Source of the DNA: Promicromonospora citrea
GTDB taxonomy: Bacteria > Actinomycetota > Actinomycetes > Actinomycetales > Cellulomonadaceae
Direction: 5' to 3'
NCBI RefSeq assembly: GCF_013004695.1
Contig: NZ_JABEMG010000024.1
Location: 1-44,854, forward strand
Length of the DNA: 44,854 nt
Shown here in pieces: positions 1-44,854 of this stretch (positions are counted from its first letter, which is position 1; each line of letters begins with the position of its first letter). The notes beneath the pieces were generated by a model, which saw nothing but the letters and a program-made list of their open reading frames with translations, searched no databases and was not told the origin of the DNA. Both the position numbers and the translations under genes were made by a program.

Positions 1-566
1 AGCAGCGCCGACGGGTGGGTGGTGACGAGCACCGCGTGGCGCTCGCCGTCCAGCACGCGGCCGCGCTCCTGCCCGATGCGCACCGGCCGCCCGAGCACGG
101 CGCGTGCCGCCGTCGCCCCCAGGGCGACCACGACGCGGGGCCGCACGGTCGCCAGCTCCGCCTCGAGCCAGGGGAGGCACGCGCGCACGTGCGCGACGTC
201 GGGCGTCCGGTGCAGGCGCCGCTTCCCGCGCTCGGTGAAGCGGAAGTGCTTGACCGCGTTGGTGAGGTAGACGTCGCCGGACGCGACGCCCGCCGCCGCG
301 AGCGCCTCCGCCAGCACCCGGCCGGCCGGGCCGACGAACGGCTCGCCCTCGCGGTCCTCGCGGTCGCCCGGCTGCTCACCGACCAGCGCCAGCGCGGCGC
401 CGGACGGGCCGGCCGAGAAGACGGCCTGCGTGGCGGGCGCCCACAGCTCGCAGCCGCGGCAGCCGTGCACGGCGCTCGCGAGCCGGTCGACGTCCGCGCC
501 GTCGGGCACCCACCGTCCCGCTCCCGGGCGCTCGGGGCGGCTCGTGCTGGACCGGGCGGCCGGCAT
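1..566 (-). CDS. udgX: UdgX-type uracil-DNA glycosylase (3' end beyond window)
   Basis: Excises or traps uracil in DNA. 188 codons are visible, so only the extreme C-terminus lies off the left edge. The family motif GEQPGD is at about residues 63-68, followed by EGEPFVGPAG; TNAVKHF is at 103-109; the C-terminal HPSA motif is at 184-187. The insertion GKRRLHR around 114-120 matches the KRRIH-type loop that defines UdgX, whose histidine forms a covalent bond with the deoxyribose at uracil sites; ordinary family 4 enzymes lack it. Cys36, Cys39 and Cys130 are candidate Fe-S ligands. The ATG at 566 was chosen because AGAGGAG lies seven bases upstream. Divergent from the BadF-FHA gene. Family assignment is firm; covalent activity is inferred from the loop. 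Confidence 0.88.
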   Translation of the reverse strand, partial: MPAARSSTSRPERPGAGRWVPDGADVDRLASAVHGCRGCELWAPATQAVFSAGPSGAALALVGEQPGDREDREGEPFVGPAGRVLAEALAAAGVASGDVYLTNAVKHFRFTERGKRRLHRTPDVAHVRACLPWLEAELATVRPRVVVALGATAARAVLGRPVRIGQERGRVLDGERHAVLVTTHPSAL

Positions 567-682
567 GCGGGCTCCTCTCGACGCCGTGCGACGGACGTGC
601 TCCCAGCCTGACCTGCGCGGGCGTGGCTCGCGACGGGAGGAGCGCATGACAGCCGCCAGGTGCGGTTTCTCGCGACGGGGGT

Positions 683-688
683 GAATAT
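683..688 (+). promoter_or_regulatory. Putative -10 element for leaderless BadF-FHA gene
   Basis: GAATAT ends six bases before the GTG start at 695, the spacing repeated at many genes in this window. No convincing -35 element is visible, so this is tentative. Confidence 0.4.
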
Positions 689-694
689 GTCCCG

Positions 695-2203
695 GTGCCG
701 AGTGCGACGGGTCAGCGGGGTGGCCAGCAGGGTGACGAGCAGGGTGACGAGCGGGGTGCGGGTGTCGGGTTCGCGGGGGTGGACATCGGGGGCACCGGGT
801 CGCGCCTGCGCGTCGCCGCCGCGCCGGGTGCCCGGTCGTACGAGGTCACCGGCCCGCCTGCCGCCGTCGTGCTCGGGCGTTCCACGGTGCCCGACGTGGT
901 GCGTGACCTGTGTCGCGCCTTCGCCGCGGAGTTCGGTGCGCGCCCGCGCGTGACGGCAGCGGCCGTGGGGATGCGCGGCTTCCGCTCCCAGACCCAGGCG
1001 GGCAGCCTCGACGCCAACCACGTGCACGACATCCTCGCCGAGGAGCTGCGCACGACCGCGACGGCCGTGGCGAGCGACGCCGTGACGGCGCACCTCGGCG
1101 CCCTCGGCGCGGGCCCCGGCGCCACGCTCGCCGTCGGCACGGGAGCGGTGGCGGTGGCGTGCGACGACGTCGGCCGCTGGCACCTCGCCGACGGCATGGG
1201 TCCGCACGTCGGGGACAACGGCGGAGGGGCGTGGATCGGCCGGCGCGGGCTGGATGCCGCGGCCCGCGCCATGGACGGCCGCGTCATGGGCGCGTCCGCG
1301 ACGCTCGTGCAGGCGGCGGAGCAGCACTTCGGGCGGCGGGAGCGCTGGGCGTCCGTCACGGACGTCTCGCAGTTCGCCGGGTTCGCGCCGCACGTCATCC
1401 GCGCCGCCGGGCACGGCGACCTCGCGTGCCGCGAGATCCTCGACGAGGCCGCCCGGTCGCTCGCGGACGGGCTGTGCGCCGTGCTCAACCACCCCGGCGT
1501 CGAACCGGTCGCCGCCACCACCGGCCGGCTCCTGGGCAACGCGCCCGCGTTCCGCTCGATGGTGCTGCAGCGCCTCCTGGAGAAGCGCGACGACGTGCGC
1601 GTGCAGCCCACCGCGGGCAGCCCGCTCGACGGCTCCCTGCACCTGGCCCGGATGCTCGCGACGCTGCCCGCCGTCGTGCAGGAGCACGTGCCGCTGCTCG
1701 CGGTCCGGGTCGGTGCGGCGCCGCGTGTCGACGACTCGATCACGATGCCCAAGGTCGTGCTGCCGGCCGTCAGGCCGCTGCCGGCGCAGGACGTGCCGCC
1801 CGCCGCCTGGGCGCTGGAGGTGCGGTCCGACTACCAGTGGTCGGCGGACCAGGTGCCGTCCGACGCGCACGCCCCGACCGGCTCGGCCGACACCGTGGTG
1901 CCGCTCACCGGGCAGCGCGTGGTGGTCGGGCGCGCCTCGCGCAGCCGCGGCGTCGTCCCGGACATCGTGTGCGAGGACACCGGCGTCTCGCGCAGGCACT
2001 GCGAGATCGCCTGGGTCGAGGGCGGCTGGAGCGTGATCGACCTCGGCTCCGCGAACGGCACGTACGTCGCCGCGCGCGGCGAGGACCTGCCCACCCAGCC
2101 GCTGCGGCCGGGCGAGCGGCGCTGGCTGTCCGACGGCGACCGCGTCTACGTCGGCGGCTGGACCTGCCTCACCGCGCGGCTGGTGACGGCGGACGTGCAC
2201 TGA
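695..2203 (+). CDS. BadF/BadG-type ATPase (N-acetylglucosamine kinase-like) fused to a C-terminal FHA domain
   Basis: 502 aa. The N-terminal part is an ASKHA-fold BadF/BadG/GlcNAc-kinase-like ATPase: phosphate-1 loop VDIGGTGSR (about 29-37), then SDAVTAHLGAL, an AVGTGAVAVA phosphate-2 segment and GDNGGGAWIG. After a linker at about 365-408 comes an FHA domain (about 409-490) with GR at 412-413, SRRH at 432-435 and NGT at 454-456, the residues that bind phosphothreonine. The linker and 'LGSANGTYV' resemble FHA modules usually attached to other actinobacterial domains. A kinase-like domain joined to FHA suggests phosphorylation-dependent recruitment; the substrate is unknown. The GTG at 695 is the only plausible in-frame start; the Gly/Gln-rich first 25 residues may be unstructured. 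Transcription probably stops at the hairpin overlapping the stop codon. Confidence 0.83.
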   Translation: MPSATGQRGGQQGDEQGDERGAGVGFAGVDIGGTGSRLRVAAAPGARSYEVTGPPAAVVLGRSTVPDVVRDLCRAFAAEFGARPRVTAAAVGMRGFRSQTQAGSLDANHVHDILAEELRTTATAVASDAVTAHLGALGAGPGATLAVGTGAVAVACDDVGRWHLADGMGPHVGDNGGGAWIGRRGLDAAARAMDGRVMGASATLVQAAEQHFGRRERWASVTDVSQFAGFAPHVIRAAGHGDLACREILDEAARSLADGLCAVLNHPGVEPVAATTGRLLGNAPAFRSMVLQRLLEKRDDVRVQPTAGSPLDGSLHLARMLATLPAVVQEHVPLLAVRVGAAPRVDDSITMPKVVLPAVRPLPAQDVPPAAWALEVRSDYQWSADQVPSDAHAPTGSADTVVPLTGQRVVVGRASRSRGVVPDIVCEDTGVSRRHCEIAWVEGGWSVIDLGSANGTYVAARGEDLPTQPLRPGERRWLSDGDRVYVGGWTCLTARLVTADVH

Positions 2204-2216
2204 CGTCCGCCGTTTT
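2186..2216 (+). terminator. Intrinsic terminator overlapping the BadF-FHA stop codon
   Basis: An 11-bp perfect stem (2186-2196 with 2203-2213) has a six-base loop and ends in TTTT. The TGA at 2201-2203 lies in the loop and the start of the second arm, so the last codons of the gene form the hairpin. The next gene has its own -10 about 30 bases on. Confidence 0.75.
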
Positions 2217-2243
2217 CCGCTGGACCGTGCCCGGCGCCGCTCC

Positions 2244-2249
2244 TAGGTT
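2244..2249 (+). promoter_or_regulatory. Putative -10 (TAGGTT) for leaderless DUF4037 gene
   Basis: TAGGTT lies seven bases before the GTG start at 2257, just after the upstream terminator. No Shine-Dalgarno sequence is present. Confidence 0.6.
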
Positions 2250-2256
2250 GGGCGCC

Positions 2257-3294
2257 GTGAACGGCTCCGAGCTCGCCCGCGCGTACTGGACCGACGTGGT
2301 GCGGCCCCTGCTGGACCGCGAGCTGCCCGGCGTCCCGCGCGCGGCCGGGCGGCTGGGGACCGGGTCGGACGTGCTCGGCCTCGACGACGCCACCTCGCGC
2401 GACCACGACTGGGGGCTGCGCCTCACCCTCCTCGTCCCGGACGCGCACGTCGCCCGCGTGGACGCGGCGCTCGCCGCGCACCTGCCCCGGTCGTACCACG
2501 GTCGGCCGACGGCGTTCCCGATGACGTGGGACCCGACCGTCCGCCACCGGGTCGAGGTGACCACGCCGGCGGGCCTGGTGACGGCGCGCACCGGGCTCGA
2601 CGTCGGCGCGGGGCTCGCGCCCGCGGACTGGCTCTCGCTGACCGGGCAGGCCGCGCTCGAGGTGACGGCCGGTCCCGTCTTCGAGGACGGGCCGGGGGAG
2701 ATCACCGCGCTGCGCGAGCGGCTCGCCTGGTACCCGCACGACCTGTGGCTGCACGTGCTGGCCGCCGACTGGGCGCGGATCGAGCAGGAGCTGCCGTTCG
2801 TGGGCCGCACCGGGCAGCGCGGCGACGACCTCGGCTCGCGGCTGATCGCCGGGCGCCTGGTCACGACGCTGGTCCGGCTCGGCTTCCTCGTCGAGCGGCG
2901 CTGGCCGCCGTACCCCAAGTGGGCGGGCACGCTGTTCGCGCGGCTGCCCGTCGCGGCCTCCGCGGCCGGTCACCTGGAGCGCGCCCTGGCTGCCGGGACG
3001 TGGCAGGAGCGGGACGCGGCGCTGCGCGCGGCGTGCGACGCGCTGCACGAGCGGCAGCGGTCGGTCGGCCTGCCCGCGCTGGACGGTCCGGCGTGCGGTC
3101 CGTTCCACGACCGCCCCTTCACCGGGCTGCGCGACGTGCCGGGGGTGCTGCGCTCCGCGGTCGTCGACCCGGCCGTGCGCGCCCTGCCGCACCGCGGGGG
3201 CCTGGAGCAGTGGGTCGACGACGTCGGCACGCTCACCGACGGGAGCGCGCGCGTCCGTCTCGCGCGCGTCTCCGCCGGTGGCGCTCCGGGGTAG
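2257..3294 (+). CDS. DUF4037 domain protein, nucleotidyltransferase-like
   Basis: 345 aa. The N-terminal segment reads GTGSDVLGLDD followed by SRDHDWG (about 31-50), typical of DUF4037 proteins. Their G-S-D and D-x-D-W pattern resembles the active site of the nucleotidyltransferase superfamily, so transfer of a nucleotide to an unknown acceptor is plausible but unproven. The remainder is helical, with a conserved segment around YPHDLWLHVLAADW and PPYPKWAGTLF. The GTG at 2257 follows a -10-like TAGGTT by seven bases with no ribosome site, consistent with a leaderless mRNA. It is followed by an independently promoted tetR gene. No pathway can be assigned. Confidence 0.82.
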   Translation: MNGSELARAYWTDVVRPLLDRELPGVPRAAGRLGTGSDVLGLDDATSRDHDWGLRLTLLVPDAHVARVDAALAAHLPRSYHGRPTAFPMTWDPTVRHRVEVTTPAGLVTARTGLDVGAGLAPADWLSLTGQAALEVTAGPVFEDGPGEITALRERLAWYPHDLWLHVLAADWARIEQELPFVGRTGQRGDDLGSRLIAGRLVTTLVRLGFLVERRWPPYPKWAGTLFARLPVAASAAGHLERALAAGTWQERDAALRAACDALHERQRSVGLPALDGPACGPFHDRPFTGLRDVPGVLRSAVVDPAVRALPHRGGLEQWVDDVGTLTDGSARVRLARVSAGGAPG

Positions 3295-3322
3295 TGCGGC
3301 ACCGCGCCGCCACCACGCGTGC

Positions 3323-3351
3323 TGGACCGGGCGGTCAAGAATGGCTAGGCT
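3323..3351 (+). promoter_or_regulatory. Promoter of tetR-family gene (leaderless)
   Basis: TGGACC at 3323-3328 and TAGGCT at 3346-3351 are 17 bases apart; the ATG follows six bases later. This is one of the better -35/-10 pairs in the window. Confidence 0.65.
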
Positions 3352-3357
3352 GAGGCC

Positions 3358-3945
3358 ATGGCACGACCGAGACAGTTCGACGAGGACGCGGTGCTGCACG
3401 CGGTCTGCGAGCAGTTCTGGGACGCGGGGTACGCGGGCACCTCGCTCCAGGACCTGATGCGCGTCAGCGGTCTGGGCAAGGGCAGCCTGTACGCCGCGTT
3501 CGGGGACAAGCACGAGCTCTTCCTGCGCGTGCTGCGCCGCTACACCGACGCGGTCGACCGCGGGGTGCGCCTGTCGGTCGAGGAGGCGCCGCGCGCCGTC
3601 GAGGCGCTGCGCTCCTTCGTCGTGTCGCCGGTCGGCGACCCGGACGGGGCGGCCGCCCGGCGAGGCTGCCTGCTCGCCAACACGACGACAGAGCTCGCCG
3701 CGACCGACCCGGTCGTCGCGGAGGAGGCCCGCAGGACCTACGCGGGCATCACGCAGGTGCTGGCGCAGGCCGTGGCACGCGCCCAGGAGGAGGGCGACGT
3801 GCCGGCGTCCGCCGACCCGGAGGAGACCGCCCGGGCGCTGCTCGCCGCCCAGCAGGGCGTGACCTACCTGGGGCGCACGGGCATGGACGTGCGCACGCTC
3901 GAGGCGACGGCGCGCTCGCTCGCGGACCGGCTGCTGCCGGTCTGA
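3358..3945 (+). CDS. TetR/AcrR-family transcriptional regulator
   Basis: 195 aa. The N-terminus has the TetR DNA-binding domain: RPRQFDEDAVLHAVCEQFWDAGYAGTSLQDLM, then the helix-turn-helix with GLGKGSLYAAFGDKHELF at about 39-56. The C-terminal ligand domain resembles TetR_C_33/AcrR-like regulators (RRGCLLANTTTELAATDP). It has its own promoter and sits between the DUF4037 gene and jetA, both on the same strand. Its target is unclear. Autoregulation or control of the neighbouring jet operon is possible, but no operator palindrome stands out in either intergenic region. Confidence 0.9.
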   Translation: MARPRQFDEDAVLHAVCEQFWDAGYAGTSLQDLMRVSGLGKGSLYAAFGDKHELFLRVLRRYTDAVDRGVRLSVEEAPRAVEALRSFVVSPVGDPDGAAARRGCLLANTTTELAATDPVVAEEARRTYAGITQVLAQAVARAQEEGDVPASADPEETARALLAAQQGVTYLGRTGMDVRTLEATARSLADRLLPV

Positions 3946-4002
3946 CCTCCCCCCCCGAGGGGCCCTGTGGACGACGGGCGCGTGGATGTCGGCGGCGGCA
4001 CG

Positions 4003-4008
4003 TACCCT
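4003..4008 (+). promoter_or_regulatory. Putative -10 (TACCCT) of the jetABC operon
   Basis: TACCCT lies eight bases before the jetA ATG, with no ribosome site, suggesting a leaderless or nearly leaderless transcript. No clear -35 is visible. Confidence 0.5.
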
Positions 4009-4016
4009 GAGCGGCG

Positions 4017-5531
4017 ATGATCACACGTGCAGAGGGTGCTTACCTCGGCGCGCTCCGCGCCTTCCAGGAGCCGATGCTCGACCTGCTGCACCGCAGGTAC
4101 GCGCCGCTCGTGGTGTCGCTGCTGTCGCTCGTGTTCACGCCCGAGCGGCCCACCGTCCCCGTCGCCGAGGCGCACACCGAGATCGGTGACGCGCTCGACC
4201 AGCTCAGGGCAGCAGGTCACGAGCTGCACGCCGACGGCACGCGCGCGATCCCGCTGGGCAGCGCGCGCGAGCTGTGCCGGCAGTGGGCCGACGTCGGGTG
4301 GCTGAAGCGGCAGATCGTCGACGGCGACGTCGAGGTGTACCAGCTGTCCGCGCACGCCGTCGGGGCGCTGGAGGTCGCCGGGCGCGCCGGCGGGGTGCGA
4401 GCGCGCGTGTCGCAGTCGCGCGTGCGCACGCTGCTGGACGCCGTCGAGCGGCTGGCGCAGGACGCCGACCCGGACGTGCTGGTGCGCATGGCACGGCTCG
4501 ACACCCAGATCAAGCGGCTGCAGGCCGAGCTGACGCGGCTGCAGCGCACCGGCGTGGTCGACGAGGTCGACGAGGACGAGCTGCTCGAGGAGGCCGAGAA
4601 CGTGCTGCACCTCGTGCGCGAGCTGCCGGCGGACTTCGCGCGCGTCGCGGAGTCGATCCGGGCCATGCAGCGCGACGTCGTCGCGGCGCTGCGCCAGGAC
4701 GAGCGCCCGTCGGGCGACGTGCTGCGCGAGTACCTCGAGCGCGGCGAGCAGGTGATGACCGCGACGCCCGAGGGCCGCGCCTTCGCGGGCGCGCTGCGGC
4801 TCATCGGCGACCCCGAGCGGATCGACGAGCTGTCGGTGCAGCTCGACACCGTGCTGCGGCACCGGTTCACCGGCCGGCTCCCCGCGCCGCAGCGGGCCGA
4901 GCTGCGCGACATCGGGCGGCGCATCGAGCAGGGCGTGGCCGAGGTGATCAAGGCGCAGCGGCAGGCGTCGCACGTCATCACGACGCAGGTGCGCAACCAC
5001 GACCCGCTGCGGGACCGGCAGGTCGACGAGCTGCTGCGCGAGGTGATGACGGGCCTGCAGGCGTGGGTGCCGGGCACGCGCCGCAGCCAGGAGGTCGTGC
5101 CGCTGCGGCGGCTGCCGGTCGCCGACGTCGCGCACCTGCGGCAGTCGACGAGCGACCTGCGCCCGCCGCAGCCGCCCGCGCCGCTGCGGTCGTGGGCCGA
5201 CGACGCGGACGACGAGCCGGAGGACGGCGCACGCGAGTGGGGCGGCCCGCACTACGCCGAGCTGCGGGAGCACCTCGCGGCTCGCGCGGCGGGCGGGGCG
5301 GCGGACCTCGCGACGGCGTTCGAGGCGGCGCCCGCGCGGATCCGGCGGCCCGTCGACCTGCTGGGGCTGCTGGAGATCGCGCACCAGGAGGGCATGACCG
5401 AGACGGACGAGGTGTCCGTCGTCGAGGCGGTGCGGCCCGACGGGTCGCGCAGGCGGTTCGCGTTCGGCGGGGTGCGGGTGGCCGTGGGCGGGGAGAGCAG
5501 CATGGAAGGTGAGGGCACGACCGATGAGTGA
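4017..5531 (+). CDS. jetA: JetA (DUF3375), Wadjet/MksF-type kleisin subunit
   Basis: 504 aa, normal for DUF3375. Wadjet JetA (MksF) is the kleisin bridging the SMC-like JetC ATPase heads and recruiting JetB; the complex extrudes DNA loops and recognises small circular DNA. The sequence begins with the family-like winged-helix region ([25 protein letters not shown] at about 16-40), has Glu/Arg-rich helices at about 130-330 (coiled-coil-like), and a C-terminal winged helix containing [26 protein letters not shown]. The ATG at 4017 follows a -10-like element by eight bases. The last eight bases overlap jetB, implying translational coupling. First gene of jetABC; see the finding on the missing jetD. 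Confidence 0.9.
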
Positions 5532-6195
5532 GACCGTCGTCGAGGAGCAGGCGCCGGCCGAGGGGTTCGTCGCGCCGGTCCCGATGGAGGAGGACGAGGC
5601 GGGGCAGTTCCCGGGGGACACCGGGACGCTGGACGCCCCGGTGCGCCGGGTGCTGGTCCGCCTGCTGCAGCGCCGGTTCCTCGTGGCCGAGCGCAACCGC
5701 GCGCAGTGGCGCACGCTGCTGGAGAACCAGCAGGTCATCGAGTCGCGCCTGCACGACCTGTACGTGCACCTCGTGGTGGACCACGACCGCGGCATCGCGT
5801 ACAAGCGGCAGGTGCGCTCGGCCGAGTCCGACGTGCCGATCCTGCTCAAGGACGACCCCTACACGCGTGCCGAGACGCTCGTGCTCGTGCACCTGCGCAC
5901 CGTGTTCCAGCGGGAGCGCGGTGCCGGGGAGTCGTCCGCCCGCGTCGACGTCGAGGAGGTCGAGCAGAGCGTGCTCACCTTCTTCGAGCCCGACGACAGG
6001 AACCTCGCGACCCGTCAGACCGAGATCCGCAACGCCGTGCGGCGCCTGGAGAAGGAGGGCGTCATCGAGGAGGAGTCCGAGGGGCGCTACCGCGTCACGC
6101 CACTGGTCGAGATCGTGCTGAGCAACGAGCGGCTCGTGGAGCTGCGGGAGTGGCTGCGCGAGCAGAACGACGCGACCGAGGAGGCCGCCCGATGA
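5524..6195 (+). CDS. jetB: JetB (DUF4194), Wadjet/MksE-type accessory subunit
   Basis: 223 aa. DUF4194 proteins (JetB/MksE) are the KITE-like winged-helix partners of the kleisin in Wadjet/Mks condensins. Visible features are [24 protein letters not shown] near 38-61, a central conserved [16 protein letters not shown], and a C-terminal winged helix with [22 protein letters not shown]. The ATG at 5524 is preferred over the GTG at 5509 because GGAAGGTGAGGG precedes it; it overlaps the jetA stop by eight bases. The stop overlaps the jetC start as ATGA, so all three proteins are probably made in fixed ratio. Confidence 0.9.
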
Positions 6196-9100
6196 CGATG
6201 GTCGACACCCTGTTCGGGATGATCCCCGCGGCCTCGACGGGCCAGCAGTGGGTCGCGCGCGACCTGCAGCTCGTCAACTGGGGCGGCTACGACGGCCACC
6301 ACCGCGTACGCCTCGCGCCGACGGCGACGCTGCTGTCCGGCGGGTCGGGGTCGGGCAAGTCCACGCTCATGGACGCCTACATCGCGCTCCTCATGCCGCA
6401 CACCACGCCGTTCAACGGTGCGTCGAACGGCAGCGTCGTCGGGCGGCCGCGCGGCAGGGACCAGCGCAACATCCTGTCCTACGCGCGCGGCAAGATCGAC
6501 GAGTCCCGCACCGACGACGGCACGCGGCAGCGCGTGCTGCGCGGCGACGGGCGGGACACGTGGACGGCGATCGCGATGACGTGGGCCGACCAGTCGGGTA
6601 CCGAGTTCACCGCGGTGCGCGCCTGGTACGTGCCCGCGGCCGCACGCACGCTCGAGGAGGTCGCCGCGCTGCGCGCCACCTGCGACGGCCCGTTCGACCT
6701 GCGCGAGCTCGAGCGCGCGGCCGCCCAGCGGTTCGCCCGGCCCGCCGTCGCCGCGGCGGGGCTCGCGTCCTTCGACACCGACCGTGAGCTCACCGCGCGC
6801 CTGCACTCCACGCTCGGCATCGGCGCGTCGGGCGACGGCAACAAGGCCGTCGCGCTGCTCGGCCGCATCCAGGCCGGTCAGCAGATCACCACCGTCGACG
6901 CGCTGTACAAGGCGATGGTGCTGGAGGAGCCCGAGACGCTCGTCAAGGCCGACGAGGTGGTCGAGCACTTCGACGAGCTCGCCGGCACGCGCGAGCAGAT
7001 GGTCACGGCCCGCCAGCAGGTGGGCGCGCTCGCGCCGATCCGGGAGCACCACACCGCCCTGGGCCGCTCGCGCGAGCGTCTGCGGGTCATCGACCAGGTC
7101 GGCTCCTTCGCCGACGCCGCGTCGCCCGCGGCGCTGTGGTGCGCCGAGCGGCGGCTGGGGCTCCTGCGCGCCGTCGAGCACGACCTGCAGGCCGCGCACC
7201 GGGAGGCCCAGACGCGTGCGACCGAGACGGCGGCGCGGATCACGGCGGCCAAGGCCGAGCTCGACGGGGTGCAGGAGACGCTGCGCTCCTCGGGCGGCGA
7301 CCGGCTCGCGACCGCGCAGCGCGAGCTGACCGCCGTGCGCGCCCGTCTGACCGACGTCGGCCGCACGCGGCAGCGCCTCGACACCGCCCTCGCGGTGCTG
7401 GGCGCGCAGGCCGCGACGGAAGCGGAGTTCACGGCCGTCGCGGCACGCGCCCGGGCCGCCCTGGACGACGCGGGCGCCAAGGCGGCCGCGCGGGGCGCGT
7501 TCGGCGACGCGATGTCGGCACGCACCGCCGCGCGCGCCGAGCTGGCGGAGCTCGAGGCCGAGCGCACGGCGGCGGCCGAACGCCGCGGCAACATCCCCGA
7601 CCACCTGCACCGGGCGCGCGCGGCGCTCGCCGAGGCGGCAGGTCTGACGCCCGAGGACCTGCCGTTCGTGGGCGAGCTGCTCGAGGTGCGCACGGAGTTC
7701 GAGCCCTGGCGCGGCGCGTTCAACCTCGCGCTCGGCGGCTTCGCGACCAAGATGCTCATCGACGCCTCCCGGCTGCGTGCGTTCCGGACGGCGATCGACG
7801 GCGTGCCGACGGGCTCGCGCGTCCGGTTCGAGGGCGTGCCGGTGCACCTGCGCGAGGACGTCCGGCTGGACCCGCGCACCCTGCCCGGGCGCCTGGACGT
7901 GCGCAGCGGGCCGTTCGCGGGCTGGCTCAGGCACGAGCTCGCGCAGCGCTTCGCGTACGTCTGTGTGGACACGCCGGGCCAGCTCGGCCAGCACCCGATG
8001 GCGCTGACGCGCTCCGGGCAGCAGTCCGAGGGGCACCGCGGCGCCCACGGCGGCACGCTGCGCGGCAACGTGCTCGGCTTCACCAACGGCCGCGTGCTCG
8101 CGGAGCTCGACGAGCGCATCGACGGCGTCCGGCAGCGGCTGGCGGACGCCGAGCGGCAGGTCGAGGAGGCCGAGGCGAGGCTCAACCGCCACGACGACGA
8201 GCTCGACGCCGCCCGCACGGTCGCGGCCCTGACCTGGGACCAGGTCGACGTCGACGCGGTCGAGGCAGAGCGCGCGCGGTGGACCGCCGTCATCGAGGAG
8301 GTCACCGCGGGCAACCCCGAGGTCACCCGGCTGCGGGACCAGGCGCGCGACCTCGAGCGCCGGATCGACCGGCTCAACCAGGACCTGGGCCGCACGCGCG
8401 CGCAGGCCGAGGACCTGGAGCAGCGCTGGACCGCGGTGACCGACGACGTCGACGCCGCACAGCAGGCGCTCGACGACGCCGACGGAGCGGGTCTCACCGC
8501 CGACCAGCGCGCGTACCTGGACGGGCTGTTCGACGGCACGCACGGCGCTCCGGCCGACGGGCCGGACGACGCCGCGGGCGCCGAGCAGGACGCCGGCGCG
8601 GCGCTCGCCGCGTTCGACGGCGCGCTGCGTCAGGCCACCGAGCGGCTGCGGGCCGACCGCGAGGCCGCGCAGACCGCCCAGGTCACCGCGCGGGACGCGC
8701 TGCGCCGCACGTTCGAGACGTTCACGGAGCGCTGGCACGACCCGAACCTCGGCACCGACCCCGAGGAGTCCTACGCCGACTACGAACGGATCCTGACCGA
8801 CCTGGAGACGCACGGGCTGCACGAGCTCGAGGCGCAGTGGCGCGACAGCCTGCTGCGGCTGTCGGGCAACGACCTCGCCGACCTGCACAGCGCGCTGGCC
8901 GGTGCGGTGCGCGAGATCAAGGAGCGCATCGGTCCGGTCAACGAGATCCTGGCGGACCTGCCGTTCGCCGACGACGAGCATCGGCTGCGGATCGACGCGC
9001 GGGACAACCAGTCCGCCGTCGTCGGCGCGTTCCGCAAGGAGCTGCGTGCGCTGCGCGACGCGCTCGACCAGGAGGCGACCGACGCGGAGCGCGAGCGCCG

Positions 9101-9566
9101 CTACCTGCGCACGGCCCGGCTGGTGGACCGCATCCGGCGCACCGCGCCCGACTTCGCCGACCTGGTGGACGTGCGCAGGCACGTGCGGCTCAGCGCCGAG
9201 AAGGTCGACCTGGACGGCAACCACGTGGCGCACTACGACGGGATCGGCGAGAAGTCGGGCGGCGAGTCGCAGGAGCTGGTCGCGTTCATCGTGGGCGCGG
9301 CGCTGCGCTACCAGCTCGGCGACGCCGGGGCGGAGCGCCCGCGGTACGCGCCGGTGTTCCTCGACGAGGCGCTCATCAAGGCCGATGCCCGGTTCACCGG
9401 GCGCGCGGTCGGCGCCTGGCGGGGGCTGGGCTTCCAGCTCGTCATCGGTGCGCCGAACGACAAGTACAGCGCCCTGGAGCCGCACGTCGACATGAAGTAC
9501 GTGGTGCTCAAGGACGCCTCGGGCCGGTCGCGCACCAAGGCGGTGGCGGGGGTCGCCGACGGCTGA
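6192..9566 (+). CDS. jetC: JetC, SMC-like ATPase of the Wadjet/MksB family
   Basis: 1124 aa, typical for JetC. Walker A is GGSGSGKST at residues 50-58. The C-terminal head has the ABC signature SGGES at 1022-1026 and Walker B YAPVFLDE ending at about 1059. The two head halves are separated by long Ala/Glu/Arg-rich coiled-coil stretches (about 300-480 and 690-960) with a central globular segment around 560-680 ([24 protein letters not shown]), the hinge-like region of this family. ATP-driven engagement of the heads would power DNA loop extrusion. The start overlaps the jetB stop (ATGA). It ends 22 bases before the convergent SDR stop, leaving no room for jetD. Confidence 0.92.
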
Positions 9567-9588
9567 CGCCGGCGCCCCCCCGCCGACG

Positions 9589-10290
9589 TCAGCGGGCCAG
9601 GGCCGGGTAGAGCACGGGGAGCGGCTCCGCCAGCGCCTGCTTGACCTCACGACTCGTGTCGTCGGCGAGCACCTCCAGCTCGCCGGCCTCGAGGCCGGTG
9701 TAGATCGCCTCGACGATGTCGCGCGGGTCCTCCTTGGGCACGTCGAGGGCCGCGGTCATGGGCGTGTCCGTGTACCCGAGGTGCGCGCCGACCACCTGGG
9801 TGCCCTGCTCGAGCAGCTCCAGACGCAGCGCGTTGGTGAAGGACCAGAACGCGGCCTTGGTCGCGGAGTAGGTGCCCATGGCGAGCCAGCTCAGCGAGGA
9901 GTGCACGTCGATGACGGCACCACCGCCGTTGCGCGCCAGGACCGGGGCGAACGCCTGCAGCATGGCGACCTGGCCGAACACGTTGGTCTCGAAGACCCTC
10001 CGGACGTCGTCCAGCGGGGTGCGCAGCACGGGCAGGCGCGGCGCGCTGATACCCGCGTTGTTGATGAGCACGGTCACGTCGCCCGCCTGCTCGGCGGCCG
10101 CGGCGATCGACTCGGTCGAGGTGATGTCGAGCGCCAGGGGCACCACGCGCTCGTCGTCCCACGTGCGGGGCGTGCGGGCGGTGGCGTAGACCTTGGTCGC
10201 GCCCCGGGACAGGGCCTCGGTCACGAAGAGGCGGCCCAGGCCGCCGTTCGCGCCCGTGACCAGGACGACGGCGTTGCGCAGGTCAGTCAT
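9589..10290 (-). CDS. Short-chain dehydrogenase/reductase (SDR)
   Basis: 233 aa, a classical SDR. The NAD(P)-binding glycine motif TGANGGLG is at residues 12-19, NNAG at 77-80, and the catalytic set is Ser131/132, Tyr141 and Lys145 (YSATK). The substrate cannot be read from the sequence. The arginine-bearing ATART after the second strand suggests NADPH preference. The ATG at 10290 has GGAAG-type purines about 13 bases upstream. It is divergent from an HxlR regulator whose inverted repeats overlap this gene's -10 and -35, so it is very likely the regulated target. Convergent with jetC. Confidence 0.92.
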   Translation of the reverse strand: MTDLRNAVVLVTGANGGLGRLFVTEALSRGATKVYATARTPRTWDDERVVPLALDITSTESIAAAAEQAGDVTVLINNAGISAPRLPVLRTPLDDVRRVFETNVFGQVAMLQAFAPVLARNGGGAVIDVHSSLSWLAMGTYSATKAAFWSFTNALRLELLEQGTQVVGAHLGYTDTPMTAALDVPKEDPRDIVEAIYTGLEAGELEVLADDTSREVKQALAEPLPVLYPALAR

Positions 10291-10312
10291 CGGTCGTTCT
10301 CGCTTCCTGTGC

Positions 10313-10328
10313 GGGGTCCGCGGACCCC
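10313..10328. repeat. 16-bp perfect palindrome in the SDR 5' leader
   Basis: GGGGTCCGCGGACCCC is perfectly self-complementary and lies between the SDR promoter and its start codon. It may form a stable hairpin in the leader mRNA or act as another protein site; the sequence does not tell which. Confidence 0.5.
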
Positions 10329-10335
10329 AGCTGAA

Positions 10336-10378
10336 TTGGAAACTCCAACGTAGACCCTCTCGGTTGGAAAAGGCAACC
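10336..10378. promoter_or_regulatory. Divergent SDR/hxlR promoters with two HxlR-type inverted repeats
   Basis: Two inverted repeats share the half-element TTGGAAA: TTGGA-AAC-TCCAA (10336-10348) and GGTTG-N7-CAACC (10362-10378). For hxlR the -35 is TTGGAA (10364-10369) and the -10 is TAGGAT (10387-10392), 17 bases apart. For the SDR, on the minus strand, the -35 is TTGCCT (10376-10371) and the -10 is TACGTT (10352-10347), 18 apart. Each repeat overlaps promoter elements, the arrangement expected for a repressor controlling both genes. Confidence 0.7.
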
Positions 10379-10398
10379 CAGGCCGGTAGGATGGACGC

Positions 10399-10866
10399 AT
10401 GGACGTCACGCCCCGCGAACGCAACGACCGGTGCTCCATCGCGCGCAGCCTGCAGATCCTGGGGGAGAAGTGGGCCCTGCTCGTGGTGCGCGAGGCTGTG
10501 CTCGGCGTCACCCGGTTCGCCGACTTCCGCGCGCGGCTCGGCATCGCGCCCGACGTGCTGACCGCGCGCCTCGAGACGCTCGTCGCGGGCGGCGTGCTGG
10601 AGCGCAGGCCCTATCGGGACGCGGGCAAGCGGCAGCGCGACGAGTACGTGCTCACCGACGCCGGGTGGCAGCTCCAGCCCGTGCTCGCCGCCTTCATCGC
10701 CTGGGGCGACGAGCACCGCCCGTCCGGCCACGGTCCCTCGGTGGTCTACGTCGAGAAGGGCACGGACCGGCCTGTGCGGCTGGCCTTCCTGGCCGAGGAC
10801 GGGCGCGAGCTCGGCCAGGACGACGTCACCGTCGTGCCGGGGCCGGGCTGGCTGCCCGAGGGGTAG
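10399..10866 (+). CDS. HxlR-family winged-helix regulator
   Basis: 155 aa. It has the HxlR signature: RCSIARSLQILGEKWALLVVREA (Cys at about 12), then TRFADFRARLGIAPDVLTARLETLVAGGVLERRPY for the recognition helix and wing. The single N-terminal Cys is often redox- or electrophile-sensing in this family. A C-terminal extension of about 45 residues (from HRPSGHG) goes beyond the minimal domain and may bind a ligand. Leaderless: TAGGAT ends six bases before the ATG. It most likely represses itself and the divergent SDR through the shared inverted repeats. It ends seven bases before the convergent gntR stop. Confidence 0.9.
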   Translation: MDVTPRERNDRCSIARSLQILGEKWALLVVREAVLGVTRFADFRARLGIAPDVLTARLETLVAGGVLERRPYRDAGKRQRDEYVLTDAGWQLQPVLAAFIAWGDEHRPSGHGPSVVYVEKGTDRPVRLAFLAEDGRELGQDDVTVVPGPGWLPEG

Positions 10867-10873
10867 GGGCGCC

Positions 10874-11539
10874 TCAGGGGCGCGCGGTCGCGTCGTCCTG
10901 CGTCGGGAGCGTGGTCCACACCGTCGCGGCGATCCGCTCCGCCCGCTCGGCGTCCCGGGCGGCGAGCGCGGCGATGAGCTCGTCGTGCCGGTCGGCCGAC
11001 GCGGGCCCCGCGACGGACGAGAACTGGAGCCGCTCGGCGCGCCGCAGCACCGGCGTGTACTGGTCGAGCACCGCGGCCAGTGCCGCATTGGCCGCGACCC
11101 GGACGCAGACGTCGTGCAGCTCGTCGTCCGCGGCCAGGGCGGCCTCGGTGTCGCCCGCTGCGATCGCCTCGCGGAAGCGGGTGTTGGCCGCACGCATCGC
11201 ATCGAGGTTCTCGGCGGACAGGTTGCCGACCGACTCCCGCACCGCGAGCCGGTGCATCGCTGCCACGACGTCGCGCGCCTCGCGGACCGCGCGTTCGGAC
11301 AGTGAGCTGACCACGGTCGACCGCCCCGGCTGCGCCGCGACCAGGCCGGCCTCCGCGAGCCGGAGCAGCGCCTCGCGCACGGGCGTGCGGCTCACACCGA
11401 GCCACGCGGCGAGGTCGAGGTCCCGCAGCTGCTCCCCGGGCGCGAGCGTGCCGTCGACGATCGCGTCGCGCAGGCGGTGGTAGACGTCGTCACGGAGCAG
11501 CCGGCGGTCGATGGCGGGGGCGTCCTGGGGGATGGGCAT
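10874..11539 (-). CDS. GntR-family regulator with FCD ligand domain
   Basis: 221 aa. N-terminal winged helix: DDVYHRLRDAIVDGTLAPGEQLRDLDLAAWLGVSRTPVREALLRLAEAGLV (about 16-68), the classic GntR signature. The C-terminal FCD helical bundle contains the metal-site pattern D/H (AADDELHDVCVRVAAN, then ASADRHDELIAAL), typical of regulators sensing organic acids or sugar acids. A perfect palindrome, GCAATATATTGC, abuts the start codon, fitting autoregulation. No metabolic gene lies next to it; downstream is the convergent hxlR and upstream a secreted protein, so its regulon is likely elsewhere. Confidence 0.9.
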   Translation of the reverse strand: MPIPQDAPAIDRRLLRDDVYHRLRDAIVDGTLAPGEQLRDLDLAAWLGVSRTPVREALLRLAEAGLVAAQPGRSTVVSSLSERAVREARDVVAAMHRLAVRESVGNLSAENLDAMRAANTRFREAIAAGDTEAALAADDELHDVCVRVAANAALAAVLDQYTPVLRRAERLQFSSVAGPASADRHDELIAALAARDAERAERIAATVWTTLPTQDDATARP

Positions 11540-11551
11540 GCAATATATTGC
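11540..11551. promoter_or_regulatory. Perfect palindrome GCAATATATTGC at the gntR start (likely operator)
   Basis: A 12-bp perfect inverted repeat, strikingly AT-rich for this DNA, ends immediately before the gntR ATG. Its central TATATT may also serve as a -10. A GntR dimer bound here would block its own transcription or initiation. Confidence 0.6.
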
Positions 11552-11596
11552 TCCCTCCCGGGCGGCCGGCGCAAACCGGCACCGCCCGAGGCCGGC

Positions 11597-12163
11597 TCAG
11601 TACGCGCGGAACGTCTCCACCGTCCGGGTGCGCCAGTCGTACAGCCACGTCCGCGACCGGTCGACGGTGCGGACCTCGACGTCGAGCTCGAGGTCGCGTA
11701 CCGCCCAGGTGCCTGACCCGCCCACGGCGACGTAGTCGTAGGGACCCACGTAGACCCGCTCGGAGAACGTGGCGTTCTTGTCGGGATTGCTGCCGGTGCG
11801 GATGCGCCGCAGGTCGGCCCAGTAGTACCCGGCGGTACCGTCGTGGCTGCCCAGGCTGAAACCGACCTCGCCACCCGCCAGGAGCTTGTGGTTGCAGCGC
11901 ACCTTGCCCTTGACCGTCACGTGGCCGGGGAGGTTCTTCGCTGCGATCTTGGAGACGTCCACGCGGCACCGAGCCTCGACGTAGCGATCCTGTGCCGGTA
12001 CGTAGTACGTGTCGCGGACGACGAGGTCGTCCTCCCACGCGGCGGCGCTCGCCGGGGCCGCAAGGGCCAGCGAGGCCGCGCCGCTGAGGGCGAGCGCGCC
12101 GGCCAGCAGGGCCGTGAGGCGTCGGCGAGGCCGCGTTGTCCGATGTAGGGGGGAGGTGTTCAT
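11597..12163 (-). CDS. Secreted protein of unknown function
   Basis: 188 aa. The N-terminus is a signal peptide: RTTRPRRR, then the hydrophobic LTALLAGALALSGAASLALA, then a probable cleavage site after ASA near residue 41. The mature part is beta-rich with many aromatic residues (VRDTYYVPAQDRYVEARC, VYVGPYDYVAV, TWLYDWRTRTVETFRAY) and two cysteines (in EARCRV and VRCNHK) that could form a disulfide. No family is recognised. AAGGAAG lies a few bases before the ATG at 12163. A long leader of about 190 bases separates it from the upstream ThuA gene on the same strand. Confidence 0.75.
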   Translation of the reverse strand: MNTSPLHRTTRPRRRLTALLAGALALSGAASLALAAPASAAAWEDDLVVRDTYYVPAQDRYVEARCRVDVSKIAAKNLPGHVTVKGKVRCNHKLLAGGEVGFSLGSHDGTAGYYWADLRRIRTGSNPDKNATFSERVYVGPYDYVAVGGSGTWAVRDLELDVEVRTVDRSRTWLYDWRTRTVETFRAY

Positions 12164-12351
12164 GGTCTTCCTTCGGGTCGGTCGTGCTCCGGGTGAGGTG
12201 GGCCCTGCCCGCCCCACCAGTCTGGAGGCCGAGGTGCCATTAACGGATACCGGAACCCATGACTTCACCCGGGTGACAGGCGCCCCGAGCCTGTGTCCGG
12301 GAGCCCGACGGCATCGCAGAAGGGGCAGGGCGCGGGAGGCACGCCCACGGG

Positions 12352-13362
12352 TCATCGGCAGAACGGCCGCTCGCCGGCCGCACCGAGGATGCCGCCCACC
12401 ACGTGCCGCTCGAACGCGTCGGCGCCGGGCAGCGCGGAGTCCTCCGACCAGGCCTCGGGGTCGTGGCCGAGCGACGTCACCCACGCGCGACCGCCGTCGT
12501 AGTACTGGCACCACGACACCGGGTGCTCGCCGGGGTGGCCGGGATGCCCGTTGAAGCCCGGGCCGGAGCCGATCGTCCGGGTGTCGACCTCGGCGAGGAA
12601 CCGCACCCGCGTGGGGAACGGCTCGAGGTGGTACCACTCGTCGCGGAAGTCCCAGCGACGCGGCAGCTCCCGCGTCGAGGTGTCACGGCGGTCCGTCGTG
12701 ACCACCTGGCCGTCGCGGTGGGGGCCGTGGTCGTAGAAGTGCGTCCCGCCGAGCAGTCCCTGGAACCACGGCCAGTGGTACATCGCGCCCAGCGTGTTGT
12801 GGATCGCCACGAAACCGCCGCCCGAGCGGACGTACTGCAGCAACGACGTCTGGGCCGCGTCGTCGAGCATGGTGCGGGAGGTGCTGAGGAAGACGACGGC
12901 GTCGTACGGCGCGAGCCGTCCGGGGGAGTCGAGCTCGCGCACGTCCTCGGTCCAGTCCACCTCGAAGCCGTGCTCCCGTCCCCAGCGGACCACGGCGTTC
13001 TGCGCGACGTGCTCCTCGGTGAGCGGCGGGTTCATGCCCGGGGGGAGCAGCGGCCCGAGGTGGGCGTGCCGCGACGAGCCGGTCGCGGTGAGCACGAGCA
13101 CGCGCACGCGGCCGTCGTCCTCGCGGGGCAGGTCCCAGTCGTTGTAGCAGGAGGGGTCGGTGCCGCGGCAGACGCCGTAGTCGGCGACACCGTCGGTGTA
13201 CGGGTCGGTGTGCGGGCCCGGTCGCGGGTCGGCGGAGCCCGCCGACGGCGGGGTAGCGGGCGCCAGGTCCAGGCCTGCGAGCAGCGCGGCGAGGATCGCC
13301 AGGCCGAGCACGACCTGTCCGGCACCGGTGAGAGACGTACGCAGCGAGCTTCGTGGCGACAT
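12352..13362 (-). CDS. ThuA-domain protein, membrane-anchored or secreted
   Basis: 336 aa. A basic N-terminus and hydrophobic helix at about 13-33 (QVVLGLAILAALLAGLDLA) act as signal or anchor. The rest is a ThuA (trehalose utilisation-like) domain, a class I amidotransferase-like fold: RVLVLTATGSSRHAH, HGFEVDWTEDVREL, YDAVVFLSTSR, GGGFVAIHNTLG, HFYDHGPH, WYHLEPFP, and a C-terminal PVSWCQYYDGGRAWVTSLGHDPEAW. ThuA domains occur with carbohydrate oxidation and turnover genes, but the reaction is not settled. The start at 13362 has GAGGGAG upstream. Divergent from a LacI regulator with a shared operator, so sugar-linked control is likely. Confidence 0.87.
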   Translation of the reverse strand: MSPRSSLRTSLTGAGQVVLGLAILAALLAGLDLAPATPPSAGSADPRPGPHTDPYTDGVADYGVCRGTDPSCYNDWDLPREDDGRVRVLVLTATGSSRHAHLGPLLPPGMNPPLTEEHVAQNAVVRWGREHGFEVDWTEDVRELDSPGRLAPYDAVVFLSTSRTMLDDAAQTSLLQYVRSGGGFVAIHNTLGAMYHWPWFQGLLGGTHFYDHGPHRDGQVVTTDRRDTSTRELPRRWDFRDEWYHLEPFPTRVRFLAEVDTRTIGSGPGFNGHPGHPGEHPVSWCQYYDGGRAWVTSLGHDPEAWSEDSALPGADAFERHVVGGILGAAGERPFCR

Positions 13363-13404
13363 GACGGTTCTCCCTCGGACGGGTCGCTCGTCCACGTCGT
13401 CGTG

Positions 13405-13418
13405 GCAAGCGCTTTCGC
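13405..13418. promoter_or_regulatory. LacI-type operator between ThuA and lacI genes
   Basis: The sequence GCAAGCGCTTTCGC is centred on the palindrome AAGCGCTT (13407-13414), the core of LacI/CcpA-family operators. It lies between the divergent genes and overlaps the likely -35 of the LacI-family gene. Confidence 0.7.
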
Positions 13419-13441
13419 AACCGCTTACGGCACTCTAGGAA
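13413..13441 (+). promoter_or_regulatory. Promoter of the LacI-family gene
   Basis: TTTCGC (13413-13418) and TAGGAA (13436-13441) are 17 bases apart. The -35 lies inside the operator half-site, so repressor binding would block RNA polymerase. Confidence 0.5.
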
Positions 13442-13503
13442 CCGCGACGCCGGGTGACAAGAGCCCAGCGGCGTCCGCGCACCGACCGATGGTGAGGAGA
13501 CCT

Positions 13504-14541
13504 ATGCGAAAGCACACCTCCGGGCTGCGTCTGGTCGACGTCGCCGACCAGGCCGGCGTGTCCATCGCGACGGCCTCCCGTGCTCTGTCCGGGGCGGCGG
13601 GAGTCTCCGTGGAGATGGCCGAGCGCGTCCGCGCCGTCGCCGCGAGGCTCGGGTACGTCGCCAACGTGCACGCCCGGTCGCTGGCCAGCGGTGCGAGTCC
13701 CGGCGTCGGCCTCGTGGTGCACGAGATCGGGGACCCGTACTTCGCCGAGATCGCGAGCGGCGTGCTCGAGGTGGCCGGTGCGCACGACCGCATGGTGCAG
13801 ATCTGCCACACCGGCCGCGACCCCTTCGCGGAGGTGGCGCAGGTGCGGGCGCTGGTCAACGCAGGCGTCGGGATCGTCGTCGTCGCCGGTTCCGGGCACC
13901 TCGACCGGGAGGTCCAGGAGCGGATGAGGGACGAGGTGCACGCCTTCGAGCGCGGTGGCGGGCGGGTCGCCGTCATCGGCCGGCACCCACGGCTCGGCGT
14001 CGACGCCGTCGTCCCCGCCAACACCGCGGGCGGCCGGGCGGTCGCCGAGCACCTGCTCGCGCTCGGGCACCGGCGCATCGGCGTCGCGGCGGGCTCCCTC
14101 CGGCTGACCACGATGGCCGACCGTCTGGCCGGCGTGTCCGCCGCGCTCGCGGCCCACGGCCTGCGGCTCACCGACCTGCCCCTGGTCGAGACCGAGTTCA
14201 CGCTCGAGGGCGGCAAGGGGGCCGCGCGACGTCTGCTGGACGAGCACCCCGACCTGACCGCGGTCCTCGCGCTCAACGACGACATGGCGGTCGGCGTCCT
14301 GTCGGTGCTGGGCGAACGGGGCGTCGCCGTGCCGGGCAGGGTCTCGGTGACCGGGTTCGACGACGTCACCGTGGCGGGGCACCTCTCGCCCGCGCTCACC
14401 ACGGTGCGGCTGCCGATGAGGCAGATGGGCCGCCAGGCGCTGGAGCTGGCCCTGCTCCCGCGCGCGTCCCGCCCCCGCCGCCGGGTGGTGTCGCAGCAGC
14501 TCATGGCCCGCGCGTCGACGGCCGCCGCAGATCGTCTCTGA
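13504..14541 (+). CDS. LacI-family transcriptional regulator
   Basis: 345 aa, full length. Helix-turn-helix LRLVDVADQAGVSIATASRALSG at about 8-30, hinge helix region ANVHARSLASG, then a periplasmic-binding-protein-like sugar domain (VGLVVHEIGDPYFAEIASGV, VNTAGG-like VPANTAGGRAVAEHLLALGHRRIG, LNDDMAVGVL, VTGFDDVTVAGHLSPALTTVRLPMRQMG). GAGGAGA precedes the ATG at 13504 by a few bases. It probably represses itself and the divergent ThuA gene through the AAGCGCTT operator. The sugar effector is unknown. A perfect 50-bp palindrome begins on the base after its stop codon. Confidence 0.95.
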   Translation: MRKHTSGLRLVDVADQAGVSIATASRALSGAAGVSVEMAERVRAVAARLGYVANVHARSLASGASPGVGLVVHEIGDPYFAEIASGVLEVAGAHDRMVQICHTGRDPFAEVAQVRALVNAGVGIVVVAGSGHLDREVQERMRDEVHAFERGGGRVAVIGRHPRLGVDAVVPANTAGGRAVAEHLLALGHRRIGVAAGSLRLTTMADRLAGVSAALAAHGLRLTDLPLVETEFTLEGGKGAARRLLDEHPDLTAVLALNDDMAVGVLSVLGERGVAVPGRVSVTGFDDVTVAGHLSPALTTVRLPMRQMGRQALELALLPRASRPRRRVVSQQLMARASTAAADRL

Positions 14542-14591
14542 ACCCGACGTTTCTTGGCTTTGCGGGCCCGCAAAGCCAAGAAACGTCGGGT
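14542..14591. terminator. Perfect 50-bp palindrome, likely bidirectional terminator
   Basis: The two 25-base arms (14542-14566 and 14567-14591) are exact reverse complements with no spacer. It starts on the base after the LacI-family gene's TGA and lies 30 bases from the end of the convergent gene at 14622, so a bidirectional terminator fits. There is no T-run beyond the stem, although an RNA hairpin would carry internal U/A stretches. A perfect palindrome of this length could also be a small repeat element or recombination relic. Confidence 0.65.
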
Positions 14592-14621
14592 CCGAAGACG
14601 ATCGCGATCGATGTCGCCCGT

Positions 14622-15326
14622 CTACCTCGCGAGCTCCGCGCGGAGCACGGTGTCCCGGACGAGCCGGCCGAGGTCGGCGGCGTCGACCCGGTGTCCCGTT
14701 CGTCGTCGGAGCTCCCTCGCGGCCTCGGTGAGAACGGCGTCGGAGACGAGCACCTGCGCCAGCGACTCTGGTGCAGTGGACGCGGCTGCCTTCCATCGCT
14801 CCTCGATCTGACCGCGCTTGAGTGATTCCCGCGTGAGGTAGAAGAGCTCGTCGACCTTCTTGTTGAGCGTGCCCTCGCCGAGCAGGTCCACGGAGAGCAC
14901 CAGGTCGATCGTGACCGGCAGGCCGGGAATGAGCCGGTAGACCTCCCAGCTGGAGCCGTTCGTCAAGATCAGCCATTCCACGCCCTCGTTCACCGCATAC
15001 ATCTCCACCTGGCGGAGGTGGCGCTGACCGAGTTTCGTCGCGGCACGCTTGACCTCCACGAATGCGACGAGCTGCTGGTCGATGCGGAGGCCGTAGTCCG
15101 CGAACTCCCCCTTGACGGCGTACTCGGTGGACAGGTCGGCGTACTTGTCGAACCCGAGCGCTTCGCAGAGGACATCGGTAACGAGCAGTCGTGTGTCGCC
15201 CTCGTTGGCGTCTCTCGCGACCAGTTCGGCCAGCGGTTTCGCGAAGCGTCGCAGTGACGTCTTGAGACGCTCGCGCGCGACCGTCTCCCATTTCGGTGTC
15301 GTACGGGTCGCCGTCGTCTCTCCCAT
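14622..15326 (-). CDS. Orphan type I restriction HsdR N-terminal-like nuclease domain protein
   Basis: 234 aa. Matches the stand-alone type I restriction R-protein N-terminal domain (HSDR_N_2-like): TRLLVTDVLCEALGFDKYADLSTEYAVKGEFADYGLRI, QLVAFVEVKRAATKLG, then RQVEMYAVNEGVEWLILTNGSSWEVYRL. The PD-(D/E)xK catalytic residues are Asp77 and Glu91-Val-Lys93, with conserved Gln/Tyr downstream. No hsdM, hsdS or helicase accompanies it. Such proteins may be single-gene nucleases in defence or repair; this is inference. The ATG at 15326 has GGAGAC about six bases upstream. Convergent with the LacI-family gene across the 50-bp palindrome. The C-terminal 70 residues are helical and unassigned. Confidence 0.8.
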   Translation of the reverse strand: MGETTATRTTPKWETVARERLKTSLRRFAKPLAELVARDANEGDTRLLVTDVLCEALGFDKYADLSTEYAVKGEFADYGLRIDQQLVAFVEVKRAATKLGQRHLRQVEMYAVNEGVEWLILTNGSSWEVYRLIPGLPVTIDLVLSVDLLGEGTLNKKVDELFYLTRESLKRGQIEERWKAAASTAPESLAQVLVSDAVLTEAARELRRRTGHRVDAADLGRLVRDTVLRAELAR

Positions 15327-15440
15327 GAGCGTCTCCTCGTTGATTGCTCCGGATCGGCGTCCACGCTATGCCTGGCGTCGCGTGTGGCACGGTCCGACGC
15401 GGGTGAACTCAGGGGTGAAGAGTCTCCGGCCACGCCAGGG

Positions 15441-15468
15441 TTGACGCATGCCGATATAGGTATATGTT
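15441..15468 (+). promoter_or_regulatory. Promoter and likely ArsR operator
   Basis: TTGACG (15441-15446) and TATGTT (15463-15468) are 16 bases apart, and the ATG follows six bases later (leaderless). Between and over the -10 lies the inverted repeat ATATA-GG-TATAT (15454-15465), AT-rich against the background and suited to autorepression by the ArsR product. Confidence 0.7.
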
Positions 15469-15474
15469 TGAGCC

Positions 15475-15834
15475 ATGGCACGAGCAGCGACCACGACCGA
15501 CGCGTTCAATGCGGTGGCGGAGCCGCGCCGGCGCGAGATCCTCGACGCCCTGGCGGGCGGCGAGCTCGCGGTGGGCGACCTCGTCGAGCTGCTCGGGCTC
15601 GCTCAGCCGCAGGTGTCCAAGCATCTGCGGGTGCTGCGGGAGGTGGGGCTGGTGGACGTGCGCGACGACGGGCGCCGCCGTCTCTACCGGGTGAACGGTG
15701 CGCCGCTGCGGGCGGTGCATGCCTGGGTCTCTCGCTACGAGCGCCTCTGGAACGAGCGGTTCGACCTGGTCGACGACGTGCTGGACGAGCTCACGCAGGC
15801 GGAAGCGCAAGCAGGACCGGACGAAGGAGACTGA
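15475..15834 (+). CDS. ArsR-family winged-helix repressor
   Basis: 119 aa. DAFNAVAEPRRREILDALAGGELAVGDLVELLGLAQPQVSKHLRVLREVGLVDVRDDGRRRLYRVN is a textbook ArsR winged helix (about 9-75). The metal-binding Cys pattern (CxC) of true arsenic and metal sensors is absent; this subclass commonly pairs with SRPBCC/AHSA1 proteins. Leaderless from TATGTT. The stop codon is followed one base later by the ATG of the SRPBCC gene, so the two form an operon. Confidence 0.93.
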   Translation: MARAATTTDAFNAVAEPRRREILDALAGGELAVGDLVELLGLAQPQVSKHLRVLREVGLVDVRDDGRRRLYRVNGAPLRAVHAWVSRYERLWNERFDLVDDVLDELTQAEAQAGPDEGD

Positions 15835-15835
15835 C

Positions 15836-16348
15836 ATGACCACGACGACCAAGGGCAGCGCCGTCCTGACGCTGCCGAGCGACACCGAGATCCTGGTGAC
15901 CCGCGAGTTCAACGCCCCGCGGCACCTCGTGTGGCGCGTGCTCACCGAGCCCGCGCTCATCGAGCGGTGGTGGGCGGGGCGGCAGGGGACGGTGACCTCG
16001 GCGACCGTCGACCTGCGGGTGGGCGGCTCCTGGCGGTACGTCATGGCGACGAACGACGGCGACGAGGTCGCCTTCCACGGCGAGTACCGCGAGATCGAGG
16101 CACCGGAGCGGATGACGCACACGGAGGTCTTCGAGGGCATGCCTGACGGCGACTCCGACCCGAGCCTCAACCACTACACCCTCGCCGAGCACGACGGCCG
16201 CACGACGCTCACGGTGCGGACGGTGGTCTCGAGCAAGGAGGTCCGCGACATGATCATCGCCAGCGGCATGGAGGCCGGGATGCAGGAGGGGTACGACCTG
16301 GTCGAGGAGATCGCCGTCGAGCTCGCGGGGGAGCAGGCGACGGCGTGA
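15836..16348 (+). CDS. SRPBCC / AHSA1-like domain protein
   Basis: 170 aa. Contains the START/SRPBCC-fold signature of AHSA1-like proteins: LVTREFNAPRHLVWRVLTEPALIERWW (about 20-46), VDLRVGGSWRYVMAT, FHGEYREIEAPERMTHTEVF and a C-terminal helix GMEAGMQEGYDLVEEIAVEL. Proteins of this fold bind small hydrophobic ligands; no substrate can be named. AAGGAG precedes the ATG by seven bases inside the ArsR gene, showing translational coupling. ArsR-SRPBCC gene pairs recur in actinobacteria and may respond to a ligand bound by the SRPBCC protein. Confidence 0.9.
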   Translation: MTTTTKGSAVLTLPSDTEILVTREFNAPRHLVWRVLTEPALIERWWAGRQGTVTSATVDLRVGGSWRYVMATNDGDEVAFHGEYREIEAPERMTHTEVFEGMPDGDSDPSLNHYTLAEHDGRTTLTVRTVVSSKEVRDMIIASGMEAGMQEGYDLVEEIAVELAGEQATA

Positions 16349-16353
16349 CGGGC

Positions 16354-16385
16354 GGGCGGCGCGCGGCTCGCGCCACGCGCCGCCC
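16354..16385. terminator. Bidirectional hairpin between SRPBCC and MFS genes
   Basis: A perfect 10-bp GC stem (16354-16363 with 16376-16385) and 12-base loop sit between two convergent stop codons. There is no T-run on either side, as is common in high-GC actinobacteria. Confidence 0.6.
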
Positions 16386-16405
16386 AGCGGATCTGGTCGG
16401 GCAGG

Positions 16406-17680
16406 TCAGGTTCGGTCCCGGCTGCCCGAGCGCAGCAGGAACGATGCCGCCGCGAGCAGCACCAGCATGAGCGTGCCGAAGACCAGCACCGCGGTGCCGG
16501 TCGACATGACCCGCAGCAGGATCGCGAGCAGGACCACCGGCAGGGACATGCCGGCGTAGGCCGAGAGGAACAGGCCGGCGAGGGCCTCGGCACGCGAACC
16601 GCCGGCGGTGACGGAGACCACCGTGCCGACCCCGGCCTTGAACAGGGTGCCCGCTCCCGCACCGGTGACGACGCCACCGACGACGAGCACGGGGAAGACG
16701 GAGGCGATCATCGCGCTGACGATGAGGACGAGCCCCGCCGTCAGGAACGTCACGCCGAGCACGTGCTGCGTCCGCACGCCACGCCGGCCGGTGACGATCT
16801 GGGCCACGGCGGCCGCGCCGAACACCGTGAAGGAGACGACCCCGGCCACGCCGTGCGACGTGACGTGCAGGTCGTGGGCCAGGAACGACGGCGCGAGCGA
16901 CGTGAACAGCCCGAACATCGCGAAGCTGACGAAGGCTGCGACGAGGGCGCCCACGTACGGACCGCGTGCGGCGGCCGGCACCGCGACGCGCTGCGGCCGG
17001 TAGCGCCAGGGCTCGTCGACGGTGTCGACGGTCTCGGGCACGAACGCCACGAGGAGCAGGCCCAGCACGAGGAGGAACAGGAACACCACGTAGGGCGTGT
17101 GCAGCGGTGCGGGCGCGACGTCGGCCAGGACGCCCGCCACGAGGGGGCCCGCGCCGATGCCGCCGAGGTTCGCCGCCGTCGAGATGGTCTCGGCGTGCCT
17201 GCTGGCCGGCTTGCCCGCCGCCGTGCGCCCGGCCGCGTGCAGCTCGGTGAGGTGGGCGGTGGCGGTCGCGGTGAGCAGCCCGATGCCGAGCCCGGACACC
17301 ACGCGTGCGACGAGCAGCGCGCCGAGCTCGGTGGAGCTGATGAAGACGAGGCCCGCGAGCACGTTGAGCAGCACGGCGGGCAGGATGAGGCGCAGGCGGC
17401 CGAAGCGGTCCGACAGGTGTCCGGCGAGGAACAGGGCTGCGGCGACGCCGACCGTGTACGCGGCGAACACGAGGGTGACGGCGAGGGAGCCGAACCCCTC
17501 GCGCTCCTGGTAGAGGACGTACAGGGGCGCAGGCGCGCCCGCGAAGGCCATCGTGACGGCGAAGAGCGCGGCGACGATCCAGAAGCCGCGGGCGTGGCGC
17601 CGAGGCCGGCGCAGCGCGGAGGTCCCGGTCTGTGGCTGGTCCGGCGCACCGGACGGCCGAAGGGTGGTGGAGAGTGTCAC
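16406..17680 (-). CDS. MFS transporter (DHA1-like)
   Basis: 424 aa with about 12 predicted membrane segments beginning at FWIVAALFAVTMAFAGAPAPLYVLY. The MFS motif A loop appears as GHLSDRFGRLRLIL after the second helix, and ARVVSGLGIGLLTATATAHL matches the motif B/C region. Probably a proton-driven drug or metabolite exporter. The start was set at GTG 17680, with CATCAT seven bases upstream and TTGGAC 18 bases before that; a TTG at 17707 is less likely. Divergent from a LysR regulator across 93 bases containing an inverted repeat, so LysR control is likely. Confidence 0.9.
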   Translation of the reverse strand: MTLSTTLRPSGAPDQPQTGTSALRRPRRHARGFWIVAALFAVTMAFAGAPAPLYVLYQEREGFGSLAVTLVFAAYTVGVAAALFLAGHLSDRFGRLRLILPAVLLNVLAGLVFISSTELGALLVARVVSGLGIGLLTATATAHLTELHAAGRTAAGKPASRHAETISTAANLGGIGAGPLVAGVLADVAPAPLHTPYVVFLFLLVLGLLLVAFVPETVDTVDEPWRYRPQRVAVPAAARGPYVGALVAAFVSFAMFGLFTSLAPSFLAHDLHVTSHGVAGVVSFTVFGAAAVAQIVTGRRGVRTQHVLGVTFLTAGLVLIVSAMIASVFPVLVVGGVVTGAGAGTLFKAGVGTVVSVTAGGSRAEALAGLFLSAYAGMSLPVVLLAILLRVMSTGTAVLVFGTLMLVLLAAASFLLRSGSRDRT

Positions 17681-17738
17681 GTTTTCGATGATGCGTCGAC
17701 CGTGCAATCAAGTCCAACGAATCGTGGCGAACGGTGCT

Positions 17739-17753
17739 ATCGCGACCAGCGAT
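17739..17753. promoter_or_regulatory. Putative LysR box ATCGC-N5-GCGAT
   Basis: A 15-bp interrupted palindrome in the MFS/LysR intergenic region contains the T-N11-A pattern of LysR-type sites. A third GCGAT copy follows at 17759-17763, next to the -10 of the lysR-type gene (GATACT, 17762-17767). Confidence 0.55.
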
Positions 17754-17773
17754 GGATGAGCGATACTGGGACC

Positions 17774-18679
17774 ATGCAGCCGCACCAGCTCCAGTACTTC
17801 GTCGCGATCGCCGAGACGGGTAGCTTCACCTCCGGGGCGCAGCGCGCGCGGGTGGTCCAGTCCGCGGCGTCGGCCGCCGTCAAGCAGCTCGAGCGCGAGC
17901 TCGGTTGCGCGCTGTTCGTCCGCGGACGGCGCATCGCGCTCACCCCGGAGGGCGAGGCCCTGCTGCCCCGGGCGCGGGACGTCCTCGCCGCCCTCGACGC
18001 CGCCCGGGCTGCCGTCGCCGCGACGCGCGGGCAGATCGTCGGCACGGTGAGCCTCGGCATGATGAACCACCTGGCCCGCTTCGACGTCGCGGCCCTGCTC
18101 GCGGAGTTCCGGCGCGCGCACCCCGGCGTCGTCGTGCACGCGCGCCAGACGTCGACGGGGTCGCGGGGGAGCCTCGAGGCCGTGCGCCGCGGCGACCTCG
18201 ACCTGGCGCTCGCCTCCACCGTGTCGGAGACCGAGCCCGGCCTCGTCCTGCGCACGCTGGACAGCGAGCCGATCCGGTTCGTGTGCCACCGCAGCCACCC
18301 GCTCGCCGGCGCGGGCACCGTGCGGCTGGAGCAGCTCACCGACGAGTCGTTCGTCGAGTCGCCCGTCGGGTGGGGCAACCGCGCCGTCGTCGACCAGGCC
18401 TTCGCCGCCGCCGGGCTGCGGCGCGACGTGCACACCGAGGCGACCGACTTCGTGCTCGGCCAGGCCCTGGTCCGCGAGGCGCTGGGCGTCATGTTCGTGC
18501 CGGCCTCCGCGGTCTCCCCGGACCCGGAGCTGGTCGCGCTCGACGTCGAGCCGGCGCTCACCTGGAGCGTCCGCCTCGCCCGGTCGGCCGGTCGGCCGCT
18601 CTCGGCCGCCGCCGCGGCGCTCGCCGACCTGCTCGCGCGAGCCGCCCCGCACGGCCGCGCGGAGGCGCGAAGCCGTTAG
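17774..18679 (+). CDS. LysR-family transcriptional regulator
   Basis: 301 aa. N-terminal LysR helix-turn-helix: HQLQYFVAIAETGSFTSGAQRARVVQSAASAAVKQLERELGCALFVRGRRIALTPEGEALLPRAR (about 4-68). The LysR substrate-binding domain follows (GTVSLGMMNHLARFDVAALLAEFRRAHPGV, LDLALAS, PIRFVCHRSHPLA, LVREALGVMFVPAS). GATACT ends six bases before the ATG, so it is leaderless. It probably activates or represses the divergent MFS gene; the downstream DHA2 exporter on the same strand could also respond. The effector is unknown. Confidence 0.94.
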   Translation: MQPHQLQYFVAIAETGSFTSGAQRARVVQSAASAAVKQLERELGCALFVRGRRIALTPEGEALLPRARDVLAALDAARAAVAATRGQIVGTVSLGMMNHLARFDVAALLAEFRRAHPGVVVHARQTSTGSRGSLEAVRRGDLDLALASTVSETEPGLVLRTLDSEPIRFVCHRSHPLAGAGTVRLEQLTDESFVESPVGWGNRAVVDQAFAAAGLRRDVHTEATDFVLGQALVREALGVMFVPASAVSPDPELVALDVEPALTWSVRLARSAGRPLSAAAAALADLLARAAPHGRAEARSR

Positions 18680-18793
18680 CGCGGGCAACTATGTAAGGTG
18701 CAGGTGTTCCCACGCGCCGCGCGGAGACCGCGCCGCGGCTCCGGCGTGCGCGGACGCCGTGCTCCGTCCCCGCCCCGGAGGTTCGCCCGCCCC

Positions 18794-20251
18794 ATGAGGT
18801 TCCGCCCGCCCTTCGACAAGGACCGCACCCGGCTCACGCGCATGCCGCGCCCTGGCGCCGTGATCGCCGTGCTCGCGTTCGCCGGTCTCGGGGCGTCCTT
18901 CATGCAGACCATCCTGCTGCCCATCCAGTCGGAGCTGCCCGTGCTGCTCGACGCGTCGCGGGACGTCACGGCCTGGGTCGTCACGGTCACGCTCCTCGTC
19001 GCGGCGATCTGCACGCCCATCTCGGGCCGGCTCGGCGACATGTACGGCAAGAAGACGGTCGCGCTCGCCCTGCTGGGGCTGCTCGTGCTGGGCTCGGTGG
19101 TGGCGGCGCTGTCGCCGTCGGTGGTGCTCCTCATCGTCGGGCGCGGGCTGCAGGGCATGGGCATGGGCGTGGTGCCGCTCGGCATCTCGATCCTGCGCGA
19201 CGTGCTGCACCGCGAGCGGCTCGGCTCGGGCATCGCGCTGGTCAGCGCGACGCTCGGCGTCGGGGGCGCGCTCGGCCTGCCGATCAGCGCGTACGTGACG
19301 GAGCGCTACGACTGGCACGTGGTGTTCTGGGTGGCCGCGGGGATCGGCCTGCTCGCGCTCGGTCTCGTCGCGTGGATCGTGCCCGTGAGCACGCTGCGCA
19401 CGGGTGGGCGGCTCGACGTCGTCGGCGTGGCGGGTCTCGCCGTCGGGCTGACCGGCGTGCTGCTCGCGATCTCGCGCGGCAACGACTGGGGCTGGGGCTC
19501 GCCCCGCACGCTCGGGCTGCTCGCCGTCGGCCTCGTCGTGCTGCTGGTCTGGGGCTGGTACGAGCTGCGCGTCGCCGAGCCCTTGGTCGACCTGCGCGTG
19601 ACGGCGCGCGGCACCGTGCTGTTCACCAATCTCGCCTCGATCGCGATGGGGTTCGCGCTGTTCGCCTCGAACGTCGTCTTCCCGCAGCTCCTCGAGCTGC
19701 CGACCCCCGCGGGCGGCCTGGGCCTGACCCTCATGCAGGCGAGCCTCGTGCTCATGCCGTCGGGGCTGGTCATGCTCGCGATGTCGCCCGTCGCCGGCCG
19801 GCTCGAGCACACGGTCGGTCCGCGCCCCCTGCTCGTGGCCGGGGCGGGCGTCATCGCGGTGTCCTACGTGATCGCCGTCGTGGTGGACCTGGACGTGTGG
19901 TCCGTGCTCGTGGTGAACGTCGTGGTCGGCGTCGGCATCGGTCTGGGCTTCGCGGCGATGCCCGCGCTCATCATGCGGTCGGTGCCGTCCCACGAGACGG
20001 GGGCGGCCAACGGCCTCAACACCCTCATGCGGTCCCTGGGCACGACGTCGGCCGCCGCCGTCATCGGCGGGGTGCTCGCGGCGGGCGGCGCCGAGTACCA
20101 GGGCGTGCCCGTGCCGTCCGGCGACGCGTTCCGCACCGCGCTGCTGCTGGGCCTGCTCGCGTCCGTCGTGTGCACGGTGCTCGCGCTGCTCATCCCGCGC
20201 GACCGGCCCACCGAGGGCGAGCACCGCTCGCTGCCCGACGGCGTCCTCTGA
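18794..20251 (+). CDS. MFS exporter, DHA2 (EmrB/QacA-like, 14-TM)
   Basis: 485 aa from the chosen start. About 14 hydrophobic segments begin at AVIAVLAFAGLGASFMQTILLP. Motifs include SGRLGDMYGKKTVAL (motif A), LLIVGRGLQGMGMGVVPLGISIL (motif B) and ALVSATLGVGGALGLPISAYV (motif C, antiporter-type), typical of drug:H+ antiporters. The start is uncertain: ATG 18794 has GGAGG 12 bases upstream, while GTG 18698 or 18704 lies just after TATGTAAGGT and would add about 30 Arg/Pro-rich residues before the first helix. It follows lysR by little more than 100 bases. Followed by a hairpin terminator. Confidence 0.88.
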   Translation: MRFRPPFDKDRTRLTRMPRPGAVIAVLAFAGLGASFMQTILLPIQSELPVLLDASRDVTAWVVTVTLLVAAICTPISGRLGDMYGKKTVALALLGLLVLGSVVAALSPSVVLLIVGRGLQGMGMGVVPLGISILRDVLHRERLGSGIALVSATLGVGGALGLPISAYVTERYDWHVVFWVAAGIGLLALGLVAWIVPVSTLRTGGRLDVVGVAGLAVGLTGVLLAISRGNDWGWGSPRTLGLLAVGLVVLLVWGWYELRVAEPLVDLRVTARGTVLFTNLASIAMGFALFASNVVFPQLLELPTPAGGLGLTLMQASLVLMPSGLVMLAMSPVAGRLEHTVGPRPLLVAGAGVIAVSYVIAVVVDLDVWSVLVVNVVVGVGIGLGFAAMPALIMRSVPSHETGAANGLNTLMRSLGTTSAAAVIGGVLAAGGAEYQGVPVPSGDAFRTALLLGLLASVVCTVLALLIPRDRPTEGEHRSLPDGVL

Positions 20252-20257
20252 CCCCCC

Positions 20258-20278
20258 CGGGCCGGTGTTCCCGGCCCG
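20258..20278 (+). terminator. Hairpin after the DHA2 exporter gene
   Basis: An 8-bp perfect GC stem (20258-20265 with 20271-20278) with a five-base loop begins seven bases after the stop codon. It lacks a T-run. Confidence 0.5.
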
Positions 20279-20316
20279 ACCGCTGCCTCCGGCGAGACGA
20301 CGGGCGAGGCGCGTGG

Positions 20317-20322
20317 CAGGCT
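20317..20322 (+). promoter_or_regulatory. Putative -10 (CAGGCT) of the ATP-grasp leader ORF
   Basis: CAGGCT lies seven bases before the ATG of a 15-codon ORF, matching the leaderless pattern seen across the window. The -35 is not clear. Confidence 0.45.
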
Positions 20323-20329
20323 GTGCGCC

Positions 20330-20377
20330 ATGATGAGAACGACTCTCGTTCGCATGTCCACCCGTGGGGTGTGCTGA
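20330..20377 (+). CDS. Short upstream ORF (leader peptide candidate) of the ATP-grasp gene
   Basis: Fifteen codons, product MMRTTLVRMSTRGVC, ending two bases before the GTG chosen for the ATP-grasp gene. It lies 7 bases after a -10-like CAGGCT, so it would be translated first from a leaderless mRNA, with the ATP-grasp gene reached by re-initiation. Short leaderless ORFs ending in Arg/Cys codons are known before some actinobacterial sulfur and cysteine genes; similarity here is only suggestive. The DNA of this ORF also contains a Zur-like inverted repeat, so two readings of the same bases are possible. Confidence 0.45.
   Translation: MMRTTLVRMSTRGVC
20334..20351. promoter_or_regulatory. Imperfect Zur-box-like inverted repeat before the ATP-grasp gene
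   Basis: TGAGAACGACTCTCG (20334-20348) resembles the perfect box TGAGAACCGTTCTCA found 2.4 kb downstream, with three mismatches, and overlaps GAACGA-N3-TCGTTC (20337-20351). It lies downstream of the putative -10, where bound repressor could block elongation. Confidence 0.4.
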
Positions 20378-20378
20378 C

Positions 20379-21641
20379 GTGGCGAACCTCCTGATGATCG
20401 AGAGCTGGCTCCAGTCGACCGGCCTCATGCTCCCGCCCCTGCTGCGGGACGGCGGGCACGCGTACGTGCTGCTCACCCGCGACCCCGGCCTCTACCGCCT
20501 GCCCGACGGCACCGACCATCCCGTGCTCGCGCTCGCCGCCGAGGTGGTCGTCGTCGAGACCAACGACGACGCAGCCCTGCTCGCCGCGGCGCACGAGGTC
20601 GCGGCGCGCCACGGCGTCGACGGCGTGCTGACGACCTGCGACTACTACCTGCCCGCCGTCGCGCTCGTCGCGGAGCGGCTCGGGCTGCCCGGCGCCCCCG
20701 CCGAGGTGCTGCGCACCGCGACGCGCAAGCACCGCGTGCGCGAGGCCGTGGCGGCCGCCGGAGTGCCCGACGTGCCGTACGCCGTCGCGTCCACCTGGGC
20801 GCAGGCGCGCAAGGAGGCGGCGTCGCTCGGCTACCCGCTGGTGGTCAAGCCGGTCGACCTCAACTCGGGCACCGGCGTACGGGCCGTGGCCGACGAGGCG
20901 GGTCTGGCGCGGGCGTTCGCCGAGGTCACGGAGCCGGAGCGGAACACGAGGGGTCAGCCGCTGGAGCGACTCGCCCTGCTGGAGCGCGTGCTGGACGGGC
21001 CCGAGTACAGCGTGGAGTGCGTGACTCGCGACGGGGTCACCCGGGTGCTGGGCGTCACCGCCAAGTCCGTGGCCGAGCCGCCGGCCGCGGGCGGCACGGG
21101 GTTCGTCGAGGCGGGCCACCTGTTCCCGGCGCCGCTCCGTCCCGCGGAGCGCGCGGCGATCGAGGGGCACGTCGTCGCGGTGCTCGAGGCTGTCGGTCTC
21201 ACCCACGGCATCAGCCACACCGAGGTGCGGCTCACCACGGCCGGTCCGCGGCTGGTCGAGCTCAACCCCCGGCAGGGCGGCGGGTACGTGTTCGAGCTCG
21301 TGCGGCACGTCACGGGGTTCAACCCGCTGCAGGTGCTCGTCGACCTCGCGCTCGGGCGCGAGCCCGTGCCGGGGCCGGCGACGGCGACGAGCGCGGCCGT
21401 CGCGTTCCTGCTCGCTCCGGCGGCCGGCGTGGTGCGCGAGGTGCGGGGCGCCGAGGGTCTCGTCGATGATCCACGGGTGCTCGCGCACGACCTGCCGTCG
21501 CCGGGCCGCGCGGTGCGGCCGGGGGACAACAACGAGCGCACCGGGCACGTCCTGGTCGCCGACCGGACGGGTCACGCGGCCGGGACGTGGGCGGACGAGG
21601 TCATGGCCGGGATCGACGTCGTCGTCGAGCCGGGAGCCTGA
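20379..21641 (+). CDS. ATP-grasp domain ligase (carboxylate-amine ligase family)
   Basis: 420 aa from GTG 20379. N-terminal pre-ATP-grasp region: LLMIESWLQSTGLMLPPLLRDGGHAYVLLTRDPG, then DGVLTTCDYYLPAVALVAERLGLPG. ATP-grasp core: ATRKHRVREAVAAAGVPDVPYAVAST, YPLVVKPVDLNSGTGV, LLERVLDGPEYSVECV, GISHTEVRLTTAGPRLVELNPRQGGGYVFELVRHVTGFNP, containing the Mg-binding Glu/Asn (ELNPR). Closest in style to BacD-type L-amino acid ligases and ATP-grasp ligases of peptide or siderophore pathways, forming amide bonds via an acyl phosphate. Substrates are unknown. It has its own upstream ORF and a Zur-like site, which would suit a metallophore role; no other biosynthetic gene adjoins it. Confidence 0.85.
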   Translation: MANLLMIESWLQSTGLMLPPLLRDGGHAYVLLTRDPGLYRLPDGTDHPVLALAAEVVVVETNDDAALLAAAHEVAARHGVDGVLTTCDYYLPAVALVAERLGLPGAPAEVLRTATRKHRVREAVAAAGVPDVPYAVASTWAQARKEAASLGYPLVVKPVDLNSGTGVRAVADEAGLARAFAEVTEPERNTRGQPLERLALLERVLDGPEYSVECVTRDGVTRVLGVTAKSVAEPPAAGGTGFVEAGHLFPAPLRPAERAAIEGHVVAVLEAVGLTHGISHTEVRLTTAGPRLVELNPRQGGGYVFELVRHVTGFNPLQVLVDLALGREPVPGPATATSAAVAFLLAPAAGVVREVRGAEGLVDDPRVLAHDLPSPGRAVRPGDNNERTGHVLVADRTGHAAGTWADEVMAGIDVVVEPGA

Positions 21642-21673
21642 GCCGTGCGCTGAGGACCGCCCGGAACGCGAGA

Positions 21674-21711
21674 ACGCCCGCCCGGCGCCCCGAAGGGTGC
21701 CGGTCGGGCGT
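21674..21711. terminator. Hairpin between ATP-grasp and rpmG genes
   Basis: Outer arms ACGCCCG/CGGGCGT (21674-21680, 21705-21711) enclose CCGGCGCCC/GGGTGCCGG (21682-21690, 21695-21703), with one mismatch and a four-base CGAA loop. It lies between convergent genes and could end both transcripts. Confidence 0.65.
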
Positions 21712-21731
21712 CCGTCAGCGTGCCGGTGCGG

Positions 21732-21899
21732 TCAGCGCTCCTCGCGGAAGTCGACGTGCCGGCGGGCGACCGGGTCGAACTTGCGCAGGACGATCCGGTC
21801 GGGGTCGTTGCGCCGGTTCTTGCGGGTCACGTAGGTGAAGCCGGTGCCGGCGGTCGAGCGGAGCTTGATCACGGGGCGCAGGTCGGTGCGTGCGGCCAT
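21732..21899 (-). CDS. rpmG: Ribosomal protein bL33, zinc-independent (C-minus) paralogue
   Basis: 55 aa. [49 protein letters not shown] covers the whole L33 fold. The four zinc cysteines of the C-plus form are absent, so the protein binds no zinc and can replace the zinc-containing copy when zinc is scarce. The start overlaps the rpmE2 stop. Last gene of the rpsN-rpmJ-rpmE2-rpmG operon preceded by Zur-like boxes. Confidence 0.93.
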
Positions 21900-22204
21900 C
21901 AGTCGTTACCACCCTTGCTGTCGGTGCTGGTGCGGGTCTTCGCGTAGCGCTGCCGGAACTTCTCGACGCGGCCTGCGGTGTCGACCACGCGGGCCGAGCC
22001 GGTCCAGAAGGGGTGGCTGGCGCTGCTGATCTGGACGTCGACCACCGGGTAGGTGTTGCCGTCGGACCACTCGATCGTCGCCGTCGAGCGGCCGGGGCCG
22101 GAGGCGGCGTCGCCGGCCAGCGTGGAGCGGGTCAGGAATGTGAACCCGGCGCTGGCGTCGCGGAACACGACCGGTCCGTAGGTGGGGTGGATGTCCTTCT
22201 TCAT
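21899..22204 (-). CDS. rpmE2: Ribosomal protein bL31 type B, zinc-independent
   Basis: 101 aa. [28 protein letters not shown] and the [42 protein letters not shown] segment are diagnostic of type B L31. The CxxC pairs of type A L31 are missing. Replacement of zinc-bound L31 on ribosomes releases zinc during starvation. GGGAGGAG precedes the ATG, 16 bases after rpmJ. The stop overlaps the rpmG start by one base. The C-terminus is a Ser/Thr/Lys-rich tail. Confidence 0.95.
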
Positions 22205-22220
22205 GGTGTGCTCCTCCCGC

Positions 22221-22343
22221 TCAGCCCTGACGCGCCTTCCAGCGCGGGTTGAGCCTGTTGATGACGAACGTCTTTCCGTGACGGCGCACGACCTTCGCGC
22301 CGGGCTTGTCCTTCAGGGATCGCAGGGATGCGCGAACCTTCAT
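22221..22343 (-). CDS. rpmJ: Ribosomal protein bL36, zinc-independent paralogue
   Basis: 40 aa: [20 protein letters not shown] then [20 protein letters not shown]. The usual zinc ligands (three Cys and one His in the C-plus protein) are partly replaced: the CDKC pair reads KDKPGAK and no Cys remains. It is therefore a C-minus L36 like E. coli YkgO. GAGGAG lies upstream of the ATG. It sits 40 bases after rpsN and 16 before rpmE2. Confidence 0.92.
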
Positions 22344-22383
22344 GGGCGGCTCCTCCTCATCGGTCGTGGCTGTCGGTCGTGGC

Positions 22384-22689
22384 TCACCAGCTGGACTTGG
22401 TGACGCCCGGCAGCTCGCCGCGCAGCGCCATCTCGCGCAGCCGGACGCGGGACAGGCCGAACTTCCTCGAGTAGGCGCGCGGCCTGCCGTCGACGGCGTC
22501 CCGGTTCCGCAGGCGGGTCGGGCTCGCGTCGCGGGGCTGGCGCCGCAGCTCGCGTGCCGCGGCGGCGCGAACCGCCTCCGGCCGGTCGAGGTCGCGCAGC
22601 GTGCGGCGCAGCTCGGCCCGGCGCTCGGCGTACCGGGCGACCAGCTCGCGGCGCCGTGCGTCCGCGGCGATCTTCGACGTCTTGGCCAT
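22384..22689 (-). CDS. rpsN: Ribosomal protein uS14, zinc-independent (long) paralogue
   Basis: 101 aa, the long cysteine-free S14 type. [28 protein letters not shown], then [45 protein letters not shown] match the family. The CxxC-x12-CxxC of short S14 is absent. The ATG at 22689 was chosen over the upstream GTG because GAGGAGC lies six bases before it. First gene of the minus-strand zinc-starvation operon, about 35 bases from the nearest Zur-like box. Confidence 0.95.
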
Positions 22690-22722
22690 CGCAGCTCCTC
22701 CAAGCACTTCCATGCGGCGTTG

Positions 22723-22737
22723 TGAGAACCGTTCTCA
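22723..22737. promoter_or_regulatory. Zur box 1, TGAGAACCGTTCTCA
   Basis: Perfect 15-bp inverted repeat (extends to GTGAGAAC-C-GTTCTCAC, 22722-22738) close to actinobacterial Zur consensus sites. It lies just upstream of rpsN, where bound Zur would block that operon when zinc is ample. Confidence 0.82.
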
Positions 22738-22761
22738 CCACGCGCTACAGTGAACCAGAAC

Positions 22762-22776
22762 TGAGAACGGTTATCA
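22762..22776. promoter_or_regulatory. Zur box 2, TGAGAACGGTTATCA
   Basis: Near-perfect second copy, with centres 39 bases apart from box 1, in the same divergent region. On the minus strand TTGATA (22777-22772) followed 17 bases on by TTCACT may be the rpsN promoter. Box 2 overlaps this -35 and the AT-rich start region of the CobW-like gene, so both transcripts are likely zinc-controlled. Confidence 0.78.
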
Positions 22777-22831
22777 ATAATTCCCGGGCGGCCAGGCGTA
22801 CCCACGGCCCGCCCTCTCGTGAGGAGGCTGC

Positions 22832-24070
22832 ATGTTCCCCACCGCATCCCCAACAGGGCGGATCCGCGGAATCATCCCGGTCACCGTCCTGGCGAGCACC
22901 GACCCCGTGCTGCGCGACGCCGCCCTCGCCGGGCTGCTCCTCGACGCACCCGGCGTCGTCGCCGTCCGTCACGACCTCCACCCCGACCACCTGCACCGCG
23001 TCGTGCAGGACGCCGGCGGTGTGGTCGAGGACGTGCTCATCCCGCTCGAGCACGCCTGCCTCTCGTGCGCCGTCCGCGAGGACGCCGTCCCCACCGTCGC
23101 CCGCCTCGCCCACGACCCCCGGTGGACCCACGTGGTCCTCGCCCTGCCCGTCAGCGCGGAACCCCTCCCCGCCGCCCGGGCGCTCGCGGCCGGGGCCGTG
23201 CCCGGCGGCGTCCTCGCGCACACCCGCGTCGCGACGACGGTCGCGCTCGTGGACCTCGACACCGCCGAGCACGACCTGCTCGGCGACGAGGTCCTCCTCG
23301 ACCGCGGCCTCGGCCTCACCCCGCACGACCCGCGCTCCGTGGGAGAGGCACTCGCCACCCAGTTGGAGCAGTCCGACCTGGTCGTGACCTGCGGCGAGGG
23401 TTCAGGTTCGACCTCAGGGTTCTGGGACGGACGACCCTCAGGTTCGACCTCAGGTTCAGGGTTGGCGGCGGGAGCCGCGTCCCGGCGCGGCGCGACGGCG
23501 GGGGACCCGACGGCGTCGGGCCTGGTGGACCGGCTGCGCGGTGCCGGGACGCGGCGCGTCGACGGGCTGCACGCGCTGACGGCGGCCGACCTGGTGGTGG
23601 GGTGGCACTCCGCGGCGGTGGCGGAGCGACGCGCGCACCCGCTCGGGGCGTCGGTCGCGGCGCCGGACCCGGTGGCCGGCGACCGGAGCTGGACGCTCGC
23701 GCTGAGCTCGCCGCTGCCGTTCCACCCGCAGCGGCTGCTGGACGAGATCGAGGACCTCGGCACCGGCCGGCTGCGGTCGCGCGGGGTGTTCCACGTCGCC
23801 GACCGGCCCGGGCTGGCGTGCCTCTGGGACGGGGCGGGTGGGCAGCTCGCCGTCGCCGACCTCGGGCCGTGGGGCGAGGTGTGCGCGGGCACGGAGCCGC
23901 AGACGCGGATCGTGGTGGTCGGGAGGTGCGAGCCCGATGGGTCGGACGGCGGCCGTCGCCGCGTCCGGGAGGCGTTCGAGCGCGCGCTGTGCACGCCGGC
24001 CAAGGCGGCCGACGGCGTGGAGTGGCTGTGGGGCGCCGACTTCCTGGCGCCCTGGCTGGGGGCGCGGTGA
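22832..24070 (+). CDS. CobW/COG0523-like protein with degenerate P-loop, zinc-starvation linked
   Basis: 412 aa. Arrangement follows COG0523 metallochaperones: N-terminal strand [27 protein letters not shown] (normally G-x4-GKT, here ASTDPVLRD), CLSCAVRED at about 72-80 in place of the CxCC metal motif, [14 protein letters not shown], a Gly/Ser linker encoded by a tandem repeat, and the CobW C-terminal domain [42 protein letters not shown]. Loss of Walker A makes GTP hydrolysis doubtful. It lies divergent from zinc-free ribosomal genes across two Zur boxes, so a role in zinc economy is well supported by context. GAGGAGGC precedes the ATG. Confidence 0.83.
23402..23454 (+). repeat. Duplicated 17-bp element inside the CobW-like gene
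   Basis: TCAGGTTCGACCTCAGG occurs at 23402-23418 and 23438-23454, followed by a partial third copy. It is imperfectly self-complementary and encodes the GSGSTSG-type linker between the N-terminal and CobW-C domains. Confidence 0.6.
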
Positions 24071-24083
24071 GGGTGGGTTCGGG

Positions 24084-24599
24084 TCAGCGGGGGGAGAGAT
24101 AGGCGGCCGTGTGCGGGCGGGTGCCCGCCGGGGTCGTCCAGGTGGCCGGGCCGTCCGTGACGCGGGTCCAACCGAGGCGCTCGTAGAGGCGGACGGCGGG
24201 GCCGCCGTCGTCGACGACGTCGAGGGCGAGCCGACGGCCGCGGCGGGTCGGGGCGTCCTCGACGCGTTCGAGCAGCGCGGAGGCGACGCCGGTGCCGCGC
24301 GCCGCGGGCGTGACGAACAAGCGGCTGATGCCGGCCAGTCCCGTCAGGGAGACCCCGGCGGCCTCGGCGAGCCGGTCGGCGTGCTCGACCAGCTTGCCGT
24401 CGACGAGCATCACGTGGCCGACGAGGACGCCGTCCGCCAGCGCCACCCAGGCGCCGAGGGCGCCCTCGGGGGTGAGCCAGGCGTGCGGGTCGTCGGGCCA
24501 GGTGAGGGGATAGCGGTCGTGCTCGTGGACCAGCCGGAGGGCCTCGACCGCGCGGTCCAGGTGGGCCGTGTGGCGCGGGGCGATCAGGAGGTCGGGCAC
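24084..24599 (-). CDS. GNAT-family N-acetyltransferase
   Basis: 171 aa. The acetyl-CoA-binding motif A reads LFVTPAARGTGVASALLERVEDAP (about 114-137), preceded by GHVMLVDGKLVEH and followed by VDDGGPAVRLYERLGWTRV, the usual motif B. It acetylates an unknown amine. GTG 24599 follows TACGTT by six bases, so it is leaderless. It is convergent with the CobW-like gene, ending 13 bases away, and its promoter region adjoins the membrane protein gene. Confidence 0.9.
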   Translation of the reverse strand: MPDLLIAPRHTAHLDRAVEALRLVHEHDRYPLTWPDDPHAWLTPEGALGAWVALADGVLVGHVMLVDGKLVEHADRLAEAAGVSLTGLAGISRLFVTPAARGTGVASALLERVEDAPTRRGRRLALDVVDDGGPAVRLYERLGWTRVTDGPATWTTPAGTRPHTAAYLSPR

Positions 24600-24636
24600 G
24601 CGGACAACGTAGCGGATCGGTGCGGCAGGGGTCCGG

Positions 24637-25047
24637 TCAGCCGCAGGGGTCGCCGCCGGAGTAGCACGGATCGTCGTCGACGTACCGCTCCGTGGGCGGC
24701 GGTTCCCTGACGGTGTCCAGGTCGACCTGCGGCACGGAGAGCATCGTGACGGCGACCAGCGCGAACACCGCCACCAGGGCGTGCCAGACGTAGGCGAAGC
24801 CGCGTGCGTCCCGTCGCCGGGCGGAGTGGAACGTCCACACGACGCCGGCCACCATGAGGGCCGAGACGACGAGGTAGGTCGCAGTGTGCTCCGGCCGGGG
24901 GTCGGCAGAGGTCAGGAACCCGTAGGCGTTCCAGAGGTTGACGAGCAGCACCAGCGGGCCGATCAGCGCGGCGAACAGCGAGCCGAGCGCCTCACCCGCG
25001 ACACCGGGGCGGTCCGCTGCCCGCTTGTCGTCCCGGTCCGTCGGCAT
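24637..25047 (-). CDS. Small membrane protein of unknown function
   Basis: 136 aa with three hydrophobic stretches: about 22-45 (SLFAALIGPLVLLVNLWNAYGFL), 57-77 (TYLVVSALMVAGVVWTFH) and 89-108 (HALVAVFALVAVTMLSV). The N-terminus is charged and the tail ends DPCYSGGDPCG with two cysteines. No family is recognised. ATG 25047 was chosen because CAGGAG lies six bases upstream; GTG 25053 would overlap that site. Confidence 0.65.
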   Translation of the reverse strand: MPTDRDDKRAADRPGVAGEALGSLFAALIGPLVLLVNLWNAYGFLTSADPRPEHTATYLVVSALMVAGVVWTFHSARRRDARGFAYVWHALVAVFALVAVTMLSVPQVDLDTVREPPPTERYVDDDPCYSGGDPCG

Positions 25048-25118
25048 GCGCACTCCTGTCGTCGGCAGTCGTGGCCCGGATCATACGCGCCGGGAATCCG
25101 TGCGGCGGAAGTTTTTCG

Positions 25119-25148
25119 TTGCCTCGGTTACAAATTTTCACCTAGCGT
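25119..25148 (+). promoter_or_regulatory. Promoter of the disrupted gene at 25197
   Basis: TTGCCT (25119-25124) and TAGCGT (25143-25148) are 18 bases apart in an unusually AT-rich patch. A leader of about 40 bases with AAGGGG follows before the ATG at 25197. Confidence 0.5.
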
Positions 25149-25196
25149 TCAGGCAGGGAATCTCTCCCCACGTCGGGGTGGCGAAGGGGTGCGCTG

Positions 25197-25250
25197 ATGT
25201 CGAGGCCGTCGGACTGGTCGCCGGTGGGGTTGGATGCTGATCCGGCCCAG
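25197..25250 (+). pseudogene. 5' remnant of a gene resembling type VII secretion substrates, cut by an IS
   Basis: The first codons read MSRPSDWSPVGLDADP, like the N-termini of actinobacterial putative T7SS-secreted proteins (P-x-D-W-x-x-L-G-x-x-x-D-P, usually continuing PGDP). After about 16-18 codons the reading breaks into transposase DNA. A promoter and ribosome site are still present. The rest of the gene is absent from the window. The identification rests on a short segment and is tentative. Confidence 0.4.
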
Positions 25251-25578
25251 GAAGCGTCCGGACCGGGTCCTGGCGGACAAGGCCTACTCCAGCCCCGCCA
25301 CCCGCCGGGCCCTGCGCAGCCGTGGCATCGCGTTCACCAGCCCGGAGAAGAAGGACCACGCCGCCCACCGGCTCCGTAAGGGCCATCGCGGCGGGCGCCC
25401 ACCGGTGTTCGACGCGGAGGTCTACAAGGGTCGTAATGTCGTGGAACGGTGCTTCAACCGGCTCAAGCAGTTCCGTGCCTTGGCCACCCGTTACACCAAA
25501 CGAGCCGCCTACTACCGCACCGAACTCACGCTCGCCGCGATCGTCCTCTGGCTCCGCGAATCACCGGACACGGCCTAG
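25234..25578 (+). pseudogene. C-terminal fragment of an IS5-type transposase
   Basis: The reading frame gives RPDRVLADKAYSSPATRRALRSRGI, then RNVVERCFNRLKQFRALATRYTKRAAYYRTELTLAAIVLWLRES, the C-terminal half of an IS5-family DDE transposase. The second Asp (ADKAY) and the Glu (VVERCFNRLK) of the catalytic triad are present, while the N-terminal half with the first Asp is missing. The left end is fused to a foreign 5' gene remnant. The stop codon touches the stop of the convergent lysE-like gene, so the right inverted repeat has probably been lost as well. Confidence 0.82.
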
Positions 25579-26219
25579 GCCCGGACCCGGCCCTCCAGGG
25601 CGAGCCCCGTGCCGAGACCGATCATCGCGATGCCGCCCGCGACGCCGAGGTGGTCCAGCCGCCGGGGCTTGCGCGAGAACCAGGTCCGGGCCTGAGCGGC
25701 GAGGAGCGTGACGACGGAGTCTTGGCACAGGGCCATCGCGGCGAAGATCAGCCCGAGGACCAGCAGCTGGGGCGTGGCCGGGGCGGCGTCGTTCATGAAC
25801 TGCGGCAGGAAGGCCGCGAAGAACACGAGGGTCTTGGGGTTGGTCCCGCCGACCACGAAGCCCGCCCAGAGCGCACGCAGCACACCGCCCTGCCGGTCGG
25901 TGGCGGGGGCGTCGAGGGCGAGGCGGGCGTCGGCGCGGTGCCGGATCGCCTGGACGCCGAGCCAGACGACGTACGCGGCGCCCACCAGCTTGAGCACCGT
26001 GTAGGCGGCGGCCGACGCCTCGACGAGCGCACCCAGCCCGACCGCCACGCACGCCACCTGCACCAGCAGGCCGATCGCGTTGCCGGACACGGACAGCAGC
26101 GCGTCGCGGCGCCCGACCGTGAGGGCGCGCCCGATCGCGAACAGCACGCTCGGTCCGGGCAGCGCGATGAAGACGAACGACGCCGCGACGAACGCGACGA
26201 GCTGGGTGGTCGTGGGCAT
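25575..26219 (-). CDS. LysE/RhtB-family amino-acid exporter
   Basis: 214 aa with about six hydrophobic segments. The start TTTQLVAFVAASFVFIALPGPSVLFAIGRALTVGRRDALLSVSGNAIGLLVQ contains the LysE/RhtB signature PGP and GRR. GFVVGGTNPKTLVFFAAFLPQF is the second conserved region (NPK). Family members export amino acids or homoserine lactones. ATG 26219 follows TACGAT by six bases (leaderless). The stop overlaps the transposase fragment's stop by two bases, so the IS landed right at its 3' end without breaking it. Confidence 0.92.
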   Translation of the reverse strand: MPTTTQLVAFVAASFVFIALPGPSVLFAIGRALTVGRRDALLSVSGNAIGLLVQVACVAVGLGALVEASAAAYTVLKLVGAAYVVWLGVQAIRHRADARLALDAPATDRQGGVLRALWAGFVVGGTNPKTLVFFAAFLPQFMNDAAPATPQLLVLGLIFAAMALCQDSVVTLLAAQARTWFSRKPRRLDHLGVAGGIAMIGLGTGLALEGRVRA

Positions 26220-26259
26220 GGGCGGATCGTAGCGAGCGGAAACCTGTGCGGGACAGGGC

Positions 26260-26919
26260 TTATCGGGCGCTGCTCGGCCGAGGCGCGTCGGGTCGGGCCG
26301 CCCGACCCGACCACCCGGCCAGGACGACGACGGCCACGACGTCGAGCCCCACCACCACGCGCTCCACGAGCCCCAGCGACGCGCTGCTCAGCGCCCCCGG
26401 CTCGCCGCTCGCCAGCACGACGGCGAACGGCACGACGCACGCCGCGGTCAGCACCGCGACGACGCCGACCGCCGTCGCCGGCGCACGCCACCGCGCGTCC
26501 CGCCGGTGCTGCCACCACAGCAGCGCGCACAGCGCGGGCATCGCGGCGAAGTTCACGACGGTGCAGACCATGTGCACGGCGCCCGTGAGGGTGCCGTCGC
26601 TGCCCGCCGGGTCCTTGAGGAAGACGGTCAGGCCGAGCAGGCTCAGGCACCAGGCGGCCAGCAGGACGGCGGCCCCCGGCCGCGACCGGAGGATCCCGTG
26701 GCGCACCCAGTGGACCCCGAGGATCATGACGGCCACGTTCGCGACGAGCAGCGCCAGCGTGTACAGCGTGCCGACGTCGGAGCGCACCGGGTACTCGGAC
26801 ATGAGCTCGCGCACGGGGTCCACGCCCCCGGCGTCGGGCAACAGGTGCACGCCCGCGAGGGCGGCGAGGGCGGGGGCGGCGAGGTACAGCGCCTGCTTGG
26901 GGTATGGCTCGGTCTCCAC
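26260..26919 (-). CDS. DUF998-like membrane protein
   Basis: 219 aa. About six membrane helices: ALYLAAPALAALAGVHLL, LYTLALLVANVAVMILGVHWV, AAVLLAAWCLSLLGLTVFL, VHMVCTVVNFAAMPALCALLWW, AVGVVAVLTAACVVPFAVVLA and VVVGLDVVAVVVLAGW. The layout and the MSEYPVRSDVGTLYTLALL motif fit DUF998, integral membrane proteins of unknown function. GTG 26919 follows TACGTT by seven bases. It ends 40 bases before the LysE promoter. Confidence 0.78.
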   Translation of the reverse strand: METEPYPKQALYLAAPALAALAGVHLLPDAGGVDPVRELMSEYPVRSDVGTLYTLALLVANVAVMILGVHWVRHGILRSRPGAAVLLAAWCLSLLGLTVFLKDPAGSDGTLTGAVHMVCTVVNFAAMPALCALLWWQHRRDARWRAPATAVGVVAVLTAACVVPFAVVLASGEPGALSSASLGLVERVVVGLDVVAVVVLAGWSGRAARPDAPRPSSAR

Positions 26920-27000
26920 GCCATCGAACGTACGAAAATGCAGGTCAGCGCCGACACGGGGGTGACCCCCGTCCCGGGTGGGGACATCCCCCGGACCGCG

Positions 27001-27456
27001 TCAGGCGACGTGCTTGCGGGCGACGGCCGCGGCGACCGCAGCGCGGTAGCCGTCGGGCATCGACAGGCGCGCGACGTCCTCGGGGCGTACGAGCGCGAGC
27101 TCCTTGTGCTCGTGGCTGAACGTGGGGTCCTCGTCGCCGTCGTAGGTGGCGAGGTAGGTGACGACGAAGACGTGGCGGTGCGGGAAGATCTCGTAGACCC
27201 AGGCGTGGACGGGCTCGCCGACGGCGGTGTGCCAGCCGAGCTCCTCGTGGATCTCGCGCTCGACGCACGACGCCGGGTCCTCACCGGGCTCGAGCTTGCC
27301 GCCAGGGAGCTCCCACTCGTCGCGCTCGTTGCGCAGCAGGGGAAGGCGGCCGCGCCACGCGACGACGGCCTTGACCGAGACGGGGAGCTGGTACTCGAAC
27401 CAGCCCTCGTCGTGGCGGACGAGGTAGGGCTCGGCGGGGGAGCGGGTGATGAGCAC
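27001..27456 (-). CDS. Nudix hydrolase
   Basis: 151 aa. The Nudix box is GGKLEPGEDPASCVEREIHEELGW, with the REIHEE helix binding Mg2+ for hydrolysis of a nucleoside diphosphate-X substrate. Also present are VKAVVAWRGRLPLLRNERDEWELP before the box and HVFVVTYLATY after it. GTG 27456 has GGAGG five bases upstream and was preferred to the far longer reading frame. Divergent from a second Nudix gene with only 53 bases between the start codons. The substrate is unknown. Confidence 0.9.
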   Translation of the reverse strand: MLITRSPAEPYLVRHDEGWFEYQLPVSVKAVVAWRGRLPLLRNERDEWELPGGKLEPGEDPASCVEREIHEELGWHTAVGEPVHAWVYEIFPHRHVFVVTYLATYDGDEDPTFSHEHKELALVRPEDVARLSMPDGYRAAVAAAVARKHVA

Positions 27457-27497
27457 GCAGCCTCCGAGTGGCGACGTTGATCGATGAAAAAGTCCGG

Positions 27498-27503
27498 TAT
27501 GTT
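27498..27503 (+). promoter_or_regulatory. Putative -10 (TATGTT) for TM-Nudix gene
   Basis: TATGTT lies six bases before GTG 27510. A TTGATC about 15 bases upstream (27477-27482) could be a short-spaced -35. The region is AT-rich relative to its surroundings. Confidence 0.5.
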
Positions 27504-27509
27504 CTCCGC

Positions 27510-28220
27510 GTGGCAGAACGCTCGCGAGAGATCGTTGCCGCGCTGCTCGCAGCCGCGCTGATCTCGGTGGTCGGTGTGCTGCTGATGCGCGATCGTTTCT
27601 CACCCGCTGCGCTCGACGCAACCCTCGGCGCAACCCTTGTTCGAAAGGGACCGCTCCGGTTGCGGCGCAGGAACTATAGAGCGAAGTTTTCTCGTGTGGA
27701 AGACGGAGGCTCCGCCGAGTATTTCCGTACCCTGCCGCGCAAACGGATGGCGGCAGGTGTGCTCCTCCGCGACGCCACGGGCCGCGTGGTCCTCATCGAG
27801 CCGTCGTACAAGAAGACCTGGGAGATCCCAGGCGGCGTCGTCGAGATGGGTGAGCCACCCTGGACGGCGGCGGAGCGCGAGCTCGAGGAGGAGCTCGGGC
27901 TGGTTCGGCGAGGCATGCAGGCTCTCGTCATCGACCACGTCCCCTGTGCGGACGACGGCACGCCCGAGGGGCTCGTCTGGGTCTTCGACGGTGGCTTCCT
28001 CACCGACGAGGAGCGCGCCGGGCTGCACGGGACCGACCCCGAGGTGAAGTCCGTGCACCTCCTGGAGATCGGTGAGGTGTCGTCGCTCGCGAAGGACTCG
28101 TTGTCCCGGCGGATGCAGGCGGCTCTCCAGGCGGCGCTCGACCAACGGACCAACGTGTACTGCGAGGCAGGCGTGCCCCGTCGGCAGGAGGCGCACCAGG
28201 GTGTCGTAGCCATGCCCTAG
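27510..28220 (+). CDS. Nudix hydrolase with N-terminal membrane helix
   Basis: 236 aa from the leaderless GTG at 27510. Residues about 7-27 (EIVAALLAAALISVVGVLLMRD) form a hydrophobic helix, then a basic stretch with LVRKGPLRLRRRNYRAKF, and the Nudix domain from RMAAGVLLRDATGRVVLIEPSYKKTWEIPGGVVEMGEPPWTAAERELEEELGL with a complete Nudix box. FDGGFLTDEE follows. A membrane-tethered Nudix is unusual; if the helix is a false start, GTG 27696 would give a soluble protein of about 174 residues. The first 190 bases are lower in GC. The stop TAG is part of the next gene's -10. Confidence 0.75.
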   Translation: MAERSREIVAALLAAALISVVGVLLMRDRFSPAALDATLGATLVRKGPLRLRRRNYRAKFSRVEDGGSAEYFRTLPRKRMAAGVLLRDATGRVVLIEPSYKKTWEIPGGVVEMGEPPWTAAERELEEELGLVRRGMQALVIDHVPCADDGTPEGLVWVFDGGFLTDEERAGLHGTDPEVKSVHLLEIGEVSSLAKDSLSRRMQAALQAALDQRTNVYCEAGVPRRQEAHQGVVAMP

Positions 28221-28223
28221 GGT
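28218..28223 (+). promoter_or_regulatory. -10 (TAGGGT) of the PP2C gene, overlapping the Nudix stop codon
   Basis: TAGGGT contains the TAG stop codon of the upstream Nudix gene and ends six bases before GTG 28230. The PP2C gene can therefore be transcribed independently as a leaderless mRNA. Confidence 0.55.
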
Positions 28224-28229
28224 CGTCGG

Positions 28230-29030
28230 GTGACCTCGCGAGCAGCTACCCGCGCTGGTGGTGCCGACAACCAGGACCGGCACGTGGTCGGCCGGGGGTT
28301 CGCGATGGTGCTCGACGGCGCGACGTCGGTCGCGGGCGACCGCTCGCACGACCCGGGGTGGTACGCCGGGCGTCTGGCTGATGTGCTGGCGCGTGAGCTC
28401 CCTGGCGGACGCCCGATTCCCGACCTCGTCGCGGCGGCGATCGCGGAGGTCCGGGACACGGACGGTCTGAAGGCCGAGACGAGCCCGACCTGCACCGTGG
28501 CGATCGCGCGCTGGACGGATGACGTCGTCGAGGCCTACTCCTTGTGTGACAGCCTCGTGGTCGTGCTCGGCACGGACGGCAGCGAGGTGGTCCACACCGA
28601 CGACGACCTCGGGGCGGCGGTCGGCGCACGTCGTGCCGCGTATCGTGCCCGGCTGGCCGCGGGACTCGGTTACGACGAGGGGCACAGGCAGCTGCTCGTC
28701 GAGCTCCAGGAGGTGCAGGCGCGCTGGCGCAACCGCCCAGGCGGTTACTGGGTCGCCGGGACGGAACCGGAGGCGGCCTACCACGCGGTGACGAGCACGG
28801 TGGCGCGCGTGGACGTCGCCGGTCTGGTGCTCGCCACGGACGGGGTGGACCTCGAACGGCACCCGATCGCGCGCACCTGGCGCGAGGTCTACGACGAGGC
28901 GCTGCGGAGCGGCCCGGAACAGGTTCTGCACGACCTGCATGCGGCAGAGGAGGCTGACCCGGACGGCCGGCGTTGGGCACGGTCGAAGCGGCACGACGAC
29001 AAGACGCTCGTGGTGGTCCCGTTCACGTGA
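28230..29030 (+). CDS. PP2C-like Ser/Thr protein phosphatase
   Basis: 266 aa. PP2C (PPM) metal-binding motifs are visible: GGADNQDRHVV (Asp13/Asp16), FAMVLDGATS (Asp29-Gly), a central SLCDSLVVVL, LVLATDGVD near residue 210 and HDDKTLVVV near the end, giving the Asp set for two metal ions. It would remove phosphate from Ser/Thr in an unknown partner. GTG 28230 is leaderless behind TAGGGT. It follows the membrane Nudix gene on the same strand and converges with the STAND-like NTPase, their stops seven bases apart. No cognate kinase gene is nearby; the FHA protein 26 kb away is not an obvious partner. Confidence 0.83.
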   Translation: MTSRAATRAGGADNQDRHVVGRGFAMVLDGATSVAGDRSHDPGWYAGRLADVLARELPGGRPIPDLVAAAIAEVRDTDGLKAETSPTCTVAIARWTDDVVEAYSLCDSLVVVLGTDGSEVVHTDDDLGAAVGARRAAYRARLAAGLGYDEGHRQLLVELQEVQARWRNRPGGYWVAGTEPEAAYHAVTSTVARVDVAGLVLATDGVDLERHPIARTWREVYDEALRSGPEQVLHDLHAAEEADPDGRRWARSKRHDDKTLVVVPFT

Positions 29031-29037
29031 CCGGTCG

Positions 29038-31890
29038 TCAGAGCGCGGCGAGGAATCCGTCGAGAAGGGCTGACCGGCGCCGGAGCTCGTAGGCCTCTCC
29101 GGCCTGCCCGGACCGCTCGAGCAGCCTGCTGTACTCCTCGAGCACCGAACGGTGCGCACGGACGAAGAAGACTGCACGCGAGCCGGCGTCGTAGCGCCGG
29201 CGGAACAGCTCGAGTGCTGAGGTGAGTGCGTCGCGAGCCCGGTCGTCCAGACCGCGCCGGGACAGGGCGATCCCCGCGCTCCCGAGACTCCACGCGAGGT
29301 TCTGCTCGCGGCGTTCCGGGTTCTCGCGGGCCAGCTCGCCGTAGATGGCGATCGCCCTGTCGAAGGCCTGGTCGGACTCGGTGTCGCGATGGAGGTCCGC
29401 GTAGACGATGCCGAGGTTGGTCCAGGAACGTGCCAGGCCGGAGACGAAACGGACCGGGTACCGGGCGGCCAGGCCGTTCCAGATGGTGTGCGCACGGGTC
29501 TGCAGCGGCAAGGAATCGTCCGGCCGCCCGAGCAGGCCGTGGGTCATCCCGAGGTCGCCGAGCGCGAGAGCGACGTCCTGCTCGTAGCGGGTCGGCGTCC
29601 GGGCGTTGAGGTCGAGCCAGTGGTCGAGCGCCTCGACGAACTCCGCGTGCGCCTGCTGGATGTCGCCGAGGTCGAGGTGACACCTTCCGATCGAGCTCAG
29701 GGAGCGGGCGAGCGCTGCGCGGTGCCGGTCGTGCTGTGCAGCTAGCAGCCGACGGGCCCGCAGGGCCTCGCGGTGTGTCGTGAGCGCATCGCGGGGCAGC
29801 CCCAGATCCCGGTAGGAGACGCCGAAGTTGTGCAGCGACTTGGCGAGGTCCGGGAGGAACCGCTCGGAGTCGACGTGCACGTTCTGCTGCCAGGTCGTCA
29901 CGGCCTCACGCCTGACCGCGAGGGCCTCGTCGTTGCGGCCGAGGGTCGCGAACGAGTCGCCCAGGTTGTCCAGCGCACGGGCCAGGTGGGGCCAGTGGCG
30001 ATCGTGGCGCCGCTTCGCGAGCTTGCGGTAGATCCGGGTCGCCTCTTCCCGGGCCTCCAACGACGCCTGGTAGTCGCCGACCGTGAACGCCCAGTTGCCC
30101 AGGACGTGGCGTGCGTGCGCGATCCGGGCCGGGCTGGCGGACAGCGTCCCGTTCTCGACAGTGCGCACGAGGAGCTCCGCGACGGCGTGGCCCACCTCGT
30201 GGAGCGCGTTCGGCGGGTCCGGCCAGGGGACCTGCTCGTGCACCGTGCTCACCAGGGCCCAGCGGGTGTCGAGCCCGTGAACCAGGTCGAGCGCGAGCCG
30301 TGCGACGTCCTCTGCCTCGCGCGGGTCCAGGCGAGCGTCGTCGTTCCGCACCGGTCGACGGCCCGTGTCCCGGTCCCGCGTCCGCGACGGGTCCGAGGCC
30401 GCGCGCGTGAGCACGATCATCGCCCGCTCCGCCTGCTGCCTGGTCAGGTCCGTGAGGAGGACGGCCCGGCGCTCCTGGCTGGTCAGGGCACGGGTGGCGT
30501 CGCCGACGTCCGCCGCCATGAGCACGGAGACGACAAGGTGCTCGGCGAGGCGGTCGGGGTGCAGGCTCCCGATCCAGCCGGGATCTCCGACGAGCACGGT
30601 CCTGTCGTCGCTGTCGGTGAGTCCCGAGGTTGGCGGGTACTGCTCACGCAGCCACCGTGCCGCCCCTCGGGGGTCCAGCTCGCTGCCGGGTGGGCACAGG
30701 GGCGCGACGCGACGCACGAGAGCCTCGGCCTCGACCTGGTCCTCCGCGCCGAGAAGACATGCCGCGGCGACGAGGATGCGCAGCGTCTGGCTGTCATCCG
30801 GGAGCCCGGCCTCCTGCGCCGACCGCGTCCAGCTCCGGGCCTCGTGGCGGACGAGCTCGTCGAACACGACGTGCATCGACGTGTCCGCGCGCTCGCCGGG
30901 CCCGGACGGCTCGGAGCGCAGCACCTCGACGAGTGCGATGGACAGGAGGTCGAGCATCCGCGCGCTCGGCACGACGTCGGGCAGCGTCACCTGGACAGCG
31001 CTCCTGCCCAGGTGACGCGCGAAGTCTTGCGCAGCGAGGTCGACGATGCGTTGCTGCTCTGCGAGGGGACCTGGGCCTGCACCGTGGGGGACGACACGAG
31101 TGGCCAGCTCGATGGGGTCGTAGCGGCCGACCACCGCTCCGACGTCAGGCTGCTGGCACAGGTCCGACCACCATCGGCCCTCGCGCCGGGCCAGGAGCAG
31201 GACGCGAACGGCACCCGGGTCGGCGAGAGCCTGGTCGAGCAGCCGGGTGACGCCCTCGGTGCGGTTCTCTGCGTAGTCGACGACGAACAGCACGGGAGCA
31301 CGGCCGTGACCGCGCCGCAGCACCTGCATCGCCTCCGCCTCGACCCCGGTCCGCAGGTTGCGACACTCCCAGCCGTGGGTCCGGCGCATGACGGTCTGGA
31401 GCTCGTGCGCCAGCCGTGTCTTGCCGACACCGCCGGGCCCGGTGACGAGCTGGACCCGTAGAGAGCGCTTGCCCGGTCCGTTGCTGTCCAGGCACCAGTC
31501 GATTAGTCGTTGCAGGACGTCCTCGCGGCCGAAGAACCGAACGATCTGGTCCTCGCCCTCACGAACGGGAGAGAGCAGGCGCCCGGGTGCGTCGTTGTCG
31601 TCGGGCGGGCGGATACCCAGGTCGCGCGAAGCCCGGCGGTCGTCCGCCTCGCGGCCCGCCGCCTCGTTGTGCCGGTCGCGCAGCGTGAAGTACCGCTCGA
31701 GCAGGGTGGCTCCCAGGAAGGTGCTGGCCGCGGCACCCACCACGAGCGGTTGACTGAGCCAGCTCGGGAGGGTATCGGGAAGGACTGTCGCGCCGACGCC
31801 GACCACGATGGCGAGGGTCGATGCAAACCCATAGATCCAGAGGCGGCGTCCGCCCGGGTCGCCACCGCGTCCCGGACCCGCCTCCGCCAC
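29038..31890 (-). CDS. Membrane-anchored STAND-like NTPase with C-terminal TPR repeats
   Basis: 950 aa. Two hydrophobic helices at about 18-37 (WIYGFASTLAIVVGVGATVL) and 49-65 anchor the N-terminus. A short region then leads to FFGREDVLQRL (119-129) and the NTPase: Walker A GPGGVGKT (151-158), Walker B VLFVVDYAEN (200-209) and LLLARREGRWW. After a helical middle, TPR-like repeats run from about 580 to 940 (for example LARALDNLGDSFATLGRNDEAL and LAKSLHNFGVSYRDLGLPRDAL), similar to kinesin-light-chain-type TPRs. The layout fits STAND sensors in which repeats detect a ligand and the NTPase oligomerises; no separate effector domain is seen. GTG 31890 lies seven bases after TAGTCT. Defence function is speculative. 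Confidence 0.82.
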   Translation of the reverse strand: MAEAGPGRGGDPGGRRLWIYGFASTLAIVVGVGATVLPDTLPSWLSQPLVVGAAASTFLGATLLERYFTLRDRHNEAAGREADDRRASRDLGIRPPDDNDAPGRLLSPVREGEDQIVRFFGREDVLQRLIDWCLDSNGPGKRSLRVQLVTGPGGVGKTRLAHELQTVMRRTHGWECRNLRTGVEAEAMQVLRRGHGRAPVLFVVDYAENRTEGVTRLLDQALADPGAVRVLLLARREGRWWSDLCQQPDVGAVVGRYDPIELATRVVPHGAGPGPLAEQQRIVDLAAQDFARHLGRSAVQVTLPDVVPSARMLDLLSIALVEVLRSEPSGPGERADTSMHVVFDELVRHEARSWTRSAQEAGLPDDSQTLRILVAAACLLGAEDQVEAEALVRRVAPLCPPGSELDPRGAARWLREQYPPTSGLTDSDDRTVLVGDPGWIGSLHPDRLAEHLVVSVLMAADVGDATRALTSQERRAVLLTDLTRQQAERAMIVLTRAASDPSRTRDRDTGRRPVRNDDARLDPREAEDVARLALDLVHGLDTRWALVSTVHEQVPWPDPPNALHEVGHAVAELLVRTVENGTLSASPARIAHARHVLGNWAFTVGDYQASLEAREEATRIYRKLAKRRHDRHWPHLARALDNLGDSFATLGRNDEALAVRREAVTTWQQNVHVDSERFLPDLAKSLHNFGVSYRDLGLPRDALTTHREALRARRLLAAQHDRHRAALARSLSSIGRCHLDLGDIQQAHAEFVEALDHWLDLNARTPTRYEQDVALALGDLGMTHGLLGRPDDSLPLQTRAHTIWNGLAARYPVRFVSGLARSWTNLGIVYADLHRDTESDQAFDRAIAIYGELARENPERREQNLAWSLGSAGIALSRRGLDDRARDALTSALELFRRRYDAGSRAVFFVRAHRSVLEEYSRLLERSGQAGEAYELRRRSALLDGFLAAL

Positions 31891-32054
31891 GAGGTCGAGA
31901 CTACGAGGAATCGGACAATCCGGAAAGGTAAGTCTGGGAGGGCGTCATGGGCTGGGCTTGGTGGCAGGAAGGTGCGGGCTTGGGGCGGGAGTTTCGACGG
32001 ACCTCCGCACCCACCCCTCCGGTTTCCCGCAGTCCCCGCCCCACCGCGGTTTCC

Positions 32055-32060
32055 TAGGTT
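32055..32060 (+). promoter_or_regulatory. -10 (TAGGTT) of leaderless serine hydrolase gene
   Basis: TAGGTT ends six bases before ATG 32067. The 176 bases between the STAND-like gene's start and this start contain no other gene; both promoters lie there back to back. Confidence 0.55.
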
Positions 32061-32066
32061 CGACGC

Positions 32067-33164
32067 ATGACCACCCCGCTCCGCCGCGCCGTCGCCGCCG
32101 TCCTCGTCACGCTCCTCGCCCTCACCGCCGCTGCGGCCGCCGCGCTGACGCTCGCCCGCCCGCAGCTCCTGTCCGTCGTCGCGTCGTCCGCGGCGCCGTC
32201 CACCACGGCGGCGCTCGTCTCGGTCACGGCACCGGGCCCGGCCGGCACCTGGACCTCCGGCAGCGCCGAGCCCGACGCCGACCACCCCCTCACCGGCGAC
32301 GAACGCTTCCGCATCGGCAGCATCACGAAGACCTTCGTCGCGACCGCGATCCTCCAGCTCGTCGACGAGGGCCGCATCGACCTCGACGCACCCGTCGAGC
32401 GGTACCTCCCCGGCGTCGTGCCCGGCGGCGACGCCGTCACCGTGCGCCAGGTGCTCAACCACACCAGCGGGCTGTACGACTACATGAAGGGTGACGGCTG
32501 GTCCACCAACCGCTGGCGCGGTGACGCCCGCTTCACCGCGTACACGCCCGACGAGCTCCTCGCCGAGGCCTTTCGCCACGACCCGTACTTCCCGCCCGGC
32601 ACCGACTTCCGCTACTCGAACACCAACTACGTCGTGGCCGGCCGCCTCATCGAGGCGGTCACGGGCAGGCCGTACGACGCCGTCGTCCGGCGCCGCATCC
32701 TCGACCCGCTCGACCTGACCGGCACCACCTTCCCCGACGACGCCGGACTGCCCGCCCCGGCGGTCCGCGCCACGGCCACCCTGGACGACGGGGCGACCGT
32801 CGACGTCACCGACCAGGACGTCTCCCTCGACTGGGCCGCGGGCGAGATGACCTCCACGACGGCCGACCTGCAGACCTTCTTCGACGCGCTGCTCGGCGGT
32901 GACTTGATCAGCGACGAGTCCCTGGCCCAGATGCGCACCACCGTGCCGATGGGCATGGGCTTTCACTACGGGCTCGGCCTCGAGCGCTTCGACCTCCCGT
33001 GCGGCGGCACGCTCTGGGGCCACGGCGGCCAGCTGCTCGGCTACGTCACCTACGCCTACCGCCGCGACGACGGCCGCGCCCTCACCGTGCTGCGCGCGTC
33101 CGGCTCGGGCGACGGCTTCGTCTCCTTCGCGGCCGCGACGACGGCGGCGTACTGCCTGACGTGA
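32067..33164 (+). CDS. Secreted serine hydrolase, beta-lactamase/D-Ala-D-Ala carboxypeptidase family
   Basis: 365 aa. An N-terminal signal or anchor helix (AVAAVLVTLLALTAAAAAALTLA) precedes a class C beta-lactamase-like domain. The SxxK nucleophile motif is Ser85-Ile-Thr-Lys88 (RIGSITKTF), YSN is at 183-185 (FRYSNTNY), and the third motif is GHGG near 318-321, giving the full catalytic set. QVLNHTSGLYDY is the conserved helix. Family members hydrolyse D-Ala-D-Ala peptides or esters outside the cell; the actual substrate is unknown. Leaderless behind TAGGTT. Confidence 0.92.
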   Translation: MTTPLRRAVAAVLVTLLALTAAAAAALTLARPQLLSVVASSAAPSTTAALVSVTAPGPAGTWTSGSAEPDADHPLTGDERFRIGSITKTFVATAILQLVDEGRIDLDAPVERYLPGVVPGGDAVTVRQVLNHTSGLYDYMKGDGWSTNRWRGDARFTAYTPDELLAEAFRHDPYFPPGTDFRYSNTNYVVAGRLIEAVTGRPYDAVVRRRILDPLDLTGTTFPDDAGLPAPAVRATATLDDGATVDVTDQDVSLDWAAGEMTSTTADLQTFFDALLGGDLISDESLAQMRTTVPMGMGFHYGLGLERFDLPCGGTLWGHGGQLLGYVTYAYRRDDGRALTVLRASGSGDGFVSFAAATTAAYCLT

Positions 33165-33246
33165 GCCGGGATGCCCGAGGTCGGCCCGTTCCCTCGACGA
33201 CGAACCCGGCAACACCCTGGTGATAGGCGCTCGGCGTCTCGCTGGT

Positions 33247-33252
33247 TAGCGT
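33247..33252 (+). promoter_or_regulatory. -10 (TAGCGT) of leaderless NERD gene
   Basis: TAGCGT ends six bases before ATG 33259. Confidence 0.55.
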
Positions 33253-33258
33253 GCCGGC

Positions 33259-34329
33259 ATGAGCGAGGACAGTCGCCCCGAGCCCACGCCGAGGGTCACC
33301 ACGACCGTGTGGTCCAGGTACGGCAGGCCGGCCAGGCTGTACCTCAAGGTCGACGGCGTGCAGATCGGCTACTGGGACTCGGCGCGCCAGCAGGCGGTCG
33401 TCGCCGGAGATTCCTCGGACACCGGGACGCACCGCCGCCTGATCGAGACCGTCGGCAGCGGATGGCAGGTCAAGCACGAGGCAGAGCGTGCCGCGAAGGA
33501 CCGCGCACAGCAGTTGGCGGCTCCGGCGTCGCACGGGACTGCCGTGTCCGCACCCGCCCAGCGACGTGCGCCCGAAGCGCGCCCGCCCGAAATGCCGTCC
33601 GCGCCCGAAGCACGACCCGCGTCGCAGCCCGCCCGTCAGACCGCCGTCCCGGCGCAGCCCGAACCACCTCAGCCCGCGGACCGGGGGCGCGACATGTCCT
33701 CGATCAAGGCGGGCGAGACCGTGGGCGAGGTCGCGCGCGCGACGTTTCGCGAGGCGCCGCTGCGGAACGCCGTGCGTCGGCTGCTGCGGAACAGGGATCG
33801 TGGCGACTGGTCGTGGAGCCAGGGCGAGCGCGGTGAGAAGACCGTGGGCCGCCTGCTGGAGCGCGCGATCGAGGCCAGGCGGGGCTGGTTCGTGCTGCAC
33901 GGGATCACGCGCGACGCGCGGGGCACGGACATCGACCACCTGCTCATCGGTCCCGGTGGGGTCTTCTCGATCAACACGAAGCACCACGAGGGCAAGAAGG
34001 TGCACGTCGGCAGGAGCAAGGTGTTCGTCAGCGGCGTCTCCGTGGACTACCTGAAGTCCGCCCGCACGGAGGCTGCTGCCGTGACGACGGCGCTGCGCCG
34101 AGCATGCCGGACGCCGCACGCGGCGACTCCGGTCATCATCGTCGTGGGCGCACAGCGCGTCGGGCGCGATGCCGGAGCGCCGACCGACGTCGTCGTCCTC
34201 GAACCGGACCATGTCCGGGCGTGGCTCGACGGCCTGGACGACACCCTCGGCCCCGGAGAGGTCGAGCAGCTCTACAACGCGGCGCGCTGGGAGTCGACGT
34301 GGCTGCCACCAGGAGGCCGCTCGTCGTAG
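33259..34329 (+). CDS. NERD-domain protein (nuclease-related)
   Basis: 356 aa. N-terminal ~75 residues form a small beta-rich region (VWSRYGRPARLYLKVDGVQIGYWD). A long Ala/Pro/Arg linker (about 85-145) follows, then the NERD domain from GERGEKTVGRLLE (189-201) through WFVLHGITRDARGTDIDHLLIGPGGVFSINTK (210-241). Glu193, Asp226 and Lys241 are the PD-(D/E)xK-like residues; the usual acidic residue before Lys is Asn239 (NTK), a variant also met in actinobacterial NERD proteins. DNA cleavage or processing is predicted, not shown. Leaderless. A second, shorter NERD-like protein lies at 41521-42201. Confidence 0.85.
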   Translation: MSEDSRPEPTPRVTTTVWSRYGRPARLYLKVDGVQIGYWDSARQQAVVAGDSSDTGTHRRLIETVGSGWQVKHEAERAAKDRAQQLAAPASHGTAVSAPAQRRAPEARPPEMPSAPEARPASQPARQTAVPAQPEPPQPADRGRDMSSIKAGETVGEVARATFREAPLRNAVRRLLRNRDRGDWSWSQGERGEKTVGRLLERAIEARRGWFVLHGITRDARGTDIDHLLIGPGGVFSINTKHHEGKKVHVGRSKVFVSGVSVDYLKSARTEAAAVTTALRRACRTPHAATPVIIVVGAQRVGRDAGAPTDVVVLEPDHVRAWLDGLDDTLGPGEVEQLYNAARWESTWLPPGGRSS

Positions 34330-34474
34330 GCGACCCTCAGAGGTCCCCGCCGAAGAGCACGCCGTCGAGCGCACGTCGCGGTACGCCGACATCGTCTACC
34401 CACCGCAACACACGGCCGGAGACGTCGCCGTCGGGAGACCTCCCACGACCCCGAGCGACCCCCGCACGGCCGGG

Positions 34475-35113
34475 TCACACCCCCAGATACCGCAAGATCG
34501 CCAGCACCCGCCGGTTGTACCCGTCCTCGGCGTGCAGCCCCAGCTTGTCGAAGATCGCGTTCGCGTGCTTCTCCACCGCCGACACCGACACGTACAGTGC
34601 CGCCGCGATGCCCGCGTTGGTACGGCCCTCGGCCATGAGCCCCAGCACCTCGCGCTCGCGGTCGCTGAGCACGCCGAGCGGGTGCGGCGTCGACCGGAAG
34701 AGCTGGCCCACCACCTCCGGGTCCAGCACCAGCCCGCCCGCGGCGACCCTACCCAGCGCGTCGAGGAAGTCGTCCACCCGCATCACCCGGTCCTTGAGCA
34801 GGTAGCCGACGCCGTGCGCCTCGTCGCCCAGCAGCACCCGCGTGAACTCCCGCTCCACGTACTGCGAGAGCACGAGGATCCCCACCTCGGGCCACCGCTC
34901 CCGGACCTGCACCGCCGCACGCACGCCCTCGTCGGTGTGCGTGGGCGGCATGCGCACGTCCAGCACGACGACGTCGGGCCGCTCCGCCTCCAACCGCGCC
35001 AGCAGGGGTTCCGCGGAGCCGTACGCGGCGACGACGTCGTGCCCCTCGTCGGTCAGCAGGCTCCGCACGCCCTCGCGCAGCAGAGCCGAGTCCTCGGCGA
35101 GCATCACGCGCAC
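34475..35113 (-). CDS. NarL/LuxR-type response regulator
   Basis: 212 aa. The receiver domain has acidic Glu/Asp at 7-8 (LAEDS), the phospho-acceptor Asp52 (VVVLDVRMP) and the conserved Lys in YLLKDRV. The C-terminal LuxR HTH reads LSDREREVLGLMAEGRTNAGIAAALYVSVSAVEKHANAIFDKLG. It is phosphorylated by the histidine kinase encoded just upstream. GTG 35113 is chosen; it overlaps the kinase stop by several bases, so the two are translationally coupled. Targets are unknown. Confidence 0.95.
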   Translation of the reverse strand: MRVMLAEDSALLREGVRSLLTDEGHDVVAAYGSAEPLLARLEAERPDVVVLDVRMPPTHTDEGVRAAVQVRERWPEVGILVLSQYVEREFTRVLLGDEAHGVGYLLKDRVMRVDDFLDALGRVAAGGLVLDPEVVGQLFRSTPHPLGVLSDREREVLGLMAEGRTNAGIAAALYVSVSAVEKHANAIFDKLGLHAEDGYNRRVLAILRYLGV

Positions 35114-36243
35114 GGCAGCGTCACCCCGATCCGGGTCGGGCCACCGGCCGGGCTGTCGACCGACAGTGTCCCGCCCGCCGCGGCCACGCGGCCGGCCAGG
35201 CCGGCCAGCCCGTGCCCGGGCCGCGTCTGCGCCCCGCCGACGCCGTCGTCGCCCACGGTCACGTGCACGACGTCGGACGCGCGCACCTCCACCCACGCCG
35301 ACCTGGCCCCCGCGTGCTTCGCCACGTTCGTCAGCGCCTCCGCCACCACGTAGTACACCGTCGTCTCGACACCTCCCGGCAGCCGCTCGGCGCAGTGCCA
35401 CGCCAGCGTCGTCGGCACCGCCGCCCGCTCGGTGAGCTGCCGCAGCACGGGCTCCAGGCCGTGCGTGTCCAGCGTCGTGGGCCGCACGCGCCAGGCGACC
35501 GCGCGCAGGTCGTCCACGAGCAGTGCCACCTCGCGCGCCGCCTGCTCCAGCAGCGCGCCGCCCCCCGCGCGTCGCGCCCGGTCCACGAGCAGGCCCACGG
35601 CCACGGCGCGCTGCTGCACGCCGTCGTGCAGGTCGCGCTCGATGCGCCCGCGCTCGGCGTCGAGCGCGGCCAGCAGCTCCGCGCGGCTGACCGTCAGCGA
35701 CTCGACCTGCGCCGCCAGCCGCTCGTTCCGGCTCGGCGCGAGCCACCGCGCCGCGGCGGCCCGGTCCAGCACCCCGACGCCGTACAGCCCCATGAGGTCG
35801 AGGTACAGCAGGACGGCGCCGAGGGGCACGAGGGTGAGCATCGACGCCGTCGTGACGCCGGGCGGCGCGGAACGGACGGGCGCCTCGACCGTGAACCGCA
35901 CGTCGAACAGCCATGACGCGAGCCCCGCCACCGCCGCGAACAGCCCGTACGCGAGCAGCGCCAGCACGATCAGGCCGAGCAGGCCGCCCGCGACGCGCTC
36001 CGCGAGGTACCCGGCGGCCCGGGACGAGGTGAGCGGCGCGCCGTCGTCCGCCCACGCCAGCAGGCGCGAGGTGCGCCGGCGGTGCGCCCCCACGAGGGCG
36101 GCGACCGGACGCACCGGTGCGGGGCGCCGCGCCGTCCCGACCGCCACGAGCGCGAGGGCCACGTCGGCGGGCCACGTCAGGGCGCCGAGCGCGGCACCGC
36201 CCAGCACGCGCAGGGTCCGGCGCAGGGCGGGGGAGCGGCTCAC
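35104..36243 (-). CDS. Sensor histidine kinase (HisKA_3 type)
   Basis: 379 aa from GTG 36243. Hydrophobic segments: about 18-36, 86-111 (GGLLGLIVLALLAYGLFAAVAGLASWLF) and 132-155. The dimerisation/phosphoacceptor helix is ERDLHDGVQQRAVAVGLLVD with His206. The ATPase domain has YYVVAEALTNVAKHAGA (N box) and VGDDGVGGAQTRPGHGLAGLAGRV (G boxes). It signals to the NarL-type regulator downstream, with overlapping reading frames. GTG 36243 lies six bases after TATGCT, so it is leaderless. The input signal is probably sensed in or near the membrane. Confidence 0.94.
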   Translation of the reverse strand: MSRSPALRRTLRVLGGAALGALTWPADVALALVAVGTARRPAPVRPVAALVGAHRRRTSRLLAWADDGAPLTSSRAAGYLAERVAGGLLGLIVLALLAYGLFAAVAGLASWLFDVRFTVEAPVRSAPPGVTTASMLTLVPLGAVLLYLDLMGLYGVGVLDRAAAARWLAPSRNERLAAQVESLTVSRAELLAALDAERGRIERDLHDGVQQRAVAVGLLVDRARRAGGGALLEQAAREVALLVDDLRAVAWRVRPTTLDTHGLEPVLRQLTERAAVPTTLAWHCAERLPGGVETTVYYVVAEALTNVAKHAGARSAWVEVRASDVVHVTVGDDGVGGAQTRPGHGLAGLAGRVAAAGGTLSVDSPAGGPTRIGVTLPCA

Positions 36244-36359
36244 GCGCCCAGCATAGGAAGGCCCGGCGCCGCCCGGACTGCGGAAAACCACACCGGACCT
36301 GCGGAGGACCGTCACGTCCGTGCGGACCACCCCAGGTCACCGGCACCTCCCGCAGCGCA

Positions 36360-36365
36360 TAGCGT
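36360..36365 (+). promoter_or_regulatory. -10 (TAGCGT) of leaderless dedA-like gene
   Basis: TAGCGT ends six bases before ATG 36372. It is the same hexamer and spacing as at the NERD gene. Confidence 0.55.
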
Positions 36366-36371
36366 TGGGCC

Positions 36372-37022
36372 ATGACGACACAGAGCTTCGCCACGACCGT
36401 CGCCGACTGGGCCATCGGTCTCATGGAGACCCTCGGAGCCCCCGGCGCGGGCGTCGCGATCGCCCTGGAGAACCTCTTCCCGCCCCTGCCCAGCGAGGTC
36501 ATCCTGCCGCTGGCCGGGTTCACCGCCTCGCAGGGCTCCCTGATCCTGTGGCAGGTCCTCGTCTGGACGACGGCGGGCTCCGTCGTCGGTGCCGCCCTCC
36601 TGTACGGGCTGGGCGCGTGGCTCGGCCGGGACCGCCTGCGGAGCGTCGTCGACCGCATGCCCCTGGTGAAGCTCGAGGACGTCGACAAGGCCGAGGACTG
36701 GTTCAACCGGCACGGCTACTGGGCGGTGCTGATCGGCCGCCTCATCCCCATCGTGCGCAGCCTCATCTCCATCCCCGCCGGCGTCGAGCGCATGCCCGTG
36801 TGGCGGTTCCTCGCCTTCACGACCCTCGGCTCGGGCGTGTGGAACACGATCCTCGTCGGTGCGGGTTACCTGCTCGGCGACCAGTGGCACATCGTCGAGG
36901 AGAGCGTGGGCGTGTTCCAGAAGATCGTCATCGTCGTCGCCGTCCTGCTCGTGGTCTGGTGGCTGGTGAAGACCCTGCGCGGCCGCGAGGACCAGGACAC
37001 CCCGCGGCACGCGCGGCGCTGA
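36372..37022 (+). CDS. DedA-family membrane protein
   Basis: 216 aa. DedA (SNARE-associated/VTT) signature: ENLFPPLPSEVILPLAGFTASQGSL (about 33-57), GSVVGAALLYGLGAWLGRDRL, and the conserved F/G-x3-RxxP region RHGYWAVLIGRLIPIVRSLISIPAGVERMPVWRFLAFTTLGSGVWNTILVGAGYLLG. DedA proteins are membrane transporters, with lipid carrier flipping (undecaprenyl phosphate, phosphatidylethanolamine) shown for some members. The C-terminus ends in a basic tail. Leaderless behind TAGCGT. Confidence 0.94.
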   Translation: MTTQSFATTVADWAIGLMETLGAPGAGVAIALENLFPPLPSEVILPLAGFTASQGSLILWQVLVWTTAGSVVGAALLYGLGAWLGRDRLRSVVDRMPLVKLEDVDKAEDWFNRHGYWAVLIGRLIPIVRSLISIPAGVERMPVWRFLAFTTLGSGVWNTILVGAGYLLGDQWHIVEESVGVFQKIVIVVAVLLVVWWLVKTLRGREDQDTPRHARR

Positions 37023-37047
37023 CGCCCGGCTTGGCATGATGCTCCCC

Positions 37048-38457
37048 GTGACCGACGACCGCACCGCACGCGTCCTGCGCTCCATCGCCCCGTACCTCGC
37101 CGAGTGGGCCTCCTTCCAGGCCGGGTACCACGGGCTGCCCGGCCTCCAGCTCGCCGTCGGCCTGCGCGGCGAGGTGCTCGTCGACCTCGCCTGGGGCACG
37201 GCGGACGTCGAGACCGGCGAGAAGTTGACCAGCGACCACCTCTTCCGCATCGCGTCGCACTCCAAGACCTTCACCGGCGTGCTCGTCATGCAGCTCGTCG
37301 AGCGCGGCGAGCTCCGCCTCGACGACCCCGTCGGCACCCACGTGCCCGAGCTCGACGGCACCCCCGCCGCGGCCGTCACGGTGCGCGAGCTGCTCGGCCA
37401 CCAGGGCGGCATCATCCGTGACTCCTCCGACGGCGACTTCTGGCAGCACGGCAAGCCCTTCCTCGACCGCGACGAGCTGATCGAGTGCGTCCGCACCGAG
37501 GGCGTCGTCCTCGCGCCCAACGAGCACTTCAAGTACACGAACATCGGCTACAGCCTGCTCGGCCTCGTCATCGAGAACGTCACCGGCCGCACCTACGACG
37601 ACGTCGCCCGCGCCGGGATCGTGGAGCCGCTGGGCCTGACCCGCACCGGCACCGAGCTCGACCCCGCCCGCGCCGCCGAGTACGCGGCCGGCCACACCGC
37701 CCGCCTCGCGCACGACGACGCCCGCCGCGTCGTCCCCCACGTCGACACCCGCGCCATGGCGCCCGCCACCGGCTGGTACTCCACCGCGCGCGAGCTCGTC
37801 CGCTACGGGACGGCGCACGTGCTCGGCGACACGACCCTGCTGAGCGACGCGAGCAAGCGCCTCATGCAGCGCGAGGAGTCCCGCGTCGTCGTGCGCGGCA
37901 CGGAGCGCGGACGGTACGGCGTCGGCCTCGAGGTCGGCGTCGTCGGCGACCGCAGGCTCGTCGGCCACTCCGGCGGCTACCCCGGCCACATCACCCGCAC
38001 CTGGATCGACCCCGCCGACGGCCTCGTCGTCTCCGCGCTGACCAACGCCGTCGACGGCACGGCCACACCCCTCGCCAACGGGGTGATCACGCTGATCGAC
38101 CTGGCGCTCGCGGCCGCGGACGAGGTCGCGCGGCTCGCCGGGACCGACGGCGCCCTGGAGCCCGTCCCCGCCGACGCGCCCGTCGGCCGCTTCGCCAACC
38201 TGTGGGGCGTGTCCGACGTCGTGGACCTCGGCGGCATCCTGCACGTCGTCAACCCGCGCGCCGCGTCCCCGGCCGACCAGGCCGTGCGCCTGGTCGTCCG
38301 CGACGGGGACCTGGTCCAGGAGGCGGTCGACGGGTTCGGCACCGTGGGCGAGCCCGTCCAGGTGGAGCGCGCCGCCGACGGCGCGGTGACGGCGGTGCGG
38401 CTGGGCGCCATGCGTTCGTGGCCGGTCGAGGAGTACCGGCGGCGCACGGCCGGGTGA
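37048..38457 (+). CDS. Serine hydrolase, beta-lactamase family (cytoplasmic form)
   Basis: 469 aa. No signal peptide. Class C beta-lactamase-like domain: SxxK is Ser70-His-Ser-Lys73 (RIASHSKTFTGVLVMQLVERG), the second motif is FKYTNIGYS (Tyr-Thr-Asn in place of YxN), and the third is GHSGGYPG. RELLGHQGGII corresponds to the conserved HTSG helix. A C-terminal extension of about 110 residues after TNAVDG is beta-rich and unassigned. GTG 37048 follows CATGAT by seven bases; ATG 37036 is inside that element. It is the second such enzyme in 5 kb, but with low similarity to the first. Confidence 0.9.
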   Translation: MTDDRTARVLRSIAPYLAEWASFQAGYHGLPGLQLAVGLRGEVLVDLAWGTADVETGEKLTSDHLFRIASHSKTFTGVLVMQLVERGELRLDDPVGTHVPELDGTPAAAVTVRELLGHQGGIIRDSSDGDFWQHGKPFLDRDELIECVRTEGVVLAPNEHFKYTNIGYSLLGLVIENVTGRTYDDVARAGIVEPLGLTRTGTELDPARAAEYAAGHTARLAHDDARRVVPHVDTRAMAPATGWYSTARELVRYGTAHVLGDTTLLSDASKRLMQREESRVVVRGTERGRYGVGLEVGVVGDRRLVGHSGGYPGHITRTWIDPADGLVVSALTNAVDGTATPLANGVITLIDLALAAADEVARLAGTDGALEPVPADAPVGRFANLWGVSDVVDLGGILHVVNPRAASPADQAVRLVVRDGDLVQEAVDGFGTVGEPVQVERAADGAVTAVRLGAMRSWPVEEYRRRTAG

Positions 38458-38471
38458 CCGGCGCACAAGAG

Positions 38472-38510
38472 CGCCCGCCGGGGTGAAAGATACGTCCGGC
38501 GGGCGTTTTT
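38472..38510 (+). terminator. Intrinsic terminator after the second serine hydrolase
   Basis: A perfect 10-bp stem (38472-38481 with 38496-38505), a 14-base loop and five T residues. It is the clearest canonical terminator in the window. Confidence 0.85.
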
Positions 38511-38608
38511 CGGGCTGCGCCGAACGCCCTGGGGCGCCCCCGCGCGGCGACCTACGCTCGCGATCGGCCTGAGAGGCAGGCCGGTCGTGAGGACAGGGGA
38601 GTCGAGCG

Positions 38609-39157
38609 ATGAGCAGGACGAGCACGAGCAGGGGAACAGGCAGGCGGGCGGTCCGTCGACTGGTCGGCGGGCTGGTGGCGCTGGTGTCGGCGGTGGCCGT
38701 GGGCATGTCGCCCGCGGTCGCGACCCCGGCCGACGGCGGTCCGGGCGGCGGCGGTGGCGGCGGCAGCTGGTCGGTGACGGACGGGTCGGCGTCGGACATC
38801 ACGGCGTCGTACGCGCCCGCCAAGGGCGACCCGTCGATCTGGCCCAAGCCGAACGAGGTCCGGGTGAACCTCAGCGACGCGCAGTCGCGGCAGATGGTCG
38901 AGGACTGTCCGCTGTACAGCCTGTGCGTCCGCAACCAGGAGGCCGACGGCCTGTGGTCCGCGTACGCGCTGTACTACTGCCTGCCCGCCGGGCAGTACTA
39001 CGAGCTGACGAACTTCACGGGCACGGTCTACGCGCAGAACAGCCAGACGGTGACGGCGCGGTTCCTCGCGCAGAACGACGCCGAGCTCGACCGGATCGGG
39101 GCGAACAGCGGCAAGAACATCTCCTGGAACCCGGTCTGGAAGATCGACCTCTGCTGA
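38609..39157 (+). CDS. Secreted protein of unknown function
   Basis: 182 aa. Signal peptide: basic RGTGRRAVRR, hydrophobic LVGGLVALVSAVAVGM, probable cleavage at AVA-TPADG near residue 39. A Gly-rich stretch (GGPGGGGGGG) leads to a mature domain with four cysteines (CPLYSLC, YYCLPAG and the C-terminal Cys) likely forming two disulfides, and several aromatic residues. It resembles no family I can name. GGGGAG lies eight bases before ATG 38609. It has its own transcription unit after the strong terminator. Confidence 0.75.
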   Translation: MSRTSTSRGTGRRAVRRLVGGLVALVSAVAVGMSPAVATPADGGPGGGGGGGSWSVTDGSASDITASYAPAKGDPSIWPKPNEVRVNLSDAQSRQMVEDCPLYSLCVRNQEADGLWSAYALYYCLPAGQYYELTNFTGTVYAQNSQTVTARFLAQNDAELDRIGANSGKNISWNPVWKIDLC

Positions 39158-39194
39158 CGCGGCCCGCTCGCGGGTGACGCGCCCGCCCTCGCGG

Positions 39195-39200
39195 TAGGTT
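39195..39200 (+). promoter_or_regulatory. -10 (TAGGTT) of leaderless metallopeptidase gene
   Basis: TAGGTT ends six bases before GTG 39207. Confidence 0.55.
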
Positions 39201-39206
39201 GGCCGT

Positions 39207-40088
39207 GTGACGTTCAACGAGGGCGGTCAGTTCGAGGGCGGGCGCGTCCGCAAGGGCGGTCGGCGCGGCGCGGTCGGCGCCGGGGTCGGCGGCGGAGCGA
39301 CGATCATCATCGCGCTGCTGTACATGGTGCTGACCGGCAACAGCCCCGCCGACCTCCTCGGCGGCACCACCGACGGGGGTGGCGGCGAGCAGGGTTACGT
39401 CGGCGACTGCACCGCGGAGCAGGCCAACACCGACCCCGAGTGCCGGCTGAACGGCGCCGTCCAGTCGCTCGACGCGTACTGGGCCGCCACGCTGCCCGAG
39501 CAGGGCGGCGTCGAGTACCAGCTGCCCGAGGTCGTGAGCTTCACGCAGGCCGTGAGCACGGGCTGCGGCAACGCGACGTCGGCCACCGGGCCGTTCTACT
39601 GCCCCGCCGACACGACCGTCTACGAGGACCTCTCGTTCTACGACCAGCTCTCGAGCCAGTTCGGCGCCGAGGGCGGCCCGCTGGCCGAGATGTACGTGAC
39701 GGCGCACGAGTTCGGCCACCACATCGAGAACCAGCTCGGCCTGTTCGAGCGGGCCGACCGCTCGGGCACCGGGCCGGAGTCCGACTCGGTGCGCATCGAG
39801 CTCATGGCCGACTGCCTCGCCGGCATGTGGGCGGGCAACGCCGCGACGACCGAGGACCCGGACACCGGCGTGACCTTCCTCGAGCCGATCAGCCAGGACG
39901 AGCTCGAGCAGGCGCTGTCCGCCGCGGCCGCCGTCGGCGACGACAACATCCAGCGCCGCTCGGGCGGCGACGTGAACCCCGAGGCGTTCTCCCACGGGTC
40001 CAGCGAGCAGCGCGTGCGCTGGTTCACCATCGGCTACGAGGGCGGCACCATCCAGGACTGCAACGCGCTGGACGCCTCCCGCCTGTGA
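39207..40088 (+). CDS. Neutral zinc metallopeptidase (YpfJ-like), membrane-anchored
   Basis: 293 aa. The N-terminal F-x-G-G-R-V pattern (GGQFEGGRVRKGG), a hydrophobic anchor at about 29-44 (GGATIIIALLYMVLTG) and a Gly-rich hinge are typical of the putative neutral zinc metallopeptidase family (YpfJ, PF04228). The catalytic HEFGHHIE has zinc-binding His167 and His171 with Glu168; a downstream Glu in RIELMADCLAG is the likely third ligand. Cysteine pairs (CTAEQ, DPECRL, STGCG, YCPAD) suggest disulfides outside the cell. Leaderless behind TAGGTT. Four bases after its stop begins the -10 of the threonine leader peptide. Confidence 0.92.
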   Translation: MTFNEGGQFEGGRVRKGGRRGAVGAGVGGGATIIIALLYMVLTGNSPADLLGGTTDGGGGEQGYVGDCTAEQANTDPECRLNGAVQSLDAYWAATLPEQGGVEYQLPEVVSFTQAVSTGCGNATSATGPFYCPADTTVYEDLSFYDQLSSQFGAEGGPLAEMYVTAHEFGHHIENQLGLFERADRSGTGPESDSVRIELMADCLAGMWAGNAATTEDPDTGVTFLEPISQDELEQALSAAAAVGDDNIQRRSGGDVNPEAFSHGSSEQRVRWFTIGYEGGTIQDCNALDASRL

Positions 40089-40091
40089 GGC

Positions 40092-40097
40092 TACGGT
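40092..40097 (+). promoter_or_regulatory. -10 (TACGGT) of the threonine leader/ThrRS-like transcript
   Basis: TACGGT lies seven bases before the ATG of the 16-residue leader peptide and four bases after the metallopeptidase stop codon, so this unit probably has its own leaderless promoter. Confidence 0.6.
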
Positions 40098-40104
40098 GAG
40101 CGGC

Positions 40105-40155
40105 ATGCACCTCAGCGCACGCACGACGACGCCGGACCCCTCCGGCGCGCGCTGA
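40105..40155 (+). CDS. Threonine leader peptide (MHLSARTTTPDPSGAR)
   Basis: Sixteen codons including three consecutive threonine codons (ACG ACG ACG, 40123-40131), ending in TGA just before a strong hairpin and about 95 bases upstream of a threonyl-tRNA synthetase-like gene. The peptide is leaderless behind TACGGT. Ribosome stalling at the Thr codons when charged tRNA-Thr is low would expose the antiterminator segment described in the next entry. It is too small for ordinary gene finding and is probably unannotated. Confidence 0.75.
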   Translation: MHLSARTTTPDPSGAR

Positions 40156-40196
40156 CCTGCACCCACGCATCAGGCCCCGGAGCTCGCTCCGGGGCC
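40132..40196 (+). promoter_or_regulatory. Transcription attenuator with alternative hairpins
   Basis: Four segments fit classical attenuation. Segment 1 CCGGA (40132-40136) pairs with segment 2 TCCGG (40141-40145). Segment 3 (40173-40183) pairs with segment 4 (40186-40196) in an 11-bp GC terminator with a two-base loop. CTCCGG (40140-40145) can instead pair with CCGGAG (40177-40182), blocking the terminator. Segment 1 directly follows the Thr codons, so a stalled ribosome would mask it and favour the antiterminator. The terminator has only a weak T tail (TTCGTCGT). Confidence 0.68.
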
Positions 40197-40225
40197 TTCG
40201 TCGTGCGACGGCGGGCGCGGGGCGG

Positions 40226-40243
40226 CTCCTTCCACCGAAGGAG
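40226..40243 (+). promoter_or_regulatory. Hairpin covering the ThrRS-like ribosome binding site
   Basis: CTCCTTC (40226-40232) and GAAGGAG (40237-40243) form a 7-bp stem with a CACC loop that hides the Shine-Dalgarno sequence seven bases before ATG 40250. It may add translational control. Confidence 0.55.
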
Positions 40244-40249
40244 AGCACC

Positions 40250-41515
40250 ATGAACGCGTCCCTCGACCACCGTGACCTCGGTCGCGACCTACGGATCTTC
40301 GACACCAGCCCGCTGGTCGGCCCCGGTCTGCCGCTGTGGCTGCCCGCGGGCGCCGCCGTCCGGTACGAGCTCGAGCGGTACGCGCGCGAGGTCGCCCTGC
40401 GCACCGGGTGCGAACCGGTGTACTCGCCGGTGCTCGGCAAGCGCTCGCTGTTCGAGCGGTCCGGGCACTGGGCCAAGTTCGCCGACGACATGTTCCCGCC
40501 GATGAGCGCGGGCCCCGACGATCCCGACCCGCTCGTGCTGCGCCCCGCCAACTGCCCGCACCACGCGCAGATCTACGCGTCCGAGCCGCGCTCCTACCGC
40601 GACCTGCCGGTCCGGTACGCCGAGCTCGCGCCGATGTTCCGGGCCGAGCGCTCCGGCGTGCTGACCGGCCTGAGCCGGGTACGGCAGATCAACCTCGACG
40701 ACGCCCACGTGTTCTGCCGCCCCGACCAGGTCGAGGCCGAGGTGCGCACCGCGCTCGGCGCTGTCCTGGAGGTGCTCGGCACCCTCGGCATCGAGGTGGC
40801 CTACCTGCGCCTGTCGGGCCGTGACGACTCCGACCGGTGGCTCGGCGAGCCCGCGCGGTGGGCGGCGGCCCAGGAAGCCCTGCGCGCCGTCCTCGACGAC
40901 GTCGCGGGCGACCTGCCCTGGCGTGCCGAGCCCGGCGAGGCGGCGTTCTACGGGCCCAAGGTCGACGTCCAGGTGCTCGACGCGCGCGGGCACGAGGAGA
41001 CCCTCGCGACGGTGCAGCTCGACTTCAACCAGCCCGAGCGGTTCGACCTCACCTACGTCGCGGCGTCGGGGGAGCGGGAGCGGGTGGTGATGATCCACCG
41101 CGGCACCGTCGGGGCGATGGAGCGGATGGTCGCGTTCCTGCTCGAGCGGTACGCCGGACGCCTGCCGTTCTGGCTCGCGCCCGTCCAGCTGTGCCTGCTC
41201 CCCGTGGGCGACGGCGCCCCCGCCGACGCCGCCGACGCGCTGGCCGCCGACCTGCGGGCGCAGGGCGTGCGGGTGCGCGTCGAGCGCGAGGGCTCGCTCG
41301 GCAACCGGATCCGGCGGGCACGGGGGCGGCGGGACGCCCTGCTCGGCGTCCTCGGGGACCGGGAGGTCGCGGCGGGTGAGGTCGCGATCACCGACCCGGC
41401 GTCCGGCGAGCGGCACGCCGTCCCGCTCGCGGACCTTCCGCCGCTCCTGGCCGAGGCCGCCGGCTCCCGGGCGCTGCGCCCTGACCTCGCTACCTCCGCC
41501 CGCCCGGCCCCGTGA
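40250..41515 (+). CDS. Threonyl-tRNA synthetase, short form lacking TGS and editing domains
   Basis: 421 aa against about 640-680 for standard ThrRS. It starts at the class II catalytic core: DLRIFDTSPLVGPGLPLWLPAGA, motif 2 region MFRAERSGVLTGLSRVRQINLDDAHVFC, and motif 3 near GTVGAMERMVAFLLE. Zinc ligands Cys102, His153 and His283 match those that recognise threonine. An anticodon-binding domain follows from WLAPVQLCLLPVGDGAPADAADALAADLRAQGVRVRVER. The N-terminal TGS and serine-editing domains are absent, so it may not clear Ser-tRNA-Thr. A second, full ThrRS probably exists elsewhere. Roles could be back-up charging or resistance to a ThrRS inhibitor. Controlled by the Thr leader and attenuator. 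Confidence 0.88.
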   Translation: MNASLDHRDLGRDLRIFDTSPLVGPGLPLWLPAGAAVRYELERYAREVALRTGCEPVYSPVLGKRSLFERSGHWAKFADDMFPPMSAGPDDPDPLVLRPANCPHHAQIYASEPRSYRDLPVRYAELAPMFRAERSGVLTGLSRVRQINLDDAHVFCRPDQVEAEVRTALGAVLEVLGTLGIEVAYLRLSGRDDSDRWLGEPARWAAAQEALRAVLDDVAGDLPWRAEPGEAAFYGPKVDVQVLDARGHEETLATVQLDFNQPERFDLTYVAASGERERVVMIHRGTVGAMERMVAFLLERYAGRLPFWLAPVQLCLLPVGDGAPADAADALAADLRAQGVRVRVEREGSLGNRIRRARGRRDALLGVLGDREVAAGEVAITDPASGERHAVPLADLPPLLAEAAGSRALRPDLATSARPAP

Positions 41516-41520
41516 GTGGG

Positions 41521-42201
41521 TCAGCGGGTCCAGGTGCGGCGGTCGCGGGCCGCGAGGTGGACGATCTCCAGCTCGCGGTCGGTGAGCATCGGGCGCCGGG
41601 ACGCCAGCCACGGCGTCAGCTCGTCGTCCGTGAGCACCTCGACGTCCTCGCGCGGGCCCTCGACCCGCACGTGGTCGGTCCGGACGAAGACGACCAGCGC
41701 GCGCACGGTGACCGGCACCCGCGTCGCGCCGGCCAGGACCTCCTGGACCCGCCGGCCGCCGTCGCGCGCCGCGTCGGCGGTCACGTCACCGACCGGGCGG
41801 TACACGGCCTGGATCGTGTACACGCCGGCCGGCCCCAGCACCACCTGGTCGAGGTCGATCGGGCCGCCGCCCTGGCCCGCCCGCGTGGGCACGTCCGTGT
41901 GGACGGAGTGCAGCACGCGCCAGGACGGGTGCTTGGCCGTCAGGTCCCACAGCTCGTTCGCGACGCCCCGCACCCCCGCGATGCGGCGGCTCAGCGCGCG
42001 GTGGCGTGGGTCGTACCCGCCGCGCAGCCTGCCGCGCACGAGCGAGGCGAGGTGCGCACGCCGGTAGGCGCGGCGCTGGGCGAGCAGGTGCATGGCGGGC
42101 CGGTTCCGGGTCAGGTCGTCGGCGCGGGACAGGCGCCCGGCGCGCAGGTTCGGCAGCGCGTCGGAGACGGTGACGGGGACGCTCGACGTCTCAATGCCCA
42201 T
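41521..42201 (-). CDS. NERD-like domain protein
   Basis: 226 aa. A basic helical N-terminus (AQRRAYRRAHLASLVRGRLRGGY) is followed by a NERD-like fold: HPSWRVLHSVHTDVPTRAGQGGGPIDLDQVVLGPAGVYTIQAVYRPVGDV, where DLDQVVLGPAGVY parallels DIDHLLIGPGGVF of the NERD gene at 33259. The usual E/D/N-x-K is replaced by IQAVY, so it may be catalytically inactive. C-terminal WLASRRPMLTDRELEIVHLAARDRRTW resembles the tail after NERD domains. ATG 42201 lies six bases after TACGGT on the minus strand. It converges with the ThrRS-like gene (stops five bases apart). Confidence 0.7.
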   Translation of the reverse strand: MGIETSSVPVTVSDALPNLRAGRLSRADDLTRNRPAMHLLAQRRAYRRAHLASLVRGRLRGGYDPRHRALSRRIAGVRGVANELWDLTAKHPSWRVLHSVHTDVPTRAGQGGGPIDLDQVVLGPAGVYTIQAVYRPVGDVTADAARDGGRRVQEVLAGATRVPVTVRALVVFVRTDHVRVEGPREDVEVLTDDELTPWLASRRPMLTDRELEIVHLAARDRRTWTR

Positions 42202-42304
42202 GAGCGGACCGTACGTGCGGCCGCACCGGTGCGCGCGCCCAGGGGGTGAACCCGCCGCGACGCGCCCGGGCAAACGGGTTCGTATCCCCTCAGGCGGGTC
42301 CTGA

Positions 42305-42316
42305 CGGATTAATCCG
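42305..42316. promoter_or_regulatory. Perfect palindrome CGGATTAATCCG
   Basis: A 12-bp perfect inverted repeat, AT-rich in its centre, lies between the divergent NERD-like and zinc-finger genes. It is a candidate operator; the binding protein is unknown. Confidence 0.4.
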
Positions 42317-42359
42317 CCGAAGTGCTGTGACATCAGGACGGTCCGGGCGTCTGAGGTGC

Positions 42360-42761
42360 ATGAGTCCCACCGAACCGGCGCGCGACACGACGGCGTGCGA
42401 CGCGACCCGCACCGCGCTCGACGACTTCCTCCGGCACCGGCTGCCACCCGGCCGCCGTCGCCGGATGGAGGACCACGTCGTGCGCTGCGTGGCGTGCATG
42501 CGGGACTTCATCGACGTGCGGGAGTCGGTCTGGACGGCGGTCGCGTCACGCGTGCGGCCTGCCCTGCGCCTCGTCGCGGACGCCGGGGAACGCACGCCGG
42601 GCCAGGAGCACCACCAGCAGGGCGGCGCCGACCAGCACGGCCCCGGCGTACGGCACGGCGCCGCGGCCCGCGCCGTCGAGCACGAGGGCGCCGAGAGCCG
42701 CCCCGCCACCGATGCCGATGTTGGCGCTGGCGTTCACGAGCGCGCCGACGACGTCGGGTGA
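42360..42761 (+). CDS. Small zinc-finger (zf-HC2-like) protein, 3' part antisense to an MFS gene
   Basis: 133 aa as read. Residues about 17-60 (TALDDFLRHRLPPGRRRRMEDHVVRCVACMRDFIDVRESVW) carry the H-x3-C-x2-C of zf-HC2/anti-sigma zinc domains. After about residue 65 the composition becomes Gln/His/Gly-rich and overlaps the end of the antisense MFS gene by 216 bases, so the natural protein may end earlier through a frameshift, or the tail may be unstructured. ATG 42360 has a GAGGTG close by (short spacing). No sigma factor adjoins it. Confidence 0.5.
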   Translation: MSPTEPARDTTACDATRTALDDFLRHRLPPGRRRRMEDHVVRCVACMRDFIDVRESVWTAVASRVRPALRLVADAGERTPGQEHHQQGGADQHGPGVRHGAAARAVEHEGAESRPATDADVGAGVHERADDVG

Positions 42762-43766
42762 CGCGCCCCGGGTGCGGATGGCCGCCGTCTGGAACACGGC
42801 GGCGACGGCGCCGAAACCGATGCTCCAGACCGCTGCCGCGACGAGCGTGCCCACCGTCCCGGGGTACGCGACGCCGAGCGCCAGGACGCCGCCGCCCACC
42901 ACGACGAGGGTCACGACCGTGGTCTGGCGCAGCCGCGCGTCGAGCCGGGCGGCGGCGTACGCGGCGCCCAGCAGCCCGAGCCCGCCGATCACCAGCAGGG
43001 CGGGCCCGACCGCGACGGCGGCGAGCCCCGCGCCCAGCAGCAGCACCGAGACATAGGTGTAGACGGTGTAGTGGCCGAGGTAGACCAGGGCGTTCGCCGA
43101 GGTGGCGCCGGCGAGCGCGGACCGGCGCGCGCCGCGGGCGCCGTCGTCCGGCGGTGCCCCGCCGCCCGGCACCGGGGGCAGCAGCAGCGCGGTGAGCACG
43201 CCGGACAGGGCACACGCACCGGCGAGCACGACGAAGGCGGTGCGCCAGCCCACGGCGGTCCCGAGCGAGGTGGACAGCGGGACGCCGAGCACGAACCCGG
43301 CCGACGCCCCGAGGGTGACCAGCGCGAGCGCGCGCCCGGCGAGATGCGGCCGCACCAGGCGCGAGGCGTACCCGATGCTCACCGAGAAGAACACCGCGTG
43401 CGACGCCCCGCCCAGCGCCCGGGCGACCGCGACGACGGCGAACGTCGGCGCGAGCGCCACGAGGACGTTGCTCAGGGTGTACACGGTGAGCGACCCGAGG
43501 AGCACGGCCTTGCGGGGCAGGCGCCGGGTCGCGGTCGTGAGCGGCACGGCCAGCACGGCGACCATGACCGCGTAGGCCGTGACCAGCAGCCCCGCCGTCG
43601 ACTCGGCGACGGACAGGTCGGCGCTGATCACGGGGAGCAGGCCGACGGGGACGAGCTCCGTCGTGATCGCCACGAACGTCGCGAGGCCCAGGGCGAGCAG
43701 CCCGCCCGCCGCGTCCCGCACGGCGCCGGGCTGCCAGGGGGCGGGGTGGTGGCCGGGTGCGGTCAT
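42546..43766 (-). CDS. MFS transporter, sugar-efflux/arabinose-efflux (AraJ-like, DHA1)
   Basis: 406 aa, about 12 membrane helices. LGLATFVAITTELVPVGLLPVISADLSVAESTAGLLVTAYAVMVAVLAVPLTTATRRLPRKAVLL matches AraJ/PbuE-type exporters (TEL/P motif, then motif A as TTATRRLPRK). ARALGGASHAVFFSVSIGYASRLVRP and GASAGFVLGVPLSTSLGTAVGWRTAFVVLA follow. It probably exports sugars, nucleosides or drugs. ATG 43766 begins 13 bases from a strong hairpin that separates it from the GH43-like gene upstream. Its 3' end overlaps the antisense zinc-finger ORF. Confidence 0.9.
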   Translation of the reverse strand: MTAPGHHPAPWQPGAVRDAAGGLLALGLATFVAITTELVPVGLLPVISADLSVAESTAGLLVTAYAVMVAVLAVPLTTATRRLPRKAVLLGSLTVYTLSNVLVALAPTFAVVAVARALGGASHAVFFSVSIGYASRLVRPHLAGRALALVTLGASAGFVLGVPLSTSLGTAVGWRTAFVVLAGACALSGVLTALLLPPVPGGGAPPDDGARGARRSALAGATSANALVYLGHYTVYTYVSVLLLGAGLAAVAVGPALLVIGGLGLLGAAYAAARLDARLRQTTVVTLVVVGGGVLALGVAYPGTVGTLVAAAVWSIGFGAVAAVFQTAAIRTRGASPDVVGALVNASANIGIGGGAALGALVLDGAGRGAVPYAGAVLVGAALLVVLLARRAFPGVRDEAQGRPHA

Positions 43767-43778
43767 GGGCCCATCCTC

Positions 43779-43822
43779 GTGCCGGGCGCCCGGGTCGTGC
43801 GAACCACCCGGGCGCCCGGCAC
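43779..43822. terminator. Terminator hairpin after the GH43-like gene
   Basis: A perfect 17-bp stem (43779-43795 with 43806-43822) with a 10-base loop lies between the GH43-like gene's stop and the MFS start, both minus strand. It lacks a T-run but is very stable. Confidence 0.75.
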
Positions 43823-43835
43823 GCGGAGGAGCGGC

Positions 43836-44854
43836 TCAGCCGAGCTCGCGCACGAGCACCTCGTCGAACACCGCGGTCACCGCGGGCGACGCTCCGCCGC
43901 CCGCGTAGATCCCGATGCGCGGGTCGGTGTCCGCCGGCAGCGTCCACGTGGCGCCGGGCCGCCAGTTCCGGCCGTCGCGCGACGACGCCGCGCGGAACCG
44001 GTGCTCGCCCGTCGCCGGGTCGGTCGTGTGGAACAGGCGCAGGTGCATCGTGTCGGCGACCGGGCCGGACAGGTGCCCGCCCCACCAGCGGCCGTCGGCG
44101 GTGAGCTCCTTGCCGAACTCGACCTGGCGCGTCTGCCAGATCGAGACGGGCGACAGGCGCAGGAAGTCGTCGTCGCCCGCGTGCACCAGCAGGCCGGCCT
44201 GCTGGTAGTTGCGGACCGTGTCCTCGCCCAGCGGCAGGGTCACCGTCGTCTCGAGCACGTAGTCGCCCTCGGGTGCGTCGCGCAGCAGCGCGGGCGCGTC
44301 GTTGGCCTCGCCCACCAGGTCGTGGCCGGTCAGCGGCCAGGCGAGCGACCCGTCGCCGAGCGTGACGTCGGCCGGGCCGTGCAGCCACGCCCAGCCCGCG
44401 TCGAGCTCGCCGCTGAAGTCCTCCGCGAACGTGACGGCGCCGGCGCGCGGCTCGGCCACGCGCTCCGTCACCGGGTCGTGTGCCGCCACGACGGTGAGGT
44501 TGTCGAGCTGCGCCTCGGCACCCGTCGCGGCGAGGTGCACCGGCGCGCGGCGCGGCAGCCCGGCCACGGGCAGGCGTACCTCGGCGTCGGCGTCGCCGAG
44601 GCCGCTGGAGGACAGGCGGGCGACGACGGCGCCGTCGTCGGCCGTCACGGTCAGGACGTGCCACGTGGTGAGGTCGGCGCCGTCGGGCAGGGCCGCGCGC
44701 CGCACACGGTGCCCCTGGGTGACGACGAGCTCGCGCGCGTCGGCGTCGAGCCGCACGTCGACGCCGGGCCGGCCCGGTCCGCCGACGGTGGCGGTGAACG
44801 ACCCGGCGTCCTCGGGCAGCCGGACGTCGGCCTCGAGGCGCACGTCGCGCGGGG
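43836..44854 (-). CDS. GH43-like glycoside hydrolase, C-terminal part (5' end beyond window)
   Basis: At least 338 residues, with the N-terminus off the right edge. Two beta-sandwich segments are visible. The first is a concanavalin-like module (SFTATVGGPGRPGVDVRLD, LPDGADLTTWHVLTVTADDG, VHLAATGAEAQLDNLTVVA). The second, from VTFAEDFSGELDAGWAWLHGPADVTLGDGSLAWPLTGHDL through NYQQAGLLVHAGDDDFLRLSPVSIWQTRQVEFGKE to RIGIYAGGG, resembles the DUF1349/GH43 beta-xylosidase C-terminal domain. The catalytic five-bladed propeller would lie outside the window, so enzyme class is inferred. Such proteins act on xylan or arabinan outside the cell. Confidence 0.68.
   Translation of the reverse strand, partial: PRDVRLEADVRLPEDAGSFTATVGGPGRPGVDVRLDADARELVVTQGHRVRRAALPDGADLTTWHVLTVTADDGAVVARLSSSGLGDADAEVRLPVAGLPRRAPVHLAATGAEAQLDNLTVVAAHDPVTERVAEPRAGAVTFAEDFSGELDAGWAWLHGPADVTLGDGSLAWPLTGHDLVGEANDAPALLRDAPEGDYVLETTVTLPLGEDTVRNYQQAGLLVHAGDDDFLRLSPVSIWQTRQVEFGKELTADGRWWGGHLSGPVADTMHLRLFHTTDPATGEHRFRAASSRDGRNWRPGATWTLPADTDPRIGIYAGGGASPAVTAVFDEVLVRELG

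Follow-up and report, generated by a model that had tools for sequence, protein, structure and literature searches.

The window analysed here is the whole 44,854-nt stretch of the Promicromonospora citrea contig NZ_JABEMG010000024.1, and the features described below lie on its forward strand unless stated otherwise. A gene at positions 40250–41515 encodes a short accessory threonyl-tRNA synthetase (ThrRS; 421 aa) made up of the catalytic and anticodon-binding domains only, and its start is preceded by a Shine-Dalgarno-like GAAGGAG (40237–40243) that we recognised by eye. Directly upstream is the gene of a KPN_02809-type zinc metallopeptidase (39207–40088), and an MFS transporter gene (42546–43766, reverse strand) is found near the short ThrRS gene. 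As originally predicted, a 16-codon open reading frame with three consecutive Thr codons stands before the ThrRS gene. This leader peptide ORF, MHLSARTTTPDPSGAR (40105–40155), runs from the ATG at 40105 to the stop codon TGA at 40153–40155, and its putative regulatory codons ACG ACG ACG occupy 40123–40131. Just 3 nt past the stop codon of the metallopeptidase gene is the hexamer TACGGT (40092–40097; TAnnnT), the −10 box of a proposed leaderless promoter. Its spacing to the leader ATG is 7 nt, and this arrangement fits a leaderless transcript. A consensus scan of 39900–41700 found neither a sigma-70 promoter nor a terminator.

Four RNA segments can be delineated in and behind the leader ORF. 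Segment 1, CGCCGGA (40130–40136), begins within the third Thr codon and is the 5′ arm of a 1:2 hairpin, in which it pairs with TCCGGCG (40141–40147). Segment 2, CTCCGGCG (40140–40147), has either segment 1 or segment 3 as its partner. Segment 3, AGGCCCCGGAG (40172–40182), serves both as the 5′ arm of the terminator and as the 3′ arm of the antiterminator; in the latter pairing, CTCCGG (40140–40145) meets CCGGAG (40177–40182) and flanking pairs are added. Segment 4, CTCCGGGGCCT (40187–40197), is the 3′ arm of the terminator. In addition, an outer stem that the original prediction does not mention closes over the 1:2 hairpin, its 5′ arm (40106–40118) lying at the start of the leader ORF and its 3′ arm (40149–40161) spanning the leader stop codon. 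The terminator-like GC-rich hairpin (A40172–T40197; 11 bp with a 4-nt loop) begins 16 nt past the leader stop and is followed by a weak T tract, TCGTCGT, in which T is only scattered and forms no real U run. The original prediction had placed a terminator hairpin at 40173–40196 and had proposed that 1:2 plus 3:4 and 2:3 are mutually exclusive. The hairpin delineated here includes those positions, and the exclusive pairing is upheld both by the complementarity of segment 2 to segments 1 and 3 and by the folding predictions described below. We also observed that CGCACGACGA (40120–40129, across the Thr codons) and TCGTCGTGCG (40198–40207, directly behind the terminator) are reverse complements of each other; this complementarity may be due to chance, because the tails differ in other loci.

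The 100 nt from position 40106 were predicted to fold at −56.1 kcal/mol, compared with −37.2 ± 3.3 kcal/mol for shuffled sequences (z = −5.68; 0/200 as low). No Rfam family reached its gathering score anywhere in the window, and the window contained no tRNA genes. The T-box covariance model was not matched, and a search of 40050–40300 at E ≤ 10 returned four weak matches, all to other families. A T-box reading of the leader was rejected on the basis of this Rfam search.

With regard to the downstream gene, the short ThrRS passed the TIGR00418 cut-off, and both the class II core and the anticodon domain were present; its fold family is evident from sequence. Specifically, PF00587 and PF03129 were its only domains and the N-terminal TGS and editing (SAD) domains were absent, noting that TGS also scored below threshold in the genome's other ThrRS. 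The attenuator occupies the place where the TGS and SAD domains would be coded. The zinc ligands Cys/His/His were found in 66/66 short loci (duplicates included), their positions being placed by what we take to be the E. coli numbering. By sequence, the closest solved relative was 1nyq, presumably the S. aureus ThrRS structure. The short enzyme probably aminoacylates tRNA-Thr.

The short ThrRS is an accessory gene. The host genome (4.96 Mb) encodes a second ThrRS elsewhere, which is 41% identical to the short one and has SAD. Thr is abundant in a stretch (ATTTTETTTGTQ) close to the N-terminus of this second ThrRS (ORF L213:255–2528, reverse strand), and a similar stretch occurs in a relative (L098). 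The 61 short sequences formed one clade (support 0.876) in a tree of 134 ThrRSs built with FastTree. The short gene was present in 12/13 genomes of the host genus, in 1/12 others of the family, and in 0/14 of the order. The leader agrees with the assignment of this genus to Promicromonospora, as four of its genomes (G002, G009, G010 and G012) share an identical leader stretch with the named Promicromonospora loci L002, L009, L003 and L001, respectively.

To compare the leader across genomes, we used 55 ortholog loci, 42 of which (L001–L041 and L079; 49–83% identical) came from the 80 listed of a total of 302 loci, while 13 were the best of a second set (L081–L093). The remainder of the 80 loci were ThrRSs of 38–45% identity and were left out. 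Five leader stretches were identical to others, leaving 50 distinct ones, of which alignment A1 took 40. Three Thr codons in a row were found in 54 of the 55 loci, and the 55th (L025) has two (TTP) in the same layout. The TTTP ORF began 5–8 nt past a TAnnnT box in all 54 TTT loci, the start codon with such a box being preferred where several were possible; in the orthologs as in P. citrea, this fits the leaderless layout proposed at first. When the start codon was instead chosen by −10 spacing alone, it was in frame with the Thr codons in 49/49 loci with a single candidate; the 50th locus has two candidates. The distance from the start codon to the Thr codons was 15, 18, 21 or 24 nt, whereas the distance to the terminator was spread over all three frames (18, 14 and 18 loci), from which we conclude that the leader is kept as an ORF. 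The C-terminal half of the peptide is probably free of selection as a peptide, since the frame of segment 2 varies. The leader stop codon ended 12–32 nt before the terminator in 50/50 distinct loci, and the Thr codons of the leaders were mostly ACG (133), followed by ACC (13), ACT (2) and ACA (1).

No leaderless TTT ORF was found upstream of 35 other ThrRS loci (0/35; up to 300 nt). Each of these genes was taken to begin at its most distant in-frame start codon, so that some genuine upstream sequence may have been missed, and three of the loci offered only 50–72 nt to search. A wider search (up to 900 nt beginning 600 nt before the match) was likewise negative (0/36), with at least one locus having no sequence there.

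Beyond the close orthologs, we searched with R1, a covariance model of the leader, in the host genome, in 396 genomes drawn evenly from the phylum, and in genus g33, which we presume to be Streptomyces since the S. lividans leader peptide occurs in it. The phylum draw contained at least 12 short ThrRS genes, and all 12 that were found have a poly-Thr leader (11 recognised by the model and the twelfth by eye). Distant phylum members do not have the Pro that follows the Thr run, and carry TTTG (L126), TTTTTG (L131), TTTA (L130) or TTTTG (L150). Examined by eye, L126 has segment 1 as GACGGGT, segment 2 as ACCCGTC and segment 3 as CGGGT, that is, the same logic in other letters. In g33, 103/199 genomes matched the model at E ≤ 1e-4. 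The best 30 matches were all true poly-Thr leaders before a short ThrRS (30/30), and among six weak matches, L210 and L212 were true while L207, L208, L209 and L211 had no leader or ThrRS. With the best 30 and these six weak matches inspected, the figure of 103/199 is therefore an upper bound.

R1 had one real match in the host genome (75.2 bits; next best 21.1 bits). Its 30 matches in the 396 phylum genomes comprised 11 that precede a short ThrRS and 19 with no ThrRS in the stretch taken. Nine of these 19 were inspected (L127–L129 and L132–L137) and were terminators without a leader or coding-looking DNA; one of them, L133, has a small ORF with TTTP but neither a ThrRS nor a terminator within the match. 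A wider regulon was thus not found with R1 in the host genome and the 396 phylum genomes, a search that leaders of other sequence would escape. On the matches inspected with this model, the idea of other genes under the same element was rejected.

To evaluate how a ribosome on the leader could affect the RNA, we masked a ribosome over each codon, folded the downstream RNA up to the middle of the terminator, and scored 2:3 as formed at P ≥ 0.5. With an 11-nt mask, 2:3 was predicted in 50/50, 50/50 and 48/50 loci for stalls at positions 1–3 of the Thr run. It was also predicted in 50/50 loci one codon before the run, and in at most 13/50 loci either two or more codons before the run or from one codon after it. 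With a 9-nt mask, the permissive positions were the Thr run plus one codon beyond it (50, 50, 49 and 46 of 50; 19/50 one codon before), and with a 13-nt mask they were the Thr run plus the two codons preceding it (32, 49, 50, 49 and 40 of 50). Depending on the mask, a stall one codon before or after the run is therefore predicted to permit 2:3 as well, and the centre of the permissive window remains on the Thr codons with both the 9- and 13-nt masks. No locus (0/50) formed 2:3 by this criterion when the ribosome stood at the stop codon or when there was none. The pre-terminator window, which extends from segment 2 to segment 3, folded with 2:3 in 50/50 distinct loci, and the median energies were −12.2 kcal/mol for 1:2, −19.0 kcal/mol for the pre-terminator window, and −22.95 kcal/mol for the terminator. 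In the finished RNA at equilibrium, the terminator was favoured (P ≥ 0.5) in 49/50, 49/50 and 48/49 loci with a ribosome on Thr codons 1–3. Because the finished terminator wins at equilibrium despite the stalled ribosome, the switch must be kinetic and act during transcription, as classical attenuators do as a rule.

Support from co-variation differed between the stems. We exchanged arms between divergent loci in 20,000 permutations, and for the terminator (3:4) none of the swapped sets was as good as the native one (0/20,000). The own arms of the outer stem also paired better than swapped ones, with 1, 0 and 0 of 20,000 permutations as good at clustering levels 0.7, 0.8 and 0.9, and 72/20,000 in another clustering with 7 representatives; level 0.6 left only two representatives and was uninformative (10,038/20,000). 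Support for 2:3 was modest (505 and 134 of 20,000) because CCGG pairs with itself. The swap test says nothing on 1:2 (4,559 and 4,071 of 20,000), since that hairpin is nearly invariant. The RNAalifold consensus recovered 3:4 and part of 1:2 only, with a covariation term of −0.2, in an alignment that splits part of the terminator arm. Thus, the expectation that orthologous loci would retain both the Thr codons and compensatory changes in the hairpins was borne out, strongly for the codons, the terminator and the outer stem, and modestly for 2:3.

Our comparative results point, with high confidence, to a classical ribosome-mediated transcription attenuator that would sense charged tRNA-Thr and control the accessory ThrRS. 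By sequence, the leader appears to supply the run of cognate codons that classical attenuators require, and in the folding models the pairings are mutually exclusive, with the regulatory codons placed such that a ribosome on them would mask segment 1. We propose that transcription begins at the leader ATG or immediately beside it and that a ribosome loads at once on the leaderless 5′ end. When Thr-tRNA is ample, the ribosome would reach the stop codon, segment 2 would be masked or back in 1:2 with the outer stem, and 3:4 would form, so that transcription ends before the ThrRS gene. When Thr-tRNA is scarce, the ribosome would stall at a Thr codon and mask segment 1; segment 2 would then capture segment 3 ahead of the synthesis of segment 4, and the polymerase would read into the short ThrRS gene. 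If the leader is not translated, termination would be the default. We infer that the outer stem engages the 5′ end of this leaderless RNA, which should leave termination as the default state until a ribosome has loaded. Both termination at the 3:4 hairpin and induction upon scarcity of Thr-tRNA are predicted from sequence, and the proposed sensing of Thr-tRNA implies that the gene would also be induced in the presence of a ThrRS inhibitor. In the most likely scenario, the short ThrRS is a spare enzyme without editing that stays off until the supply of Thr-tRNA falls short.

It is possible, though we consider it unlikely, that the leader responds less to Thr-tRNA than to slowed translation in general, as caused by antibiotics or stress, with the gene belonging to a WblC/WhiB7-type response and the attenuator acting as a second filter. 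S. coelicolor thrS2 is listed among the WblC-activated genes in the accessible part of one report, which places the WblC box GAAAWY 3 nt upstream of the −35 element (PMC7157823), and SCO3778 is given as a ThrRS of S. coelicolor in the available text of another (PMC10771440). It is likely that thrS2 is the short gene. Among our loci, GAAA occurred at −44 to −48 from the leader start codon, approximately the expected place of a WblC box, in 18/31 g33 loci (the 30 best matches, L177–L206, plus L212) and in 6/50 others, and was seldom found elsewhere in the 150 nt upstream of that codon. GAAAWY within 80 nt was found in 10/31 g33 loci against 1.8 expected in simulations (maximum 6), but in the non-g33 loci its frequency was not more than chance (4/50 against 1.1 expected; maximum 5). 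Moreover, a WblC-type box is absent from the window, and no locus of the host genus has GAAA at that place. The codons of one amino acid, exactly where stalls are predicted to matter, also speak for amino-acid specificity. Sensing of Thr-tRNA by the attenuator thus remains our preferred reading, and in some members of the family, transcription into the attenuator may start from a promoter of the translation-stress response.

Another explanation, which we regard as quite improbable, is that control is translational or Rho-dependent, such that stalling on the leader frees the ribosome site of ThrRS or blocks Rho and the hairpin is no true terminator. This would be consistent with the weak T tract and the negative terminator scan at our locus, and the S. 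lividans authors likewise found no U-rich stretch at thrL in the part of their report available (PMC8079986). Nonetheless, co-variation supports the 3:4 stem better than any other helix, T-rich tails occur at several loci (e.g., ATTTTTCATG and TTTTCGTTGC), and the hairpin ends ~40 nt before the Shine-Dalgarno-like site of ThrRS, all of which favour transcription attenuation.

Similarly doubtful is the view that the short ThrRS confers self-resistance to a ThrRS inhibitor, in the manner of ObaO and obafluorin, and that the attenuator is the inducible switch of this resistant copy. Induction of a second ThrRS when Thr-tRNA is lost would be in keeping with self-resistance, and S. coelicolor offers a parallel in TrpRS1, which is resistant to indolmycin. 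In ObaO, Ser replaces Gly463, the resistance position, and a change at 489 conferred no resistance, according to the accessible part of the ObaO report (PMC11252418). In our data, however, the Gly463 position is Gly in 66/66 short loci and the ObaO-type Ser is absent, and residue 489 is Gln in 58/66 short loci but also in 50/73 other ThrRSs, so that it does not separate them. Judged by the known residues, inhibitor resistance of the short ThrRS is not supported. Finally, a chance origin is virtually excluded: GC-rich hairpins are common in DNA of 74% G+C and a Thr-rich ORF may arise easily there, a small TTT ORF appearing in 0.5–2.4% of simulated upstream regions (Markov-1 simulations of the 300 nt upstream of the short ThrRS gene, 10/2000; two relatives, 17/2000 and 48/2000), but the leader is conserved in 54/55 loci of many genera and 12/12 of the phylum sample and was found in 0/35 controls, a conservation that by these simulations is far above the chance rate and already refutes this reading.

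A device of regulated fidelity loss can also be imagined, although we deem it rather unlikely as a whole: a widespread emergency device of Actinobacteria, in which an editing-less ThrRS is silenced by a leaderless Thr attenuator and, in part of the family, also placed under a WblC/WhiB7-type promoter. Fast threonylation at lower accuracy would then be reserved for failure of Thr-tRNA during translation stress. The co-occurrence of a Thr attenuator and a WblC-type box raises the question of layered control. With the attenuator reading, the short paralog gains a likely role as a backup when Thr-tRNA fails, and the leader would be a ready reporter for ThrRS inhibition.

An attenuator of this kind was published in 2021 for thrL-thrS of S. 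lividans TK24 (SLIV_19412/SLIV_19410), which likewise has a leaderless Thr leader before a ThrRS gene; in the available text, the thrL peptide MKRVRPFLETTPGFVPAR has two Thr codons, is leaderless by RNA-seq, and is accompanied by termination that the authors call unclear (PMC8079986). The attenuator is therefore not new in kind. We found MKRVRPFLETTPGFVPAR letter for letter before the short ThrRS of a g33 genome (G559, locus L212), and thus S. lividans thrL-thrS very probably belongs to the same family. Unlike the present work, the accessible part of the S. lividans report covers one species, with no four-segment model and no cross-species comparison, and leaves the kind of ThrRS unstated. What is new here is the breadth, the structure, the restriction to the short paralog, and the WblC-type box in part of the family, and a single brief report is thereby extended to a regulatory family that spans the phylum, has a defined structure and is tied to one ThrRS paralog. 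We found no comparative or structural account of the Thr leader family in the open-licence literature, and one may exist elsewhere.

Among known systems, the T-box of Gram-positive thrS and thrZ genes also senses tRNA-Thr charging and controls ThrRS genes, but it binds the tRNA directly and has no leader peptide. Attenuators of Actinobacteria were described for trp, trpS, leuS and ilvB by Seliverstov in 2005; that study saw no conserved RNA structure ahead of threonine operons and, as far as the accessible text goes, does not mention thrS (PMC1262725). The Thr leader family would thus fill a gap left by that survey. It resembles the Streptomyces trpS and leuS attenuators in having a leader with cognate codons, an antiterminator and a terminator before a synthetase gene, and differs in that those sense Trp or Leu, on the evidence of the part available (PMC1262725). 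Similarly, the available description of the M. tuberculosis ilvB1 attenuator shows an actinobacterial upstream ORF with regulatory codons and mutually exclusive terminator and antiterminator structures, although that system responds to branched-chain amino acids, controls a biosynthetic operon, and has a 166-nt leader (PMC13236596).
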